Positions 1 to 56,638 of a DNA stretch of 56,638 nucleotides are shown here, piece by piece. Every line of letters begins with the position of its first letter. Position 1 is the stretch's first letter. Position numbers and translations under genes: made by a program. A model generated the notes under the pieces. That model did no database searches. It had not been told where the DNA came from and worked only from the letters and a program-made list of their open reading frames with translations. This DNA is from Bacillota bacterium (lineage in GTDB: Bacteria; Bacillota; Clostridia; Caldicoprobacterales; DTU083), in NCBI GenBank assembly GCA_029549985.1, contig JAKPIB010000035.1, forward strand, positions 93,319 to 149,956, written 5' to 3'.

Positions 1-2
1 GC

Positions 3-899
3 TTTGCTGAAAGGATTTTGAATACACCTGATATAAAGGTACTGACCCTGATGTGCCCCGAATATCCATCTCTGCTTAAAACCATATACGATCCTCCAGC
101 AGTGCTGTATACTAAGGGGTGCCCGTTGAAGTATGAAGCAAAAGCCATTGCCATTGTCGGATCCAGGCGTTCCTCAGAATACGGAAGGATGACAGCTTTC
201 AGAATAGCCTCGGAACTGGCGGCAGCAGGGATAACCGTAGTTAGCGGTATGGCCAGAGGCATTGATACATATGTACACAAGGGTGCCCTGAAGGCACAAT
301 CCGGATATACAGTGGCTGTACTCGGTTGCGGCGTGGATTATATATATCCTCCGGAAAATAAAGCTTTATATAACGAAATACAGGAAAAAGGCACTATCAT
401 AAGCGAATACCCACCGGGAACGAAGCCGGCGCCGGGCAACTTTCCGGCCCGCAACCGGATCATAAGCGGCTTGTCCAGCGGTACGCTTGTTATAGAAGCA
501 GGTCAGAAAAGCGGTGCTCTGATCACGGTCGATTATGCACTGGATCAAGGCAGGGAGGTCTATGCTCTGCCCGGCAATGTCAGCAGCCCCTTCAGCAGGG
601 GCACCAATGAACTCCTTAAACAGGGAGCAAAGGTGATCACATCCGCTGATGACATACTGGAAGATCTTGATATAGAGATCAGGCTGTCACCGCATCAGCC
701 CTCGAATGCCGCCGTTCTTGATTTTTTTGAAACTCAGGTGTATAATGCCCTGTTAGATGGAGAGAAAGGCATAGAGGAGCTGATACAGCTTACTAAGCTG
801 GACTCCGGCAGGCTAAATTCCGTGCTCACACTCATGGAGATAAAAGGAATAATAAAGCAGATACCCGGCAAAATATTTATGCTACAGTGGAAAGCTTGA
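3..899 (+). CDS. dprA: DNA-processing protein DprA (5' end outside window)
   Basis: DprA binds incoming single-stranded DNA and loads RecA during natural transformation. The Rossmann-like core is visible: a GSRRSSEYGR loop, a GMARGIDTYVHKGAL motif, an ARNRIISGLS segment and an EAGQKSGALITVDYA segment, followed by a small C-terminal winged-helix region. The frame is open to the window edge, so the TTG at 18 is unlikely to be the true start and the N-terminal helical domain lies upstream. It is followed at once by topA, a common Firmicute order. The family call is firm; competence in this organism is not implied. Confidence 0.93.
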   Translation, partial: FAERILNTPDIKVLTLMCPEYPSLLKTIYDPPAVLYTKGCPLKYEAKAIAIVGSRRSSEYGRMTAFRIASELAAAGITVVSGMARGIDTYVHKGALKAQSGYTVAVLGCGVDYIYPPENKALYNEIQEKGTIISEYPPGTKPAPGNFPARNRIISGLSSGTLVIEAGQKSGALITVDYALDQGREVYALPGNVSSPFSRGTNELLKQGAKVITSADDILEDLDIEIRLSPHQPSNAAVLDFFETQVYNALLDGEKGIEELIQLTKLDSGRLNSVLTLMEIKGIIKQIPGKIFMLQWKA

Positions 900-911
900 T
901 TGGAGGTAAAA

Positions 912-3011
912 ATGGCACAAAAACTAGTCGTAGTGGAGTCCCCCGCCAAAGCGAAAACCATAAAAAAATACCTTGGAAAAGGATTTACTGTTGAGGCTTC
1001 AATGGGCCACGTAAGGGATCTGCCGAAAAGCCAGTTCGGTGTCGATCCCGATAATAATTTCGAGCCCAAGTATATAGCTATTAGAGGTAAGGGTGAGCTT
1101 ATAAACAAGCTCAGAAAGGCAGCCAAAAATGCAGACAAGGTATATCTGGCCACCGACCCTGACAGGGAAGGAGAGGCTATATCATGGCACCTGTGCAACC
1201 TGCTGGATATAGATACGAACACTCCTTGCAGGATCGAATTCAATGAAATAACAGAGCAGGCGGTCAAAAATGCGATCAAAAATCCAAGAAGCATAAACCA
1301 GAACCTTGTTGATGCCCAGCAGGCCCGCAGGATCCTGGATAGGATAGTCGGCTATAAGATCAGCCCGCTCCTGTGGGCCAAGGTACGTAAAGGGCTAAGC
1401 GCAGGCAGGGTCCAGTCTGTGGCAGCCCGAATCATATGTGAACGTGAAAAAGAGATCAATGAGTTCAAGCCCAGGGAGTACTGGACACTCAAAGGGATAT
1501 TCATACCCTCCTCTGGCAAGCAGGCTTTTGAAGCCATGCTCCATAGTCTTGGCCAGAAAAAACTAGAACCGGCCAGCAAGGAGGAAGTGGACGAGATAAT
1601 CGAAGCCATAGAAAAGGCGGATTATAAAGTAAAGGAGATCCAAAAAGGGAGCAGGAAACGGAGCGCTCCTCCTCCTTTTACTACCAGTACGATGCAGCAG
1701 GAGGCTTCCAGAAAACTGGGGTTTACTACTAAAAAAACGATGATGATAGCCCAGCAGCTTTATGAAGGAGTTGAAGTAAAGGGGCATGGCTCAATCGGTC
1801 TTATCACTTACATGAGGACAGATTCGACCCGTGTATCTGAACAGGCATTGAATGATGTAAGAGTTGCTATATCACAGATGTTTGGGGCTGAATACCTGCC
1901 TGAGACTCCCAACAGATTCAGGAGCAGGCGGGGTGCTCAGGATGCCCATGAGGCGATCCGGCCGACCTCTATGAAGTTGACCCCTGATTACCTCAAGGAC
2001 TCCCTCAAGCGTGATCAGTTAAGGCTTTACAGGCTGATCTACAACCGTTTCCTGGCAAGCCAGATGATGCCTGCCGTATACGAGACCATGAATGTATCAA
2101 TATCAGCCGGTGATTACATATTCAAAGCCAGTGGCTCAAGAAAAACCTTTCCGGGGTATACGGCAGTGTATACAGAAGGCAATGACGACGGCAAGGATGA
2201 AAAAGATATAAATCTGCCCCAGCTCATTGAGGGTGAAAAGCTCAGCCTGAAAGAATGGAAGAGTGAGCAGCATTTTACCCAGCCGCCGCCGCGGTATACC
2301 GAAGCATCGCTGGTCAAGACACTGGAAGATCTTGGTATAGGACGGCCCAGCACCTATGCCCCTACTATATCGACCATAATTGAAAGGGGCTATGTGATGC
2401 GTGAGGATAAGGTACTGTATCCCACGGATTTGGGCTTTATTGTCAATGATTTGATGATGAAATATTTCCCCAGTATAATGGATTATAAGTTTACAGCCGA
2501 AATGGAAGAGCAGCTCGACAAGGTGGAAGAAGGTGAGCTGAATTGGAGGGATATACTGAGCAAATTCTACGCTCCTTTCACTGAGTATTTGGCGAAAGCA
2601 GATAAGGAACTGAGCAAGATAAAGGTTCAGGATGAGGTCTCTGATGAGATATGTGAGAACTGCGGCAGCCAAATGGTAATTAAGACAGGCCGTTTTGGTA
2701 AATTCCTTGCATGCCCGAACTTCCCCAAATGCAGGAACACAAAGCCCTTGGTCGAAAAAATCGATGCTATCTGTCCAAAGTGCGGATCGTCAATAGTAGC
2801 ACGCCGTACTAAGCGGGGACGCAGGTTTTATGGTTGTGAAAGGTACCCGGACTGTGATTTCGTATCCTGGGACATGCCGGCAAGGACACCCTGTCCCAAA
2901 TGTGGCAGCCTTATGGTTTTGAAAAACACCAGGTCTGGAGAAAGGGTAGCAGTATGCACCAATAAGGCCTGTGACCACACTGATGAAGCAAAGGATGAAA
3001 GGGACCAATGA
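912..3011 (+). CDS. topA: DNA topoisomerase I
   Basis: Type IA topoisomerase that relaxes negative supercoils. The N-terminal Toprim domain starts [22 protein letters not shown] and has a [13 protein letters not shown] metal-binding motif. The active-site tyrosine sits in [12 protein letters not shown]. Three C-terminal zinc ribbons of the CxxCG type follow (roughly residues 580-690), giving 699 aa, normal for Firmicutes. I chose the ATG at 912 because TTGGAGGT lies just upstream; an in-frame TTG at 900 has no comparable ribosome binding site. It overlaps trmFO by 4 bp, so the two are probably translationally coupled. Confidence 0.97.
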
Positions 3012-4306
3012 AAGCAACAGTTATCGGCGCAGGACTGGCAGGATGTGAAGCTGCATGGCAGTTGGCTGAGAATAATGTCAAGGTGACCTTGTATGAAATG
3101 CGCCCGAAGAAAATGACACCCGCACACCACTCTGCCAAATTGGCGGAGCTGGTGTGCAGCAATTCTTTAAGGGCAGATGGACTTGAAAATGCAGTCGGAC
3201 TGTTGAAAGAAGAGATGCGGCGGATGAACTCGCTCATAATGCACGCTGCCGATAGGTACAGGATACCTGCAGGAGGTGCTTTGGCAGTCGACCGGGAGAA
3301 ATTTTCTGCCTATATCACTGATAAGATCGAAAACCACCCAAATATTGAGCTTATCCGAGAAGAGATAACTGACATACCGCTGGATCAGCCTGTCATTATA
3401 GCCACAGGCCCGCTGACGAGTGACGGCTTGTCTATCAAAATTTCGGAACTGGTGCATGGCAACCATTTGCATTTTTACGATGCAGCAGCACCAATCGTCA
3501 CCTATGAATCCATAGACCGATCCAAGGTATTCAAGGGGTCAAGGTACAATAGGGGTGATGACTATATCAACTGCCCCATGACCAATGAAGAATATCTTGC
3601 CTTCTATCATGAGCTGATCAATGCAGAAACAGCGCCGGTCCATGATTTTGAAGATGCAAAGGTGTTTGAGGGCTGTATGCCGATCGAAACCATGGCTAAG
3701 CGCGGGGTGGATACTATCCGCTTTGGCCCCCTGAAGCCTGTTGGGTTTGTGGACAAGCTGGCCGGAAAGGTACCCTATGCAGTGGTCCAGCTCAGGCAGG
3801 ACAATGCAGAAGGCACACTATATAATATTGTAGGGTTTCAAACACGCCTCAAGTTCGGGGAGCAAAAACGGGTGTTTTCCATGATCCCTGGGCTTGAAAA
3901 TGCAGAGTTTGTGCGCTACGGAGTGATGCACCGAAATACCTTTATAAACTCACCCAGGCTTCTGGACAGGTTTTACCGACTAAGAAGCAATAGCAATGTC
4001 TTTTTTGCCGGGCAGATAACCGGAGTGGAAGGGTATGTGGAATCCGCTTCTTCCGGACTGTTGGCCGGTCTGAACTTGTCAAGGATCCTTTACGGTAAAG
4101 AACCCATCGATTTTACCGACCAAACAGCTATTGGAGCACTGGCTCATTATGTATCCAACCCATCGATCAGGAATTTCCAGCCTATGAATGTCAACTTCGG
4201 GATAATGGCCCCTTTGGATGAACGCATAAAAAACAGGTCGTTAAGGAACCAAAGTCTGTCCCGAAGGGCATTGGAAGTGCTTGACTCAATGCTTGGTACC
4301 AGTTAA
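3008..4306 (+). CDS. trmFO: tRNA (uracil-54-C5)-methyltransferase, folate/FAD-dependent
   Basis: TrmFO makes ribothymidine at position 54 of the tRNA T-loop, using methylenetetrahydrofolate and FAD. The N-terminus has the [14 protein letters not shown] dinucleotide-binding motif (residues 6-19), then YEMRP and CSNSLR; near the C-terminus are [24 protein letters not shown] and NVNFGIM. At 432 aa it is full length. The ATG overlaps the topA stop. In Bacillus this gene is followed by a xerC-type recombinase (codV), but here hslV comes next. Confidence 0.96.
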
Positions 4307-4320
4307 TGACATTATAAAAG

Positions 4321-4349
4321 TTGAACTGTCATACATTATGTGATAATAT
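4321..4349 (+). promoter_or_regulatory. Candidate sigma-A promoter for hslV-hslU-codY
   Basis: TTGAAC (4321-4326) is followed after 17 bp by TAATAT (4344-4349) in the gap between trmFO and hslV. The -35 is good and the -10 only moderate. It would separate hslVU-codY from the dprA-topA-trmFO unit. Inferred from spacing and hexamers only. Confidence 0.4.
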
Positions 4350-4375
4350 GTCTTTGATTCAATGAAAAGGGGTGT

Positions 4376-4915
4376 TTGCCGCCTATGCTGAAGGGCACGA
4401 CGATAGTCGCGGCCAGGAAAAACGGCTGCGGTGCTATTGCAGGTGATGGCCAGGTCACTATGGGACAGACCACTATTATGAAGCATAATGCAAGAAAGGT
4501 CAGAAGGCTATACAACGATAACGTAGTAGTAGGATTTGCGGGATCAGTGGCGGATGCCTTTACTCTCAGCGAAAAGCTTGAGACCAAGCTTGAAGAGTAT
4601 TCAGGCAACCTGCAGCGGGCTGCAGTCGAACTGGCTAAGGAGTGGCGGTCGGACAAGGTACTGCACAAGCTGGAAGCTATGCTGATAGCTATGGATAAGG
4701 ACAACCTGTTCATTATCTCAGGTACCGGAGAGGTTATTGAACCTGACGATGATGTAGCTGCTATAGGTTCAGGTGGCATGTATGCTCTGGCTGCAGCCAA
4801 AGCGCTTATACGCAATACGGACTTGACCCCTGTCGAGATTGTGACAGAATCGTTGAAAATAGCTTCGTCTATTTGTGTGTATACCAATGACAATATACAT
4901 GTTGAAGAACTGTAG
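4376..4915 (+). CDS. hslV: ATP-dependent protease peptidase subunit HslV (ClpQ)
   Basis: Proteasome-like N-terminal nucleophile peptidase of the HslVU protease. The mature enzyme should begin at the second half of the [12 protein letters not shown] segment, exposing a catalytic threonine; GDGQVTMG and the [11 protein letters not shown] segment are typical of the family. Length is 179 aa. The start is probably TTG 4376, 4-5 bases after AAAAGGGG; ATG 4385 is an alternative and changes only the propeptide. It lies 15 bp upstream of hslU, its ATPase partner. Confidence 0.95.
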
Positions 4916-4930
4916 GAAGTGATCGGATAT

Positions 4931-6325
4931 ATGAATTATACTCCTAAAGAAATAGTCAAGCAGCTTGACAGGTATATTATCGGCCAGGAGTCCGCAAAAC
5001 GGTCGGTCGCCGTGGCTTTGCGCAACAGATACAGGCGAAGCCTTCTTGACGACGCCCTGAAAGAGGAGATAACGCCTAAAAATATAATAATGATAGGACC
5101 CACAGGCGTTGGCAAAACAGAGATTGCAAGACGGCTGGCAAAGCTGGTTAATGCACCCTTTGTCAAGGTCGAAGCCACAAAGTTCACCGAAGTCGGTTAT
5201 GTGGGCAGGGACGTTGAATCCATGGTACGCGATCTGGTTGAAGAAGCCATACGCATGGTGAAAAACCAGATGATGGCCACAGTCAGGGATAAGGCTGTCA
5301 AAGCAGCTGAGGAGAGGATACTTGACTGCCTGCTACCCAGTAAAAAAAGAAAGACACCTGTTACTTTAGATGCATTTTTCACTAATGCAATAGAGGGAGA
5401 AAAAGAGGATGATGAGCCTGCCGGTACGGATGCAGACACTGTGAAAAATACACGAGAGAAGCTGCTTCAGCGCCTGCAGGAAGGGAAACTGGAAGATTCG
5501 ATCATAGAAATAGAGGTCGAGGAAGCCGGCATTGCTGGTATAGGTGCTATACCCAATCTTGGCAATGAAGAGATGATCATACAGATCCAGGATATGTTCG
5601 GCAACATATTCCCGAAAAGAAAACGCAAGAAGAAGGTCACTGTAAAGGAAGCCCGCCGCATCTTTGAACAGGAAGAAGCCCAGAAGCTTATAGATATGGA
5701 TGACGTGATTGAAAAGGCAATAAAGGCTGCAGAGCAAAACGGTATCATATTCATAGATGAAATCGACAAGATAGCCAGCAGAGAACTGTCAAAGAGTGGA
5801 CCGGATGTATCAAGGGAAGGTGTCCAAAGAGACATCCTGCCCATCGTAGAGGGTACAACCGTAATGACTAAATACGGACCGGTCAAGACTGATTACATAT
5901 TGTTTATAGCAGCAGGGGCTTTCCATGTATCCAAGGTTTCAGACCTTATACCAGAGCTACAGGGGCGTTTCCCAATCAGGGTGGAGTTAAGCAGCCTGAC
6001 TGAGGAGAACTTCAAGGAGATACTCACAAAGCCTGAAAACGCTCTTATCAAACAGCAGGTAGAACTTTTGAAAACTGAAGGCGTAAATTTGGAATTTACA
6101 GATGATGCCATAGACCAGATCGCGAAGATCGCCTATATGCTGAACGAGACCAAGGAAAACATAGGAGCAAGAAGACTGCACACCGTTATGGAAAAACTCC
6201 TGGAAGAAGTATCATATCATGCAGAGGACCTGAAGGGCCAGACGATTGTAGTAGACGAAGCCTTTGTAAAGTACAACCTCAAAGACATGATAAAAAACAA
6301 CGACCTGCACAAGTACATCCTGTAG
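4931..6325 (+). CDS. hslU: ATP-dependent protease ATPase subunit HslU (ClpY)
   Basis: AAA+ unfoldase that feeds substrates into HslV. The Walker [14 protein letters not shown] is near residue 55, the [14 protein letters not shown] pore-loop region near residue 90, and a Walker [12 protein letters not shown] near residue 275. An I-domain insertion lies between them, and the protein ends in the hydrophobic NDLHKYIL tail that activates HslV. The ATG at 4931 follows AGGAAGTGAT at good spacing; GTG at 4919 would leave the site inside the gene. Length is 464 aa. Confidence 0.96.
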
Positions 6326-6348
6326 CTGCACAAAGGAGTGACAATTGC

Positions 6349-7119
6349 GTGTCCATCACATTATTGAACAATACCAGGCGTTTAAACTATGTTCTGCAAA
6401 ATGCAGGTCCCGACAGACTGGTTTTTTCAGACCTGACAAAGGCATTGATCGAGATCCTGAAATGCAATGTTTATGTTATCAGTAGAAAGGGACGTGTTTT
6501 GGGCAGCAGCAGATATCATGACCATAGCCTGCTGCCCATTAAGGAACTTGACAATGGGATCATGCAATTTGACAAGGCTTATAATGATGCCCTGCTTGGC
6601 ATCAGCGAAACCAGGGCCAATATCACGCCAGACGAGATAAGCGGTGATGCCGGCAGGCCTCTAGATGGCGCCTGGATAACAGTCGTCCCTGTAAGATGCC
6701 GGGATGACAGGCTGGGCACTTTATTATTCGAATGCATTTGCGGAAAGTTTGAAACCGAGGATCTGGTATTGGCTGAATATAGCGCAACCATAGTCGGAAT
6801 GGAGATCATGCGGGCCAAATCCGATGAAATAGAAGAGGAGGCACGCAAAAAAGCCGTTGTACAGATCGCCCTGGGGACACTCTCATATTCAGAGCTTGAA
6901 GCCATAGAACATGTACTGGACATGCTCGAGGGTGACGAAGGCTTGCTTGTTGCCAGCAAGATCGCTGACAAGTACGGTATCACGCGCTCCGTCATTGTTA
7001 ATGCACTGAGGAAGTTTGAGAGTGCTGGTGTTATTGAGTCCCGGTCCCTTGGAATGAAGGGCACCCATATCAAAATATTGAACGATCATCTAATCTCAGA
7101 GCTGAAAAAATTGAAATAG
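6349..7119 (+). CDS. codY: GTP-sensing global transcriptional repressor CodY
   Basis: CodY senses GTP and branched-chain amino acids and represses nutrient-limitation genes, including sporulation entry genes in Bacillus. An N-terminal GAF-like domain (about residues 1-150, SITLLNNTRRLNYVLQN) is joined to a C-terminal winged helix containing ASKIADKYGITRSVIVNALR. At 256 aa it is full length. The start is GTG 6349 after AAAGGAGTGA. It directly follows hslVU, as in the Bacillus codV-clpQ-clpY-codY operon, but codV is absent here. Confidence 0.96.
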   Translation: MSITLLNNTRRLNYVLQNAGPDRLVFSDLTKALIEILKCNVYVISRKGRVLGSSRYHDHSLLPIKELDNGIMQFDKAYNDALLGISETRANITPDEISGDAGRPLDGAWITVVPVRCRDDRLGTLLFECICGKFETEDLVLAEYSATIVGMEIMRAKSDEIEEEARKKAVVQIALGTLSYSELEAIEHVLDMLEGDEGLLVASKIADKYGITRSVIVNALRKFESAGVIESRSLGMKGTHIKILNDHLISELKKLK

Positions 7120-7166
7120 CAAAATTATGCTGACAGTGCACAACAATGTAGGGGAGGCATTTTTGA

Positions 7167-7619
7167 ATGGATGATATGGAAAGGATAAAAAATCTGGTCA
7201 AAGACAAGGGCTATAAGCTGACCCCCCAACGCAAGGCTACCCTGGAAACCATCCTGCAAAATGCAGGAAGGCATCTTAGTACAGAAGAGATTTTTTGGGA
7301 AGTGAAAAAGATCTGTCCCGATATCGGGCTGGCCACCGTCTATAGGACAATTCTGCTCCTTGACGAGCTCAATATCCTGGATAAGCACAATTTTGAGGAT
7401 GGCAGGTACAGGTACGAGCTCAATCACCCTGACCAGGACCATCACCACCATCATCTGATCTGCAACAAATGCGGCAAGGTGTTTGAAGTCGAGGAAGACC
7501 TGCTTGAGGATCTGGAACACAAGATCGAGCAAAACTTCAACTTTAGGATAACCAACCATAAAGTGCAGTTTTTCGGATATTGCTCCAATTGCATAGAAGG
7601 TGATGATAAATCTATTTGA
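7167..7619 (+). CDS. fur: Fur family metal-responsive transcriptional regulator
   Basis: Fur-family repressor: a winged helix (KLTPQRKATLETIL ... GLATVYRTILLLDELNIL) followed by a dimerisation domain with a DHHHHHLIC metal site and two CxxC zinc pairs (CNKCGK and CSNC). Length is 150 aa. Whether it senses iron, zinc or peroxide cannot be settled by eye; the two CxxC pairs are shared by Fur, Zur and PerR. Its last 8 bp overlap the end of a convergent minus-strand gene. Confidence 0.9.
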   Translation: MDDMERIKNLVKDKGYKLTPQRKATLETILQNAGRHLSTEEIFWEVKKICPDIGLATVYRTILLLDELNILDKHNFEDGRYRYELNHPDQDHHHHHLICNKCGKVFEVEEDLLEDLEHKIEQNFNFRITNHKVQFFGYCSNCIEGDDKSI

Positions 7620-7914
7620 GCTTGAAGCGCCAATTGTTGCCCATGTTGTTGTCCCAATGGCCGTTGTTGTCATGAAAGCATAGGTTCAGAATATCATGAT
7701 CGGATACCAGGATCTCAGCATAGTATCCTTCCGGTGTCTTACGCATTTCTTCTTGTCCTACGTCAATCCACAAATCTCCATCTCCATAACCATAGTAGAC
7801 AAACAGCCTATTCTTGCTAAATGATGCCAGCATTCCTTTATATCTAATACCAAGACGGCTATTCCTAACAACGGGATAGGGTTTGACTGATACTGTCCAT
7901 GATCGCTTTTTCAT
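7612..7914 (-). CDS. Small carbohydrate-binding-module protein (CBM25/53-like)
   Basis: A 100-aa protein that appears to be one beta-sandwich of the starch-binding CBM25/53 type. A YYGYGDGDLW segment near the middle and the C-terminal LCFHDNNGHWDNNMGNNW motif match the usual DGxGxWDNNxGxNY ending of that domain. No signal peptide or catalytic domain is present, so it may act inside the cell, perhaps on a storage glucan. The start at 7914 follows AAAGGCGAGG; a longer form from 7932 lacks a ribosome site. It is convergent with fur and divergent from the nucleotidyltransferase gene. Confidence 0.7.
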   Translation of the reverse strand: MKKRSWTVSVKPYPVVRNSRLGIRYKGMLASFSKNRLFVYYGYGDGDLWIDVGQEEMRKTPEGYYAEILVSDHDILNLCFHDNNGHWDNNMGNNWRFKLK

Positions 7915-8059
7915 AAGCCTCGCCTTTCGCATGTATCAGGTCATAAGTCTAGTTTAATACACTTTCATGCAGAATATTCGGTTTTTAAGTGAACATACTA
8001 AACTTGATGTTCCAAATTTTATTAGCATTGTACTTTTTTGCACCGAAAGGATGAGAAGT

Positions 8060-10495
8060 ATGAAAGGTATTATCATGGCAGGCGGGGAAGGCTCAAGACT
8101 CAGGCCGCTGACATGTGGATTGCCAAAGCCGATGGTTCCTGTAGTAAATAAGCCTGTTATGTCCTATTGCGTAGAGTTATTAAGAAAGCATGGAATAGTA
8201 GATATAGGCGTAACACTTCAATATCGGCCAGAGGCAGTGAAGGATTACTTTGATGATGGTCGGGGATTTAACGTCAATTTAAGGTATTTTATAGAAGACA
8301 CACCCCTTGGAACGGCTGGCAGCGTAAAAAATGCAGAGGAATTCCTGGATGAGACCTTCATTGTGATAAGCGGAGATGCTCTGACTGATATAGATCTTAA
8401 AAAAGCGATAGAATTCCATAGAGAACGGAAATCAGTGGCTACTCTTGTGTTGAAAAGGGTGGAGATACCGCTTGAGTATGGAGTAGTAGTGACAGATACG
8501 GAAGGGTCGATCCAGAGATTCCTGGAGAAGCCGAACTGGGGGGAAGTCTTCAGCGATACTGTAAATACAGGCATATATATACTTGAGCCTGAAGTGTTGA
8601 GTTATTTCAAAGGCGGTGAAAAATTCGACTTCAGCAAGGACCTGTTTCCGCTTCTGCTTAAGGAAAAAATGCCGATGTACGGGTATGTAACTGACGAGTA
8701 CTGGTGTGATATAGGTAATCCCATGACATATCTGTCGGCCCATTATGATATGCTGTCAAAGCATGTAAAGCTGGATGTAGACGGTAAGGTCTCAGCAGAA
8801 GGGATAATACTTGGAAATAATGTATCTATAGCTCAAGGAGCCAGAATAGAAGGGCCCTGTTACATAGGCAGCTATACGAAGGTCGATAAAAATACATATA
8901 TAGGTCCATATACCGTAATTGGATCCAACTGCTGCATAGGATACGGAACGAGCATCAAGAAGGGTATACTATGGGACAATGTTGTGCTCAAGGGCAATGC
9001 GGAGATCCGTGGAGCGATTTTCTGCAGCAATGTGGAAGCGGATAAAGGTGTATCAGTCTATGAAGGCGCTGTGATAGGCGAAGGCTGTGAGCTCAAAGAA
9101 GGATCGATCGTTAAGCCCCAGGTTAAGATATGGCCCGGCAAGACTATAGAAGAAGGCCACATAGTTAACAGCAATATCATATGGGGTACAAGGTCCGGTA
9201 GAACTCTCTTTGGAAAATGCGGTATAAAGGGTTTTGTCAACACTGATCTGACACCTCATACTACTGCAAGGATCGGGGCTTCCTATGGAGCCTACCTAAA
9301 TCCCGGGAAAAGGGTGGGTATTAGCTGTGACAGCAGTCAGGCCAGTAACATGATCAAATTCAGCATGATATCCGGCATGTTGTCCGTAGGAGTCGAGATT
9401 TTTGACATGGGGCAGCTCGCTACGCCAGTATCCAGATATGCAATAAAACACCTGCGCCTCGACGGAGGTATCCATATTTTTACCGGATCAGACATCAACC
9501 GGGCCTGCTATATTTACTTCATGGACGAAAACGGATGCAATCTGTCGCCCTCGGCAGAAAGAAAAATTGAAAACCTTTTTATCAGGGATGATTTCCTGCT
9601 CCAAAGCCCCGAAGCCATCAAGCGGGTCCATACACTCAATGATATACCCGTGTTTTATATAAGGTCGGTCCTTGACGATATTCAGGCGGAAGTGATAAAT
9701 GCAGCCAGGTACAGAATATTGTTATCATCGGACAACAGGCTGTGCAAGTATATCATCCACCGAATCCTCAATGATTCGGGGTGCCAGGTCCATATAAGCA
9801 GGGAAAATATACAGAAAGAGCTGAAATCGGGAACATATGACCTGGGCTGCGCATTGGACCCGGATTGCGAAGGCTTTACCCTATACAGCCCGGATGGAAG
9901 TCTGGTTGACAAAGGTAAGCAGCAGGCTTTGCTCAGCCTTGTCTACCTTAAAGACAAGCCTGGCCGGTCTATGGTTGTACCCTATACTGCGCCGAGCATT
10001 ATAGATAAAATAGCAGTTGATTACAATTGCAGCGTGGAAAGAACAAAGTCAGCAAGGCATGCAGTTATGGAGCGTGCCCTCAAGCATGACAGTGTAGGTA
10101 ATGTAACAAAGCTTTTCCCCCTGTATTATGACGGTATCTACGCATTAGTAAAGCTAATCGAATTCATGGCCAAAGAAGGAGCATCCCTAAATGAGCTTTT
10201 AGCTAGAATACCATCCTTTTATTCGAAAGAACGGACCGTAAAATGTCCCTGGTCATCAAAGGGTAAAGTGATGCGGTCAATCATCGAAGAGGAAAGTAAA
10301 ACCAATAAGTCCGTTGAGCTGTTCGAAGGAGTCAGGATCAGCTATGAAAAGGGTTCAGCCCTTATATTGCCTGATCCTGATGAGCCTGTATGCAGAGTCT
10401 ACAGTGAAGGGTTTTCGGAGGAGTATGCCGAAGAACTGGCCTCGGTATATGAAAAGAAGATCATTGAGATAAGCAATAATCAGCTGGAAAATTAA
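8060..10495 (+). CDS. Sugar-phosphate nucleotidyltransferase fused to a degenerate phosphohexomutase
   Basis: Three parts are visible. Residues 1-235 are a nucleotidyltransferase ([27 protein letters not shown]) of the mannose-1-phosphate guanylyltransferase/glucose-1-phosphate adenylyltransferase type. Residues 250-380 are a left-handed beta-helix of hexapeptide repeats. Residues 400-811 have the phosphohexomutase fold, but its catalytic loops are altered: TGSDIN where TASHNP is expected, DPDCEG for DGDxDR, and LPDPDEP for the RPSGTEP phosphate loop. The sugar is unknown. ATG 8060 fits the family start; an in-frame ATG at 8051 is possible. Annotation pipelines usually call this mannose-1-phosphate guanylyltransferase. 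Confidence 0.85.
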
Positions 10496-10526
10496 GTGCA
10501 ACTAATTTCTATGAGAGGACACAGCC

Positions 10527-10555
10527 TTGCTAATGCTAAATAAATAAAGTATAAT
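10527..10555 (+). promoter_or_regulatory. Sigma-A promoter of rnjA
   Basis: TTGCTA (10527-10532), a 17-bp spacer and a perfect TATAAT (10550-10555) precede the AGGAGGACT ribosome site of rnjA. Good match to the housekeeping consensus. Confidence 0.65.
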
Positions 10556-10606
10556 GAAAATATTGGATTTTGAGCGGAAAACGTAACAAAAGGAGGACTT
10601 TTTTTA

Positions 10607-12271
10607 GTGACATCCAAGGTAAAAACTTTAAAGATAATCCCCTTGGGAGGCCTGGGCGAGATCGGCAAGAACATGACAGTGTTTGAGTACGATGAGGATA
10701 TCGTCATAGTCGATTGCGGCATAAGCTTTCCTGAGGACGAAATGCTCGGCATAGACCTTGTAATACCTGATATCACATACCTGGAGAAGAATAAGGATAA
10801 GATCAGAGGGGTTGTACTGACCCATGGCCATGAGGATCATATAGGCGCTCTGCCTTATCTTCTAAAGCAGATCAACATACCCGTGTATGGAACAAGGCTG
10901 ACGCTTGGGCTAGTAGAATACAAGCTCAAGGAGCACTCCATTGACTATGCAAAACTGCACTGCGTAAAAGCAGGTGACATCATAAAGCTCGGAGTATTTT
11001 CAGTAGAGTTCATCAGGACCAGCCATTCGATCGCGGATTCAGTAGCTTTAGCCTTACATACCCCGGTCGGCGTAGTGATCCATACAGGCGACTTTAAGAT
11101 CGATTTTACCCCAATAGACGGAGAGGTCATAGATCTGGGGCGTTTCGCCAGCCTCGGGGAAAAAGGCGTATTGGCTCTGCTGGCAGACAGCACCAATGTC
11201 GAACGTCCTGGTTACACTATGTCAGAGAAAACAGTAGGGGTCACATTTGAGAACATATTCGCTGAGGCAAAAGGAAGGATCATCGTTGCTTTGTTTGCAT
11301 CGAACATTCATAGGATCCAGCAGGTCATAGATGCTGCTGAAAGATACAACCGCAAGATCTGTGTATCCGGCAGGAGCATGATGAATGTGGTTTCAGTGGC
11401 GGTAGAGCTGAATTATCTCCGCTTGCCGGCTGATATGTATATTGATATGGACCATATCAATAATTATGATGATGACAAGATAGTCGTACTGACCACTGGC
11501 AGCCAGGGCGAACCAATGTCCGCCCTGGCAAGGATGGCGTATTCTGAGCACCGCAAGCTCGAAATTAAACCGGGTGATATGGTGATAATCTCAGCCACTG
11601 CCATCCCCGGCAACGAGAAACTGGTATCGAGGATCATAAATCAGCTATTTAAGAAGGGCGCGAATGTCATATACGAAGCACTGGCGGACATACATGTATC
11701 CGGCCATGCATGCCAGGAGGAGCTCAAGCTGATTCATACTCTAGTCAAGCCCAAGTTCTTCATACCAGTACACGGCGAATACCGGCATCTGAAGCAGCAT
11801 GCCATGCTGGCTGAGACCTTAGGGTTGCCCAAGGAAAATATTTTCATATGTGAAATCGGAAACGTTTTAGAGTTTACACCTGACTCCTGCAAAGTCACCG
11901 GAACGGTGACTGCAGGCCGTGTCCTCGTGGACGGTCTGGGGATCGGCGATGTAGGCAATATAGTGCTCCGCGACAGGAAACACCTGTCCCAGGACGGGCT
12001 TATGGTCGTAGTGGTGACAATATCTAAGGACAGCTCCAGTGTCGTAGCAGGGCCGGATATCATCTCCAGGGGTTTTGTGTATGTACGCGAAGCCGAAGAC
12101 CTGATGGAAGAAGCCAGGGAACTGGTTGTAAATATACTGGAAGAATATGAAGAGAAAAAAATGATGGACTGGAATTCGATCAAGGTAAGCATCAAGGATG
12201 AGCTCAGGGACTTCCTGTACGAGAAAACAAAGCGCAAGCCTATGATACTTCCGGTCATTATGGAGATTTAA
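10607..12271 (+). CDS. rnj: Ribonuclease J
   Basis: Metallo-beta-lactamase/beta-CASP ribonuclease with 5'-exonuclease and endonuclease activity, central to mRNA turnover in Firmicutes. The zinc motif LTHGHEDHIGALPYLL lies near residue 75, with HTGDFKID and LLADSTN further on. GSQGEP and HVSGHA mark the beta-CASP region, and a C-terminal domain completes 554 aa. The GTG start follows AAAAGGAGGACT. It is a single gene with its own promoter and terminator. RNase J1 and J2 cannot be told apart by eye. Confidence 0.94.
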   Translation: MTSKVKTLKIIPLGGLGEIGKNMTVFEYDEDIVIVDCGISFPEDEMLGIDLVIPDITYLEKNKDKIRGVVLTHGHEDHIGALPYLLKQINIPVYGTRLTLGLVEYKLKEHSIDYAKLHCVKAGDIIKLGVFSVEFIRTSHSIADSVALALHTPVGVVIHTGDFKIDFTPIDGEVIDLGRFASLGEKGVLALLADSTNVERPGYTMSEKTVGVTFENIFAEAKGRIIVALFASNIHRIQQVIDAAERYNRKICVSGRSMMNVVSVAVELNYLRLPADMYIDMDHINNYDDDKIVVLTTGSQGEPMSALARMAYSEHRKLEIKPGDMVIISATAIPGNEKLVSRIINQLFKKGANVIYEALADIHVSGHACQEELKLIHTLVKPKFFIPVHGEYRHLKQHAMLAETLGLPKENIFICEIGNVLEFTPDSCKVTGTVTAGRVLVDGLGIGDVGNIVLRDRKHLSQDGLMVVVVTISKDSSSVVAGPDIISRGFVYVREAEDLMEEARELVVNILEEYEEKKMMDWNSIKVSIKDELRDFLYEKTKRKPMILPVIMEI

Positions 12272-12283
12272 GATACGGATAAG

Positions 12284-12315
12284 AGTGGTACTGTTAATGC
12301 AGTGCCGCTTTTATT
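12284..12315 (+). terminator. Rho-independent terminator after rnj
   Basis: GTGGTACTG pairs with CAGTGCCGC (9 bp, two G-U pairs) around a 6-nt loop and is followed by TTTTATT. Confidence 0.55.
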
Positions 12316-12373
12316 GTCCGGATAGGACCCAATCACGGTAGAAGCCTGAGATATTCTGACACCGGCCTTATGC

Positions 12374-12402
12374 TTGCCAAAAATTATGCGAGAATATATA
12401 AT
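12374..12402 (+). promoter_or_regulatory. Sigma-A promoter of the mltG operon
   Basis: TTGCCA (12374-12379), exactly 17 bp, then TATAAT (12397-12402), 40 bp ahead of the mltG start. A strong housekeeping-type match. Confidence 0.7.
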
Positions 12403-12441
12403 GGTATTATTAGAATATGTCTATCCATAGGAGGATGGCTG

Positions 12442-13590
12442 ATGCCGGATTTAGCAGCAAAGAGCAAGAAGGCATCTGGCGCAGGCAGTAACAGGCTTCT
12501 GAAAAAGATAATGCGTCAGTTGCTGATATATCTGATAAGCCTGTCAATAGTTGTGGGTACTGTCACCATAGCTGTTTCATTTGTATACAACAAATATATC
12601 AAGCCTGTTGATCCCAATGACAATACGCTGATCAAGGTAGAAGTACCTATGGGTTCTTCAATAGATGATATAGCAGAGATATTATACGAGAACGGCTTGA
12701 TTCGCAGCACAGGTGTGTTCAAAATCATGGTTGACCTGTCAAACAAGGCAAACAAGATGCAGGCCGGTAAGTACGAGCTGTCCAGAAGCATGACCATCGA
12801 TGAGATGATAGATAAGCTCATGACCGGCAGGGTCACGGTCACCACTGTGAAGATCACGATCCGTGAAGGGGACAACCTGAGAAAGATCGCCCAGAGGCTT
12901 GAAAATGAATACAACCTAGATTTTACCCAGGAGGAGTTCCTGAAAGCGGCCAAGAACATAGATAGGTATATAGAAGACTATCCCATACTTAAGAATATAC
13001 CGAAAACACGTTATGAGCAGGAGTTCCCGTTAGAAGGCTATTTGTTCCCCGAGACCTATTATGTCTTTGCTGACAGTACTCCGGAGCAGGTCATCAGAAA
13101 AATGCTTACAGAGTTCGAAAAGCGTTTCACTGATGAAATGAGGGAAAGAGCCGAATCACTTGGTATGTCGATTGATAATGTAGTTACACTGGCTTCGATA
13201 ATTCAAAGTGAAGGCAAAAATGAAGAATTTGAAAAGATATCGGCTGTCTTCCACAACAGGCTCAAAATAGGCATGAGGCTTGAGTCATGCGCAACTGTCG
13301 GATATGCGCTCAACAGGGTCATAAAGCAGTTTAATATTACTTCTGAAGATAAAAAGATAGAGTCCCCGTACAACACCTATAAGTATAACGGGCTTCCGAT
13401 AGGTCCGATCTCATCTCCGGGAGAAGCGGCCCTTTTGGCTGCCCTTAACCCGTATGAGGAGTTTATGGATGCAAAGAAGCCGATGCTCTACTTTGTGCTT
13501 ATGGATCCCGAAAAGGGGCTGCATGCATTCAACAGCTCCTACGAAGACCACGTAAGGGATACGAACAAATACAGCAAGCTGTGGAAATAA
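12442..13590 (+). CDS. mltG: Endolytic murein transglycosylase MltG (YceG-like)
   Basis: MltG cleaves nascent peptidoglycan and sets glycan strand length. A cytoplasmic N-terminus is followed by one membrane segment (LLIYLISLSIVVGTVTIAVS, about residues 30-50), a LysM-like region and the YceG catalytic domain with LEGYLFPETYYV, LASIIQSEGK and VFHNRL. The start ATG 12442 follows AGGAGG; 382 aa. It heads an operon with trmR and a TrhP-like gene, as in Bacillus yrrL-yrrM-yrrN/O, although a terminator-like hairpin lies after it. Confidence 0.92.
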   Translation: MPDLAAKSKKASGAGSNRLLKKIMRQLLIYLISLSIVVGTVTIAVSFVYNKYIKPVDPNDNTLIKVEVPMGSSIDDIAEILYENGLIRSTGVFKIMVDLSNKANKMQAGKYELSRSMTIDEMIDKLMTGRVTVTTVKITIREGDNLRKIAQRLENEYNLDFTQEEFLKAAKNIDRYIEDYPILKNIPKTRYEQEFPLEGYLFPETYYVFADSTPEQVIRKMLTEFEKRFTDEMRERAESLGMSIDNVVTLASIIQSEGKNEEFEKISAVFHNRLKIGMRLESCATVGYALNRVIKQFNITSEDKKIESPYNTYKYNGLPIGPISSPGEAALLAALNPYEEFMDAKKPMLYFVLMDPEKGLHAFNSSYEDHVRDTNKYSKLWK

Positions 13591-13632
13591 TATAATTCTT
13601 ATTAAATCCCACATGAATTACCATAAGTATCC

Positions 13633-13665
13633 GGCTCACTCTAACAGAAGTGAGCCTTGGTTTTT
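13633..13665 (+). terminator. Rho-independent terminator or attenuator after mltG
   Basis: GGCTCACT and AGTGAGCC form a perfect 8-bp stem with a 7-8 nt loop, followed by TTGGTTTTT. It sits only 18 bp before trmR, so partial read-through is likely. Confidence 0.7.
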
Positions 13666-13682
13666 AAGAGGGATCGTTTCAA

Positions 13683-14339
13683 ATGGATATAATAAACAGG
13701 AGTTATATAGACGAATACCTTAAGGAAATGGCAACCTACCCGTGCAGCGATGTGATGAAAGCCATGCGTCGGACTGCAGAGCGAGAAGGAATACCAGTAT
13801 TAAGGCCGGCTGCGGCATCATTCCTAAATGTCCTGGTTCGGGCTGTCAAGCCGCTTACCGCATTGGAGATCGGTACATCCATCGGTTTTTCCAGCCTGCT
13901 GATCCTGAGTTCAATGCCAAAGGAAGGCCGACTGGTAACAGTTGACTCGGATGAGGATCGTATCGAGCAGGCTAGATGCAATTTTGCAGCCGAAGGCGTA
14001 TTGGACCGTATCACCCTTATAAACAAGGACGCGGGCGAAGTATTGCATTATCTGTCAGATACCTTTGATTTCATCTTTTTAGACGGGCCGAAAGCACAAT
14101 ATATCAACTATCTGCCGGATTGTGTACGGCTGCTGAGTGCAGGCGGTATGCTGGTATGTGATGATGTTCTGTTCTATGGGATGGTAGCTGACAATGCTCT
14201 GGTCAAACGAAGAAAAATAACTATTGTAAAACGAATGAGAAAGTTTTTAAGTGCTCTCATGACTCAGCCCGGGCTTCATACTACAATAGTACCGATCGGT
14301 GATGGAATGTCAGTAAGTATAAAGGAGGCAGACAGATAA
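13683..14339 (+). CDS. trmR: tRNA 5-hydroxyuridine methyltransferase (O-methyltransferase family)
   Basis: Class I SAM-dependent O-methyltransferase of the YrrM/TrmR type, which methylates 5-hydroxyuridine at tRNA position 34 to 5-methoxyuridine. The SAM motif is ALEIGTSIGFSSLLI (near residue 60), followed by VTVDSDEDR and FDFIFLDGPKAQY; a CDDVLFYGMV segment fits the metal-binding region. Length is 218 aa. The stop abuts the next gene (TAAATG), whose product is predicted to make the hydroxyuridine substrate, which supports this call over a small-molecule catechol methyltransferase. Confidence 0.85.
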   Translation: MDIINRSYIDEYLKEMATYPCSDVMKAMRRTAEREGIPVLRPAAASFLNVLVRAVKPLTALEIGTSIGFSSLLILSSMPKEGRLVTVDSDEDRIEQARCNFAAEGVLDRITLINKDAGEVLHYLSDTFDFIFLDGPKAQYINYLPDCVRLLSAGGMLVCDDVLFYGMVADNALVKRRKITIVKRMRKFLSALMTQPGLHTTIVPIGDGMSVSIKEADR

Positions 14340-15569
14340 ATGAAGAAACCTGAACTACTCGCGCCAGGCGGAAACCCGGAAAGGCTTAATATGGCTATTG
14401 CCTATGGTGCGGATGCAGTTTATATAGGTGGCTGGCAATATGGACTACGGGCCTTTGCAGACAACTTCTCTGAAGACGAGATGGCAGAAAGCGTCGATTA
14501 TGTCCATAAGCATGGTAAACGGGTCTATGTGACCATGAATATATTTCCACGCAATGAGGATTTTATAGGCATGGATGAATACATCAGATTCCTTGAAAAA
14601 ATAGGCGTGGATGCAGTGATAATATCTGATCCGGGCATCCTGGAGCTGATAAAAAATACTGCCCCGGATATGGAGATCCACCTGAGCACCCAGGCCAACA
14701 ACACTAATTGGCGCAGTGCATGCTTTTGGCATAGACAGGGTGTCAAGCGTATAATCCTGGCCCGTGAGCTTTCAATTGAAGAGATAAGGGAGATAAGGGA
14801 TAGGACACCTGATTCGCTTGAGCTTGAAGCCTTTGTTCATGGAGCCATGTGTATGTCCTATTCCGGCAGGTGCACCATCAGCAACTATCTGACAGGCCGT
14901 GACGCCAACAGGGGAGAATGCACACAGCCCTGCAGATGGAAATACTATGTCGTGGAGGAGAAAAGGCCGGGCGAGTATATGCCTATAGTAGAAGATGACA
15001 GAGGCACTTATCTGTTTAACTCCAAGGACCTCTGCATGATAGACCATATTCCCGAGCTCGTGGGGTCGGGCCTGTCCAGTCTTAAAATAGAGGGACGAAT
15101 GAAAAGCAGCTATTATGCTGCTGTAACGGTTGCAGCTTACAGGAGGGAGCTTGATAGGTATTTCCACGATCCAAAGTCCTATGTCAATGATGGGAAAAGC
15201 CTGGAAGAGCTGAGCAAGGCAAGCCATCGTCCTTTTACTACAGGTTTTTACTTCAACAGAAAAAGCAATAACTATACAAAGCATGATAGCAGCAATTACA
15301 TCAGAAGCTATGACTTTGTAGGGCTCTATCTTGATTATGTTGAGGATAGAAAGCTGATGCTGGTAGAGCAGAGGAACTCCTTCTCCATAGGCGACAAGCT
15401 GGAGATCATGCAGCCAGGCGAAGAATTTTTCACCTATGAGGTCAAAGAGATGTATGACGAGGAGATGAACCCTGTTTCTATTGCACCTCATGCCCAGCAA
15501 AGAATTTATCTGCCAATAGATAAGAGGCTTAAAGAATGGACCATATTAAGGCGCAGAAAAGCAGACTAA
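14340..15569 (+). CDS. trhP: U32 peptidase-family tRNA hydroxylation protein (TrhP-like)
   Basis: U32 family protein with the ELLAPGGNPERLNMAIAYGADAVYIGG N-terminal barrel motif and a cysteine-rich cluster (CMSYSGRCTISNYLTGRDANRGECTQPCRW, near residues 170-200) expected to hold an iron-sulfur cluster. Despite the peptidase name, members of this branch (TrhP, RlhA) hydroxylate RNA pyrimidines using prephenate. The adjacent trmR supports a role in making 5-hydroxyuridine at position 34. Bacillus has two such genes in this operon; only one is present here. Length is 409 aa. Confidence 0.85.
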   Translation: MKKPELLAPGGNPERLNMAIAYGADAVYIGGWQYGLRAFADNFSEDEMAESVDYVHKHGKRVYVTMNIFPRNEDFIGMDEYIRFLEKIGVDAVIISDPGILELIKNTAPDMEIHLSTQANNTNWRSACFWHRQGVKRIILARELSIEEIREIRDRTPDSLELEAFVHGAMCMSYSGRCTISNYLTGRDANRGECTQPCRWKYYVVEEKRPGEYMPIVEDDRGTYLFNSKDLCMIDHIPELVGSGLSSLKIEGRMKSSYYAAVTVAAYRRELDRYFHDPKSYVNDGKSLEELSKASHRPFTTGFYFNRKSNNYTKHDSSNYIRSYDFVGLYLDYVEDRKLMLVEQRNSFSIGDKLEIMQPGEEFFTYEVKEMYDEEMNPVSIAPHAQQRIYLPIDKRLKEWTILRRRKAD

Positions 15570-15591
15570 AAATACGAAAGAAACCAAGCAG

Positions 15592-15628
15592 CCCCTGGCA
15601 GTTATTAACATTTAACGCCAGGGGTTTT
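15592..15628 (+). terminator. Rho-independent terminator after trhP
   Basis: CCCCTGGC and GCCAGGGG form a perfect 8-bp stem around a 16-nt loop, followed by TTTT. Confidence 0.75.
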
Positions 15629-15673
15629 ACATTGCTGAAATCAATTCGTATGTCCATAAATTATTAAATTATG

Positions 15674-15702
15674 CACCATATCGATTTTCTATACATATAA
15701 TA
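15674..15702 (+). promoter_or_regulatory. Candidate sigma-K promoter of sigK
   Basis: CACC (15674-15677), 16 bp, then CATATAATA (15694-15702). This fits the mACm-N16-CATAnnnTA consensus of sigma-K, and the -10 also resembles that of sigma-E (CATAnAnT). The start of transcription would be about 20 bp before the sigK ATG. It would allow sigma-K to amplify its own gene, as in Bacillus. By eye only. Confidence 0.5.
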
Positions 15703-15731
15703 ATAAGCAGGATTTTTCTGGAGGTGGCTCG

Positions 15732-16469
15732 ATGATAGAGATTTCTACGGGTCTGATGATCCTCATCAGATATCTGTTTTTCTTGGCCCACATATCAGGC
15801 AGCAATTCCTTTCCACAGCCCTTAAGCCCTGAGGAGGAAGCCTACCACCTTAAAAGACTTGCTGAAGGACATGAGGACTCAAAAAACATTCTCATAGAGC
15901 ACAATCTCAGGCTTGTTGCTCATATAGTGAAGAAGTACAACAATACAGGAAAGGACATTGACGACCTGATATCGATAGGTACAATCGGCTTGATAAAAGC
16001 GATCCTGACATACAAATCGGACAAAAGAACCAGGCTGGCAACCTATGCTGCACGCTGCATAGACAATGAGATCCTTATGACAATCAGGGCTGGCAAGAAA
16101 AACAAGGGTGAAGTATCTTTGCAGGATCCCATAGGTATTGACAAGGAAGGTAACGAAATCACCCTTACTGATATCCTTGGGACAGATCCTGATTCGGTAA
16201 CAGATGAAGTCGAGCTTAAGCTTCAGATAAAAAAGCTGTATAATAAAATGAAGACGGTGCTGAAAAAACGTGAGCAAATAGTATTGCAAATGCGTTACGG
16301 TCTTCTGAACGGCAGGAGCAGGACACAGAGAGAGATCGCACAAATGCTGGGCATATCCAGGTCTTATGTTTCCAGAATAGAGAAAAGAGCCATCATGAAG
16401 CTCAGCAAAGAGTTCAACCCTGACGGATCATGGCATAAGGACGATAAAACATCTAGCGGGCCGGATTGA
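15732..16469 (+). CDS. sigK: RNA polymerase sporulation sigma factor SigK (pro-form)
   Basis: Late mother-cell sigma factor. The first 20 or so residues (ISTGLMILIRYLFFLAHISG) are a hydrophobic pro-sequence matching the part removed from Bacillus pro-sigma-K; FPQPLSPEEEA then begins the mature protein. Region 2 (NLRLVAHIVKKY, DLISIGTIGLIKAI, TYAARCIDNEIL) and region 4 (TQREIAQMLGISRSYVSRIEKRA) are intact. It is a single 245-aa frame with no skin-like element splitting it. RBS: GGAGGTGG. The gene for the SpoIVFB processing protease was not seen here. Confidence 0.95.
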   Translation: MIEISTGLMILIRYLFFLAHISGSNSFPQPLSPEEEAYHLKRLAEGHEDSKNILIEHNLRLVAHIVKKYNNTGKDIDDLISIGTIGLIKAILTYKSDKRTRLATYAARCIDNEILMTIRAGKKNKGEVSLQDPIGIDKEGNEITLTDILGTDPDSVTDEVELKLQIKKLYNKMKTVLKKREQIVLQMRYGLLNGRSRTQREIAQMLGISRSYVSRIEKRAIMKLSKEFNPDGSWHKDDKTSSGPD

Positions 16470-16497
16470 GTAGTCCGCTGTTTACTTTTTATGTATA

Positions 16498-16526
16498 TTG
16501 ACATGAAAATAATCTTTATATAAGAT
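16498..16526 (+). promoter_or_regulatory. Sigma-A promoter of yqeG-aroK-aroQ-pepP-efp
   Basis: Perfect TTGACA (16498-16503), a 17-bp spacer and TAAGAT (16521-16526), about 33 bp before the yqeG start. One of the best housekeeping matches in the window. Confidence 0.7.
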
Positions 16527-16558
16527 ATACAGGTAAGATTAGCCTAAGGGGATTATAA

Positions 16559-17044
16559 ATGCTAAAAGCTTTAAAGCCGGACCTCCATTTGGCTTCGATT
16601 TTTGACATTGATCTGAACAAGCTTTGGAGGTCAGGGTATCGCAACATCATTATCGACGTCGACAATACAATAACTGCATGGAACCGGCATCAGGCCGAAA
16701 AAGATGTTGTTGAATGGTTTTCCAGGGCCAGGGAGTTAGGCTTTGGCATATGTCTATTGTCGAATAACAGCCAATCGACCATAATGGGTTTGGCGTCAGA
16801 GCTTGGGGTATTAGCTTCTCCAACAAGTGGCAAGCCATTCAGCAGGGCTTTCAAAAGTGCCTTGAAGGAGCTGTCAGCTTCTGCAGGAAACACCGTAGTA
16901 ATTGGAGACCAGATATTCACAGACATTCTCGGCGGTAAGCGGGCAGGGATGTATACAATCCTGGTCGACCCGATAGATAAAAGGGAGTTTATCGGAACCA
17001 GGCTCATGAGACTGCTTGAAAGAGTTATAGCGGGAAGAAAATGA
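16559..17044 (+). CDS. YqeG family HAD-type phosphatase
   Basis: HAD superfamily, subfamily IIIA. The nucleophile motif is IIIDVDNTITAW (aspartates near residue 28-30), motif II is LLSNNS, a lysine is in SGKPFSRAFK, and motif III is VIGDQIFTDILGGKRAG. Length is 161 aa. It is a soluble predicted phosphatase of unknown substrate, widely found beside aroE or aroK-type genes in Firmicutes. Its stop overlaps the aroK start by 4 bp, so the two are coupled. Confidence 0.88.
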   Translation: MLKALKPDLHLASIFDIDLNKLWRSGYRNIIIDVDNTITAWNRHQAEKDVVEWFSRARELGFGICLLSNNSQSTIMGLASELGVLASPTSGKPFSRAFKSALKELSASAGNTVVIGDQIFTDILGGKRAGMYTILVDPIDKREFIGTRLMRLLERVIAGRK

Positions 17045-17607
17045 TAGCGTCGGACAATGATTCAGTTATCAGTATCAGGTTTGACAAAACGATTATCCTG
17101 ATCGGCTTTATGGGTACAGGCAAGACGACAGTTGGCAGGATCCTTGCCGATAGGTTGAAAATGCCCTTCTTTGATACTGACAAGCTGATAGAAGATCTTG
17201 AAGATACACCTATCAGTGATATCTTCAAAACAAAGGGAGAAAGCTATTTCAGAAATCTGGAAGCTCAAGTACTGGCTGAGGTACTTGATGGGAAAAAGTT
17301 AGTACTGGCTACAGGTGGTGGAGTCGTTCTCAACAAAGATAATATGAGCCTGATGAAATCAAGTGGTGTGGTTATCGCTCTAACTGCCGGTCTGGATACT
17401 GTAAAAGCAAGGCTTCAAAGATCTTCAGGCAGGTACCTTGTTGACGGAGCTGACTTCGATGAAAAGCTTGAACGCTTATATGAAAGCAGGGCCGGGCTTT
17501 ACGAGGATGCACATATAATAGTGTCTGTTGACGATAAGGTTCCATACGATATAGCAGATGAGATTATTTATAAAATCTCTCTATTCAACCAAAATAATAT
17601 ATGGTAA
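17041..17607 (+). CDS. aroK: Shikimate kinase
   Basis: Phosphorylates shikimate in the chorismate pathway. P-loop GFMGTGKTTVGRILAD (near residue 22), substrate-binding FFDTDKLIE, and the GGGVV segment (ATGGGVVLNKDN) are all present. At 188 aa it is slightly long because of a 15-residue N-terminal extension before the first strand. It lies directly upstream of aroQ, two further shikimate-pathway steps together. Confidence 0.93.
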   Translation: MIASDNDSVISIRFDKTIILIGFMGTGKTTVGRILADRLKMPFFDTDKLIEDLEDTPISDIFKTKGESYFRNLEAQVLAEVLDGKKLVLATGGGVVLNKDNMSLMKSSGVVIALTAGLDTVKARLQRSSGRYLVDGADFDEKLERLYESRAGLYEDAHIIVSVDDKVPYDIADEIIYKISLFNQNNIW

Positions 17608-17638
17608 TATGTACTGTGTATCTGACAGGAGCAGATTT

Positions 17639-18073
17639 ATGAAGATATTAGTGATTAACGGCCCAAATTTGAACCTACTGGGCAGGCGTGAACCGGCAAT
17701 ATACGGTCAGATTTCCTTGCATGAGCTTGAAAGTAGGCTTGCTGATTATGCGGAGAGGCTCGGTATAAAGCTTGACAGCTTTCAGTCCAATTCGGAGGGT
17801 GAGCTGATAGACGCGATCCATAAGGCAGCAGGCCAATATGATGGCATTATAATTAATGCAGGTGCGCTAACTCATTACAGCTATGCTTTGCGTGATGCGA
17901 TAAGTGCGATCGCAATGCCCGTCATTGAGGTTCATATTTCAAACATCTATAGCAGAGAGGATTTCAGACATATCTCTGTGATCGCGCCGGTTTGCGTAGG
18001 TCAGATAACTGGTCTGGGTATTCATGGATATTATCTGGCTCTTGATTATTTTAAAAGATCAAATGGGCAATAA
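17639..18073 (+). CDS. aroQ: 3-dehydroquinate dehydratase, type II
   Basis: Type II dehydroquinase of the shikimate pathway, a dodecameric flavodoxin-like fold. MKILVINGPNLNLLGRREPAIYG at the N-terminus carries the catalytic Arg/Tyr loop; FQSNSEGELIDAIH, INAGALTHYSYALRDAI and EVHISNIYSREDFRH follow with the catalytic histidine. Length is 144 aa. ATG 17639 follows AGGAG; an in-frame upstream extension overlaps aroK and is not conserved. Confidence 0.95.
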   Translation: MKILVINGPNLNLLGRREPAIYGQISLHELESRLADYAERLGIKLDSFQSNSEGELIDAIHKAAGQYDGIIINAGALTHYSYALRDAISAIAMPVIEVHISNIYSREDFRHISVIAPVCVGQITGLGIHGYYLALDYFKRSNGQ

Positions 18074-18091
18074 ACCCGGGAGGCATATTAG

Positions 18092-19162
18092 ATGACAAGC
18101 AAGTTGGATAAGCTAAGGCATTTGATGATGGAAAATTCAGTAGATGCTGTGATAGTAGCTGAGGACAGAAACCGAAGATACTATTCAGGCTATACAGGGA
18201 CAGATGCATATCTGCTCATATTGGCTGATAAAAGCTATCTGATCACCGATTTCAGATATGTAGAGCAGGCAAAGGCACAATGCCCCGGATACGAAGTAGT
18301 AGAAGCATATGGCAAAAAGGCATATGAGTTTATCAAACAGACCTGTGATAAAGCCGGTGCCAAGCGAGTCTGGTTCGAGGATGATACCCTCACCGTTAAA
18401 GAGTATTCAGAGATAAAGGCTTCCCTGGATCCCCTTGAACTTGTGCCGGACACCGGCAGGATAGCAAAGCCTAGAATATTAAAAACAGATGATGAAGTCA
18501 ACAATATAAGAAAAGCCGCTCAATTGGCTGATAAAGGATTTTCACATATTTTAAACTTTATACGGCCTGGTGTGACCGAGAGGGACATAGCCCTGGAGCT
18601 TGAGTTTTTTCTTAGAAAAAACGGGAGCGAGGGATTGGCATTCCCAATTATTGCCGCTTCCGGACCTAACGGGGCATTGCCTCATGCAGAGCCAACTGAT
18701 GACAAGCTGGCATATGGCATCCTGCTTACCCTTGACTTTGGCTGTGTAATCAATGGCTATTGTTCAGACATGACCAGGACCGTTGCATTAGGTGAACCGC
18801 CTGAGAAGCTTAAGGTGATTTATAATATCGTGCTCGAAGCACAGGAAAAAGCCCTGGCTTTCATAAAAGCAGGTATCAGCGGTATCGAAGCGGACAAGCA
18901 GGCCAGAGAGCACATAATTGCCCATGGATATGGAGATTACTTTGGCCATGGGCTGGGACATGGAGTAGGCCTCCACATACATGAAGCTCCAAGGCTCTCG
19001 CCCATTGGAGAGACCATCCTGGAACCTGGCATGGTCGTTTCGGTCGAGCCGGGTATATACCTGCCCGGACTTGGCGGAGTAAGGATCGAGGATCTGGTGG
19101 TCATTACTGAGGATGGATATGATAACCTGGTATCATCAAGGAAGGACTTAATAATTTTATAA
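18092..19162 (+). CDS. Aminopeptidase P family (Xaa-Pro) peptidase
   Basis: M24 metallopeptidase removing an N-terminal residue before proline. The N-terminal creatinase-like domain (residues 1-130) contains [15 protein letters not shown]; the pita-bread catalytic domain has [20 protein letters not shown] (two aspartate ligands), [16 protein letters not shown] (histidine ligand) and glutamates in [18 protein letters not shown]. Length is 356 aa. It sits between aroQ and efp, where a papA/pepP gene is standard in Firmicutes. Confidence 0.92.
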
Positions 19163-19201
19163 TCTTAACATATACGATTAGATGAAAGCGAGGTATACTA
19201 T

Positions 19202-19759
19202 ATGATTTCCGCAGGTGATTTCAGAAAGGGCCTTACTGTTGAAATGGACAACTCAGTCTATGTTATAGTTGATTTTCAACATGTAAAACCAGGAAAAGGA
19301 TCTCCATTTGTACGCACGAAGATGAAAAATGTAATTACAGGTGGCGTTATCGAGAAGACCTTCAGTCCTACCGAAAAGCTGCCTAAAGCCCATGTGGAGA
19401 CCAAGGAGATGCAGTATCTGTATAATGACGGAGAGCTCTACTATTTTATGGATCTGGAGACCTATGAACAGATCCCCCTTAACCATTTACAGGTCGAAGA
19501 CGCAATAATGTATGTCAAAGAGAACTCCAACGTCACTATCAAATTCTTTAAGGGAGAAGCCTTCTCCGTTGAACCCCCGAACTTCGTTGAGCTCGTGGTC
19601 ACTGACACTGAACCGGGATTCAAGGGCGATACAGCCACAGGCGGAAGCAAGCCTGCTACCGTGGAAACAGGAGCTGTCATACAGGTTCCATTGTTTGTAA
19701 ATATTGGTGACACCATCAGGGTAGACACGAGGACCGGCGAGTATATGGAAAGGATTTAA
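19202..19759 (+). CDS. efp: Elongation factor P
   Basis: EF-P rescues ribosomes stalled at polyproline. Three beta-barrel domains over 185 aa; the conserved loop [12 protein letters not shown] places the usual modification-site lysine at residue 32. C-terminal [16 protein letters not shown] is the family signature. In Bacillus the equivalent lysine carries 5-aminopentanol; no modification enzyme is seen here. It begins 39 bp after the aminopeptidase. Confidence 0.97.
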
Positions 19760-19808
19760 GGGGTATAATTGTTGTGATAGGCAATATAAGATAAGGAGGT
19801 TAGCAGCA

Positions 19809-20228
19809 ATGTATGACCTTGGCGAGAAGGTATCCTATCTCAGGGGCCTGATAGAAGGGATGGGCTACAAGGAGGATTCCAACGAGGGAAGGATATATCT
19901 GGGCATAGTAGATATACTCCAGGAGATGGCAGACGCTATAGCTGAGCTGGAAACATCCCAGTCCGAGCTGAATGAGTATGTAGAATCGCTTGATGAAGAC
20001 CTGGCCGATGTGGAAGACGAGGTCTTTGGTACCGGCGACGATGATGACTATAATGAAGAAGGGGATTACAGGTACATAGAAGTGGAATGTCCCCATTGTC
20101 ATGATACTATATATTTTGATGAAGAAATATTCGATGAAGATGATGATATCGTATGTCCTACCTGCAACAAAGTCATCTATTCATCAGAAGCAGATGAAGA
20201 AGACGAGTCTGAAGAAGACGAGAGCTGA
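19809..20228 (+). CDS. Small acidic zinc-ribbon protein (CD1247 N-terminal domain family)
   Basis: A 139-aa protein with an N-terminal helical region (LGEKVSYLRGLIEGMGY ... LQEMADAIAELETSQSELNEYVESL, coiled-coil-like), a stretch very rich in Asp and Glu, a zinc-ribbon-like pair of motifs (CPHCHDTIYF ... CPTCNK) and an acidic tail. I recognise the family found after efp in Clostridia but not a function. It could contact RNA polymerase or ribosomal components, which is speculation. RBS AAGGAGGT is optimal and a strong terminator follows. Confidence 0.8.
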   Translation: MYDLGEKVSYLRGLIEGMGYKEDSNEGRIYLGIVDILQEMADAIAELETSQSELNEYVESLDEDLADVEDEVFGTGDDDDYNEEGDYRYIEVECPHCHDTIYFDEEIFDEDDDIVCPTCNKVIYSSEADEEDESEEDES

Positions 20229-20247
20229 AAATCTGATTATCAACACC

Positions 20248-20279
20248 AAAACTCCGGTTTTTGACCGGAGTTTTTTTAT
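20248..20279 (+). terminator. Rho-independent terminator of the efp operon
   Basis: AAACTCCGGT and ACCGGAGTTT form a 10-bp stem with a 5-nt loop, running into TTTTTTTATT. Strong. Confidence 0.85.
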
Positions 20280-20287
20280 TTGGTGTG

Positions 20288-20314
20288 ATATTCGAAACAA
20301 GCACTTCATAAACA
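20288..20314 (+). promoter_or_regulatory. Candidate sigma-E promoter of the spoIIIA operon
   Basis: ATATT (20288-20292), 14 bp, then CATAAACA (20307-20314) resembles the sigma-E consensus (kmATATT-N13-15-CATACAnT) with a few mismatches. The spoIIIA operon is sigma-E-dependent in Bacillus. Predicted by eye. Confidence 0.45.
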
Positions 20315-20342
20315 TTAGTATAAAAGGAGGACGAGTCTTGAT

Positions 20343-21335
20343 ATGCTGACTGCACAAAAAGGAACCTCATTCGAATGGCAAAAGCCGGTGCTTGAAACGC
20401 TGCCGGGCCATATAAGATCGATCATAGAAGGCCTTCCAGAGCCTATCCGTAAGGACCTTGAAGAGATCAGGGTACGTGAAAACAGGCCTTTGATGATATG
20501 CAGTCGCGGCAGGGACTATTTTGTATCTAGAGAAGGCAGATTGGTGCAGAATGCAGACGATTCTTATATAGTAACCCATGATGACACCAATTGCTTGCTC
20601 CAGCTTATATCCGATTATTCTATCTATGCCTTTGACGAAGAAATCAGAAACGGATACATCACATTAAGAGGCGGACACAGGGTCGGCATGGCCGGAAAGG
20701 CCGTTTTGGAAAATGGCAGAGTAAAAACATTGAAATATATCAACTCATTTAACATCAGGATTTCAAGAGAAATAATCGGGGCAGCTGATAAAGCAATGAA
20801 ATACATAACCTATGATAACCAGGTTTTTCATACACTGGTCCTTTCACCTCCTCAAATGGGCAAGACCACTCTGCTGCGAGATGTTTCAAGAAAGCTAAGC
20901 GACGGCTACTTGGGATTCAGAGGTCTTAAGACAGTCATAGTTGACGAGCGCTCAGAAATAGCAGGATGCTTCCGCGGCGTCCCTCAAAGACAGGTAGGCG
21001 TGAGGACGGATGTATTGGACGGCTGCCCAAAAGCAGATGGGATCATGATGGCAATCCGTTCCATGTCCCCAAGAGTGATAATTACAGACGAAATTGGAAG
21101 ACCGGAGGATGCGGTCGCTGTTGAGGAAGCTTTAAATGCAGGGATCAAGATCATAGCTTCAGCCCATGCATCAAGTCTCACTGATGCGTTGACCAGGCCC
21201 GTTCTATCAAGCCTGCTGACAAAAAAAACCTTTGAAAGAGTCATTGTATTAGGAGACTCTCTAGGCGTGGGGACTATGGAGAAGGTGTATGGCAGCGATT
21301 TGTGTACCCAGTTACTAGAAAATCCGGTACGTTAG
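20343..21335 (+). CDS. spoIIIAA: Stage III sporulation protein AA (ATPase)
   Basis: Secretion-type ATPase thought to energise the SpoIIIA-SpoIIQ channel between mother cell and forespore. The Walker A is LSPPQMGKTTLLRDVSRKL (near residue 170), the Walker B IIITDEIGRPEDA, and a GLKTVIVDERSEIAGC segment lies between them; the N-terminal half is a family-specific domain. Length is 330 aa. First gene of the eight-gene spoIIIA operon; the RBS AAGGAGG is strong. Confidence 0.95.
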   Translation: MLTAQKGTSFEWQKPVLETLPGHIRSIIEGLPEPIRKDLEEIRVRENRPLMICSRGRDYFVSREGRLVQNADDSYIVTHDDTNCLLQLISDYSIYAFDEEIRNGYITLRGGHRVGMAGKAVLENGRVKTLKYINSFNIRISREIIGAADKAMKYITYDNQVFHTLVLSPPQMGKTTLLRDVSRKLSDGYLGFRGLKTVIVDERSEIAGCFRGVPQRQVGVRTDVLDGCPKADGIMMAIRSMSPRVIITDEIGRPEDAVAVEEALNAGIKIIASAHASSLTDALTRPVLSSLLTKKTFERVIVLGDSLGVGTMEKVYGSDLCTQLLENPVR

Positions 21336-21349
21336 ATGAAGGAGTGAGA

Positions 21350-21880
21350 TTGATAATAATGTACCTTAAGCTTGTAACCAGCAGCATCATAATTGGCTGC
21401 TCGACATTCATCGGTTTTGAGTTTGCAAAAAAGCATGTTCTGCGAACCAGGCAGTTAAGAGAGCTCCAGGGGGCATTGTCCAGGCTGGAATCGGAAATAT
21501 TGCACTATATGACGCCCCTGCCGGAAGCGCTGGTCAGGATAGGCACAACTATGGATGGAGTTATAGGAGACCTGTTTTGTAGTACGGGGCAAATGCTCTC
21601 AGAGAAGCGGAACATGATCACATCGCAAGCCTGGAGAAATACACTTGACAGATTGAAGGACCAGTTGAGCTTAAATGAAGAAGAATACGATATCCTATAT
21701 AGATTCGGAGATCAGCTTGGCGGCAGCTACGGACAAGGCCAGTCCAAATATATCGGTTTGACTCTGACACAATTGTACCAACAGGAAATTAAAGCCCAGG
21801 AATGCAGGCAGAAATATGAGCGAATGTACAAGAGCCTTGGATTGCTGGGCGGTATAGCGCTGGCGGTATTACTTCTTTGA
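21350..21880 (+). CDS. spoIIIAB: Stage III sporulation protein AB
   Basis: Membrane-anchored protein resembling type II secretion GspF-like helical domains, part of the SpoIIIA channel. An N-terminal membrane segment (LVTSSIIIGCSTFIGFEFA) and a C-terminal one (SLGLLGGIALAVLLL) flank a helical domain. TTG 21350 is 5 bases after AAGGAG; ATG 21359 is the alternative start and would leave a 14-base gap. Length is 176 aa from the TTG. It begins 14 bp after spoIIIAA. Confidence 0.92.
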   Translation: MIIMYLKLVTSSIIIGCSTFIGFEFAKKHVLRTRQLRELQGALSRLESEILHYMTPLPEALVRIGTTMDGVIGDLFCSTGQMLSEKRNMITSQAWRNTLDRLKDQLSLNEEEYDILYRFGDQLGGSYGQGQSKYIGLTLTQLYQQEIKAQECRQKYERMYKSLGLLGGIALAVLLL

Positions 21881-21895
21881 TGGAGGTACTGAAGT

Positions 21896-22093
21896 ATGAA
21901 TGTTGATATTATATTCAAAATTGCTGCCGTGGGAATACTTATTGCGGTGATAAACCAGGTCCTGGTGAAGGCCGGCCGGGATGAAATAGCTATGATGACT
22001 ACACTTGCAGGTATAGTCGTTGTTCTCCTTATGGTCATAAATATGATAAACCAGCTATTCAACAGTGTAAAGTCCATATTTAGGTTTTATTGA
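21896..22093 (+). CDS. spoIIIAC: Stage III sporulation protein AC
   Basis: A 65-aa protein with two membrane segments (IIFKIAAVGILIAVINQVLV and MMTTLAGIVVVLLMVINMI) separated by a short KAGRDEIA loop. It is the size and pattern of SpoIIIAC, a small inner component of the SpoIIIA channel. RBS TGGAGGT; followed 23 bp later by spoIIIAD, to which it is related in sequence. Confidence 0.94.
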   Translation: MNVDIIFKIAAVGILIAVINQVLVKAGRDEIAMMTTLAGIVVVLLMVINMINQLFNSVKSIFRFY

Positions 22094-22116
22094 TATGGAC
22101 AAGTGGGGTGTAACAG

Positions 22117-22503
22117 ATGAACATAATCCAGGTTGTAGCTATAGGCTTAACCGCTGCTGTAATGGCAGTTATTGTTAAACAGCAAAGACAGGATATTGCA
22201 TTGCTTATATCACTGGCTGCCGGAACCGTTATATTTCTGCTGGTTCTTGGCAATATCAATGCAGTAGTAGAAACCATAAACAGCATGGTCAGAAAATCCA
22301 ACCTGGATACAGTCTATATAACAACGATTTTAAAAGTAATAGGAATAGCCTATATAGCAGAATTTGGATCACAAATCTGCAAAGATGCAGGAGAGACAGC
22401 TATTGCTTCCAAAATAGAAATGGGCGGAAAAATCCTTATTATGATACTCGCCCTTCCTGTCCTGACAGCTTTGTTGGAAGTCATCATAAAAATACTTCCA
22501 TAG
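22117..22503 (+). CDS. spoIIIAD: Stage III sporulation protein AD
   Basis: A 128-aa polytopic membrane protein: about four hydrophobic segments with a KQQRQDIALLISLAAG loop resembling the SpoIIIAC loop and AYIAEFGSQICKDAGETAIASKIEMGGK, a family signature. Part of the SpoIIIA transenvelope complex. Its place between spoIIIAC and spoIIIAE is the standard order. Confidence 0.94.
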   Translation: MNIIQVVAIGLTAAVMAVIVKQQRQDIALLISLAAGTVIFLLVLGNINAVVETINSMVRKSNLDTVYITTILKVIGIAYIAEFGSQICKDAGETAIASKIEMGGKILIMILALPVLTALLEVIIKILP

Positions 22504-22514
22504 GAGTCAAACAC

Positions 22515-23717
22515 ATGAAGAAAAAGATTGGAATCCTGGTGCTGATGCTGGTTTTACTGGCTTCACATGCAAAGGCGGCTGAAGAAGGTGTAAAGACCGC
22601 CAAAAGTGATCAAGTGTATGTTGAGTTCGAAGCCATAGTAAATGAGCAGCTGGACAGTATCGATACAAAGGACTGGGAACCGTATCTCAGGTACATTGAA
22701 AACAATGGTTCGCGCATAACCAAGGGCAGGTCTGCTCATGAGGTGATCGCTGGTTTGCTCAAGGGCACATATACGGTCGATATAGGTGGGGTGATCAAAG
22801 AAATCACGGGTATCTTCTTCGGAAATCTGTCATCCAACCTGATACTGCTGATCAAGATAATGGTCCTGGCTATAATATGCAGTATCTTCAACAACATGAA
22901 AAGCTCCTTCAGCAGTGAGTCAGTCGGCGATATCGGTTACTTCGTATGCTATAGCGTGACAGTGATCCTAATCGTGCAAAGTATTGTCAATATCCTGGCG
23001 GTTGGGAAAGATGGCATGGACCGGATGGTTGCCTTCATGCAGACTCTTTTTCCCATGTTGATAGCAATGCTCGCAGCGATGGGAAATATCGCCACCTCAG
23101 CAATGATACAGCCGGTTGTAGGCATGATGGTAGGTACTGTGGGAACTTTGTTAAAAAATACAATGATACCACTGATATCCTTGTCTGCTGTTATTACTCT
23201 GATGAATCATGTGAGCGAAAAAATCAGGCTCGATAAGCTGGGTAAGCTTCTGAAGAACTTATGCGTATGGATACTGACAGGCACTTTCACTATATTTATA
23301 GGAGTTTTAACATTACAAGGCGCAATGACTGCATCCTTTGATGGTATATCTATCCGTACTGCCAAGTTTGCGATTGATGCCTTTGTGCCTATAATGGGAA
23401 AATTATTTTCACAAACAGTGGATGCTGTGGTGAGTTGCTCCCTGCTTGTGAAAAACGCAGTCGGTGTAGCCGGTCTTATAATACTAAGTATGCTTTGTCT
23501 TATACCGGCACTTAAGATACTTGCGCTCTTGTTGACTTTCAAGCTTTCGAGCGCTTTGCTGGAACCAGTAACTGATAAACGGGTGGTAGAATGCCTAAAT
23601 GATATAGGCAATATCCTGATAGTTTTATTTGTAACAGTAATCGGCATCGCTATCATGTTTTATCTGACTGTAGCGCTGATCATTGGGACCGGGAATATCT
23701 CTGCAATGCTGAGGTGA
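22515..23717 (+). CDS. spoIIIAE: Stage III sporulation protein AE
   Basis: A 400-aa protein with an N-terminal signal peptide (MKKKIGILVLMLVLLASHAKA), a short extracytoplasmic region and a long C-terminal part with about seven membrane segments. Resembles transporter or export-apparatus components and is needed for channel assembly during engulfment. Starts 11 bp after spoIIIAD with the RBS TAGGAGT. Confidence 0.94.
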   Translation: MKKKIGILVLMLVLLASHAKAAEEGVKTAKSDQVYVEFEAIVNEQLDSIDTKDWEPYLRYIENNGSRITKGRSAHEVIAGLLKGTYTVDIGGVIKEITGIFFGNLSSNLILLIKIMVLAIICSIFNNMKSSFSSESVGDIGYFVCYSVTVILIVQSIVNILAVGKDGMDRMVAFMQTLFPMLIAMLAAMGNIATSAMIQPVVGMMVGTVGTLLKNTMIPLISLSAVITLMNHVSEKIRLDKLGKLLKNLCVWILTGTFTIFIGVLTLQGAMTASFDGISIRTAKFAIDAFVPIMGKLFSQTVDAVVSCSLLVKNAVGVAGLIILSMLCLIPALKILALLLTFKLSSALLEPVTDKRVVECLNDIGNILIVLFVTVIGIAIMFYLTVALIIGTGNISAMLR

Positions 23718-23726
23718 AGTGGAAAT

Positions 23727-24320
23727 ATGCAGGCTTTGCTCAAAGAATGGGCATTTAACATCGTTGCTGTAGTGATTCTTGCTGTACTGGTAGACATAAT
23801 ACTTCCCAGTAACAGCTACAAAAAGTATACAGGATTCGTATTCGGACTAATACTTACTATAGCTATACTGCAACCAATACTGCAGATATTAGGCAGGTCA
23901 GAAGAGCTCATAAAATCAGTGATCAGCAATACTACAGCTATGGAAAATGAAATAGTCAGGACACAAGCTGAGATATTTGGCAGCATGCATGACGATCAGA
24001 TCCTGGAGATTTACAGAAAGAATATGGAATCAAACATTACTGCAGCTATAAATAACGCTTTCGACCTTACTGATACATCGGTATCTATATCTTTCAGGCA
24101 AAGCAGCGAGGGATTTGATCCCTCATGCATAGATAGGCTGGATATCAAGACCCGTCTGAGGTCAGACGGCAAAGGCATAAAGCCCGTTATAGTCAACATC
24201 GGTAAAATGGATCAAAAATGGGATGTGTTGAGTCAGGATGGTAAGAAGGAGAGCATAAAGGATCTGATATACGAATTGTATGGAATCGAACCAAACAGGA
24301 TAAGTATTAAGTTCAATTAA
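23727..24320 (+). CDS. spoIIIAF: Stage III sporulation protein AF
   Basis: Two N-terminal membrane segments (FNIVAVVILAVLVDIILPS and FVFGLILTIAILQPILQIL) flank the SNSYKKYTGFV loop typical of SpoIIIAF, followed by a soluble ring-building-motif-like domain. Length is 197 aa. Its position 9 bp after spoIIIAE is as expected. Confidence 0.92.
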   Translation: MQALLKEWAFNIVAVVILAVLVDIILPSNSYKKYTGFVFGLILTIAILQPILQILGRSEELIKSVISNTTAMENEIVRTQAEIFGSMHDDQILEIYRKNMESNITAAINNAFDLTDTSVSISFRQSSEGFDPSCIDRLDIKTRLRSDGKGIKPVIVNIGKMDQKWDVLSQDGKKESIKDLIYELYGIEPNRISIKFN

Positions 24321-24335
24321 GGCTGAGGTGATCGT

Positions 24336-24929
24336 ATGGAAACATTAAGTTTGAAAAAGATATATGACAAGTTGAAAAAAGTTAAAAATATTGAGTATTT
24401 TCTTCTGATCCTTGCAATAGCAATAGTAGTGAGCATGCTTGGAAGCTTTTTTAATGCAGGCACTGACGATGGTACTACAGCGGTCGATCAAAGGAATATA
24501 AGGGAGGATACGGCAGACAATAACAAATACGATATTTTTGACAAGGAAGAACGATTGAAAAAGGTACTTTCGGCTATAAAAGGTGCAGGTGAAGTCGAGG
24601 TGATGATCTCATACAAGTCTAGTAAGGAAATAATCCCTGCAATGAACACTGTGCAATCATCTACACAGACTGAAGAGACAGACAGCAGCGGAGGGACCAG
24701 AAAAATAACGCAAACTGACACAAATACACAACCGGTCAGTTTAAGTACACAGAACGGTTCACAGCCCCTGATAGCCAAAGAGATGGAGCCCGAGATCCAG
24801 GGTGTGATTGTTGTTGCGGAAGGGGCAGATGACTTCAGAGTGAAAATCGAACTGCTCAATGCGGTACAAACAGTACTTGGTCTTAAGGCTAACCAGGTAG
24901 AAGTATTTGATATGGAAGATAAGAATTGA
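24336..24929 (+). CDS. spoIIIAG: Stage III sporulation protein AG
   Basis: Forms a large ring in the space between mother cell and forespore membranes. One membrane segment near residues 20-40 (YFLLILAIAIVVSMLGSFF) precedes a ring-building domain with LSAIKGAGEVEVMISY and GVIVVAEGADDFRVKIELLNAVQTVLGL. A Ser/Thr-rich insertion (about residues 100-145) interrupts the domain, as in other SpoIIIAG proteins. Length is 197 aa. Confidence 0.93.
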   Translation: METLSLKKIYDKLKKVKNIEYFLLILAIAIVVSMLGSFFNAGTDDGTTAVDQRNIREDTADNNKYDIFDKEERLKKVLSAIKGAGEVEVMISYKSSKEIIPAMNTVQSSTQTEETDSSGGTRKITQTDTNTQPVSLSTQNGSQPLIAKEMEPEIQGVIVVAEGADDFRVKIELLNAVQTVLGLKANQVEVFDMEDKN

Positions 24930-24943
24930 GGAGTGTGATCGAA

Positions 24944-25513
24944 GTGTTGGTAATAAAAAAGAAAAGTCTGATAATAGGCCTGTTGGTAATATTACTGATC
25001 ATTACCGGTTATCTGAACTTTGCTTTCAATAACAACAGCTTAAGGCCAGCAGGCAATCCAAACGGTTCAAAAAATGGATCCGGTAAACTGGATGGGAATG
25101 TAACAGTAACTGATCCGAATGAAAATGACGGCAAAACCGGCGATGAGTCAAAGGAAACGTCGGGATCAAGGTTTTTTATAGACTACAGGTTTGAAAGGGA
25201 GCATAACAGAAATAAAGAGGTTGAATACATCAACAGTATTATAAACAATCCCGATTCAGACCATGAGATGATCAAGGAAGCCCAGGCACAGCTTTTGGAG
25301 CTCACATCAAACATGGAGGCTGAGGCAGCGATAGAAAATCTCATCAAGGCTAAGGGATTTAAAGATGCTATCGCTATAATGCACAAGAATAACGTAAACA
25401 TAATTGTCGACAAACCGGAACTGACAGCAGATGAAGTGGCTCAGATCCTGGAAATAGTAAAGCGTCATTCGGATTTCTCTACGGACAATATTGTCATAAT
25501 ACCTAGGAGCTGA
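24944..25513 (+). CDS. spoIIIAH: Stage III sporulation protein AH
   Basis: Mother-cell membrane protein whose ring domain binds forespore SpoIIQ. Short basic N-terminus (VIKKKSL), one membrane segment (IIGLLVILLIITGYLNFAF), a low-complexity Gly/Asp/Asn linker, then the YscJ/FliF-like domain (IINNPDSDHEMIKEAQAQLLEL ... NVNIIVDKPELTADEVAQILEIV). GTG 24944 fits the GAGGAG site; a TTG at 24926 overlaps spoIIIAG without a site. Length is 189 aa. Last gene of the operon. Confidence 0.93.
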   Translation: MLVIKKKSLIIGLLVILLIITGYLNFAFNNNSLRPAGNPNGSKNGSGKLDGNVTVTDPNENDGKTGDESKETSGSRFFIDYRFEREHNRNKEVEYINSIINNPDSDHEMIKEAQAQLLELTSNMEAEAAIENLIKAKGFKDAIAIMHKNNVNIIVDKPELTADEVAQILEIVKRHSDFSTDNIVIIPRS

Positions 25514-25574
25514 TTACATAACCTTTTTTCTTTCATACAGAAGTCAATGAACCAGTAAAAAAATCTAGATATAT

Positions 25575-25603
25575 TTGTAAGTATCTTTTTTTTCTGATAT
25601 AAT
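25575..25603 (+). promoter_or_regulatory. Sigma-A promoter of the Asp23-family gene
   Basis: TTGTAA (25575-25580), 17 bp, TATAAT (25598-25603), between spoIIIAH and the Asp23-like gene. It separates sporulation from vegetative transcription. Confidence 0.65.
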
Positions 25604-25658
25604 AGCGTTGATAAAGCACTTGTATCATATGTGCGAAGCTGTCAGGGAGGTGAGACTG

Positions 25659-26057
25659 ATGTCGCAAGCATTGCAGACTTCCGGAGATGACCATGGCAAA
25701 ATAACATTTGCCAATGAAGTCGTGGCGATCATAGCCGGACTCGCCGCATCGGAGATCGAAGGGGTAGCAGCCATGAGCGGTGGTATCGCAGGCGGGATAG
25801 TTGAAAAGCTTGGCAGGAAAAATCTATCAAAAGGTGTAAAAGTAGAAGTCGGCGAGAAGGATACGGCTATTGACCTATACATAGTTGTGGAATACGGGGC
25901 TCGTATTCCCGAAATAGCCTGGAAGATACAGGAGAATGTTAAAAAAGCAGTAGAGACAATGACAGGCTTGAACGTAGTAGAGGTAAACATTCATGTGCAG
26001 GGTGTAAATTTCGAAAAGGACCCTAAGAAAATCGAAACACAGGCTAAAACCAGGTAA
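25659..26057 (+). CDS. Asp23/Gls24 family envelope stress response protein
   Basis: A 132-aa cytoplasmic protein with the family core: ITFANEVVAIIAGLAASEIEGVAAMSGG, then VKVEVGEKDTAIDLYIVVEYG and IQENVKKAVETMTGLNVVEVNIHVQGV. It corresponds to Bacillus YqhY, encoded beside nusB. Members polymerise at the membrane through AmaP, and yqhY mutants are affected in acetyl-CoA carboxylase control in Bacillus. The RBS GGGAGGTGA selects ATG 25659. A terminator follows and the amaP-like gene comes next. Confidence 0.92.
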   Translation: MSQALQTSGDDHGKITFANEVVAIIAGLAASEIEGVAAMSGGIAGGIVEKLGRKNLSKGVKVEVGEKDTAIDLYIVVEYGARIPEIAWKIQENVKKAVETMTGLNVVEVNIHVQGVNFEKDPKKIETQAKTR

Positions 26058-26065
26058 TTCAAACG

Positions 26066-26096
26066 ACCCTCTGACCAGGCTCAGAGGGTTATTTTG
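26066..26096 (+). terminator. Rho-independent terminator after the Asp23-family gene
   Basis: ACCCTCTGA and TCAGAGGGT form a perfect 9-bp stem with a 6-nt loop, followed by TATTTT. Confidence 0.7.
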
Positions 26097-26139
26097 AATT
26101 ATCGATGATCAATAAACATTACAAAGGAGTAATCAAATT

Positions 26140-26685
26140 ATGAGGCTGTTTGATCGTGTGTTGCTCTCGTTATACACATTTGTGATTTTTGTACTGGCCT
26201 TGTGTCTGCTTGGGATCTCGATCGGTTTGATAAGTTTGGATGCTATAGCAGACAGTATAAGCAGTATAAGCTATGGCTTCACCTTCATACTCATTACATC
26301 AGGTACAGCCCTAATATTCATCATAGTCAGCCTGAGGTTGTTTATAGCAGGCTTGATAGGAAGGAAACCTGCCAGTTCGCTGCTTAAAGAGACTGAAATG
26401 GGTTCGATACGCGTATCCGTCAATACCCTTGACGTGCTGGCTCAGAAAGCAGTTCGTTCCTTCAGCGAAATAAAGGATGTCAAGACCTTTATCTTGATAG
26501 AGAATGATGGTATAAGGGTACGTCTGAAGGTCAGCACCATGCCTGATGTTAAAATGCCTGAGCTTACCTTGGCCATACAAGCCAAAGTCAAGGAGTATGT
26601 CGAGGAATATTCAGGAATATTGGTGAAAGCAGTGCACATATACGTTGATAACCAGTTGACAGCAACCAAAAGCCGTGTCGAATAA
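26140..26685 (+). CDS. amaP: Alkaline shock membrane anchor protein AmaP
   Basis: A 181-aa protein with two N-terminal membrane segments (LYTFVIFVLALCLLGISIGLI and FTFILITSGTALIFIIVSLRLFIAGL) and a cytoplasmic Asp23-like domain (SIRVSVNTLDVLAQKAVRSF ... VKAVHIYVDNQL). AmaP anchors Asp23 at the membrane in Staphylococcus, and the Asp23-like gene lies just upstream. RBS AAAGGAG. It forms a tight run with the DUF2273 gene and nusB. Confidence 0.88.
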   Translation: MRLFDRVLLSLYTFVIFVLALCLLGISIGLISLDAIADSISSISYGFTFILITSGTALIFIIVSLRLFIAGLIGRKPASSLLKETEMGSIRVSVNTLDVLAQKAVRSFSEIKDVKTFILIENDGIRVRLKVSTMPDVKMPELTLAIQAKVKEYVEEYSGILVKAVHIYVDNQLTATKSRVE

Positions 26686-26697
26686 GGAGGAGCAGCA

Positions 26698-26928
26698 ATG
26701 ACCCTTAGAGAAATTGTTGTTTCCTGTTTAACAAACCATAGAGGGAAAACTATCGGGATGACCAGCGGCCTGCTATTCGGCATTCTTGTTTTGCTGATTG
26801 GTTTTTTTAGAAGCCTCTTCCTTGCGATATGCATTGGTGTGGGTTATTGGATAGGCCGTCTGTATGACAGGGAAGAGAGCTTTATGGCTTTTTTGGACAA
26901 GATATTACCAAACGGACTGCGTAAATGA
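26698..26928 (+). CDS. DUF2273 small membrane protein
   Basis: A 76-aa protein with two membrane segments (GMTSGLLFGILVLLIGFFRSLFLAICIGVGYWIG, split near FFRS) and charged ends (RLYDREESFMAFLDK). This family accompanies Asp23 and AmaP in many Firmicutes and is presumed to be part of the same membrane-bound stress assembly. Function unknown. RBS AAGGAGGAG; 12 bp after amaP. Confidence 0.85.
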   Translation: MTLREIVVSCLTNHRGKTIGMTSGLLFGILVLLIGFFRSLFLAICIGVGYWIGRLYDREESFMAFLDKILPNGLRK

Positions 26929-26964
26929 TACCAACGCACAACACAGGAGGACATGAGGTAAATA

Positions 26965-27384
26965 ATGGCTAGAAGACCTGCAAGAGAAGCAGCGATGAAG
27001 CTGTTGTACCAAAGGGAGTTTTCTGAAGAATATGATCAGAATTTGCTCACCGATCTGAAAACTGAATTATCATTGAGCAAGCATGATATGGAATATATCC
27101 AGGATATCCTTGAAGGTTGTATAAGGCACAGGGGAGAGATCGACAGTATCATAAAGGAGAGGTCCAAGGGCTGGAGATTTGACCGGCTGTCAAAGGTTGA
27201 CCTTGCAATTTTAAGACTTGCCTTGTATGAGATACTGTATCGTGATGACATCCCTGAGAGTGTTTCCGTTAATGAAGGAGTGGAGCTGGCTAAAAAATAC
27301 GGCAACGAGAAATCCGGTTCATTTGTAAATGGCGTATTAGGCTGTTATCTACGTTCAGCAAATACTTCTCCTGATTCGGAGTAG
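26965..27384 (+). CDS. nusB: Transcription antitermination factor NusB
   Basis: NusB binds boxA RNA with S10 and supports rRNA transcription. All-helical; ARRPAREAAMKLLYQREF at the start and KVDLAILRLALYEILYRDDIPESVSVNEGVELAKKYG ... FVNGVLG at the C-terminus are signature segments. Length is 139 aa. Fourth member of the Asp23-amaP-DUF2273-nusB-folD gene order. Confidence 0.95.
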   Translation: MARRPAREAAMKLLYQREFSEEYDQNLLTDLKTELSLSKHDMEYIQDILEGCIRHRGEIDSIIKERSKGWRFDRLSKVDLAILRLALYEILYRDDIPESVSVNEGVELAKKYGNEKSGSFVNGVLGCYLRSANTSPDSE

Positions 27385-27388
27385 ACCA

Positions 27389-28378
27389 ATGAAATACATA
27401 CTGGGTATTGATACCAGCTGCTACACCACCTCGTTAGCTTGTGTGTCACTGGAAGGAAAGCTGCTGCTCAGCAAGCAAAAGCTGCTTAGTGTGCCTGATG
27501 GTGCTAGAGGATTACAGCAATCAAGTGCTGTATTTTCACATTTAAGAAATCTTCCCGAGTTGTCGGCTACTATGCAAGACAGCTTGCCTGACGGGGAACT
27601 GGTCGCAATTTGCGCCAGTATAAAACCAAGGCCCTACAAGGATTCATACATGCCGGTATTCGTAGTAGGAGAAAGCCTTGGTGCAACATTGGCCAAACTT
27701 GCCGGTGTTCCTTTTTATACAACCACCCACCAGGAAAATCATATAATGGCAGGTCTGTATTCAAACGACCGGATGCAAATGGAAAAGCATTTTCTTGCTT
27801 TGCATTTGTCCGGTGGTACGACGGAGCTTTTGGAGGTATGGGCGCACACAACAGGTTTTGATATAAACCTCATAGGGTCAACTCAGGATCTGCATGCAGG
27901 GCAACTTGTCGATAGGATAGGAGTGGCTCTGGGGCTTGGATTCCCATCAGGCCCCAACCTGGAAGCCCTTGCTGAAAAGGCTGATAAACCGATCCACATA
28001 CCATATTATGTTAAGGATTTGACTGTAAGCTTTTCCGGATCTGAATCACATGCTCAAAGGCTCATTGCCAAGAATGCAGATAAGGCCGGTATAGCACGAG
28101 GTGTATACCAAGTGCTGAACAAAACAATCTGCAAATGGCTGGAAAATGCTGCTGATAAAGGCTATCCCACTTCAGTGCTGCTGGTAGGTGGTGTTTCATC
28201 AAGCATGATACTACGAGAAGAGCTGAATGTTCAACTGAGAAAAGCAGGCAAGAATATGTCACTGTACTTCGCTCTGCCTCAACTGTCGAAGGACAACGCT
28301 GTAGGTACTGCTTACTTAGGGCTAAAGGCATATATGAATGACAAATACAAGGCCGGTGCTGGCTTGCCATTAAAATAA
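27389..28378 (+). CDS. Kae1/TsaD-like paralogue (O-sialoglycoprotein endopeptidase family)
   Basis: An ASKHA-fold protein related to TsaD, the threonylcarbamoyl transferase that makes t6A in tRNA. It has LGIDTSCYTTSLA at the N-terminus, the metal-binding TTHQENHIMAG histidines, LHLSGGTTELLEV, a GLGFPSGPNLEALA segment and a C-terminal VLLVGGVSSS phosphate motif. At 329 aa with many divergent loops it looks like the clostridial paralogue encoded between nusB and folD, not the main TsaD. Its own function is unknown. Confidence 0.83.
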   Translation: MKYILGIDTSCYTTSLACVSLEGKLLLSKQKLLSVPDGARGLQQSSAVFSHLRNLPELSATMQDSLPDGELVAICASIKPRPYKDSYMPVFVVGESLGATLAKLAGVPFYTTTHQENHIMAGLYSNDRMQMEKHFLALHLSGGTTELLEVWAHTTGFDINLIGSTQDLHAGQLVDRIGVALGLGFPSGPNLEALAEKADKPIHIPYYVKDLTVSFSGSESHAQRLIAKNADKAGIARGVYQVLNKTICKWLENAADKGYPTSVLLVGGVSSSMILREELNVQLRKAGKNMSLYFALPQLSKDNAVGTAYLGLKAYMNDKYKAGAGLPLK

Positions 28379-28404
28379 ATAAGCATTAACAAGGAGGAAC
28401 AAGC

Positions 28405-29265
28405 ATGTCTGCTCACTTGATCGATGGGAAAGCCTTGTCCCAGAAAATATTAGATTCAGTAAAGCATGAAATCGAAAGCCTGTCAAGATCGGGCAAACCT
28501 GTACCAGGACTGGCAGTCATTCTAGTTGGAGATGATCCCGCTTCAAAAATATATGTGAGAAACAAGGAGCGAGCTTGTCAGGCAACCGGTATCAAGTCCA
28601 ACGTCATCACCCTGGACGAAAGGACCACGGAAGAAGAACTGCTAAGCATTATTGATACGTTGAATAAGGATGACGGGATACATGGCATCCTGGTTCAATT
28701 GCCTTTACCGTCTCACATCAATGAAAGCAAGGTCATCGAGGCAATAAGCCCATACAAGGATGTTGACGGTTTTCATCCAATAAACCGCGGCAGGCTGCTT
28801 ACTGGCGAGGATTGCCTGGAACCTTGCACGCCAAAGGGAATTATACACCTGATCCAAAGTACGGGAATAGATATTACAGGCAAGCATGCGGTAGTAATCG
28901 GCAGAAGCAATAATGTCGGGAAACCGGCTGGCCTTATGCTGTTGAGAAATAACGCTACTGTAACGATAGCTCATACAAAGACACAAGACCTCCCATCTGT
29001 TTCAAGGACAGCTGACATCCTTGTGGTAGCAGCAGGCAGGCCACGCCTGGTAGACGAAACCTTTATCAAAGAAGGCGCTGTAGTCATAGATGTCGGGATC
29101 AGCAGAGTAGACGGAAAAATAACAGGAGATGTGGATTTTGACAAAGTAAAAGAAAAGGCCGGCTATATAACTCCCGTACCGGGGGGCGTTGGACCGATGA
29201 CAGTAGCTACGCTGATGGAGAACACGCTCAAAGCAGCAAAGAGGGCCATATGCAAGACTTCATAA
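28405..29265 (+). CDS. folD: Bifunctional methylenetetrahydrofolate dehydrogenase/cyclohydrolase
   Basis: Interconverts methylene- and formyl-tetrahydrofolate. Catalytic region [18 protein letters not shown] with YxxxK near residue 50, [27 protein letters not shown], and the NADP site [17 protein letters not shown]; it ends [18 protein letters not shown]. Length is 286 aa. RBS AAGGAGGA. It overlaps xseA by 16 bp, the usual nusB-folD-xseA arrangement. Confidence 0.96.
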
Positions 29266-30494
29266 TCACGGTTCACCAGCTCAATGAATATGTCAGGTCG
29301 CTTATAGCACGCGACCCGCTACTGCAGCAAGTCAAGGTCAGAGGTGAGATTTCCAATTTTAAGCTCCATTCATCCGGTCATATGTACTTTTCTTTGAAGG
29401 ATGAAAAGGCCAGGATCCAATGCGTTTTTTTCCGTCAAAGCAATACAGGGCTAAAATTCATACCTAAAGATGGTATGAGGGTCTTGGCAAGCGGCTATGT
29501 TTCCATATATACAAAGGACGGCCAGTATCAGCTATATGTGAATGAGCTTCAGCCTGACGGAATCGGAGAGCTCTATTTGGCTTTTGAGGCTTTGAAAAGG
29601 AAACTTAGAGAAGAAGGCTTATTTGACCCAGGGCACAAAAAGCCCTTACCTTTGCTGCCGAGCAAGATTGCTGTTGTAACATCAAACACCGGCGCGGCTA
29701 TACGGGATATTATCAAAGTAGCCAGACGGAGAAATAAAAATATAGATATACTGGTGATTCCAGTGCGGGTCCAGGGCGTCGAAGCGCCGGACCAGATATC
29801 AAAAGCCATAAGATATGCAAATACCAGATCTGATATAGACCTGATCATAGTCGGCCGCGGCGGTGGGTCGATCGAAGAGCTTTGGGCATTCAATGAGGAA
29901 GAGGTGGCCAGAGCGATTTGGGAATCCAATATCCCGGTGATATCCGCTGTGGGCCATGAAACTGATTACACTATTGCAGATTTTGTTGCTGACGTGCGGG
30001 CCGCTACCCCTTCTGTGGCTGCAGAGCTCGCTGTGCCGGAAAGCATAGCTCTTCAATCGCAAATCACGGGTCTGAGGAAAGCACTTTTGGAAGCTATATT
30101 GGTCAATCTAAACGCAAAGCAGCACAGACTAGATGTTGCAGGGAAGAGCTATATTTTTAAATCACCTCAGCTGCTACTCAGCCAGAAGATCCAGCTATAT
30201 GATATGCTGTATCAGAGGTTCTGCTCGTCAGTCAGATCCATGCTGCAGAAGAAAAGTGATTTGCTTGAAAAGCATATGACCTCGCTTAAGGCGCTTGACC
30301 CTTTGAATGTCCTTGGAAGGGGATTCGTATATATAGTCAATGCCGAAACCGGTGCTTCGATCCAATCGATCAACTCAATAAAGCCTTCAGACCGTATTAG
30401 GCTATGTTTCAAGGACGGTCGCGCTGATGCACTGATTGAAAATCTAGAAGTATATCAGAGCTGCGATAATACAAAAATCAATAATAAAAGGTGA
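29250..30494 (+). CDS. xseA: Exodeoxyribonuclease VII large subunit
   Basis: Large subunit of ExoVII, which degrades single-stranded DNA. N-terminal OB-fold ([46 protein letters not shown]), then the catalytic domain with [37 protein letters not shown] and [30 protein letters not shown]. The C-terminal helical part binds XseB. Length is 414 aa, near family size. Confidence 0.96.
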
Positions 30495-30499
30495 AAAAT

Positions 30500-30760
30500 A
30501 TGAAGGATATAGATATAAGAAGCGAACAGCTGACCTTTGAAGAAGCTATAGGGGAACTGGAGTCGATCGTAGCAGCGCTGGAAGAGGGCGATGTCCCTCT
30601 TGAAAAAGCACTTGAGCTGTTCAAGCGTGGCATGGATATGGCTGACCTGTGCAGTAAAAAGCTTATTGAAGCCCAGGGTATCATAAAACAGCTTACTCGT
30701 AGCAGCAGTGGTGAACTGGAGGAAGTGATCTTTGATACTGAGGACAAGGAGCTGCTTTAA
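30500..30760 (+). CDS. xseB: Exodeoxyribonuclease VII small subunit
   Basis: A helical hairpin protein, LTFEEAIGELESIVAALEEGDVPLEKALELFKRGM being the family signature. ATG 30500 follows AAGGTGA and gives 86 aa; a GTG at 30491 would overlap xseA by 4 bp. The stop overlaps the ispA ATG (TAATG). Several XseB wrap each XseA helix in the holoenzyme. Confidence 0.95.
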   Translation: MKDIDIRSEQLTFEEAIGELESIVAALEEGDVPLEKALELFKRGMDMADLCSKKLIEAQGIIKQLTRSSSGELEEVIFDTEDKELL

Positions 30761-31650
30761 TGGACTTTCAATCTTTGTACGACTATAAAAAAGGACTTGT
30801 CAATACGGCCCTTAAAGAACTGATTGACAAGGTAGCTGGCTGTCATGGCAAGCTGTTGGATTCTGTAAAGTATAGCCTATTTGCAGGCGGAAAGCGTTTA
30901 CGGCCTATACTTTTACTGTCTGCCAATGAACTGGTGGAAGATGACAACGAGGACAAGATGCATCTGGCATGTGCTGTTGAAATGATCCATACATACTCAC
31001 TGATACATGATGACCTGCCTGCCATGGACAACGACGAATACAGGCGCGGTATGCTTACCAACCATATGGTGTACGGAGAAGCGATGGCGATACTGGCCGG
31101 AGATGCCCTCCTTAACCTGGCATACGAGACAATGATACGCAATATACCAGCAGAGCTTGACAGGATGCAGAGATATTTGAAAGCCGTTTCTGTAATAGCC
31201 AGCGCCTCAGGTATGTCAGGAATGATTGGCGGCCAGGCTGCCGATATAGATAATGGCAGTGTTGACAAAACAGAAGATGTGTTAAACTATATACACCAGC
31301 ATAAGACAGAAGCCCTGATTACTGCTTCATTATATGCGGGAATGCTTCTGTCAGACCATAGAAAAGAGCTGCTTGAGCCTGTTATCGCATATGGTAAAGC
31401 TATCGGGCTGGCTTTTCAAATCACCGATGATATACTTGATGTAACAGGCGACATAACCACCTTGGGCAAAAAGCCCGGAAGCGATGAAAAAAACAGAAAG
31501 CTGACCTACCCCGGCAGATTCGGCCTTGAAGGTTCCCGCAGAATGGCGGAAAGGCTGATCGATGAAGCTGTTACGCATATATCCGTATTCGGCAAAAGGT
31601 CAGAATTTTTAAAGTGTTTGGCTTATTCCATCCTGGAACGGACCCAATAA
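30760..31650 (+). CDS. ispA: Polyprenyl (farnesyl/geranylgeranyl) diphosphate synthase
   Basis: Chain-elongating prenyl synthase. GGKRLRPIL substrate site, first Asp-rich motif LIHDDLPAMDNDEYRRG, GQAADI, and second motif FQITDDILDVTGD are present in 296 aa. The family and location (xseB-ispA ... dxs) indicate farnesyl diphosphate synthase, although exact product length cannot be fixed by eye. It links to dxs downstream, both in isoprenoid synthesis. Confidence 0.94.
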   Translation: MDFQSLYDYKKGLVNTALKELIDKVAGCHGKLLDSVKYSLFAGGKRLRPILLLSANELVEDDNEDKMHLACAVEMIHTYSLIHDDLPAMDNDEYRRGMLTNHMVYGEAMAILAGDALLNLAYETMIRNIPAELDRMQRYLKAVSVIASASGMSGMIGGQAADIDNGSVDKTEDVLNYIHQHKTEALITASLYAGMLLSDHRKELLEPVIAYGKAIGLAFQITDDILDVTGDITTLGKKPGSDEKNRKLTYPGRFGLEGSRRMAERLIDEAVTHISVFGKRSEFLKCLAYSILERTQ

Positions 31651-31662
31651 GGAGGACAGCAG

Positions 31663-32112
31663 GTGACATATTTAGGACAGATGATGAGGAACAGTATCCT
31701 ATGGTCAAGCCTATTAGCCTGGTTCATAGCTCAATTCCTCAAAGTGATACTTACGATCATATTTATGAAAAAACTGGACCTTCGTCGATTTGTGGGATCT
31801 GGAGGAATGCCTAGTTCACATACAGCTCTCGTTGTCAGCCTTGCTACATCTATCGGACTGGCGGAAGGATTTGATTCTCCATTGTTTGCGCTTGCTGCAG
31901 CGGTATCTCTTGTAGTTATGTACGATGCAGCAGGAGTCCGTAGAGCAGCAGGAAAGCAGGCAGCTATCCTGAATGAAATAATAGCAGCATTGCAGACACA
32001 TCAGTCCATACCAAACGAAAAGCTTAAAGAGCTAATCGGACATACGCCGATAGAAGTGATCGCAGGTGCATTACTGGGTATCATAGTATCCTTGATATTC
32101 GCTTATTCATAG
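31663..32112 (+). CDS. Divergent PAP2 family membrane protein (YuiD-like)
   Basis: A 149-aa protein with about four membrane segments and the motif GSGGMPSSHTALVVSLATSIGL, a reduced form of the PAP2 phosphatase signature, followed by MYDAAGVRRAAGKQAAILNEI and LKELIGHTPIEVIAGALLG. Probably a membrane phosphatase acting on lipid-linked or prenyl phosphates, fitting the isoprenoid neighbours; the substrate is unknown. GTG start after GGAGGACAG. Confidence 0.87.
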   Translation: MTYLGQMMRNSILWSSLLAWFIAQFLKVILTIIFMKKLDLRRFVGSGGMPSSHTALVVSLATSIGLAEGFDSPLFALAAAVSLVVMYDAAGVRRAAGKQAAILNEIIAALQTHQSIPNEKLKELIGHTPIEVIAGALLGIIVSLIFAYS

Positions 32113-32222
32113 AATATCTAAGTAAGCCTGAGTCAGCAGCAATCTTGGAGGCATTTGTGACCCGACATTGTCATTTATGCTGCCAGTCCTGAAACACAGA
32201 GCGTGCTTGTAGATAATAGAAA

Positions 32223-32251
32223 TTGTATCATTACCATGTTTATGATATAAT
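32223..32251 (+). promoter_or_regulatory. Sigma-A promoter of the OLE RNA
   Basis: TTGTAT (32223-32228), 17 bp, TATAAT (32246-32251). Transcription would start at about 32258, exactly at the first base before the 5' arm of the long-range helix of the RNA. The 110 bp before it, after the PAP2-like gene, show no gene. Confidence 0.65.
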
Positions 32252-32257
32252 ATTTAA

Positions 32258-32850
32258 TCCGGTGGTACAGTATTCTAGTCAGTACAGCCAATTTTGAAGA
32301 CGGGCCTAAAAATCCGTTAAAGGGCATATCGATGAAGTTCCTGGTGCCGGCCCCTGACGCCCAGTCGGGAGTTGGTGCTGGGAGTTAAGGAAGAAGGGCG
32401 ATCCGCAATGGCATGCGGGCGTTGACCCAGCTTCCGTGGAGACCCAAGCGGGTGGTTAAAGCTACTACTTGGGATTAAACCTGTATTGCGGTAAAAGCTG
32501 TGTACAGTGTAGCCTGCCTTGAGTGAGCTAGGCGGATAGTAAATCAGGCTGAAGATAAGGGATCCATTATCTTATAGCTATTGTTGCTTGAAACCTAGTT
32601 TGCAAAAGAGGCTAGAAATTGGTGTGACTGTTGAGGAAAGCTCCTAGACTGCCATTATGGGTGTATTGGGGATTACAGTGTGGACTAAGTGGTGATTCAG
32701 TTTTACTGCTGGCGACACAGTAAGTCAGGCTTTAAAGGGAAACCGCCCTTTTCGGCGACGGAGGGTAGCCCGACGGGAAATCCTACTGGACCAAAGCCGC
32801 AAAGTTTACTCAATACATTACCACCGGTGACTACATAAGCCGGAGTGTTG
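32258..32850 (+). ncRNA. ole: OLE RNA (ornate large extremophilic RNA)
   Basis: A 590-bp stretch with no credible protein but dense helical potential, located between ispA and dxs and directly upstream of an OapA-like gene, which is the known OLE context. CCGGTGGTA (32259-32267) pairs perfectly with TACCACCGG (32819-32827) and would join the ends. Local stems include ACCCAAG/CTTGGGA near 32441-32475 and AAGATAA/TTATCTT near 32552-32574. GC-rich purine blocks such as GGGAGTTAAGGAAGAAGGGCGA look like conserved OLE elements. OLE RNA sits at the membrane with OapA and is linked to stress and magnesium responses. The exact 3' end is not fixed. Confidence 0.85.
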
Positions 32851-32854
32851 AATT

Positions 32855-33481
32855 TTGTTAAAGAACAAAAGTAAAAACAAAGGCCGGGAACATCGTTTTG
32901 ACTACGTATGGGTGCTGAAGGTCTTTTTAGCAACCTTTATCATAACCAGCATTTTAAGTTTTAGTTCAAGCAAACTGATGGAAGACTTCAATATCACCTT
33001 ATCACTTTTAGCTTTAATCATAATCATCACTATCGGTATAGTTTTTGATATTATAGGTGTATCGGTCACTGCTGCTTCAGAAGTACCGATGATATCACTT
33101 GCTTCAAAAAAAGCTCGAGGAGCTCTGGAAGCAGTCAGACTTATAAGAAACGCCGACCTTGTTTCCAGTATATGTAATGATATTGTAGGGGACATATGCG
33201 GCATCATAAGCGGATCTGCTGGAAGCATACTCGTTATCAGGCTTACATCCGGTTTAATCTCATGGGATATAACCATTTTGAGCATACTAATAAGCAGCCT
33301 GATAGCAGCCTTTACAGTCGGAGGGAAAGCCCTGGGCAAATCTGTAGCAATACGAAATTGTCAAAGTATTGTATTTTCAGTAGGCTATATAATGTCTTTT
33401 TTTTCTATCCAAAATCACGAGTTCAACAGTTACAGTAAAAGGAGAAACCGGAAAAATGGCACTGCTGGATCAGATAAATGA
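32855..33481 (+). CDS. oapA: OLE-associated protein OapA (membrane protein)
   Basis: A 208-aa membrane protein. A basic N-terminus (KNKSKNKGREHR) is followed by about four hydrophobic segments (VFLATFIITSILSFSS, LSLLALIIIITIGIVFDIIGV, IISGSAGSILVIRLTSG, ISSLIAAFTVGGKAL), with a conserved-looking GVSVTAASEVPMISLASKKARGALEAVRLIRNADLVSSICNDIVGD stretch resembling CNNM/DUF21 proteins. The location immediately after the OLE RNA defines it as OapA, the membrane partner of that RNA. TTG start with GGAG 9 bases before. Overlaps dxs by 26 bp. Confidence 0.85.
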   Translation: MLKNKSKNKGREHRFDYVWVLKVFLATFIITSILSFSSSKLMEDFNITLSLLALIIIITIGIVFDIIGVSVTAASEVPMISLASKKARGALEAVRLIRNADLVSSICNDIVGDICGIISGSAGSILVIRLTSGLISWDITILSILISSLIAAFTVGGKALGKSVAIRNCQSIVFSVGYIMSFFSIQNHEFNSYSKRRNRKNGTAGSDK

Positions 33482-35360
33482 ACCGGATGACCTAAAAAAG
33501 CTGGATCAGGGTAAGCTTCCCGCACTGGCTGAGGAAATCAGAAAGTTCATACTGCAGCATGTATCCGTGACAGGCGGTCATCTTGCTTCCAACCTGGGCG
33601 TAGTTGAACTGACCATAGCGCTGCATTATGTTTACAACAGCCCATCGGACAAGATCATCTGGGATGTGGGACATCAGAGCTATGTTCACAAGATCCTGAC
33701 ATCCCGCAAGGATAATTTCTATACTCTGCGTTCTTATGGCGGTCTTAGCGGTTTTCCAAAGAGAAAGGAAAGTGTCCACGACATCTTCGAAACAGGACAC
33801 AGTAGTACGTCGATTTCTGCTGCTTTAGGCATAGCAAGAGCAAGGGACCTTAAAAAGGAGCTCTATCATGTAATTGCAGTAGTCGGAGATGGAGCCCTGA
33901 CAGGCGGAATGGCATTTGAAGCGATGAATGATGCAGGTCATTCTGATACCAACCTGACAGTCATACTCAATGATAATGAAATGTCCATATCCCAAAATGT
34001 CGGAGCACTGGCGACTCACCTGACCAGGATAAGATCCAACCCCAGGTACAACTGGCTGAAAAAAGTAGTAGAATCGCAGCTCAGAGGTTTGCCTCTAATA
34101 GGAAGGCCTATGGCCAATGGCATAGAAAAGCTCAAAAACAGTTTGAAATATCTGCTCGTACCGGGCATTATTTTTGAAGAAATGGGCTTCACATACATGG
34201 GCCCAGTAAACGGGCATGACCTCAACGGTCTGGTGTCAGTGTTCGAAAGGGCAAAAAAGGTAAAAGGTCCTGTCCTTATACATGTAATTACCAAAAAGGG
34301 AAAAGGCTATGATTTCTCAGAAACCAATCCTGAACGATATCATGGGGTACCTCCCTTTGATCTGGAGCATGGCTGCGAGCAGGACATAGAAGCCAATATG
34401 ACATATTCTATGACCTTTGGGAGACATTTGACTTCAATTGCTGAGAAAAACAACGATATAGTCGCTATTACAGTAGCCATGCCTGAAGGGACAGGTCTGA
34501 CCCCGTTTAAGGATAGGTTTCCGGAAAGATTTTTTGATGTAGGTATAGCAGAGCAGCATGCGGTAACCCTGGCTGCCGGTATGGCGGCTAACGGATTGAG
34601 GCCTGTAGTAGCTATTTATTCAACATTTTTTCAAAGGGCTTATGATCAAGTACTACACGATGTTTGTCAGCAGAACCTTCCTGTAATTTTCGCCCTTGAC
34701 AGGGCAGGAATAGTTGGAGAGGATGGCGAAACACATCAGGGAGTATTCGATATCAGTTACTTGCAGCATATACCTAATATCACACTGATGGCGCCTAAAA
34801 ACACATCCGAGCTGCGAAAAATGATGGACTATGCCCTGACTGTCAATGGGCCGGTAGCTATCCGCTATCCACGAGGCCGCGGCGGCATCGCAGAAAGCCT
34901 TCCGAGTCTGCCTTTGAGAGACCTAAGCTGGGAAATACTGGAGCATGGTTGTAAAGTTGCAGTTTTAGCCGTCGGGTCTATGGTAGAAGTCGCTATCCAG
35001 TTGTCAAAATGCCTAAAAGCTAGAAATATAAGACCCACGATAATCAATGCCCGTGTCATAAAACCTCTGGATCTCATCATGCTGAAGCAGCTTGCAAATG
35101 AAGCGGATTTGCTGGTCACTTTAGAGGATAATGTACTTATCGGAGGCTTTGGCAGCAGTGTAGTTCAATATGTCGTAGCGAACCGAATAGATGTACATGT
35201 CCTGAATTTCGGTATACCTGACAGATTTATCGAACATGGATCGATAAAGCGGCTCAGGGAAGAGCTGAAACTGGACCATGAAAGCATAGCTGATGAGATT
35301 AGCAAGGTGCTGGCCAGAGAGGAGAAAGCTTATGCAGGATTCACACAAGGAACGTATTGA
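33456..35360 (+). CDS. dxs: 1-deoxy-D-xylulose-5-phosphate synthase
   Basis: First enzyme of the methylerythritol phosphate pathway, thiamine diphosphate-dependent. GGHLASNLGVVELTIALHYV, the ThDP motif VGDGALTGGMAFEAMNDAGH ... NDNEMSIS, FEEMGFTYMGPVNGHD, and the transketolase pyrimidine domain with GIAEQHAVTLAAGMA and DRAGIVGEDGETHQG are all visible. Length is 634 aa, as usual. RBS AAAGGAGAA. Overlaps oapA at the start and tlyA at the end. Confidence 0.96.
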   Translation: MALLDQINEPDDLKKLDQGKLPALAEEIRKFILQHVSVTGGHLASNLGVVELTIALHYVYNSPSDKIIWDVGHQSYVHKILTSRKDNFYTLRSYGGLSGFPKRKESVHDIFETGHSSTSISAALGIARARDLKKELYHVIAVVGDGALTGGMAFEAMNDAGHSDTNLTVILNDNEMSISQNVGALATHLTRIRSNPRYNWLKKVVESQLRGLPLIGRPMANGIEKLKNSLKYLLVPGIIFEEMGFTYMGPVNGHDLNGLVSVFERAKKVKGPVLIHVITKKGKGYDFSETNPERYHGVPPFDLEHGCEQDIEANMTYSMTFGRHLTSIAEKNNDIVAITVAMPEGTGLTPFKDRFPERFFDVGIAEQHAVTLAAGMAANGLRPVVAIYSTFFQRAYDQVLHDVCQQNLPVIFALDRAGIVGEDGETHQGVFDISYLQHIPNITLMAPKNTSELRKMMDYALTVNGPVAIRYPRGRGGIAESLPSLPLRDLSWEILEHGCKVAVLAVGSMVEVAIQLSKCLKARNIRPTIINARVIKPLDLIMLKQLANEADLLVTLEDNVLIGGFGSSVVQYVVANRIDVHVLNFGIPDRFIEHGSIKRLREELKLDHESIADEISKVLAREEKAYAGFTQGTY

Positions 35361-36159
35361 TGTCCTCCTGGTCAGTAAAAACCTGGCTTCTTCACGAGAA
35401 AAGGCCAAAAGGATGATCATGGCAGGCCTTGTGTTTGCAGGCGGACAAAGAGTGGATAAGCCGGGTACCCTGATAGACCCAGATGATCAAATTGAAGTCA
35501 GAGGGGAAGATCACCCTTATGTCAGCCGAGGCGGCCTGAAGCTGGAAAAAGCGCTAAGAAAGTTCGACATTCCTGTCAAAGGACTGACTTTTATGGACAT
35601 AGGGGCATCTACCGGTGGATTTACTGACTGCTTGCTTAAAAACGGGGCATCAAAGGTATACGCAATAGATGTAGGATACGGTCAGCTTGCCTGGGAGCTT
35701 AGACAGGATCCCAGAGTAATGGTTATGGAGAGGACCAATGTCCGAAATATAACCAAGGCTGATATCAAGGATGCGATCCAGGGAGCCGTGATCGATGTTT
35801 CCTTTATATCTTTAAGGTTAGTCCTGCCAGTGGTCTATGATATCCTCGAATGGGACAGCCATATAGTCGCATTGATCAAACCGCAGTTTGAAGTCGGGAG
35901 AGGGAAGGTCGGCAAAAAGGGAGTCGTGCGCGACAAATCCCTGCATCTTGAGGCTGTACTTTCTATACTGGACTTTTGCCCAAAAATCGGGCTTTGCATT
36001 CGAAATCTTGACTATTCACCGATTACCGGCCCACAGGGAAATATTGAGTTTCTGGCTCACTTATATAAGGGGAGCAATCAGGAAAATATGGATATCAGTA
36101 AATTAGCTGCGCAAGCAGTAGATGAAGCCCATGACTTTTTTGACAACAAGGACAGGTGA
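35332..36159 (+). CDS. tlyA: TlyA family rRNA methyltransferase/hemolysin
   Basis: N-terminal S4 RNA-binding domain (ERIDVLLVSKNLASSREKAKRMIMAGLVFAGG) followed by an FtsJ-like SAM methyltransferase with TFMDIGASTGGFTDCLLKNGASKVYAIDVGYGQL and FISLRLVLP. TlyA 2'-O-methylates rRNA cytidines in mycobacteria. ATG 35332 follows GAGGAG inside the end of dxs. Length is 275 aa. Classic dxs-tlyA-nadK-argR-recN order. Confidence 0.93.
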   Translation: MQDSHKERIDVLLVSKNLASSREKAKRMIMAGLVFAGGQRVDKPGTLIDPDDQIEVRGEDHPYVSRGGLKLEKALRKFDIPVKGLTFMDIGASTGGFTDCLLKNGASKVYAIDVGYGQLAWELRQDPRVMVMERTNVRNITKADIKDAIQGAVIDVSFISLRLVLPVVYDILEWDSHIVALIKPQFEVGRGKVGKKGVVRDKSLHLEAVLSILDFCPKIGLCIRNLDYSPITGPQGNIEFLAHLYKGSNQENMDISKLAAQAVDEAHDFFDNKDR

Positions 36160-36163
36160 AAAG

Positions 36164-37024
36164 ATGCTCAGCATTGGTATAGTATCAAATTTATCCAAAG
36201 ATGCAGGCGGCCAGAAAACAAGCATGATAATAGAAGCTGTTTTAGACCGCGATATGAAAGCATTTGTCCTTCCGCCTATCTATGAGCTCACCCAAAAGGG
36301 AATACTGACAGGAGAAAAGGATTTCTACGAAAAGTCGGATCTGATACTGGTTTTAGGCGGTGACGGAACCATACTTCACACAGCAAGGCAGGCAGCCAGA
36401 CACAACAAACCACTTTTGGGAATAAACCTGGGCCGGTTAGGATTCCTGGCGGAGGCCGAGCTGTCTGATTACAGCATGATATTGGATTCGGTAGCGGAGG
36501 GTTCTTACCAGGTCGAAAGCAGGATGATGCTACAAGCTGAGCTTATGCGTAAAGGCAGAACCAGTAAAAGCTTTTTAGCCTTGAATGACATAGCTGTGAC
36601 AAAAAGCTCCTACTCAAGGATCATACATCTGAAAGCATTGATAAATGGCAACGCTATCAACAATTACTCTGCAGATGGGATACTTGTATCAAGCCCAACA
36701 GGTTCTACCGCCTATTCCCTGTCTGCAGGAGGGCCTGTTATAGACCCTGGGATGGAGTGCTTACTGTTGACGCCCATTTGTCCGCACACTCTCAATTCCA
36801 GATCTATAGTGACAGATGCATCTTCCACGATCGAAATTGTCGTAGATGATACAAACAAAGATATAGTACTCACTATTGACGGTCAAGAGGGAGTAGAGCT
36901 CCAAAACGGCGACACGGTCCGGGTATGCAAGGCTGAGTACAAAGCCCAGCTAATCAAAATAAGCAAAAGGAACTTTTATACGCTGCTCCATGAGAAGCTG
37001 ACCGAAAGATTATATTATTACTAA
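36164..37024 (+). CDS. nadK: NAD kinase
   Basis: Makes NADP from NAD. The GGDGTILHTAR motif near residue 64, NLGRLGFLAEAEL, YSADGILVSSPTGSTAYSLSAGGPVI and the LTIDGQEG segment are characteristic. ATG 36164 follows AGGTGAAAAG; 286 aa. Only 4 bp separate it from tlyA. Confidence 0.95.
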   Translation: MLSIGIVSNLSKDAGGQKTSMIIEAVLDRDMKAFVLPPIYELTQKGILTGEKDFYEKSDLILVLGGDGTILHTARQAARHNKPLLGINLGRLGFLAEAELSDYSMILDSVAEGSYQVESRMMLQAELMRKGRTSKSFLALNDIAVTKSSYSRIIHLKALINGNAINNYSADGILVSSPTGSTAYSLSAGGPVIDPGMECLLLTPICPHTLNSRSIVTDASSTIEIVVDDTNKDIVLTIDGQEGVELQNGDTVRVCKAEYKAQLIKISKRNFYTLLHEKLTERLYYY

Positions 37025-37036
37025 GGCGGTGTGCTG

Positions 37037-37486
37037 ATGAAAAATAAAAGACAAGCTCAGATACTGAAGATTATCAATGAAAAAGATATCGAAACCCAGG
37101 AGGAGCTAGCAGAAGAACTTAAAAAGCTCGGGATGAATATCACCCAGGCAACCATTTCAAGAGACATTAAAGAGCTACGGCTTGTTAAGGTTCTGACACC
37201 TTCTGGCATATACAAGTACGCGCCTTTGGAGCGTTCAGACAATACAACCTTCGATCGGCTGATAAGAGTTTTCTCTGAGTCGGTCATATCAATCGAGCAT
37301 ACCAATAACCTTATAGTTATCAAAACGATAGCAGCAGGAGCACAGGCTGCCGCATCCGCTATCGATGCTATGAACTGGAGCGAGGTATTAGGCTGCATAG
37401 CCGGAGATGACACGATATTGGTCATAGTACGCGACAACTCAATGGTAGAAGAGGTTTTACGCCGTTTCTCAAAAATGCGTGGATAA
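37037..37486 (+). CDS. argR: Arginine repressor ArgR/AhrC
   Basis: Arginine-responsive regulator. N-terminal winged helix (RQAQILKIINEKDIETQEELAEELKKLG, ITQATISRDIKELRLVKV) and C-terminal hexamerisation/arginine-binding domain (TIAAGAQAAASAIDAM ... LGCIAGDDTILVIVRD with the GDDT motif). ATG 37037 follows AAGGCGGTG; a GTG 6 bases earlier is possible. Length is 149 aa. Confidence 0.95.
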   Translation: MKNKRQAQILKIINEKDIETQEELAEELKKLGMNITQATISRDIKELRLVKVLTPSGIYKYAPLERSDNTTFDRLIRVFSESVISIEHTNNLIVIKTIAAGAQAAASAIDAMNWSEVLGCIAGDDTILVIVRDNSMVEEVLRRFSKMRG

Positions 37487-37509
37487 GCGCTGCAAATAGG
37501 GGGATTTTA

Positions 37510-39234
37510 ATGATTAAACATATCTTAATCAAAAATATTGCCCTAATAGACGAGTTGTCTATCGAGTTTTATGACGGCTTCAATGTATTGACAGGTGAAA
37601 CCGGAGCAGGTAAATCAATCATAATTGATTCAGTTAATTTGGCTTTAGGCGAGCGGGCTGACCGCGACCTCATCAAATCAGGAAAGGATCATGCGAGGGT
37701 AGAAGTCTTATTTAGCCTGAGTAATGCAGCTAAAGTGTATGATATACTTACCGGCTATGGAATAGACCCCGAGCCTGATGAAACCCTTCTGTTAACAAGG
37801 GAGCTTACTGTACAGGGCAAGAATGTGTGCAGGATAAACGGAAGGACTGTCACCCTGTCGATGCTCCGGGAAATCACACGGCACCTGGTTGATATCCACG
37901 GTCAGCACCAGCATCAGTATTTGCTCAATCCCGAATCCCATATCGAATTTCTTGACAAGTATTGCGGTCCGGTATTGGACGAACCTAAGCATCAGCTTGC
38001 TAATACATATAACAAGTGGCTCAATGTAAGGAAAGAAATAAGCAGGATAGAGGGTGTAAACAGAGACGGAGTAAGACGTAAGGATATTCTTCTATATCAG
38101 ATAAACGAGATAAAAGAAGCCCGGCTTCAACCGGGCGAGGAGGAAGAGCTAAGAAAAGAACGTACGTTGATGATGCATGCTGAAAAGATAATGCACGCAG
38201 CCAATGAGTCGTATGCGCTGCTCTATACCGGAAAGCAGGGCAGCTCGTCAGTATCTGACAAGCTGGCTGAAGCTTTATCTCTTATCAAGGCTGTGGAGAA
38301 TATAGATGATTCCCTCGATTCTATTGCCGACCAGCTTGAAAATCTTCAATATACGCTAGAAGATGTAGTGATAAGGCTGAGGGATTTCAAAGAAAGCTTT
38401 GAATATGATCCCTACAGACTTGAAGAGATAGAGGAGAGACTTCAGCTTATTCATAATCTCAAGAGAAAATATGGAAGCTCGATAGAAGAGATACTTGATT
38501 TCAAAGCAGAGCTGGAGAGTGAGCTAAGCCTTATAGAAAACAGTGAAGAAAGGCTGGCAATACTTAAAAGCCAAAGTGATGACCTGTTCAGCGATCTAGT
38601 GAAGTCATGCATCGTAGTATCGGACATAAGAAAGCAAAAGGCAATGGAGTTGGAAAAGGAGCTTGTAGATCATCTATGTGACCTCAATATGGACAAGACC
38701 AGGTTCAAGGTTTCAATCCAGACACCTGATGCCACTGATATCGATAGCATGTTCAGCAGTGTAACTGAAAATGGCTTCGACAAGGTAGAATTCCTGATCT
38801 CACCAAACCCCGGCGAACCCTTGAGGCCTTTAGCCAAGATCATATCAGGCGGAGAAATGTCTCGGGTGATGCTCGCATTTAAAACCTTGCTCGCAGATAT
38901 AGATGAAATACCGACTATGATATTTGATGAGATCGATGTCGGCGTAAGCGGACGGACTGCACAAAAGGTAGCTGAGAAAATAGGCACTATTTCTAAAGTG
39001 CATCAGGTGATATGTGTAACACACTTGCCGCAGATAGCTTCAATGGCAGATTATCACTATCTTATTGAGAAAACAACTAAAAACAACCAGACAAATACCC
39101 TGGTGAGCATTTTGGATACGCATGGCAGACAAAAGGAAATAGCCCGAATGATAGGCGGCACTGAGATAACCCAATTAAGCCTGGAGCATGCCGGTGAATT
39201 GATAAATAATGCAGAAATATTCAAAAGCAAATAA
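37510..39234 (+). CDS. recN: DNA repair protein RecN
   Basis: SMC-like ATPase acting at double-strand breaks. Walker A LTGETGAGKSIIIDSVNLALG near residue 28, QHQHQYLLNPESHIEFLD, a long central coiled coil (about residues 160-370), then the ABC signature IISGGEMSRVMLAFK and Walker B PTMIFDEIDVGVSG, with VTHLPQIA after it. Length is 574 aa, full size. Its position after argR is standard. Confidence 0.96.
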   Translation: MIKHILIKNIALIDELSIEFYDGFNVLTGETGAGKSIIIDSVNLALGERADRDLIKSGKDHARVEVLFSLSNAAKVYDILTGYGIDPEPDETLLLTRELTVQGKNVCRINGRTVTLSMLREITRHLVDIHGQHQHQYLLNPESHIEFLDKYCGPVLDEPKHQLANTYNKWLNVRKEISRIEGVNRDGVRRKDILLYQINEIKEARLQPGEEEELRKERTLMMHAEKIMHAANESYALLYTGKQGSSSVSDKLAEALSLIKAVENIDDSLDSIADQLENLQYTLEDVVIRLRDFKESFEYDPYRLEEIEERLQLIHNLKRKYGSSIEEILDFKAELESELSLIENSEERLAILKSQSDDLFSDLVKSCIVVSDIRKQKAMELEKELVDHLCDLNMDKTRFKVSIQTPDATDIDSMFSSVTENGFDKVEFLISPNPGEPLRPLAKIISGGEMSRVMLAFKTLLADIDEIPTMIFDEIDVGVSGRTAQKVAEKIGTISKVHQVICVTHLPQIASMADYHYLIEKTTKNNQTNTLVSILDTHGRQKEIARMIGGTEITQLSLEHAGELINNAEIFKSK

Positions 39235-39242
39235 GTAAATCT

Positions 39243-39265
39243 AAAGGGTGCTCACCCTTTTTTCA
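39243..39265 (+). terminator. Rho-independent terminator after recN
   Basis: AAAGGGT and ACCCTTT flank a 4-nt loop (GCTC) and run into TTTTTCATTTT. Confidence 0.75.
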
Positions 39266-39285
39266 TTTTATACGCGATCTTCTCC

Positions 39286-39314
39286 GTATAAATCGTCTTA
39301 TAACGGTTAACTTA
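39286..39314 (+). promoter_or_regulatory. Candidate forespore (sigma-F/sigma-G) promoter of spoIVB
   Basis: GTATA (39286-39290), 14 bp, then GGTTAACTTA (39305-39314) partly matches the sigma-F pattern (GTATA-N15-GGnnAnAMTR). spoIVB is forespore-expressed in Bacillus. Weak prediction because the spacing and two -10 bases deviate. Confidence 0.35.
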
Positions 39315-39357
39315 AATATTAGCTTTCAAAAGACATTATACGGCAGGAGCGTAGAGG

Positions 39358-40656
39358 ATGAGCAAAAACAGGATCAGGAAAATATTCGGAATCATTTTGG
39401 CTTTAGTATTTTTAGCGATAAATTATTCGCCTTATGTCCAAAACATTAAGAGATACCCTGCAGAAATGCAGATTTTTGAAGGCGACATACAGAAATTGGA
39501 CTTCAGCATACCCTTTCTTGTAAAAATAGAAAGTGATAATTCAGATATTTTAAGATTCAACGGTTACTCACTAAAGGATCAACCAGTATACAATATGAAA
39601 GACCCTGTATCGGTCGAATCCCTGGGTCAGGGCGATGTAAATCTGTCCTTCAAGCTTTTTGGACTCATACCAATCAAGCATATAAAGATCAATGTTACTT
39701 CGCAGAAGATGGTGATTCCTGGGGGCATCTCCATAGGCGTGTCACTTTCGACTAACGGAGTACTGATTGTTGGGACCTCCGAGGTAGTAGATAGCGATGG
39801 TATTACCTATTATCCAGCAATGGAGGCGGGATTGGCTCCGGGTGATGTGATCGAAAAGCTTAATGGAGTCGTAGTGAAGGACGCAAACCACCTGTCACAG
39901 CTGATCAATAGGATCAAGAACAAAGAAATAGAACTTCAGTGCAGGAGAGGCAATCGGTTGTTCACTACCAGGACCAAACCCGCTCTTGACGCCACTGATT
40001 CAAAATACCGATTGGGCATATGGGTGAGAGACAGCACTGCAGGCATTGGCAGCCTGACCTTTATCGATCCGGTAAGTGGTTATTTTGGAGCTCTAGGACA
40101 TGCAATAACCGATGTGGACACCGGCTCGATAATGTCCGTCAAAAATGGTAAGGTGAGCGAATCCAGGATAGTGGACATAAAAAAAGGTAAGAAAGGGCAG
40201 CCCGGAGAGTTGATCGGCAGCTTTTCAAGTAACAGAATGGTTATCGGTGATATTGTAAAAAACACGAGGTACGGCATATATGGCAAGGTCAAGCCCTTAT
40301 ACTCAAAAATAGTAGAAAACAATCCGATACCGATAGCATACCAGTACAATATATACCCTGGTGATGCCAAGATTTTAACAACCATTGACAATGAGGGAAT
40401 AAAGGAGTACGACATAAAGATCCTCAAAGTAAACAGACAGACTCAGCCCGGACCCAAAGGAATTGTAATCGAGATAACAGATCCTGAGCTATTGGAAAAA
40501 ACCGGCGGCATCCTGCAGGGCATGAGCGGCAGCCCTATTATACAGGATGGCAAGCTGGTGGGAGCTGTTACACATGTATTTGTAAATGATCCTAAAAAAG
40601 GCTATGGGATCTTCATAGAATGGATGCTGGATGAAGCCAATAAAATCATGGACTGA
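39358..40656 (+). CDS. spoIVB: SpoIVB serine peptidase
   Basis: Forespore-secreted protease that triggers SpoIVFB and so pro-sigma-K processing. N-terminal membrane/signal segment (IFGIILALVFLAINYSPYV), a PDZ domain around residues 130-200 (YYPAMEAGLAPGDVIEKLNGVVVKD), then the S55 catalytic domain with GALGHAITDVD (histidine) and GILQGMSGSPIIQDGKLVGAVTHVF (serine). Length is 432 aa. Normally followed directly by spo0A; here an insertion sequence intervenes. Confidence 0.95.
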   Translation: MSKNRIRKIFGIILALVFLAINYSPYVQNIKRYPAEMQIFEGDIQKLDFSIPFLVKIESDNSDILRFNGYSLKDQPVYNMKDPVSVESLGQGDVNLSFKLFGLIPIKHIKINVTSQKMVIPGGISIGVSLSTNGVLIVGTSEVVDSDGITYYPAMEAGLAPGDVIEKLNGVVVKDANHLSQLINRIKNKEIELQCRRGNRLFTTRTKPALDATDSKYRLGIWVRDSTAGIGSLTFIDPVSGYFGALGHAITDVDTGSIMSVKNGKVSESRIVDIKKGKKGQPGELIGSFSSNRMVIGDIVKNTRYGIYGKVKPLYSKIVENNPIPIAYQYNIYPGDAKILTTIDNEGIKEYDIKILKVNRQTQPGPKGIVIEITDPELLEKTGGILQGMSGSPIIQDGKLVGAVTHVFVNDPKKGYGIFIEWMLDEANKIMD

Positions 40657-40695
40657 GGATACAACAATAATAAGTGGAATATATCCTAAAATCAA

Positions 40696-40724
40696 GAAGG
40701 ATTCATTGCCGATTTGTCGAATAC
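40696..40724 (+). promoter_or_regulatory. Displaced sigma-H promoter of spo0A with 0A box
   Basis: GAAGGATTC (40696-40704), 11 bp, GTCGAATAC (40716-40724) fits the sigma-H pattern RnAGGAwWW-N11-12-RnnGAATww. A perfect Spo0A-binding box TGTCGAA (40715-40721) overlaps the -10. Both are expected features of the spo0A control region, yet they now lie on the far side of the insertion sequence from spo0A. The rest of 40657-40760 shows no gene. Confidence 0.6.
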
Positions 40725-40752
40725 ATTTCAAATAAGTAGATAGAAAAAAGTG

Positions 40753-40760
40753 GTTTTTTC
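40753..40760. repeat. Target-site duplication, left copy
   Basis: GTTTTTTC immediately before the left end of the insertion sequence, identical to 42598-42605 after its right end. Eight bases is the usual duplication size for IS6-family elements. Confidence 0.75.
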
Positions 40761-40863
40761 GGTAGTGTTAAATAACTTATGAAAAAAGCAATATGGGAGT
40801 AGTTAGGTTTATTGGACATTGAAAAGTGAAGAATATACCAGATTTCCGCATTTATTCCACGGT

Positions 40864-41000
40864 CCTCTTGACAATGAGCCTCCTAAGGCATGTCTTGAGG
40901 CATCAGGGCCATCACCCATGCTGAACAGGGCAGATGGGCTCTGAAGGTGGTTGATGCCTGGCAGAATAGCCTAACATGCCGTATACTCATTGTCAAGAGG
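40864..41000. repeat. Large imperfect hairpin inside the insertion sequence
   Basis: CCTCTTGACAATGAG (40864-40878) and its exact reverse complement (40986-41000) enclose further paired blocks: GGCATGT/ACATGCC, AGGCATCA/TGATGCCT and CCCAT/ATGGG. The whole folds as a long stem. It lies 20 bp beyond the transposase stop, so it may end transposase transcripts or block read-through from spoIVB, but it lacks a clear T-run. Confidence 0.65.
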
Positions 41001-41020
41001 CTTTCGCGGCATAAAAGCTG

Positions 41021-42448
41021 CTATAAGGCCTGTTTGGATAGAATGAGTTGTTGAGACAGCTCAATCAGCTTTTGCCATTTAGCAGGCATGTTAGGTATAG
41101 ATTCAAGCTCGGGTGTAGAGTTCAACGGTTGCCAATAGGTGTAGGAATGAGGGCGAAGGAAATTGTAATAGGCTACAAACAAGGCGACATGAGTGTTTGA
41201 ACCTTCTCCGCTACCATAGCCGTTAGTAACCTGGTAAGAGAATTTAAAGGTTCTGTTAAGCCGTTCAATAATTTGCTTTAACCAGCGGTATTCGGTAGAA
41301 ACGGGATCTTCATTAGTCAATCCGATTACCTGAGTGAGGTCAAATTCCATGTCGTTAAGAAAGAACTGTTGCTGTGCAAGATTATACGCACTGTAGGCAT
41401 CAGAAATGAATTTAAGAGCTTTGCCGGGGAATTTCTTGAACTTTGAAAAAGCCATACGCATAGCTAAAATACAAGGCCCGACATCTCTTGTACCAGATAC
41501 CTGGTACCCCAGGATAGACTTTTTGAGGGCATCCATGATGAACCAAACATAGTGCCTTACACCTTTAACTTTGACATAGGTTTCATCGGCAGCAAGGTAA
41601 TTGGAGGGCTTGTAATCGTAGCTATCAACAAAAGGCTTAACAATAGCAGCAGCGGTTTTAGCATAGATGCTTACCATGACATGGGAAATCCTGACTTGGT
41701 GTATTTCCCAAAGGGCCCTTGCAGTGGCACGGGTAGATAAGCCGAGATTGACATGATAAGTGAGACAAAGGCCCATGATATGAGGAGAAAAAGTTCTGAA
41801 ATTAAAATTAACAGAACCCTTAGGCATGGAGTCCAGATCCATTTTAAAGAAATCTACGGTGAATTCACGGTAATAATAACGTAGCTTGAATCTTTCGGGG
41901 TGAAGCCTGTATTCCTCAGTATCTTCTGGAGAAAGAGACTTAAGGGAATTGTTGTAGAATTTGCAGTTATCATTATGGCAGAAATATACCTTGAATTGCT
42001 TGCGTTCTCTCTTAAATGACAAAGCATGGCCACAATAAGGGCAGGCTAAGTAGGTATTAAAGGATTTACCTCTATTGAAACGCAAAGAACACACTTTGCA
42101 AAGATATTGACCACGGCCACCGGTATTATCATAGATGTATTGATGAGGAGCTCCGCAACGGGGGCATACAGTTTCTTTAGGAACAGGGGTTTTTCCACGA
42201 GATTTTATAGGTTTAAGCTCTTTGTCGTGTTGTATGAAGTAGTCATTTAGCAGATGCTTGTAATTGAGTTTTTCAAGGGTTTTGACAACGGGCAGTTTAT
42301 CGACTGTAAACTTATTATACTTAGGGCTTGATAAATCAGGTTTTGAGGACTTAAGAGGTATATTCTTCGCGATAAAAACTAACAATTGCTGGATTTGTAA
42401 AATTAAAAATTGATTATATGCTACTAAAACTGATATAATTGAGTTCAC
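41021..42448 (-). CDS. IS6-like DDE transposase with N-terminal zinc ribbons
   Basis: A 475-aa transposase. Two zinc-ribbon motifs lie at about residues 95-120 (CPRCGAPHQ ... CKVC) and 136-162 (CPYCGHAL ... CHNDNC). Then a helix-turn-helix-like region (LGLSTRATARALWEIHQVRISHVMV) and a DDE catalytic core with Asp288 in AADETYVKVKG, Asp350 in FISDAYSAY and Glu395 in QIIERLNRTFK. This core resembles the IS6/IS240 group. It is intact with a GTG start after AAAGGAAG, so it is probably active or recently active. Confidence 0.88.
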   Translation of the reverse strand: MNSIISVLVAYNQFLILQIQQLLVFIAKNIPLKSSKPDLSSPKYNKFTVDKLPVVKTLEKLNYKHLLNDYFIQHDKELKPIKSRGKTPVPKETVCPRCGAPHQYIYDNTGGRGQYLCKVCSLRFNRGKSFNTYLACPYCGHALSFKRERKQFKVYFCHNDNCKFYNNSLKSLSPEDTEEYRLHPERFKLRYYYREFTVDFFKMDLDSMPKGSVNFNFRTFSPHIMGLCLTYHVNLGLSTRATARALWEIHQVRISHVMVSIYAKTAAAIVKPFVDSYDYKPSNYLAADETYVKVKGVRHYVWFIMDALKKSILGYQVSGTRDVGPCILAMRMAFSKFKKFPGKALKFISDAYSAYNLAQQQFFLNDMEFDLTQVIGLTNEDPVSTEYRWLKQIIERLNRTFKFSYQVTNGYGSGEGSNTHVALFVAYYNFLRPHSYTYWQPLNSTPELESIPNMPAKWQKLIELSQQLILSKQAL

Positions 42449-42519
42449 AATGACACTTCCTTTCTGGATATTTGTTTTTGGCGACTCAATTATACCAGAA
42501 AAAAAGGGGGTGTCATTGT
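42434..42519. repeat. Two interleaved inverted repeats over the transposase start
   Basis: TATAATTGAGT (42434-42444) pairs with ACTCAATTATA (42484-42494), and ACAATGACAC (42447-42456) pairs with GTGTCATTGT (42510-42519). The pairs cross, so they could form a pseudoknot or two alternative hairpins. They cover the transposase promoter, leader and start codon. Confidence 0.6.
42489..42516 (-). promoter_or_regulatory. Candidate promoter of the transposase gene
   Basis: Read on the minus strand: ATGACA (42516-42511), 16 bp, TATAAT (42494-42489), about 40 bp before the GTG start. The -10 lies within one of the inverted repeats. Confidence 0.5.
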
Positions 42520-42545
42520 TTTTTATTCAAAAAACCTTGAAGCCC

Positions 42546-42574
42546 TCGATAAATAGCATATTTCAAAATATAAA
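42546..42574 (+). promoter_or_regulatory. Candidate outward promoter at the IS right end
   Basis: TCGATA (42546-42551), 17 bp, TATAAA (42569-42574) points out of the element toward spo0A, predicting a transcript start near 42581, 40 bp before the spo0A ATG. The -35 matches the consensus at 4 of 6 positions and the -10 at 5 of 6. It could supply spo0A expression. Confidence 0.4.
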
Positions 42575-42597
42575 AGGTGTAATTTAGTTTACACTAC

Positions 42598-42605
42598 GTT
42601 TTTTC
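42598..42605. repeat. Target-site duplication, right copy
   Basis: GTTTTTTC directly after the right inverted repeat and 2 bp before the spo0A ribosome site TAGGGGG. Confidence 0.75.
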
Positions 42606-42621
42606 ATAGGGGGTCTTATTT

Positions 42622-43434
42622 ATGAAAAATAAGATTTCGGTATTGATTGCTGATGATAACAAGGATTTTTGCGAGATTTTGCACCAATATCTTGAGATGC
42701 AGGATGATATTGAAATAGTAGGTGTGGCAAATGACGGCAATGAGGCAGTTGACCTTATCAACAAGCTCAAACCTGATATTTTGATTTTAGATATAATCAT
42801 GCCTCACCTGGATGGCATAGGCGTGCTTGAAAAGTTGAATGCTCGTGAAACGGAGCACCAGCCAAAAACTATAGTACTATCTGCAGTCGGACAGGACAAG
42901 ATCACTCAGAAGGCAATAGCTCTGGGCGCTGACTACTACATTGTCAAGCCTTTTGATCTGGAGATTTTTGTCAAACGTATTCGTGAACTTACCATGATAG
43001 ACTATGAGGTGGTCAGGCACGCAAGTTCTGCACCTGAGGTAAGCTACAACACATACAGGAATGAAGAGTCCAGGCCAATAGAGATCGCTATCACCAACAT
43101 TATGCATGAGATAGGGGTCCCAGCCCACATAAAAGGATATCATTACCTCAGGGAAGCTATATATATGGTCTACAATAAAATAGAACTTTTGAGCGGGATC
43201 ACAAAGGAGTTGTACCCGAATATAGCTTTAAAATTCAACACCACTCCCAGCAGAGTCGAAAGGGCTATACGTCATGCGATCGAAGTAGCATGGAGCAGAG
43301 GCAGGGTTGAGACGATAAACAAGCTTTTTGGATACACGGTCCACGATGAAAAGGGCAAACCAACCAACGGCGAGTTTATCGCTATGGTGGCCGATAAGCT
43401 CAGGATCCAGTCTAAAGCGCTGAAAACAAGATAG
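42622..43434 (+). CDS. spo0A: Sporulation master regulator Spo0A
   Basis: Response regulator that commits the cell to sporulation. The receiver domain has the acidic pocket ADDNKD (Asp11, Asp12), phosphoacceptor Asp57 in [12 protein letters not shown], and the Lys in YYIVKPFD. The C-terminal DNA-binding domain includes [19 protein letters not shown] and [22 protein letters not shown], the recognition helix. It is 270 aa and intact. The IS element ends 24 bp before the ATG, so the native promoter is 1.9 kb away. Confidence 0.97.
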
Positions 43435-43474
43435 TACAAGGGTATTCTTGAAATATCACAGAACATATTACACT

Positions 43475-43510
43475 AAAAAAAGGACAGTAAATCGATACTG
43501 TCTTTTTTTG
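43475..43510 (+). terminator. Rho-independent terminator after spo0A
   Basis: GACAGTA and TACTGTC form a 7-bp stem with a 6-nt loop, flanked by an A-run and TTTTTTT, so it may work in both directions. Confidence 0.8.
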
Positions 43511-43520
43511 TACGTATATA

Positions 43521-43549
43521 TTGCTAATTTTATGCAAAAGCTATATAAA
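43521..43549 (+). promoter_or_regulatory. Sigma-A promoter of the steA cluster
   Basis: TTGCTA (43521-43526), 17 bp, TATAAA (43544-43549), about 30 bp before the steA start. Confidence 0.6.
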
Positions 43550-43580
43550 AATACAACAGTTCAGGAGAACTCCGGATCAT

Positions 43581-44702
43581 ATGATTATTCGAGGATATGC
43601 TAAAAAGGATGTGAAAACCAAAAGGCTGGTCAACAGGCTCAGACAAAACGACATAGCTGTTATCAGCCACCGTGATTTAGATGAGGTGGCTGCCCTTCAT
43701 TTGACTGAAAGGAAGGTTCGCGCAGTTATCAACTGTGCTGAATCCATAAGTGGCAGATATCCGAACCAAGGCCCGAAGATACTGTCGGAAGCCGGTATAC
43801 CGGTGATAGACAATATAGGTAAGGAGGTATTCGATAAGATCAGGGAAAATGATTTTATCGAAATAATCGATGATTCACTCTATTTAAACAAGGAAATAAT
43901 ATGCAAAGTCAATATACTCAGCAAGGAAGAGGTTGCCAGAAAAACCGAACTTGCCTCAGAAAACCTGAAAAAAATACTATATGATTTCGTAGAAAATACG
44001 CTTACTTATGCAGAGAAGGAAAAGCAATATCTGCTCGAACCTGTGGCCATACCGCCGGTAAACGTCAAAATTAAAGGAAAGCATGTGCTGATAGTTGTCA
44101 GAGGCAAAAATTACAAGGAAGATCTGAAGGCCATCAGACCTTACATCATGGATGTAAACCCGGTGATAATAGGAGTCGACGGTGGGGCAGATGCCGTTTT
44201 GGAATTTGGTATAAAGCCAGATATTATTATTGGTGATATGGACAGTGTCAGTGACGATTGTCTTAAAAAATGTAAAGAGATCATAGTTCACGCTTACCCG
44301 GACGGTACAGCACCCGGGATGCAAAGGCTCGAGGCATTGAAGATTGATGCAAGAAAATTCTGTTATCCGGGTACAAGTGAGGATATAGCCCTGATATTGG
44401 CTTATGAAAACAAAGCTGAACTTATCGTAACAGTGGGAAGCCATACCAATATGATAGATTTCCTGGAAAAAGGGAGAAAAGGGATGGCAAGTACATTGCT
44501 TGTAAGGATGAAGGTAGGCTACAAGGTCGTAGATGCCAAAGGAGTCAGCGAGCTCTATCAAAACAGGCTGAGACCTTCCTATATCCTGATGCTGATGGCT
44601 GCTGCGATGCTGCCATTAGCTCTGGTTGCCAACACTTCACCGCTGATCCGTGATTTATATCGCCTTATTTTTCTTAGACTGAGGCTGCTGTTTGGCTTGT
44701 AG
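43581..44702 (+). CDS. steA: SteA-like putative cytokinetic ring protein
   Basis: A 373-aa protein. Its middle (GKHVLIVVRGKNYKEDLKAIRPYIMDVNPVIIGVDGGADAVLEFGIKPDIIIGDMDSVSD) has a fold like the thiamin pyrophosphokinase catalytic domain, and a C-terminal membrane segment (YILMLMAAAMLPLALVAN) anchors it. This matches SteA of Corynebacterium, which with SteB helps coordinate cell-wall division. RBS AGGAGA about 12 bases before ATG 43581. The next gene encodes a SteB-like partner. Confidence 0.85.
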   Translation: MIIRGYAKKDVKTKRLVNRLRQNDIAVISHRDLDEVAALHLTERKVRAVINCAESISGRYPNQGPKILSEAGIPVIDNIGKEVFDKIRENDFIEIIDDSLYLNKEIICKVNILSKEEVARKTELASENLKKILYDFVENTLTYAEKEKQYLLEPVAIPPVNVKIKGKHVLIVVRGKNYKEDLKAIRPYIMDVNPVIIGVDGGADAVLEFGIKPDIIIGDMDSVSDDCLKKCKEIIVHAYPDGTAPGMQRLEALKIDARKFCYPGTSEDIALILAYENKAELIVTVGSHTNMIDFLEKGRKGMASTLLVRMKVGYKVVDAKGVSELYQNRLRPSYILMLMAAAMLPLALVANTSPLIRDLYRLIFLRLRLLFGL

Positions 44703-44714
44703 AGGTGTTTGTAA

Positions 44715-45626
44715 ATGGTCAATATCAAATATTATGTTTTTTTGATGACAGGGATATTCCTTGCCCTGGGTCTTGGTATGATGATCGGAATCACCCTGGA
44801 AGACAAGAATGTTATTGAAAATCAGCAGATGCTCCTAGTAAATCAAATCGAGGAACGTATTTTATATTATAAGAGTGAAAGTGAGAAACTTAAGCAGGAG
44901 CTTGATGACACGCAAGCAGAGCACAAGCAACTGGAACAACTGGCGGATATGCTGCTTGCCGAAGCGACAGCGAACAGGCTTGCCGGCCTGAATATCGCCT
45001 TAATCAGCTTCAATGATAAAGCAGATACAGATTACCTGGTAGATTTACTGACCCATGCAGGTGCTTCCATCCGATTTGATATAGCTTTATCTATGAATTA
45101 TGCTGCAGGGCTTCTTTCGATTGACCCGGAAACAATGTCGATCGATGATAATTATGAGATCGTTCATGCTATTATAAACGATCTTGTGTACTGCCTGAAC
45201 TTCGGAGGAACGACGCCTTTGATACAGGAAATGCATGAGCTGGGGATCATCGAAAACAATTATGGTTACGAGGCCCCTGCTGATTCAGTTATATTACTGT
45301 GCGACGGAAATGCTACTTCGACCTATGACACAATATTCATAAGCTATATGCTTGAGTCGGGACTGCCTGTTGTCGCTGTTGAATCAGGGCGTTTGGATAA
45401 CAGTGCTGTAGGCGACTATAAGACTTTGGGCATATCTACTATTGACCATATAGATACACTATATGGCAGGCTTTCTTTGATCTCAGTCCTCACCGGCCGC
45501 AAAGGCTGTTACGGATATGGCAGCCATGCTGACGCACTTGTTCCGGATCCGATCTTTGGCGATTATCTACCAGACCTTGAAGATCAGGGCGATATGGCTG
45601 CAAGTAACGGGGGCAGTCAGAATTGA
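44715..45626 (+). CDS. Copper transporter MctB/SteB-like envelope protein
   Basis: A 303-aa protein with one N-terminal membrane segment (YYVFLMTGIFLALGLGMMIGITL), a coiled coil (ENQQMLLVNQIEERILYYKSESEKLKQELDDTQAEHKQLEQL) and an extracytoplasmic alpha/beta domain. It belongs to the family named for mycobacterial MctB, but with a SteA-like gene just upstream a division role (SteB) is more likely than copper transport. It overlaps the next gene by 4 bp. Confidence 0.8.
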   Translation: MVNIKYYVFLMTGIFLALGLGMMIGITLEDKNVIENQQMLLVNQIEERILYYKSESEKLKQELDDTQAEHKQLEQLADMLLAEATANRLAGLNIALISFNDKADTDYLVDLLTHAGASIRFDIALSMNYAAGLLSIDPETMSIDDNYEIVHAIINDLVYCLNFGGTTPLIQEMHELGIIENNYGYEAPADSVILLCDGNATSTYDTIFISYMLESGLPVVAVESGRLDNSAVGDYKTLGISTIDHIDTLYGRLSLISVLTGRKGCYGYGSHADALVPDPIFGDYLPDLEDQGDMAASNGGSQN

Positions 45627-46339
45627 GCTTATATGATCTTAGTATTACAGCTGTTATCCCGGCTTTCAATGAAAGCGAGACTATAGCTTCAACCATTACA
45701 GCACTCCGTGACCTAGAATGCATAGACAGAATATTGGTGGTAGATGACGGCTCATCGGATAATACAGCAGATATCTCTAGAAAAAGCGGGGCTGAGGTAA
45801 TCAGGCTGGGCAAGAACAAGGGAAAAGCTCATGCTATGAAGACAGGTTATGAGTCAACCAACACACAGGTGATATTGTTCATCGATGCTGACGTGGGCCG
45901 TAGCGCAAAGGAAGCGATAAAGCTGTTAGAGCCTGTTTGCAGGGGTGATTCAGATGCAACTGTAGCAAGGTTTGCGTCAGCGAAAAACAAAGGTGGTTTT
46001 GGACTGGTTAAGCGTCTCTCTGCATGGGGCTTGAATATCATGACAGGAAAAACGTTCAGCAGTGTACTATCCGGTCAAAGATGCTTCAAACGTCAGGTAT
46101 TGGATGGCTTAAGCTTTGATTATTCCTCCTTCGGCATAGAATTCGGTATGACTTTGGATCTACTAAGAAAAGGAGTAAGTTTAACAGAGGTCGATGTAGA
46201 CATGCGCCATCGGGCCACTGGCAGGGACCTGAAAGGATTTTTGCACAGGGGGAAGCAATTTGCAGATATCTTTAAGGTGATTCTAATAAAGTTAAGGGAA
46301 GACAAAATCGCTTGTTTGGATAAACTATTCAGGAGGTAG
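45623..46339 (+). CDS. Glycosyltransferase family 2
   Basis: A 238-aa GT-A glycosyltransferase: ITAVIPAFNESETIASTI, LVVDDGSSDNTADI, FIDADVGRSAK (DxD-like) and GQRCFKRQVLDGL are recognised. It lacks the C-terminal membrane pair of dolichol-phosphate-mannose synthases. Substrate unknown; the MraY-like neighbour suggests it extends or feeds a polyprenyl-linked glycan. TTG start after GGGGG. Confidence 0.86.
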   Translation: MSLYDLSITAVIPAFNESETIASTITALRDLECIDRILVVDDGSSDNTADISRKSGAEVIRLGKNKGKAHAMKTGYESTNTQVILFIDADVGRSAKEAIKLLEPVCRGDSDATVARFASAKNKGGFGLVKRLSAWGLNIMTGKTFSSVLSGQRCFKRQVLDGLSFDYSSFGIEFGMTLDLLRKGVSLTEVDVDMRHRATGRDLKGFLHRGKQFADIFKVILIKLREDKIACLDKLFRR

Positions 46340-46341
46340 AG

Positions 46342-47163
46342 TTGTTTCAGACGATTTTAAGGTATATCCTGGCAACAGCCGTTGCGCTTGCGACATTTAT
46401 AGCATTCAAGAGAAGAATAGTGGGTTTCCTTATATCGAAAAAGGTAACAGCAATCAATTATGCCGGTGTAGAGATCGTTAATGGCGCCGGCTTGCTGCTG
46501 GCCTTTTCCTCACTGACATCATCTCTGGTACTGTTACTGCTAGAAAGCGATACATCATGTCAAACATACTTATATATGGTGCTGACCTTATCCTTTGCCG
46601 GATTACTTGATGACATCATGGGAGATCCGCAGGTAAAAGGTTTATCAGGTCATGTCAGAAGTCTCCTTAAGGGCGGGTTTTCTACCGGGATCCTGAAGGC
46701 TGTGACAGGACTTGCATTAGGCATAGTGCTTGCCCTAGATGTATATTCTGATGCTGTCACATTTCTTGTTGATATATTTCTGTTTGTCTTATGCGTAAAT
46801 ATGATAAACCTGCTGGACTTACGGCCAGGCAGGGCAATAAAGGGTTGGGTCCTGATATCACTTATATTCCTTTGTCTGGGAAGGTTCGATCAGACCTGGA
46901 TACTGCTTCCCTTGACAGCATGCATATGCTTGTATGCTAAAGATGAAATGTTGGAAGTATATATGCTGGGGGATACAGGATCTTGTCTGCTGGGGGGAAC
47001 AGCAGGATTTTATGCTGTTATGGTGCTGCCTATAACAGCAAAGGTTGCGTTTGTGTTTTTACTTTCTGTATTGCATTTGCTGGCCGAGTATGTATCCTTA
47101 TCAGTTTGCATTGAAAAGGTATCTATATTGAGAAAACTGGACAGGCTGGGAAGAAAGGAATAG
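46342..47163 (+). CDS. MraY/WecA-like polyprenyl glycosyl-1-phosphate transferase
   Basis: A 273-aa polytopic membrane protein with about eight hydrophobic segments. The FAGLLDDIMGDPQVKGLSGH motif resembles the DDxxD loop of MraY/WecA; NMINLLDLRPGRAIKG and the MLGDTGSCLLGGTAGF segment correspond to other family motifs. It is shorter than MraY and lacks its full HHH site, so it is not the peptidoglycan enzyme. It probably attaches a sugar phosphate to undecaprenyl phosphate. RBS AGGAGGT, TTG start. Confidence 0.82.
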   Translation: MFQTILRYILATAVALATFIAFKRRIVGFLISKKVTAINYAGVEIVNGAGLLLAFSSLTSSLVLLLLESDTSCQTYLYMVLTLSFAGLLDDIMGDPQVKGLSGHVRSLLKGGFSTGILKAVTGLALGIVLALDVYSDAVTFLVDIFLFVLCVNMINLLDLRPGRAIKGWVLISLIFLCLGRFDQTWILLPLTACICLYAKDEMLEVYMLGDTGSCLLGGTAGFYAVMVLPITAKVAFVFLLSVLHLLAEYVSLSVCIEKVSILRKLDRLGRKE

Positions 47164-47167
47164 ATCA

Positions 47168-48259
47168 ATGATAGAGATAAAGACAGGGAGGGTCATTAGA
47201 GTCCTGTCAGAAAGCAAGGATAAAACAGAAGTCCTGCTTGATATCGATCATCCTGTCAAAAAAGCGATAAACTATAACTCATTGACCGGCAAGGTATCAG
47301 TAGGTGATATGCTATACCTGAATACTACTGCTGGCTCTTTGTCTCTAGGTACTGGAGGCTGGCATTTCGTTATAGCGAACGCATCCTGTAAATGTCTTGA
47401 TCATATGCCGCTTGGGCACGGAATGAAGGTCAGGTATAGCCCAATGCAGGTGCAGATCCCATTCGTTGAGGAAGAAAACAAGGCTGATCCCGATTTATAT
47501 AATGCCGGGTTGGATCTAAGGGGAAAGCTAGTGATCTTCGGTGAGTTGCACAGTATGCTGCCCCCTGCATGCGCCTTCCTCAAACTATATGGCAATGGAA
47601 ATACTAAGACGGCCTATATCATGACAGACCACGCTGCCCTGCCTATTTGCTTTTCTGATAATGTAAGCCTGCTAAAGCAAAAGGGACTTCTGGATTTGAC
47701 TATAACCACAGGTAATGCCTTCGGTGGAGATAAGGAATGTGTAAATATATATACAGCTTTCCAGACTGCCGCATCAATGGCCAACGCTATTATAGTCACT
47801 ATGGGTCCGGGTATCTCAGGCACAGGGACTAAGTATGGCTTTTCCGGCTTGGAACTGGCTTTTTATGTCGATTTAGCCTCCCGGTACGGGGCCAGTTGCA
47901 TCTATATACCAAGGATAAGCTTTGCAGATAAGCGGTTACGCCATTATGGTATCAGCCATCACTCTATGACGATAATGAGTGAATTTCTTCATGAGACTGT
48001 GTATATTGCTTTACCTATAGTGGAGAAGAAAAAACTGAAGTTTATGTTCAGGCAAATCAGGTCTGCAGGACTTCCCTTGTCAATAAGACTTTCGATACTT
48101 GATGGCCGGGGAGTTGAAAAGGCTATGATGGTATATGGACTAGAGACAACATCGATGGGTAGGGGATTTAAGGACGATCCATGCTTTTTTCTTGCCATAG
48201 GAGCATCATGTGCTAAAGGCTTGCAACTGCTTACCGTGAATCCGGTATATCAAAAATAA
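47168..48259 (+). CDS. DUF3866 family protein
   Basis: A 363-aa soluble protein of the DUF3866 family, widespread in Firmicutes and Actinobacteria and often near division genes. Features: an N-terminal beta-rich region (GRVIRVLSESKDKTEVLLDI), AYIMTDHAALPICFSD, ITTGNAFGGDKECVNIYTAF, VTMGPGISGTGTKYGFSGLELAF and RISFADKRLRHYGISHHSMT. The conserved Asp, His and Gly motifs look enzymatic, but no activity is known. It overlaps the next ATG by one base. Confidence 0.82.
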   Translation: MIEIKTGRVIRVLSESKDKTEVLLDIDHPVKKAINYNSLTGKVSVGDMLYLNTTAGSLSLGTGGWHFVIANASCKCLDHMPLGHGMKVRYSPMQVQIPFVEEENKADPDLYNAGLDLRGKLVIFGELHSMLPPACAFLKLYGNGNTKTAYIMTDHAALPICFSDNVSLLKQKGLLDLTITTGNAFGGDKECVNIYTAFQTAASMANAIIVTMGPGISGTGTKYGFSGLELAFYVDLASRYGASCIYIPRISFADKRLRHYGISHHSMTIMSEFLHETVYIALPIVEKKKLKFMFRQIRSAGLPLSIRLSILDGRGVEKAMMVYGLETTSMGRGFKDDPCFFLAIGASCAKGLQLLTVNPVYQK

Positions 48260-48978
48260 TGTCGGATGAGTTATATATGCTTTCTCAAATGCATACTAAT
48301 CATTATAGTGTACAAGCATATAAGCAAGGGGGCTCAGGTACAGTGTTCAACCGCCTGAAGTCAAATGTTGTTCAGCACTTTAAGCAAAATCTTATCCTAT
48401 ATCTGATAATAGGTTTTGCAGTTATAACCGGAGTTACTACCGGCTTGTTCACTGTAGGGGCAATGCAAGAAAGTCAGAAGGAAGACCTGGCTGAATATAT
48501 CAGTTTTTTTTTCAGTAGTTCCCTCAATGAGTCTGTCAATGGCATCCAGGTGTTTTTGCTGTCTGCCTGGCAGCACTTTCAATTCTTCTTATTGATATGG
48601 CTATCGGGGATGCTTCTTCCTGGAATGCCTGTAACTTTCATTTTGATTGGTATACGCAGCTTTTTTATAGGCTTTACTATCAGTTTCATAGTAGGTCAAT
48701 ATGATCTGGGTGGAGCCTTGTTTGTGCTTGTATGCATTCTACCTCAGTCGTTACTTTATGTACCGTGTTATATGGGTCTTGGAGTACTGGCCCTGGAAAA
48801 TGCGATAAAAAAGTTCAGGACCAGAAAGATGAAATTCACAAGGGAGGAAAACTTTAAAAATTTTGCGGCTTATACGGTAAAATTTGTAACTATTTTTCTG
48901 GCCTTGATCTTAGGCAGCGTCTTCGAGTCTTTCGTAATGCCATTACTGGTCGGCCTTTTCAAATGGGTATTTAGCTGA
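48259..48978 (+). CDS. spoIIM: Stage II sporulation protein M
   Basis: Component of the SpoIIDMP complex that removes septal peptidoglycan during engulfment. Five membrane segments, including LILYLIIGFAVITGVTTGLFTVGAM, LLIWLSGMLLPGMPVTFILIG and RSFFIGFTISFIVGQ, with LPQSLLYVPCYMGLG. An ATG overlapping the previous stop gives 239 aa. A GTG at 48343 after AAGGGGG gives 212 aa, closer to family length, and may be the true start. No spoIID or spoIIP is nearby. Confidence 0.9.
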   Translation: MSDELYMLSQMHTNHYSVQAYKQGGSGTVFNRLKSNVVQHFKQNLILYLIIGFAVITGVTTGLFTVGAMQESQKEDLAEYISFFFSSSLNESVNGIQVFLLSAWQHFQFFLLIWLSGMLLPGMPVTFILIGIRSFFIGFTISFIVGQYDLGGALFVLVCILPQSLLYVPCYMGLGVLALENAIKKFRTRKMKFTREENFKNFAAYTVKFVTIFLALILGSVFESFVMPLLVGLFKWVFS

Positions 48979-49060
48979 TAGGTATTGCAAACCTTGGAGG
49001 ATTTTTTAATTATATGTTGAATTATTAAAGTAGTACATAAAGATTAGAGGTTAGTTGAAA

Positions 49061-49900
49061 ATGGGCTTTTACTTAAGAGAGTTCGAAGAATACCTGAGTT
49101 CCGAGAAGTCTTTGTCAACTGTCACGCTAAAGTCATATACTACTGATATAAAGCAGTATATTGCTTATCTTGAGTCTAAAAGCATTACTGACATAAGGCA
49201 GACCTCCAATGCTTCTGTGTTGTCCTATATGCTTTATCTGGAAAAGCATAACGCAGTCTCTACAGTGTTGCGTAAACTTTCCGCCTTGAAAAGTTACTAT
49301 CTGTTTTTATTCACCAGCCATATCATCGATAAGGATCCTACATCAAATCTTAAGCTGCCGAAAAGTGAACGCAAGGTTCCATCTGCCCTGACAGTCGAGG
49401 AAGTCGGTTTGCTCATGGAGCAGCCAATGGGAAATGACCCAAAGTCCATCAGAGACAAAGCCATGCTGGAGCTTATATATGCAACAGGGATTCGTGTTTC
49501 CGAGCTCATAGCCTTGAATACATATGACCTTGACCTGGCACTGGGTATAGTAGTCTTGAGCGGTTCAGGGAAAACACGAGCTATCCCCTTAGGCAAATCT
49601 GCCATAAGCGCTCTCGAAACATACCTGAAGCAAGCCAGAGTTGTGCTTGTACGTGACGAAAACGAGACCGCCCTTTTCGTAAATATGCATGGAAAGCCAA
49701 TGACAAGGCAGGGATTTTGGAAAATCCTTAAGCAGTATAATCAGGCCGCAGGTATCAGCAAGCATATCACGCCCCAGACGCTCAGACACTCATTCGCCAT
49801 GCATCTTATAAGCAAAGGGGCTGACATCCGTTCAGTACAGGAGCTGCTTGGGCATGCTGATATCTCAACTACACAAATATACAACCAGAGTAAGGCTTGA
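49061..49900 (+). CDS. xerD: Tyrosine recombinase XerD (3' end eroded)
   Basis: Site-specific recombinase normally needed to resolve chromosome dimers at dif. N-terminal SAM-like domain (FYLREFEEYLSSEKSLSTVTLKSYTTDI) and catalytic domain with ATGIRVSEL (Arg), GSGKTRAIPLG (Lys), TPQTLRHSF, LLGHADISTTQIY (His, Tyr). The first residue of the H-x-x-R box is Gln, not His, and the protein ends 5 residues after the catalytic Tyr, lacking the usual tail ending in HPRA. Remains of that tail occur in another frame at 49883-49940. Function is doubtful. Confidence 0.85.
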   Translation: MGFYLREFEEYLSSEKSLSTVTLKSYTTDIKQYIAYLESKSITDIRQTSNASVLSYMLYLEKHNAVSTVLRKLSALKSYYLFLFTSHIIDKDPTSNLKLPKSERKVPSALTVEEVGLLMEQPMGNDPKSIRDKAMLELIYATGIRVSELIALNTYDLDLALGIVVLSGSGKTRAIPLGKSAISALETYLKQARVVLVRDENETALFVNMHGKPMTRQGFWKILKQYNQAAGISKHITPQTLRHSFAMHLISKGADIRSVQELLGHADISTTQIYNQSKA

Positions 49901-49938
49901 ACTAAAAGGAGTAGTACAATAAGCACATCATAGAGCAC

Positions 49939-49974
49939 AATAAAGCCAATCCATCCGGAAGGGCTTTATTTTAT
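49939..49974 (+). terminator. Rho-independent terminator after xerD
   Basis: AATAAAGCC and GGCTTTATT form a 9-bp stem around a 14-nt loop, followed by TTATG. Confidence 0.6.
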
Positions 49975-49990
49975 GTTAAAGAGCTGTTAT

Positions 49991-50010
49991 TTAGGTTATT
50001 ATAAACCTAA
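49991..50010. promoter_or_regulatory. Palindrome upstream of deoB, possible operator
   Basis: TTAGGTT and AACCTAA separated by 6 bp, 23 bp before the deoB start. It could be a repressor site for the nucleoside genes; no regulator gene is adjacent. Confidence 0.3.
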
Positions 50011-50032
50011 TCTAGATTGTTGGAGGTACACA

Positions 50033-51199
50033 ATGTCAAAAGTAATTCTGATCGTTATGGACAGTGTTGGGATAGGCGAACTACCTGATGCATCAAAATA
50101 TGGCGATGAAGGCAGCGATACATTGGGCAATATCATATCCGACCTGGGCAGTCTTGAAATACCAAACATGATAAGACTGGGGCTTGGAAATATCACAAAC
50201 GTAAATATACCATACTCATCAAAAGCGCCAATCGGCTGCTTTGGAAAAGCAGCCGAAGCCTCTGCCGGAAAGGATACGACCACAGGCCATTGGGAAATAG
50301 CAGGGCTGCAGCTAAAAACTCCTTTTCCCGTATACCCTGATGGTTTTCCGAAGGAGGTAATGGATGCATTCCATGCTGCCACAGGTGTCCAGACCATGTG
50401 GAACAAACCTGCATCCGGCAGTGAGATCATACAAAGATTAGGTGAAGAGCATATGAAGACCGGAAAGCTGATAGTATACACATCAGCGGATAGCGTTTTC
50501 CAGATAGCAGCTCATGAGGAAATCGTACCGGTCGAAAAACTATATGAGTACTGCAGGGCTGCAAGAGGCATACTCCAGGGGCCTCATGCTGTAGGCAGGG
50601 TCATAGCCAGACCCTTTGCGGGTGAGCCCGGGAACTTCCAACGTACAATGAACAGAAAGGATTTTTCCCTGCCGCCGGTCGGAAACACAATACTGGATCT
50701 GATTATTGAAAATAGCCTGACGACCGTTGGAATAGGCAAAATAGGTGATATATTTGCCAACAGGGGCCTTAGCAGGATACTGCACACCAAGGATAATGAC
50801 CAGGGCATAGACGTAACTCTGGAACAGATGAAAGAGGATTTTGACGGGTTGATATTCACCAACCTGGTGGATTTTGACATGCTATATGGCCACCGTAACA
50901 ATACCATAGGATATGCCCGGGCTCTTGAAGCCTTTGACAGGAGAATACCGGAGCTTATGGATGCCATGGGCGATAAGGACATTTTGATCATAACCGCAGA
51001 CCACGGCTGCGATCCGACAACGCCCAGCACAGATCATTCACGAGAATATGTACCTATCCTTGTATACGGCAGATCTATAAAAGCAGGAGTGAATCTTGGT
51101 ATACGTGCCACATACAGCGATATAGGAGCAACAGTGCTTGATCTCCTAGGCATACAACCGGTGCTCGCAGGTTCCAGCTTTACAGACATGATACTATAA
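50033..51199 (+). CDS. deoB: Phosphopentomutase
   Basis: Interconverts ribose/deoxyribose 1- and 5-phosphates in nucleoside salvage. Alkaline phosphatase-like metal sites: [16 protein letters not shown] near the start, [12 protein letters not shown] with the phosphorylated Thr, [10 protein letters not shown], and [22 protein letters not shown]. Length is 388 aa. ATG 50033 follows TTGGAGGT. It forms an operon with punA, whose ribose 1-phosphate product it uses. Confidence 0.96.
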
Positions 51200-51215
51200 T
51201 GAAAGGAGAATAAAG

Positions 51216-52019
51216 TTGTATAAAGAGGCAGCCAAATATTTGAGACAACGCTTATCATCAGCACCTGAAGTAGGGCTGATACTGGGCTCTGGTCTGGGCC
51301 AGTTTACAGAAAGAATAGAAAATCCAGTTTATGTGGATTACAATTCTGTTCCAGGCTTCCCATACACTACAGTAGAAGGGCATAAAGGCAGGTTTGTGGC
51401 AGGCACATGCTCAGGCAAATATGTCATCGCTATGGAGGGCAGATTCCATTATTACGAAGGCTTTGATATCAAAGAAGTCGTACTCCCGGTCAGAGTGCTT
51501 AAGGAACTAGGAATCAAAAATCTGATCGTTACCAACGCAGCCGGAGGAGTCAATATGGATTTTAAACCCGGCGACCTTATGCTGATCACTGATCATATCA
51601 ACCTGAGCGGCATAAATCCATTGAGAGGCAGGAATGAAGCTGAATTTGGCCCGAGGTTTCCTGACATGACCTATGCTTATGATCCGGCTCTGATCGAGCT
51701 TGCTGAAAAAACTGCCAAAGCCCTGGGCATCAATCTAAGAAAGGGTATATATGCCATGATGCAGGGCCCTAGTTATGAGACGCCTGCAGAAATCAGGATG
51801 CTCAGAGTACTCGGTGCAGACGCAGTAGGCATGTCGACTGTTCCCGAGGTGATAACTGCTGTCCATGCTGGTATTAAAGTGATGGGTATATCATGTATTA
51901 CAAATATGGCAGCAGGTGTACTCGATCGTCCATTGACACATGACGAAGTGATTGTTACAGCTAATTTAGCAAAGGATAAATTTATAAATTTAATATTTGC
52001 CATAATAACCTCTCTTTGA
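51216..52019 (+). CDS. punA: Purine-nucleoside phosphorylase
   Basis: Trimeric-type PNP that splits inosine and guanosine to base plus ribose 1-phosphate. Phosphate site GLILGSGLGQF, VEGHKGRFVAG, GRFHYYEG, VTNAAGGVN, and the purine site MMQGPSYETPAEIRMLR ... VGMSTVPEVI are present. Length is 267 aa. TTG start after AAAGGAGAA, 17 bp after deoB. Confidence 0.95.
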   Translation: MYKEAAKYLRQRLSSAPEVGLILGSGLGQFTERIENPVYVDYNSVPGFPYTTVEGHKGRFVAGTCSGKYVIAMEGRFHYYEGFDIKEVVLPVRVLKELGIKNLIVTNAAGGVNMDFKPGDLMLITDHINLSGINPLRGRNEAEFGPRFPDMTYAYDPALIELAEKTAKALGINLRKGIYAMMQGPSYETPAEIRMLRVLGADAVGMSTVPEVITAVHAGIKVMGISCITNMAAGVLDRPLTHDEVIVTANLAKDKFINLIFAIITSL

Positions 52020-52024
52020 CCCTA

Positions 52025-52054
52025 GTATAACAACCTCTGCTGTGGGACAACCTA
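52025..52054 (+). promoter_or_regulatory. Candidate sigma-F (forespore) promoter of dacF
   Basis: GTATA (52025-52029), 15 bp, GGACAACCTA (52045-52054) matches the sigma-F pattern GTATA-N15-GGnnAnAMTR except for one -10 base. Forespore expression is known for Bacillus dacF. Confidence 0.55.
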
Positions 52055-52071
52055 ACCTTAGCAAGGTTAGG
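52051..52071. repeat. Palindrome overlapping the dacF -10 and ribosome site
   Basis: CCTAACCTT and AAGGTTAGG, a perfect 9-bp inverted repeat with a 3-bp centre. Its left arm covers the sigma-F -10 and its right arm runs into AGGAGG. It may be an operator or, in a longer read-through transcript, a ribosome-site hairpin. Confidence 0.6.
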
Positions 52072-52084
52072 AGGAGGGATGAAC

Positions 52085-53248
52085 ATGAATAAACATGTTT
52101 ACAAATATTATTCAATTTTTATAGCACTTGTATTCGTTTTTTTTTCTTTGACAAATACTGCCTTGGCTGATATGCCGCCCTTTGAAGTATCAGCAAAATC
52201 GGCGATATTGATGGATTATGGCACCGGTGAGATATTATATGAGAAAAACCCTCATGAAAAACTGCCCATAGCAAGCCTTACCAAAATAATGACACTCCTG
52301 TTGGCTCTAGAATCTATCGATCAGGGCAAGTTGAAGCTTGAAGACAAGGTAGTAGTAAGTGAACATGCCGCATCGATGGGGGGCTCTCAGGTCTTCTTGC
52401 ATGAGGGTGAAGTCCTTACGGTAGACGCTATAATGAAAGCCATAATCGTCGCCTCGGGCAATGATGCCAGTGTGGCCTTGGCGGAAAAAATAGCAGGCAC
52501 CCATGAAGTATTTGTCAAGAAAATGAACGAAAAGGCCCAGGCTCTGGGCATGAAAAATACCAATTTTGTAAACGCCACAGGCTTGCCTGCAGAAAACAGT
52601 TATTCAACAGCATATGATGTTGCGATTATGTCCAGGGAGTTACTAAACCATCCTCTGTTTTTCCGTTGGAGCACCATATGGGTAGATACCCTGGAAGAAA
52701 GCAGAAATAAAACCGAGCTGGCGAATACCAATCGTTTAGTTAGGTTTTATTCAGGTGCAGACGGCATCAAGACCGGCTCTACAAGTGAAGCAGGATACTG
52801 TCTGTCTGCTACAGCCAAGCGCGGAAACATGAGGCTGCTTTCTATCGTCCTGGGTGCGCCAACGTCGAAGGTAAGATTTTCAGAAGCAGCAAAGCTGATG
52901 GACTATGGCTTTGCCAATTATAAGTCACTGCAAATCCTGAAAAAAGACGAAGTAGTTCAACAGGACATAGAAATCATGGGTGGTAAAGTCAACAAGATAA
53001 ACGGGATTGCAGGAAAAGATGTGACCCTACTGCTAAAGGCCGACCAGTCAGACGAGTTCGAAAAAGTAATTACAATAGAAGAAAAACTTAAAGCTCCTAT
53101 TTCAAAGGGGGACAAAATAGGAAGCATTTCCCTGATCCAGGAAGGCAAAAAGCTTTTATCGGTCGATATACTGGCGGATAGGGATGTGCAGAAGGCGAAT
53201 GTTTTTGATTATTTCATAAAAATATTAAACAAGTGGATAAGAAGATAG
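52085..53248 (+). CDS. dacF: Sporulation D-alanyl-D-alanine carboxypeptidase DacF
   Basis: Penicillin-binding protein that trims peptidoglycan stem peptides, acting outside the membrane. Signal peptide (YYSIFIALVFVFFSLTNTALA), then PIASLTKIMT (SxxK), SGNDASVAL (SxN) and GIKTGSTSEAGY (KTG). C-terminal beta domain and a short amphipathic tail (NVFDYFIKILNKWIRR) for membrane attachment. ATG 52085 is 9 bases from AGGAGG; ATG 52079 is possible. The sigma-F-type promoter supports dacF over dacA. Bacillus dacF precedes spoIIA, which is not seen here. Confidence 0.9.
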   Translation: MNKHVYKYYSIFIALVFVFFSLTNTALADMPPFEVSAKSAILMDYGTGEILYEKNPHEKLPIASLTKIMTLLLALESIDQGKLKLEDKVVVSEHAASMGGSQVFLHEGEVLTVDAIMKAIIVASGNDASVALAEKIAGTHEVFVKKMNEKAQALGMKNTNFVNATGLPAENSYSTAYDVAIMSRELLNHPLFFRWSTIWVDTLEESRNKTELANTNRLVRFYSGADGIKTGSTSEAGYCLSATAKRGNMRLLSIVLGAPTSKVRFSEAAKLMDYGFANYKSLQILKKDEVVQQDIEIMGGKVNKINGIAGKDVTLLLKADQSDEFEKVITIEEKLKAPISKGDKIGSISLIQEGKKLLSVDILADRDVQKANVFDYFIKILNKWIRR

Positions 53249-53265
53249 CCAAAATGCTGTTAAAG

Positions 53266-53297
53266 AGTGTGCCGAAGTTTCTTCGGCACACTTTTTA
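53266..53297 (+). terminator. Rho-independent terminator after dacF
   Basis: GTGTGCCGAAG and CTTCGGCACAC form an 11-bp perfect stem with a 3-nt loop, followed by TTTTTATG. Strong. Confidence 0.85.
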
Positions 53298-53342
53298 TGT
53301 TATAATGGATTCCGATATATAATGTGGGAGGATAGTATATAA

Positions 53343-53987
53343 ATGCCCGACGTAATAGGTATTCTGTTAAGACTTCCCGCTGTATTCCTCGCCATTTCCT
53401 TTCATGAATACGCTCATGCGCTGGCAGCGTTCAGACTAGGAGACCCAACGCCTCGGAATATGGGACGGTTAACGCTGGATCCCCTGGTCCATGTGGATTG
53501 GATAGGACTTGCACTATTCGCAGTATTCGGTTTCGGATGGGCAAAGCCAGTCAGGGTGAATCCCTCAAATTTCAAAAATAAAAAATGGGGAGATGTCCTT
53601 GTATCGCTGGCCGGCCCGACAGCAAACTTATTCCTGGCTGCAGTCGGGGCATTAGCTTATGCTGTATTGATTCCACTTGAATATAAAATCAATGCAAAAT
53701 TATATGATGTTCTAGTACCAGTAGTAGACAACATAATATGGCTCAATGCCGTATTTCTTTTTCTAAATTTGCTGCCGATCCCCCCGCTGGATGGCTACAA
53801 CGTGATCAAAAGTTTGTTTTTCAGGAAAAACATCAGATTGTTCCTGCTTTATGAGCAATATGGTTCATATGTACTAGTTTTCTTTGTCCTGTTTGGTATC
53901 CTTGATTTGCTATTGGTATTACCCGTCAGTTTCCTTTATGGGAACCTGTTAAATGCAGCTATCAAGCTCATAGGCTTATTTACATAG
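53343..53987 (+). CDS. Site-2 protease (M50) family membrane metalloprotease
   Basis: A 214-aa membrane protease with the zinc motif in AISFHEYAHALAAF near residue 20 and the third-ligand motif LNLLPIPPLDGYNVI near residue 140. About five membrane segments. The compact form without PDZ or CBS domains resembles YwhC, a family of unknown substrate encoded next to scpAB in many Clostridia. It is not a clear SpoIVFB. Two TATAAT-like elements precede it (53301, 53318) without good -35 boxes. Confidence 0.88.
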   Translation: MPDVIGILLRLPAVFLAISFHEYAHALAAFRLGDPTPRNMGRLTLDPLVHVDWIGLALFAVFGFGWAKPVRVNPSNFKNKKWGDVLVSLAGPTANLFLAAVGALAYAVLIPLEYKINAKLYDVLVPVVDNIIWLNAVFLFLNLLPIPPLDGYNVIKSLFFRKNIRLFLLYEQYGSYVLVFFVLFGILDLLLVLPVSFLYGNLLNAAIKLIGLFT

Positions 53988-54003
53988 TCCAAGAGGTATT
54001 TGT

Positions 54004-54738
54004 ATGACATACAAGGTTATACTGGAACAATTTGAAGGTCCCCTGGATCTGCTCCTGCATCTCATATCAAAGGCCAAGATCCAGATCGAAGATATTTCTA
54101 TTGCCGAGATAACTCAGCAATATCTGGATGTCATAGAAGAAATGCAGCAATTCGATATCGAGGTAGCCAGCGAGTTCCTGGTCATGGCTGCCACTCTGCT
54201 TCATATAAAATCATGTATGCTGCTTCCAAGGCAGAATATAGGAGCAGATGACGAAGATGTTGCCGATTCCAGAGAGGATTTGATCGAAAAGCTACTGGAG
54301 TATAAAAAGTACAAGGAAGCGAGCGAACAACTGCAGAAAAGAGAAGAATACTACTCCGGTATCTTCACCAAGCTTCCGGAAGAGCTGTTTACCAGCAATG
54401 AAGACGTCCTGGCTAATGACATAACAGTCTGTCAATTGGTAGATGCACTGACTACGCTGCTTAGAAGCAAAAAGCACGAGGAGAAAAAAGCGCCTCTGGT
54501 GCATGAGATAAGGCGTGATCCTGTTACTATCAAGGAACGCATAAAGCAGTTGAAAAAATACTTCCTTTACACAGAATCCACTTCCTTTTCAAAGCTCTTT
54601 GAAGATGACAGGACCAAAGAAGACATAATCATAACCTTTCTGGCCCTGCTTGAGCTCTTAAAGGAAAATTACATAGTAGTCATGCAGAATAAACCTTTTG
54701 GCGATATAGCAATAAAAAGGAGAATAACCGATGGATGA
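54004..54738 (+). CDS. scpA: Segregation and condensation protein ScpA
   Basis: Kleisin subunit bridging SMC heads. N-terminal FEGPLDLLLHLISKAKIQIEDISIAEITQQYL and EFLVMAATLLHIKSCMLLP are signatures; the C-terminal winged helix (IITFLALLELLKENYIVVMQNKPFGDI) contacts SMC. Length is 244 aa. It overlaps scpB by 8 bp. Confidence 0.95.
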   Translation: MTYKVILEQFEGPLDLLLHLISKAKIQIEDISIAEITQQYLDVIEEMQQFDIEVASEFLVMAATLLHIKSCMLLPRQNIGADDEDVADSREDLIEKLLEYKKYKEASEQLQKREEYYSGIFTKLPEELFTSNEDVLANDITVCQLVDALTTLLRSKKHEEKKAPLVHEIRRDPVTIKERIKQLKKYFLYTESTSFSKLFEDDRTKEDIIITFLALLELLKENYIVVMQNKPFGDIAIKRRITDG

Positions 54739-55246
54739 ACGGGATATGATGGCAATAGCAGAATCCATCCTATTCGTTTCAGGTGAGCCTGTTGAACTAA
54801 AGGATTTGGCTGACCTGCTAGGGATTGACCAACGCAAGGCTAAAAAGCTTATGGAATCGATGACAGATTGCTTTAACTTTGAACGGCGGGGTCTTCAGAT
54901 AATTGCTCTAAACGGAAAATACCAACTGGCAACCCGGCCCGAACATAGCGAACATATCGAGAAGTTCATAGGCCAGGAAAGAGGTCAGACCCTGTCTCAG
55001 GCTGCCTTGGAGACCCTTGCGATCATCGCCTATAAACAACCTATAACCAAATCGGAAGTCGACGCCATTAGGGGAGTCAAGTCTGATCATACTATTTCAG
55101 TACTTATAAACAGAGGTTATATATGTGAAACCGGCAGGAAGGATTCACCGGGAAGACCTATCCTGTATGGTACCACTGACCTTTTCCTGCGGAATTTTGG
55201 ATTAAACTCACTCAAGGACCTGCCTCCGATAGACAATAACAGATGA
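54731..55246 (+). CDS. scpB: Segregation and condensation protein ScpB
   Basis: Tandem winged-helix dimer that binds ScpA in the SMC complex. AIAESILFVSGEPVELKDLADLLGI, GLQIIALNGKYQLATRPEH, LSQAALETLAIIAYKQPITKSEVDAIRGV and the C-terminal GRPILYGTTDLFLRNFGLNSLKDLPP are diagnostic. Length is 171 aa. Confidence 0.95.
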   Translation: MDERDMMAIAESILFVSGEPVELKDLADLLGIDQRKAKKLMESMTDCFNFERRGLQIIALNGKYQLATRPEHSEHIEKFIGQERGQTLSQAALETLAIIAYKQPITKSEVDAIRGVKSDHTISVLINRGYICETGRKDSPGRPILYGTTDLFLRNFGLNSLKDLPPIDNNR

Positions 55247-55320
55247 GAAAGCACCCTGATGTATTATATTGATCCTTTTGAGAAAAAATAGTATAAAACA
55301 TTAGGGTGTTGTTTTTCTTG

Positions 55321-55923
55321 ATGGGATACATTATAGCTGCTATAATTCTGCTACTGATTTTGATGTTATGCCTGAAAATCCAGGTTGAGATCAAAATTAT
55401 CATCAAGAACGGCAAAAATTACTCTTTTATCATAATGAGGATATTCAGGGGCTTATTGAGGTTGCGCTTCAATCTTTCTCTGATCCCGTCCGGGATATCA
55501 TCAGTGAAATTCACCATTAGAAAAACAGATTCCAAAATGGAAAAGCAAAGCTCTGTAAAGGATATATCCAGAATCCTCATGCGGTCTTTCGATATTTATA
55601 AAAACTACAATGACCAACTTCGTTATATGAAGTCCAAAATGAAGGTTTATAACCTTTCGTTACAGGCTAATATAGGCACAGGAGATGCTGCCGCCACCGC
55701 GCTCATATGCGGCGGTACATTCGCATTTTTCTACACTTTCGCATATTTTCTCAAGGAAAAGTATAATCTACAAAACCAGCAAATCGTAGTTGTACCTAAC
55801 TTCCAAAGGCCGTATATGGACTTGGATCTGGACTGCATAATCAATTTTAAATTAGGTCATATTATAATTGCAGGAATGAAAGTCCTTACTAGTAAACTTG
55901 AGAAGGTGATTTATGGTGGCTGA
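55321..55923 (+). CDS. DUF2953 family protein
   Basis: A 200-aa protein with one N-terminal membrane segment (GYIIAAIILLLILMLCLKI) and a domain with CGGTFAFFYTFAYF and DLDCIINFKLGHIIIAGM. It corresponds to Bacillus YtfI, encoded just before ytfJ/gerW. Function unknown; its pairing with a spore germination protein suggests a sporulation role. ATG 55321 is favoured over a TTG at 55306. It overlaps gerW by 11 bp. Confidence 0.82.
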   Translation: MGYIIAAIILLLILMLCLKIQVEIKIIIKNGKNYSFIIMRIFRGLLRLRFNLSLIPSGISSVKFTIRKTDSKMEKQSSVKDISRILMRSFDIYKNYNDQLRYMKSKMKVYNLSLQANIGTGDAAATALICGGTFAFFYTFAYFLKEKYNLQNQQIVVVPNFQRPYMDLDLDCIINFKLGHIIIAGMKVLTSKLEKVIYGG

Positions 55924-56374
55924 ACATCCAATTGAAAATGTTATGAAAACAACTATGGAAAACCTGAAGGAAATGATAGATGTCAATACTATAGTCGGTG
56001 ATGCTGTAGAAACTCAAGAAGGGACTGTAATAATACCCATTTCCAGGGTTTCGTTCGGTTTCGTAGCAGGAGGCGGTGAATATAAAGAAGGGGGTAATGG
56101 CCGGAAGAATAAGGCCATAGGCCAGGACATTACGCAAGAGGATGAGGGATTACCCTTCGCAGGCGGAAGCGGTGCTGGTGTTTCCGTAAATCCTATTGCT
56201 TTTCTGGTAGTAGGGGAAGATAAGATCAAACTACTGCCGGTGCAATTCGGATCGACAGTAGACAGATTGGTCGAGCTGGTGCCACAAATGATCAGTGAGA
56301 TCCAATCGACCTTAAGCCATAGAACACAGAAAAATCAGCAAGGTGCACAGCAAACCCAACAATTACAGCAATGA
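55913..56374 (+). CDS. gerW: GerW family sporulation protein (YtfJ)
   Basis: HPIENVMKTTMENLKEMIDVNTIVGDAVETQEGTVIIPISRVSFGFVAGGGEY and the FAGGSGAGVSVNPIAFLVV motif identify GerW, which is needed for the normal germination response of spores to L-alanine in Bacillus. The C-terminal tail is rich in Gln (QKNQQGAQQTQQLQQ). Length is 153 aa. RBS GAAGGTGAT. Confidence 0.94.
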   Translation: MVAEHPIENVMKTTMENLKEMIDVNTIVGDAVETQEGTVIIPISRVSFGFVAGGGEYKEGGNGRKNKAIGQDITQEDEGLPFAGGSGAGVSVNPIAFLVVGEDKIKLLPVQFGSTVDRLVELVPQMISEIQSTLSHRTQKNQQGAQQTQQLQQ

Positions 56375-56400
56375 AAGGCGGCGAACAGCCGCTTTAATTT
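56374..56400 (+). terminator. Rho-independent terminator after gerW
   Basis: AAAGGCGGC and GCCGCTTT pair, with one bulged G and a 5-nt loop, then TAATTTTGC. Moderate. Confidence 0.55.
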
Positions 56401-56423
56401 TGCTATACAATATGGAGGATAAA

Positions 56424-56537
56424 ATGAAAACTGTAAAAATCACACTGGTTGTCACACTTTTATTGATGTATACTTGCTTTGGGGCGAATGCTGCAGAGAT
56501 AAGGTATAATATTTTTCGCACATTTGAAATTGAATAA
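56424..56537 (+). pseudogene. Remnant of a secreted protein gene cut by an IS256-like element
   Basis: An ATG after TATGGAGGA begins a typical signal peptide (MKTVKITLVVTLLLMYTCFGANA), but only 14 residues follow it before a stop at the edge of the next element. A start site and signal peptide without a mature protein suggest a disrupted gene. In Clostridia gerW is often followed by dacB (D-Ala-D-Ala carboxypeptidase) and spmAB, so dacB is the best guess for what was lost. It could instead be a genuine 37-aa peptide. Confidence 0.5.
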
Positions 56538-56598
56538 GGCGATCCAATAGTGTATATTTAAGTTACCACACAAAAACAACACAAAGGAGGACCGCCTT
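56536..56598. repeat. Inverted repeat that would cover the transposase ribosome site
   Basis: AAGGCGATCC (56536-56545) pairs with GGACCGCCTT (56589-56598) at 9 of 10 positions plus one G-U. The right arm follows AGGAGG and ends at the ATG. Transcripts entering from outside could fold this and be poorly translated. Confidence 0.5.
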
Positions 56599-56638
56599 AT
56601 GGATAACATTATACACCTAAACGAAGAAGTAATAAAGG
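56599..56638 (+). CDS. IS256-family transposase (5' end only)
   Basis: Only 13 codons are in the window. They read MDNIIHLNEEVIK, which matches the usual start of IS256-family transposases (xxIIxLNEEVIK). RBS AAAGGAGG. The rest lies beyond the window. The left end of the element probably falls near 56537, but its terminal repeat cannot be defined without the other end. Confidence 0.65.
   Translation, partial: MDNIIHLNEEVIK

Follow-up and report, generated by a model that had tools for sequence, protein, structure and literature searches.

Loss of the C-terminal tail of XerD in an order of Clostridia that carries a XerS-like recombinase with its own dif-like site

XerD normally helps to separate joined chromosomes. 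Its C-terminal helix, alpha-N, is critical for the contacts between XerC and XerD, and archaeal XerA deprived of its last 13 residues, which make up this helix, keeps half-site cleavage but no longer recombines and forms fewer higher-order complexes (PMC3646895). The dif sites on which such enzymes act have a centre of 6-8 bp (PMC5357621). A single recombinase suffices in XerS/difSL of streptococci and lactococci, XerH/difH of epsilon-proteobacteria and XerL/dif of Legionellales (PMC5357621, PMC2731167, PMC9765430), and difSL and difH are marked by their uniqueness, their linkage to the recombinase gene and their position at the terminus (PMC2731167, PMC5357621). Lactobacillus helveticus has XerCD and XerS in one genome, a possible evolutionary intermediate for which horizontal transfer has been proposed (PMC3025954). 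In a further role, B. subtilis XerD is described as unloading SMC at terminus sites (Karaboja 2021, as cited in PMC10945525 and PMC12322038).

The XerD analysed here is encoded in a stretch of 56,638 nucleotides (the window) from the genome of a member of the Bacillota (G000). It resembles XerD (RipX) of XerCD/dif in its orthologous spoIIM-xerD-deoB-punA position, in its 52-53% identity to clostridial XerD and in its retained catalytic Arg, Arg, His and Tyr, but has no XerC partner and no alpha-N tail, shows no classical dif nearby, and carries Gln in box II. We compared it with other genomes of its family (f1), including the sole congener compared (G001, XerD 88% identical), with other families of its order (f2, f3 and f4) and with outgroups, of which G049 and G053 served in the site scans.

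A truncated XerD in a conserved neighbourhood

The xerD reading frame spans 49055-49900 on the forward strand, with the ATG at 49061 as its likely start. The relevant features of the region are:

48259-48978, forward: spoIIM, conserved neighbour by synteny
49061-49900, forward: xerD, truncated coding sequence of 279 aa, identified as the XerD ortholog from its sequence and from the gene order spoIIM-xerD-deoB-punA-dacF
49493-49495, forward: Arg145, first catalytic Arg, kept in the XerD alignment
49775-49777, forward: Gln239, replacing the box II His
49784-49786, forward: Arg242, second catalytic Arg, invariant among 15 aligned XerD
49880-49882, forward: Tyr274, nucleophile, invariant, in the last helix of the predicted model
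49898-49937, forward: decayed remnant of the alpha-N tail, marked by a stop codon, the loss of 2 nt and, in the old frame, another stop
50033-51199, forward: deoB, conserved neighbour, a yardstick for constraint on xerD
54004-55246, forward: scpA and scpB (named by synteny), SMC partners, 4 kb downstream of xerD

The five-gene order is shared with the complete genome of a relative (G008). Against the XerD equivalog profile TIGR02225 the window protein scores 316.3 bits, under the cut-off of 329.6, while that of the congener, whose tail is intact, scores 335.7 and lies above it. The low score thus coincides with the loss of the tail, and synteny and tree place the protein with XerD. Elsewhere in the window, a transposase-like ORF of 475 aa with a zinc-ribbon-like start (41021-42448, reverse strand) lies between spoIVB and spo0A, which are usually neighbours.

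The sequence-only reading of this DNA had described translation ending five residues past the catalytic Tyr and a +1 frame resembling the lost family tail. The protein does end in N-Q-S-K-A after Tyr274, followed by a TGA stop at 49898-49900, and the +1 frame past this stop reads TTRVRLELKGVVQ, TAA, AHHRAQ. Alignment with xerD of close relatives, above all the congener, whose C-terminus is the canonical YSQAKAGNVKEVIQKAHPRA, shows that the resemblance is genuine from LKGVVQ onward only (congener counterpart VKEVIQKAHPRA); the 'TRVR' part of it is a coincidence, since the true frame of the congener reads SQAKAGN there. The proposal that an ancestral end was broken by a shift and a nonsense change agrees with this alignment: where the congener has its canonical tail, the window shows a nonsense codon, then 2 missing nucleotides, then another stop. 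A programmed frameshift was considered and rejected because the TAA is met before AHHRA in the shifted frame. In all, 14 residues corresponding to helix alpha-N are missing, and the AlphaFold model of the protein (pLDDT 84) terminates with the Tyr274 helix (residues 268-278), itself of low confidence.

The remnant differs from the congener at 9 of its 40 bases. At first and second codon positions alone, the changes number 6 among 27 sites in the remnant and 40 among 558 in the body of the gene (p 0.014). The 837 bases of this body contain no indel and no stop relative to the congener. The tail is therefore truly lost by the measure of these sequences, having decayed once constraint on it was gone. 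A sequencing or assembly error, which the sequence-only reading had named as grounds for its own refutation, would be conceivable in a metagenome-like draft genome with a fragmented contig set that is the single assembly of its species. It is nevertheless very improbable, as one error could not produce nine substitutions together with a deletion and two stops, all of them in the tail, and the neighbouring genes are intact.

The body of xerD evolves under constraint, with a dN/dS of 0.064-0.097 between the window's genome and the congener, for which deoB (0.05), steA (0.06-0.08) and punA (0.11-0.14) serve as yardsticks in the same pair. By these usual signs, xerD of the window is a real, selected protein and not a pseudogene. 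It could be argued that it is a young pseudogene in the course of being lost, and that the selection measured predates the break: the break arose within the genus, outgroup comparison places 17 amino-acid changes on the window branch and 10 on that of the congener (5 unplaced), and xerD is gone from an entire sister family. However, 17 versus 10 is within chance, the body is clean, and the break is not brand new because the remnant has already changed so much while the body stayed constrained. Moreover, all five f3 genomes read have kept a XerD that lacks the tail, and its within-genus dN/dS is about 0.1-0.14. We regard such a pseudogene as unlikely.

The catalytic residues R145, R242, H265 and Y274 are present, and box II reads ITPQTLRHSF, so that the Q-T-L-R of the sequence-only reading is correct and the full H-x-x-R motif is lacking. 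That the changed box is damage was not supported: TPQTLRHSF is the same in the congener and in two other genera of f1 (G002 and G012), the remaining family members having His. Among the 79 outgroup XerD readable from named genomes, 78 have His at this position, and the one with Gln, from a Lachnospiraceae genome, has a normal tail. Gln at box II is tolerated in this enzyme family (PMC4381057), and here it was inherited within the family and is probably harmless. Loss of the catalytic Lys of the hairpin was dropped as a candidate second defect, because this hairpin is variable in clostridial XerD and several outgroups have no Lys at the E. coli position. By analogy with XerA lacking alpha-N, the protein of the window probably cannot complete recombination.

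Xer repertoire of the order and the XerS-like locus

The XerD proteins of the window's order form one clade (support 98/98), in which catalytic R, R, H and Y show little or no variation among the 15 aligned sequences. The canonical HPR(A) tail is found in 77 of 79 outgroup XerD and in only 1 of 16 from this order (Fisher p about 2e-14); put the other way, it is lost or eroded in 15/16 versus 2/79. All five f3 XerD, the f4 XerD and that of one f1 genome (G007) end within about 10 residues of the Tyr, and the other f1 proteins have altered tails, the congener being alone in the order in keeping a canonical one. Since this congener is nested inside f1, the tail was lost several times. In the near-complete genomes of f2 (G013, G016, G019 and G027) no XerD was found.

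In related Firmicutes, codV/xerC sits between trmFO and hslV. The window has a bare junction at this position, as the sequence-only reading had noticed:

4307-4375, forward: trmFO-hslV junction, 69 bases, no gene (trmFO ends at 4306, hslV starts at 4376)

A Pfam profile search of the whole genome assembly for other Xer proteins returned xerD as the single PF00589 match. The matches to XerD in the complete relative are XerD and a XerS-like protein, none of them XerC-like, and no classical asymmetric dif was found near xerD of the window. Judged from these genomes, XerC is lost throughout the order.

Every well assembled genome of the order encodes a XerS-like tyrosine recombinase of 354-369 aa between rnhA and lexA. 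Its best NCBIfam match is XerS (NF003462), with 181.3 and 182.9 bits, below the equivalog cut-off of 267. It is the sole Xer match in the four near-complete f2 genomes, and also in complete genomes of 0.8-1.2 Mb from the same class (G033, G071, G087 and G125). Directly upstream of the gene, at 24 of 24 loci of the order, lies an inverted repeat with the consensus ACTATGCGCAAAA-TACAAG-TTTTACG..AGT, a dif-like site of 32-34 bp with a 6-bp centre (the S site). In whole-genome scans, all 19 genomes of the order in which the locus is present had exactly one S site, and the outgroups G049 and G053 had none; a reversed control pattern gave 0. A perfect copy also occurs in G098, a member of a different family (loci L041-L064, L166).

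In the complete 3.13-Mb genome G008, the one in which terminus position was assessed, sampled GC skew is +0.126 before and -0.137 after a switch that lies no more than about 4 kb from the XerS-like gene, and the opposite switch lies near 0.95-1.0 Mb, 1.55 Mb or half a chromosome away, which places gene and S site at the replication terminus. The XerS-like protein probably acts at S to resolve dimers, so the surmise of the sequence-only reading that dimer resolution may use another recombinase is probably right. With XerS/difSL, XerH/difH and XerL/dif the locus shares a single recombinase, here of about 355 aa, and a dif-like repeat that adjoins its gene at the terminus. It differs from them in that the centre of S is 6 bp, not 11, and in that the XerS-like protein coexists with an orphan XerD in f1; from XerS itself it is set apart by its sub-cut-off score. 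L. helveticus likewise has XerD-type and XerS-type systems in one genome, but there XerC and XerD are both present, whereas the window's order has lost XerC and shows an eroding XerD.

In relatives, 15.5-18.8 kb separate xerD from the XerS-like gene downstream. The window's contig ends 6.7 kb downstream of xerD, apparently in an insertion sequence that sits within a second dacF-like gene:

56375-56638, forward: contig end, start of the second dacF-like gene followed by insertion-sequence-like DNA, the XerS-like locus being expected about 9-12 kb beyond

The gene is not in the assemblies of the window's genome or of the congener. A true absence from the genus was not accepted: lexA, a metC-like gene, mutL and rnhA were not found in the G000 assembly either, and the contig of the congener breaks off shortly after lexA, the XerS-like gene being the next one expected. 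We infer from these missing neighbours that the locus of the window's genome falls in an assembly gap. A purB-like gene of this genome (G000:C43:54614-55969) is next to purA and is GC-richer, while purB of the order adjoins rnhA; because of its purA context it is no marker of the gap. It may be a paralogue or belong to a misbinned contig.

A XerD-type palindrome beside S or inside smc

A second site (D) is a symmetric palindrome, GTTNACATAA-N5-TTATGTNAAC, 25-27 bp long, and all its copies have a 5-bp centre. Its arms match the XerD arm of B. subtilis dif, TTATGTAAACT (dif arm from PMC3025954). In a genome-wide scan restricted to the N5 spacing, it occurs one or two times per genome in 9 of 10 f1 genomes, including that of the window:

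G000:C8:59805-59829: D site of the window's genome, inside smc, 33.5 kb before the window start

No D site was found within one mismatch in f2, f3, f4, G049 or G053, and a reversed control gave 0. Outside the order, G064 has one beside its own XerS-like gene. The similarity of the arms and the restriction to one family make D the foremost candidate target of XerD.

D is located 0.1-0.6 kb from S in G002, G003, G007, G008 and G011, and inside smc, at the same codons, in six genomes from five genera (G000, G003, G004, G007, G010 and G012; loci L168, L169, L170, L173, L176 and L179). Two D sites coexist in G003 and in G007, and G008 and G011 have D at the terminus and none in smc. In the part of smc that was read, no 27-nt window is better conserved than D, which ranks first of 949, ahead of the ATP-binding region. 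The residues flanking it are unrelated among genomes, and codons are identical for 3 of the 4 conserved residues within it, as against 14 of 328 elsewhere (p 4e-4). Codon identity, unrelated flanks and top rank together point to selection on the DNA and not on the protein.

In L050, L051, L052 and L058, the D site upstream of the XerS-like gene has extra outer arms that vary from genome to genome yet remain complementary, giving a hairpin-like form. This extended form may overlap an rnhA terminator. The 100 kb examined of G016, a genome of f2, yielded no smc gene. Although it matches D, a palindrome near xerD of Alkaliphilus (L083) was set aside, since a T-run follows it and it looks like a terminator.

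What XerD may still do

The reading we favour, with a probability of roughly 60%, is that XerD has been retired from dimer resolution and kept as a DNA-binding protein of the terminus region, while the XerS-like protein at S resolves dimers. According to this model, one recombinase, the XerS-like protein, would resolve chromosome dimers across the order at a dif-like terminus site of its own. The decay of the XerCD pathway would follow from this takeover, with XerC lost throughout, the tail of XerD eroded or lost in most lineages and XerD itself gone in one family. In f1, XerD would be retained as a site-specific binder of D in the terminus region, beside the XerS-like gene or inside smc; the f1 protein still has its DNA-binding fold, along with most of the active site. 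Two findings count against a binding role: a pure binder would have no need of the catalytic residues (R, R, H and Y) that the order retains, and f3 XerD is tailless too, yet f3 has no D site of the kind scanned for.

The same catalytic residues could instead mean that XerD is still active on its own: a homotetramer of it would use D as a second dif, in the manner of XerA, and either alpha-N would not be needed or contacts with the XerS-like protein would stand in for it. A symmetric D with XerD-type arms on both sides is what would be expected once XerC was lost, and the Gln of box II is of a tolerated kind (PMC4381057). The degradation of alpha-N in all but one of the order's XerD speaks against this, given that XerA without the helix does not recombine (PMC3646895). 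So does the geometry of D: all copies found at the N5 spacing scanned measure 27 bp around a centre of 5 bp, compared with the 6-8 bp of dif (PMC5357621). Two D sites per genome, like the short centre, are odd for an active recombination site, since an active enzyme could delete or invert the DNA between them in G003 and G007. Solitary activity of XerD therefore seems to us rather improbable.

For XerD as a retained binding protein, the function could be sought in the role of its B. subtilis counterpart, likewise a site-specific binder near the terminus in the works that cite it (PMC10945525, PMC12322038). By this analogy, XerD of f1 may unload or stop SMC at D, and SMC unloading would account for a XerD that has neither XerC nor alpha-N. 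The two cases differ in that D lies inside smc, and the literature surveyed mentions no such site. As a tentative extension, less probable than the retirement itself, XerD of f1 would have become a recombination-dead terminus factor for SMC after the XerS-like takeover, its 27-bp palindrome being selected inside smc or beside the new dif.

The genomes of this order would then present a natural series, from intact to eroded to tailless to no XerD, of one dimer-resolution system replacing another. The model predicts an undescribed single-Xer module with a dif-like site in Clostridia and, as the unexpected element of the finding, a XerD-type site hidden in smc. A natural separation-of-function XerD could show which role selection preserves, recombination or SMC unloading.
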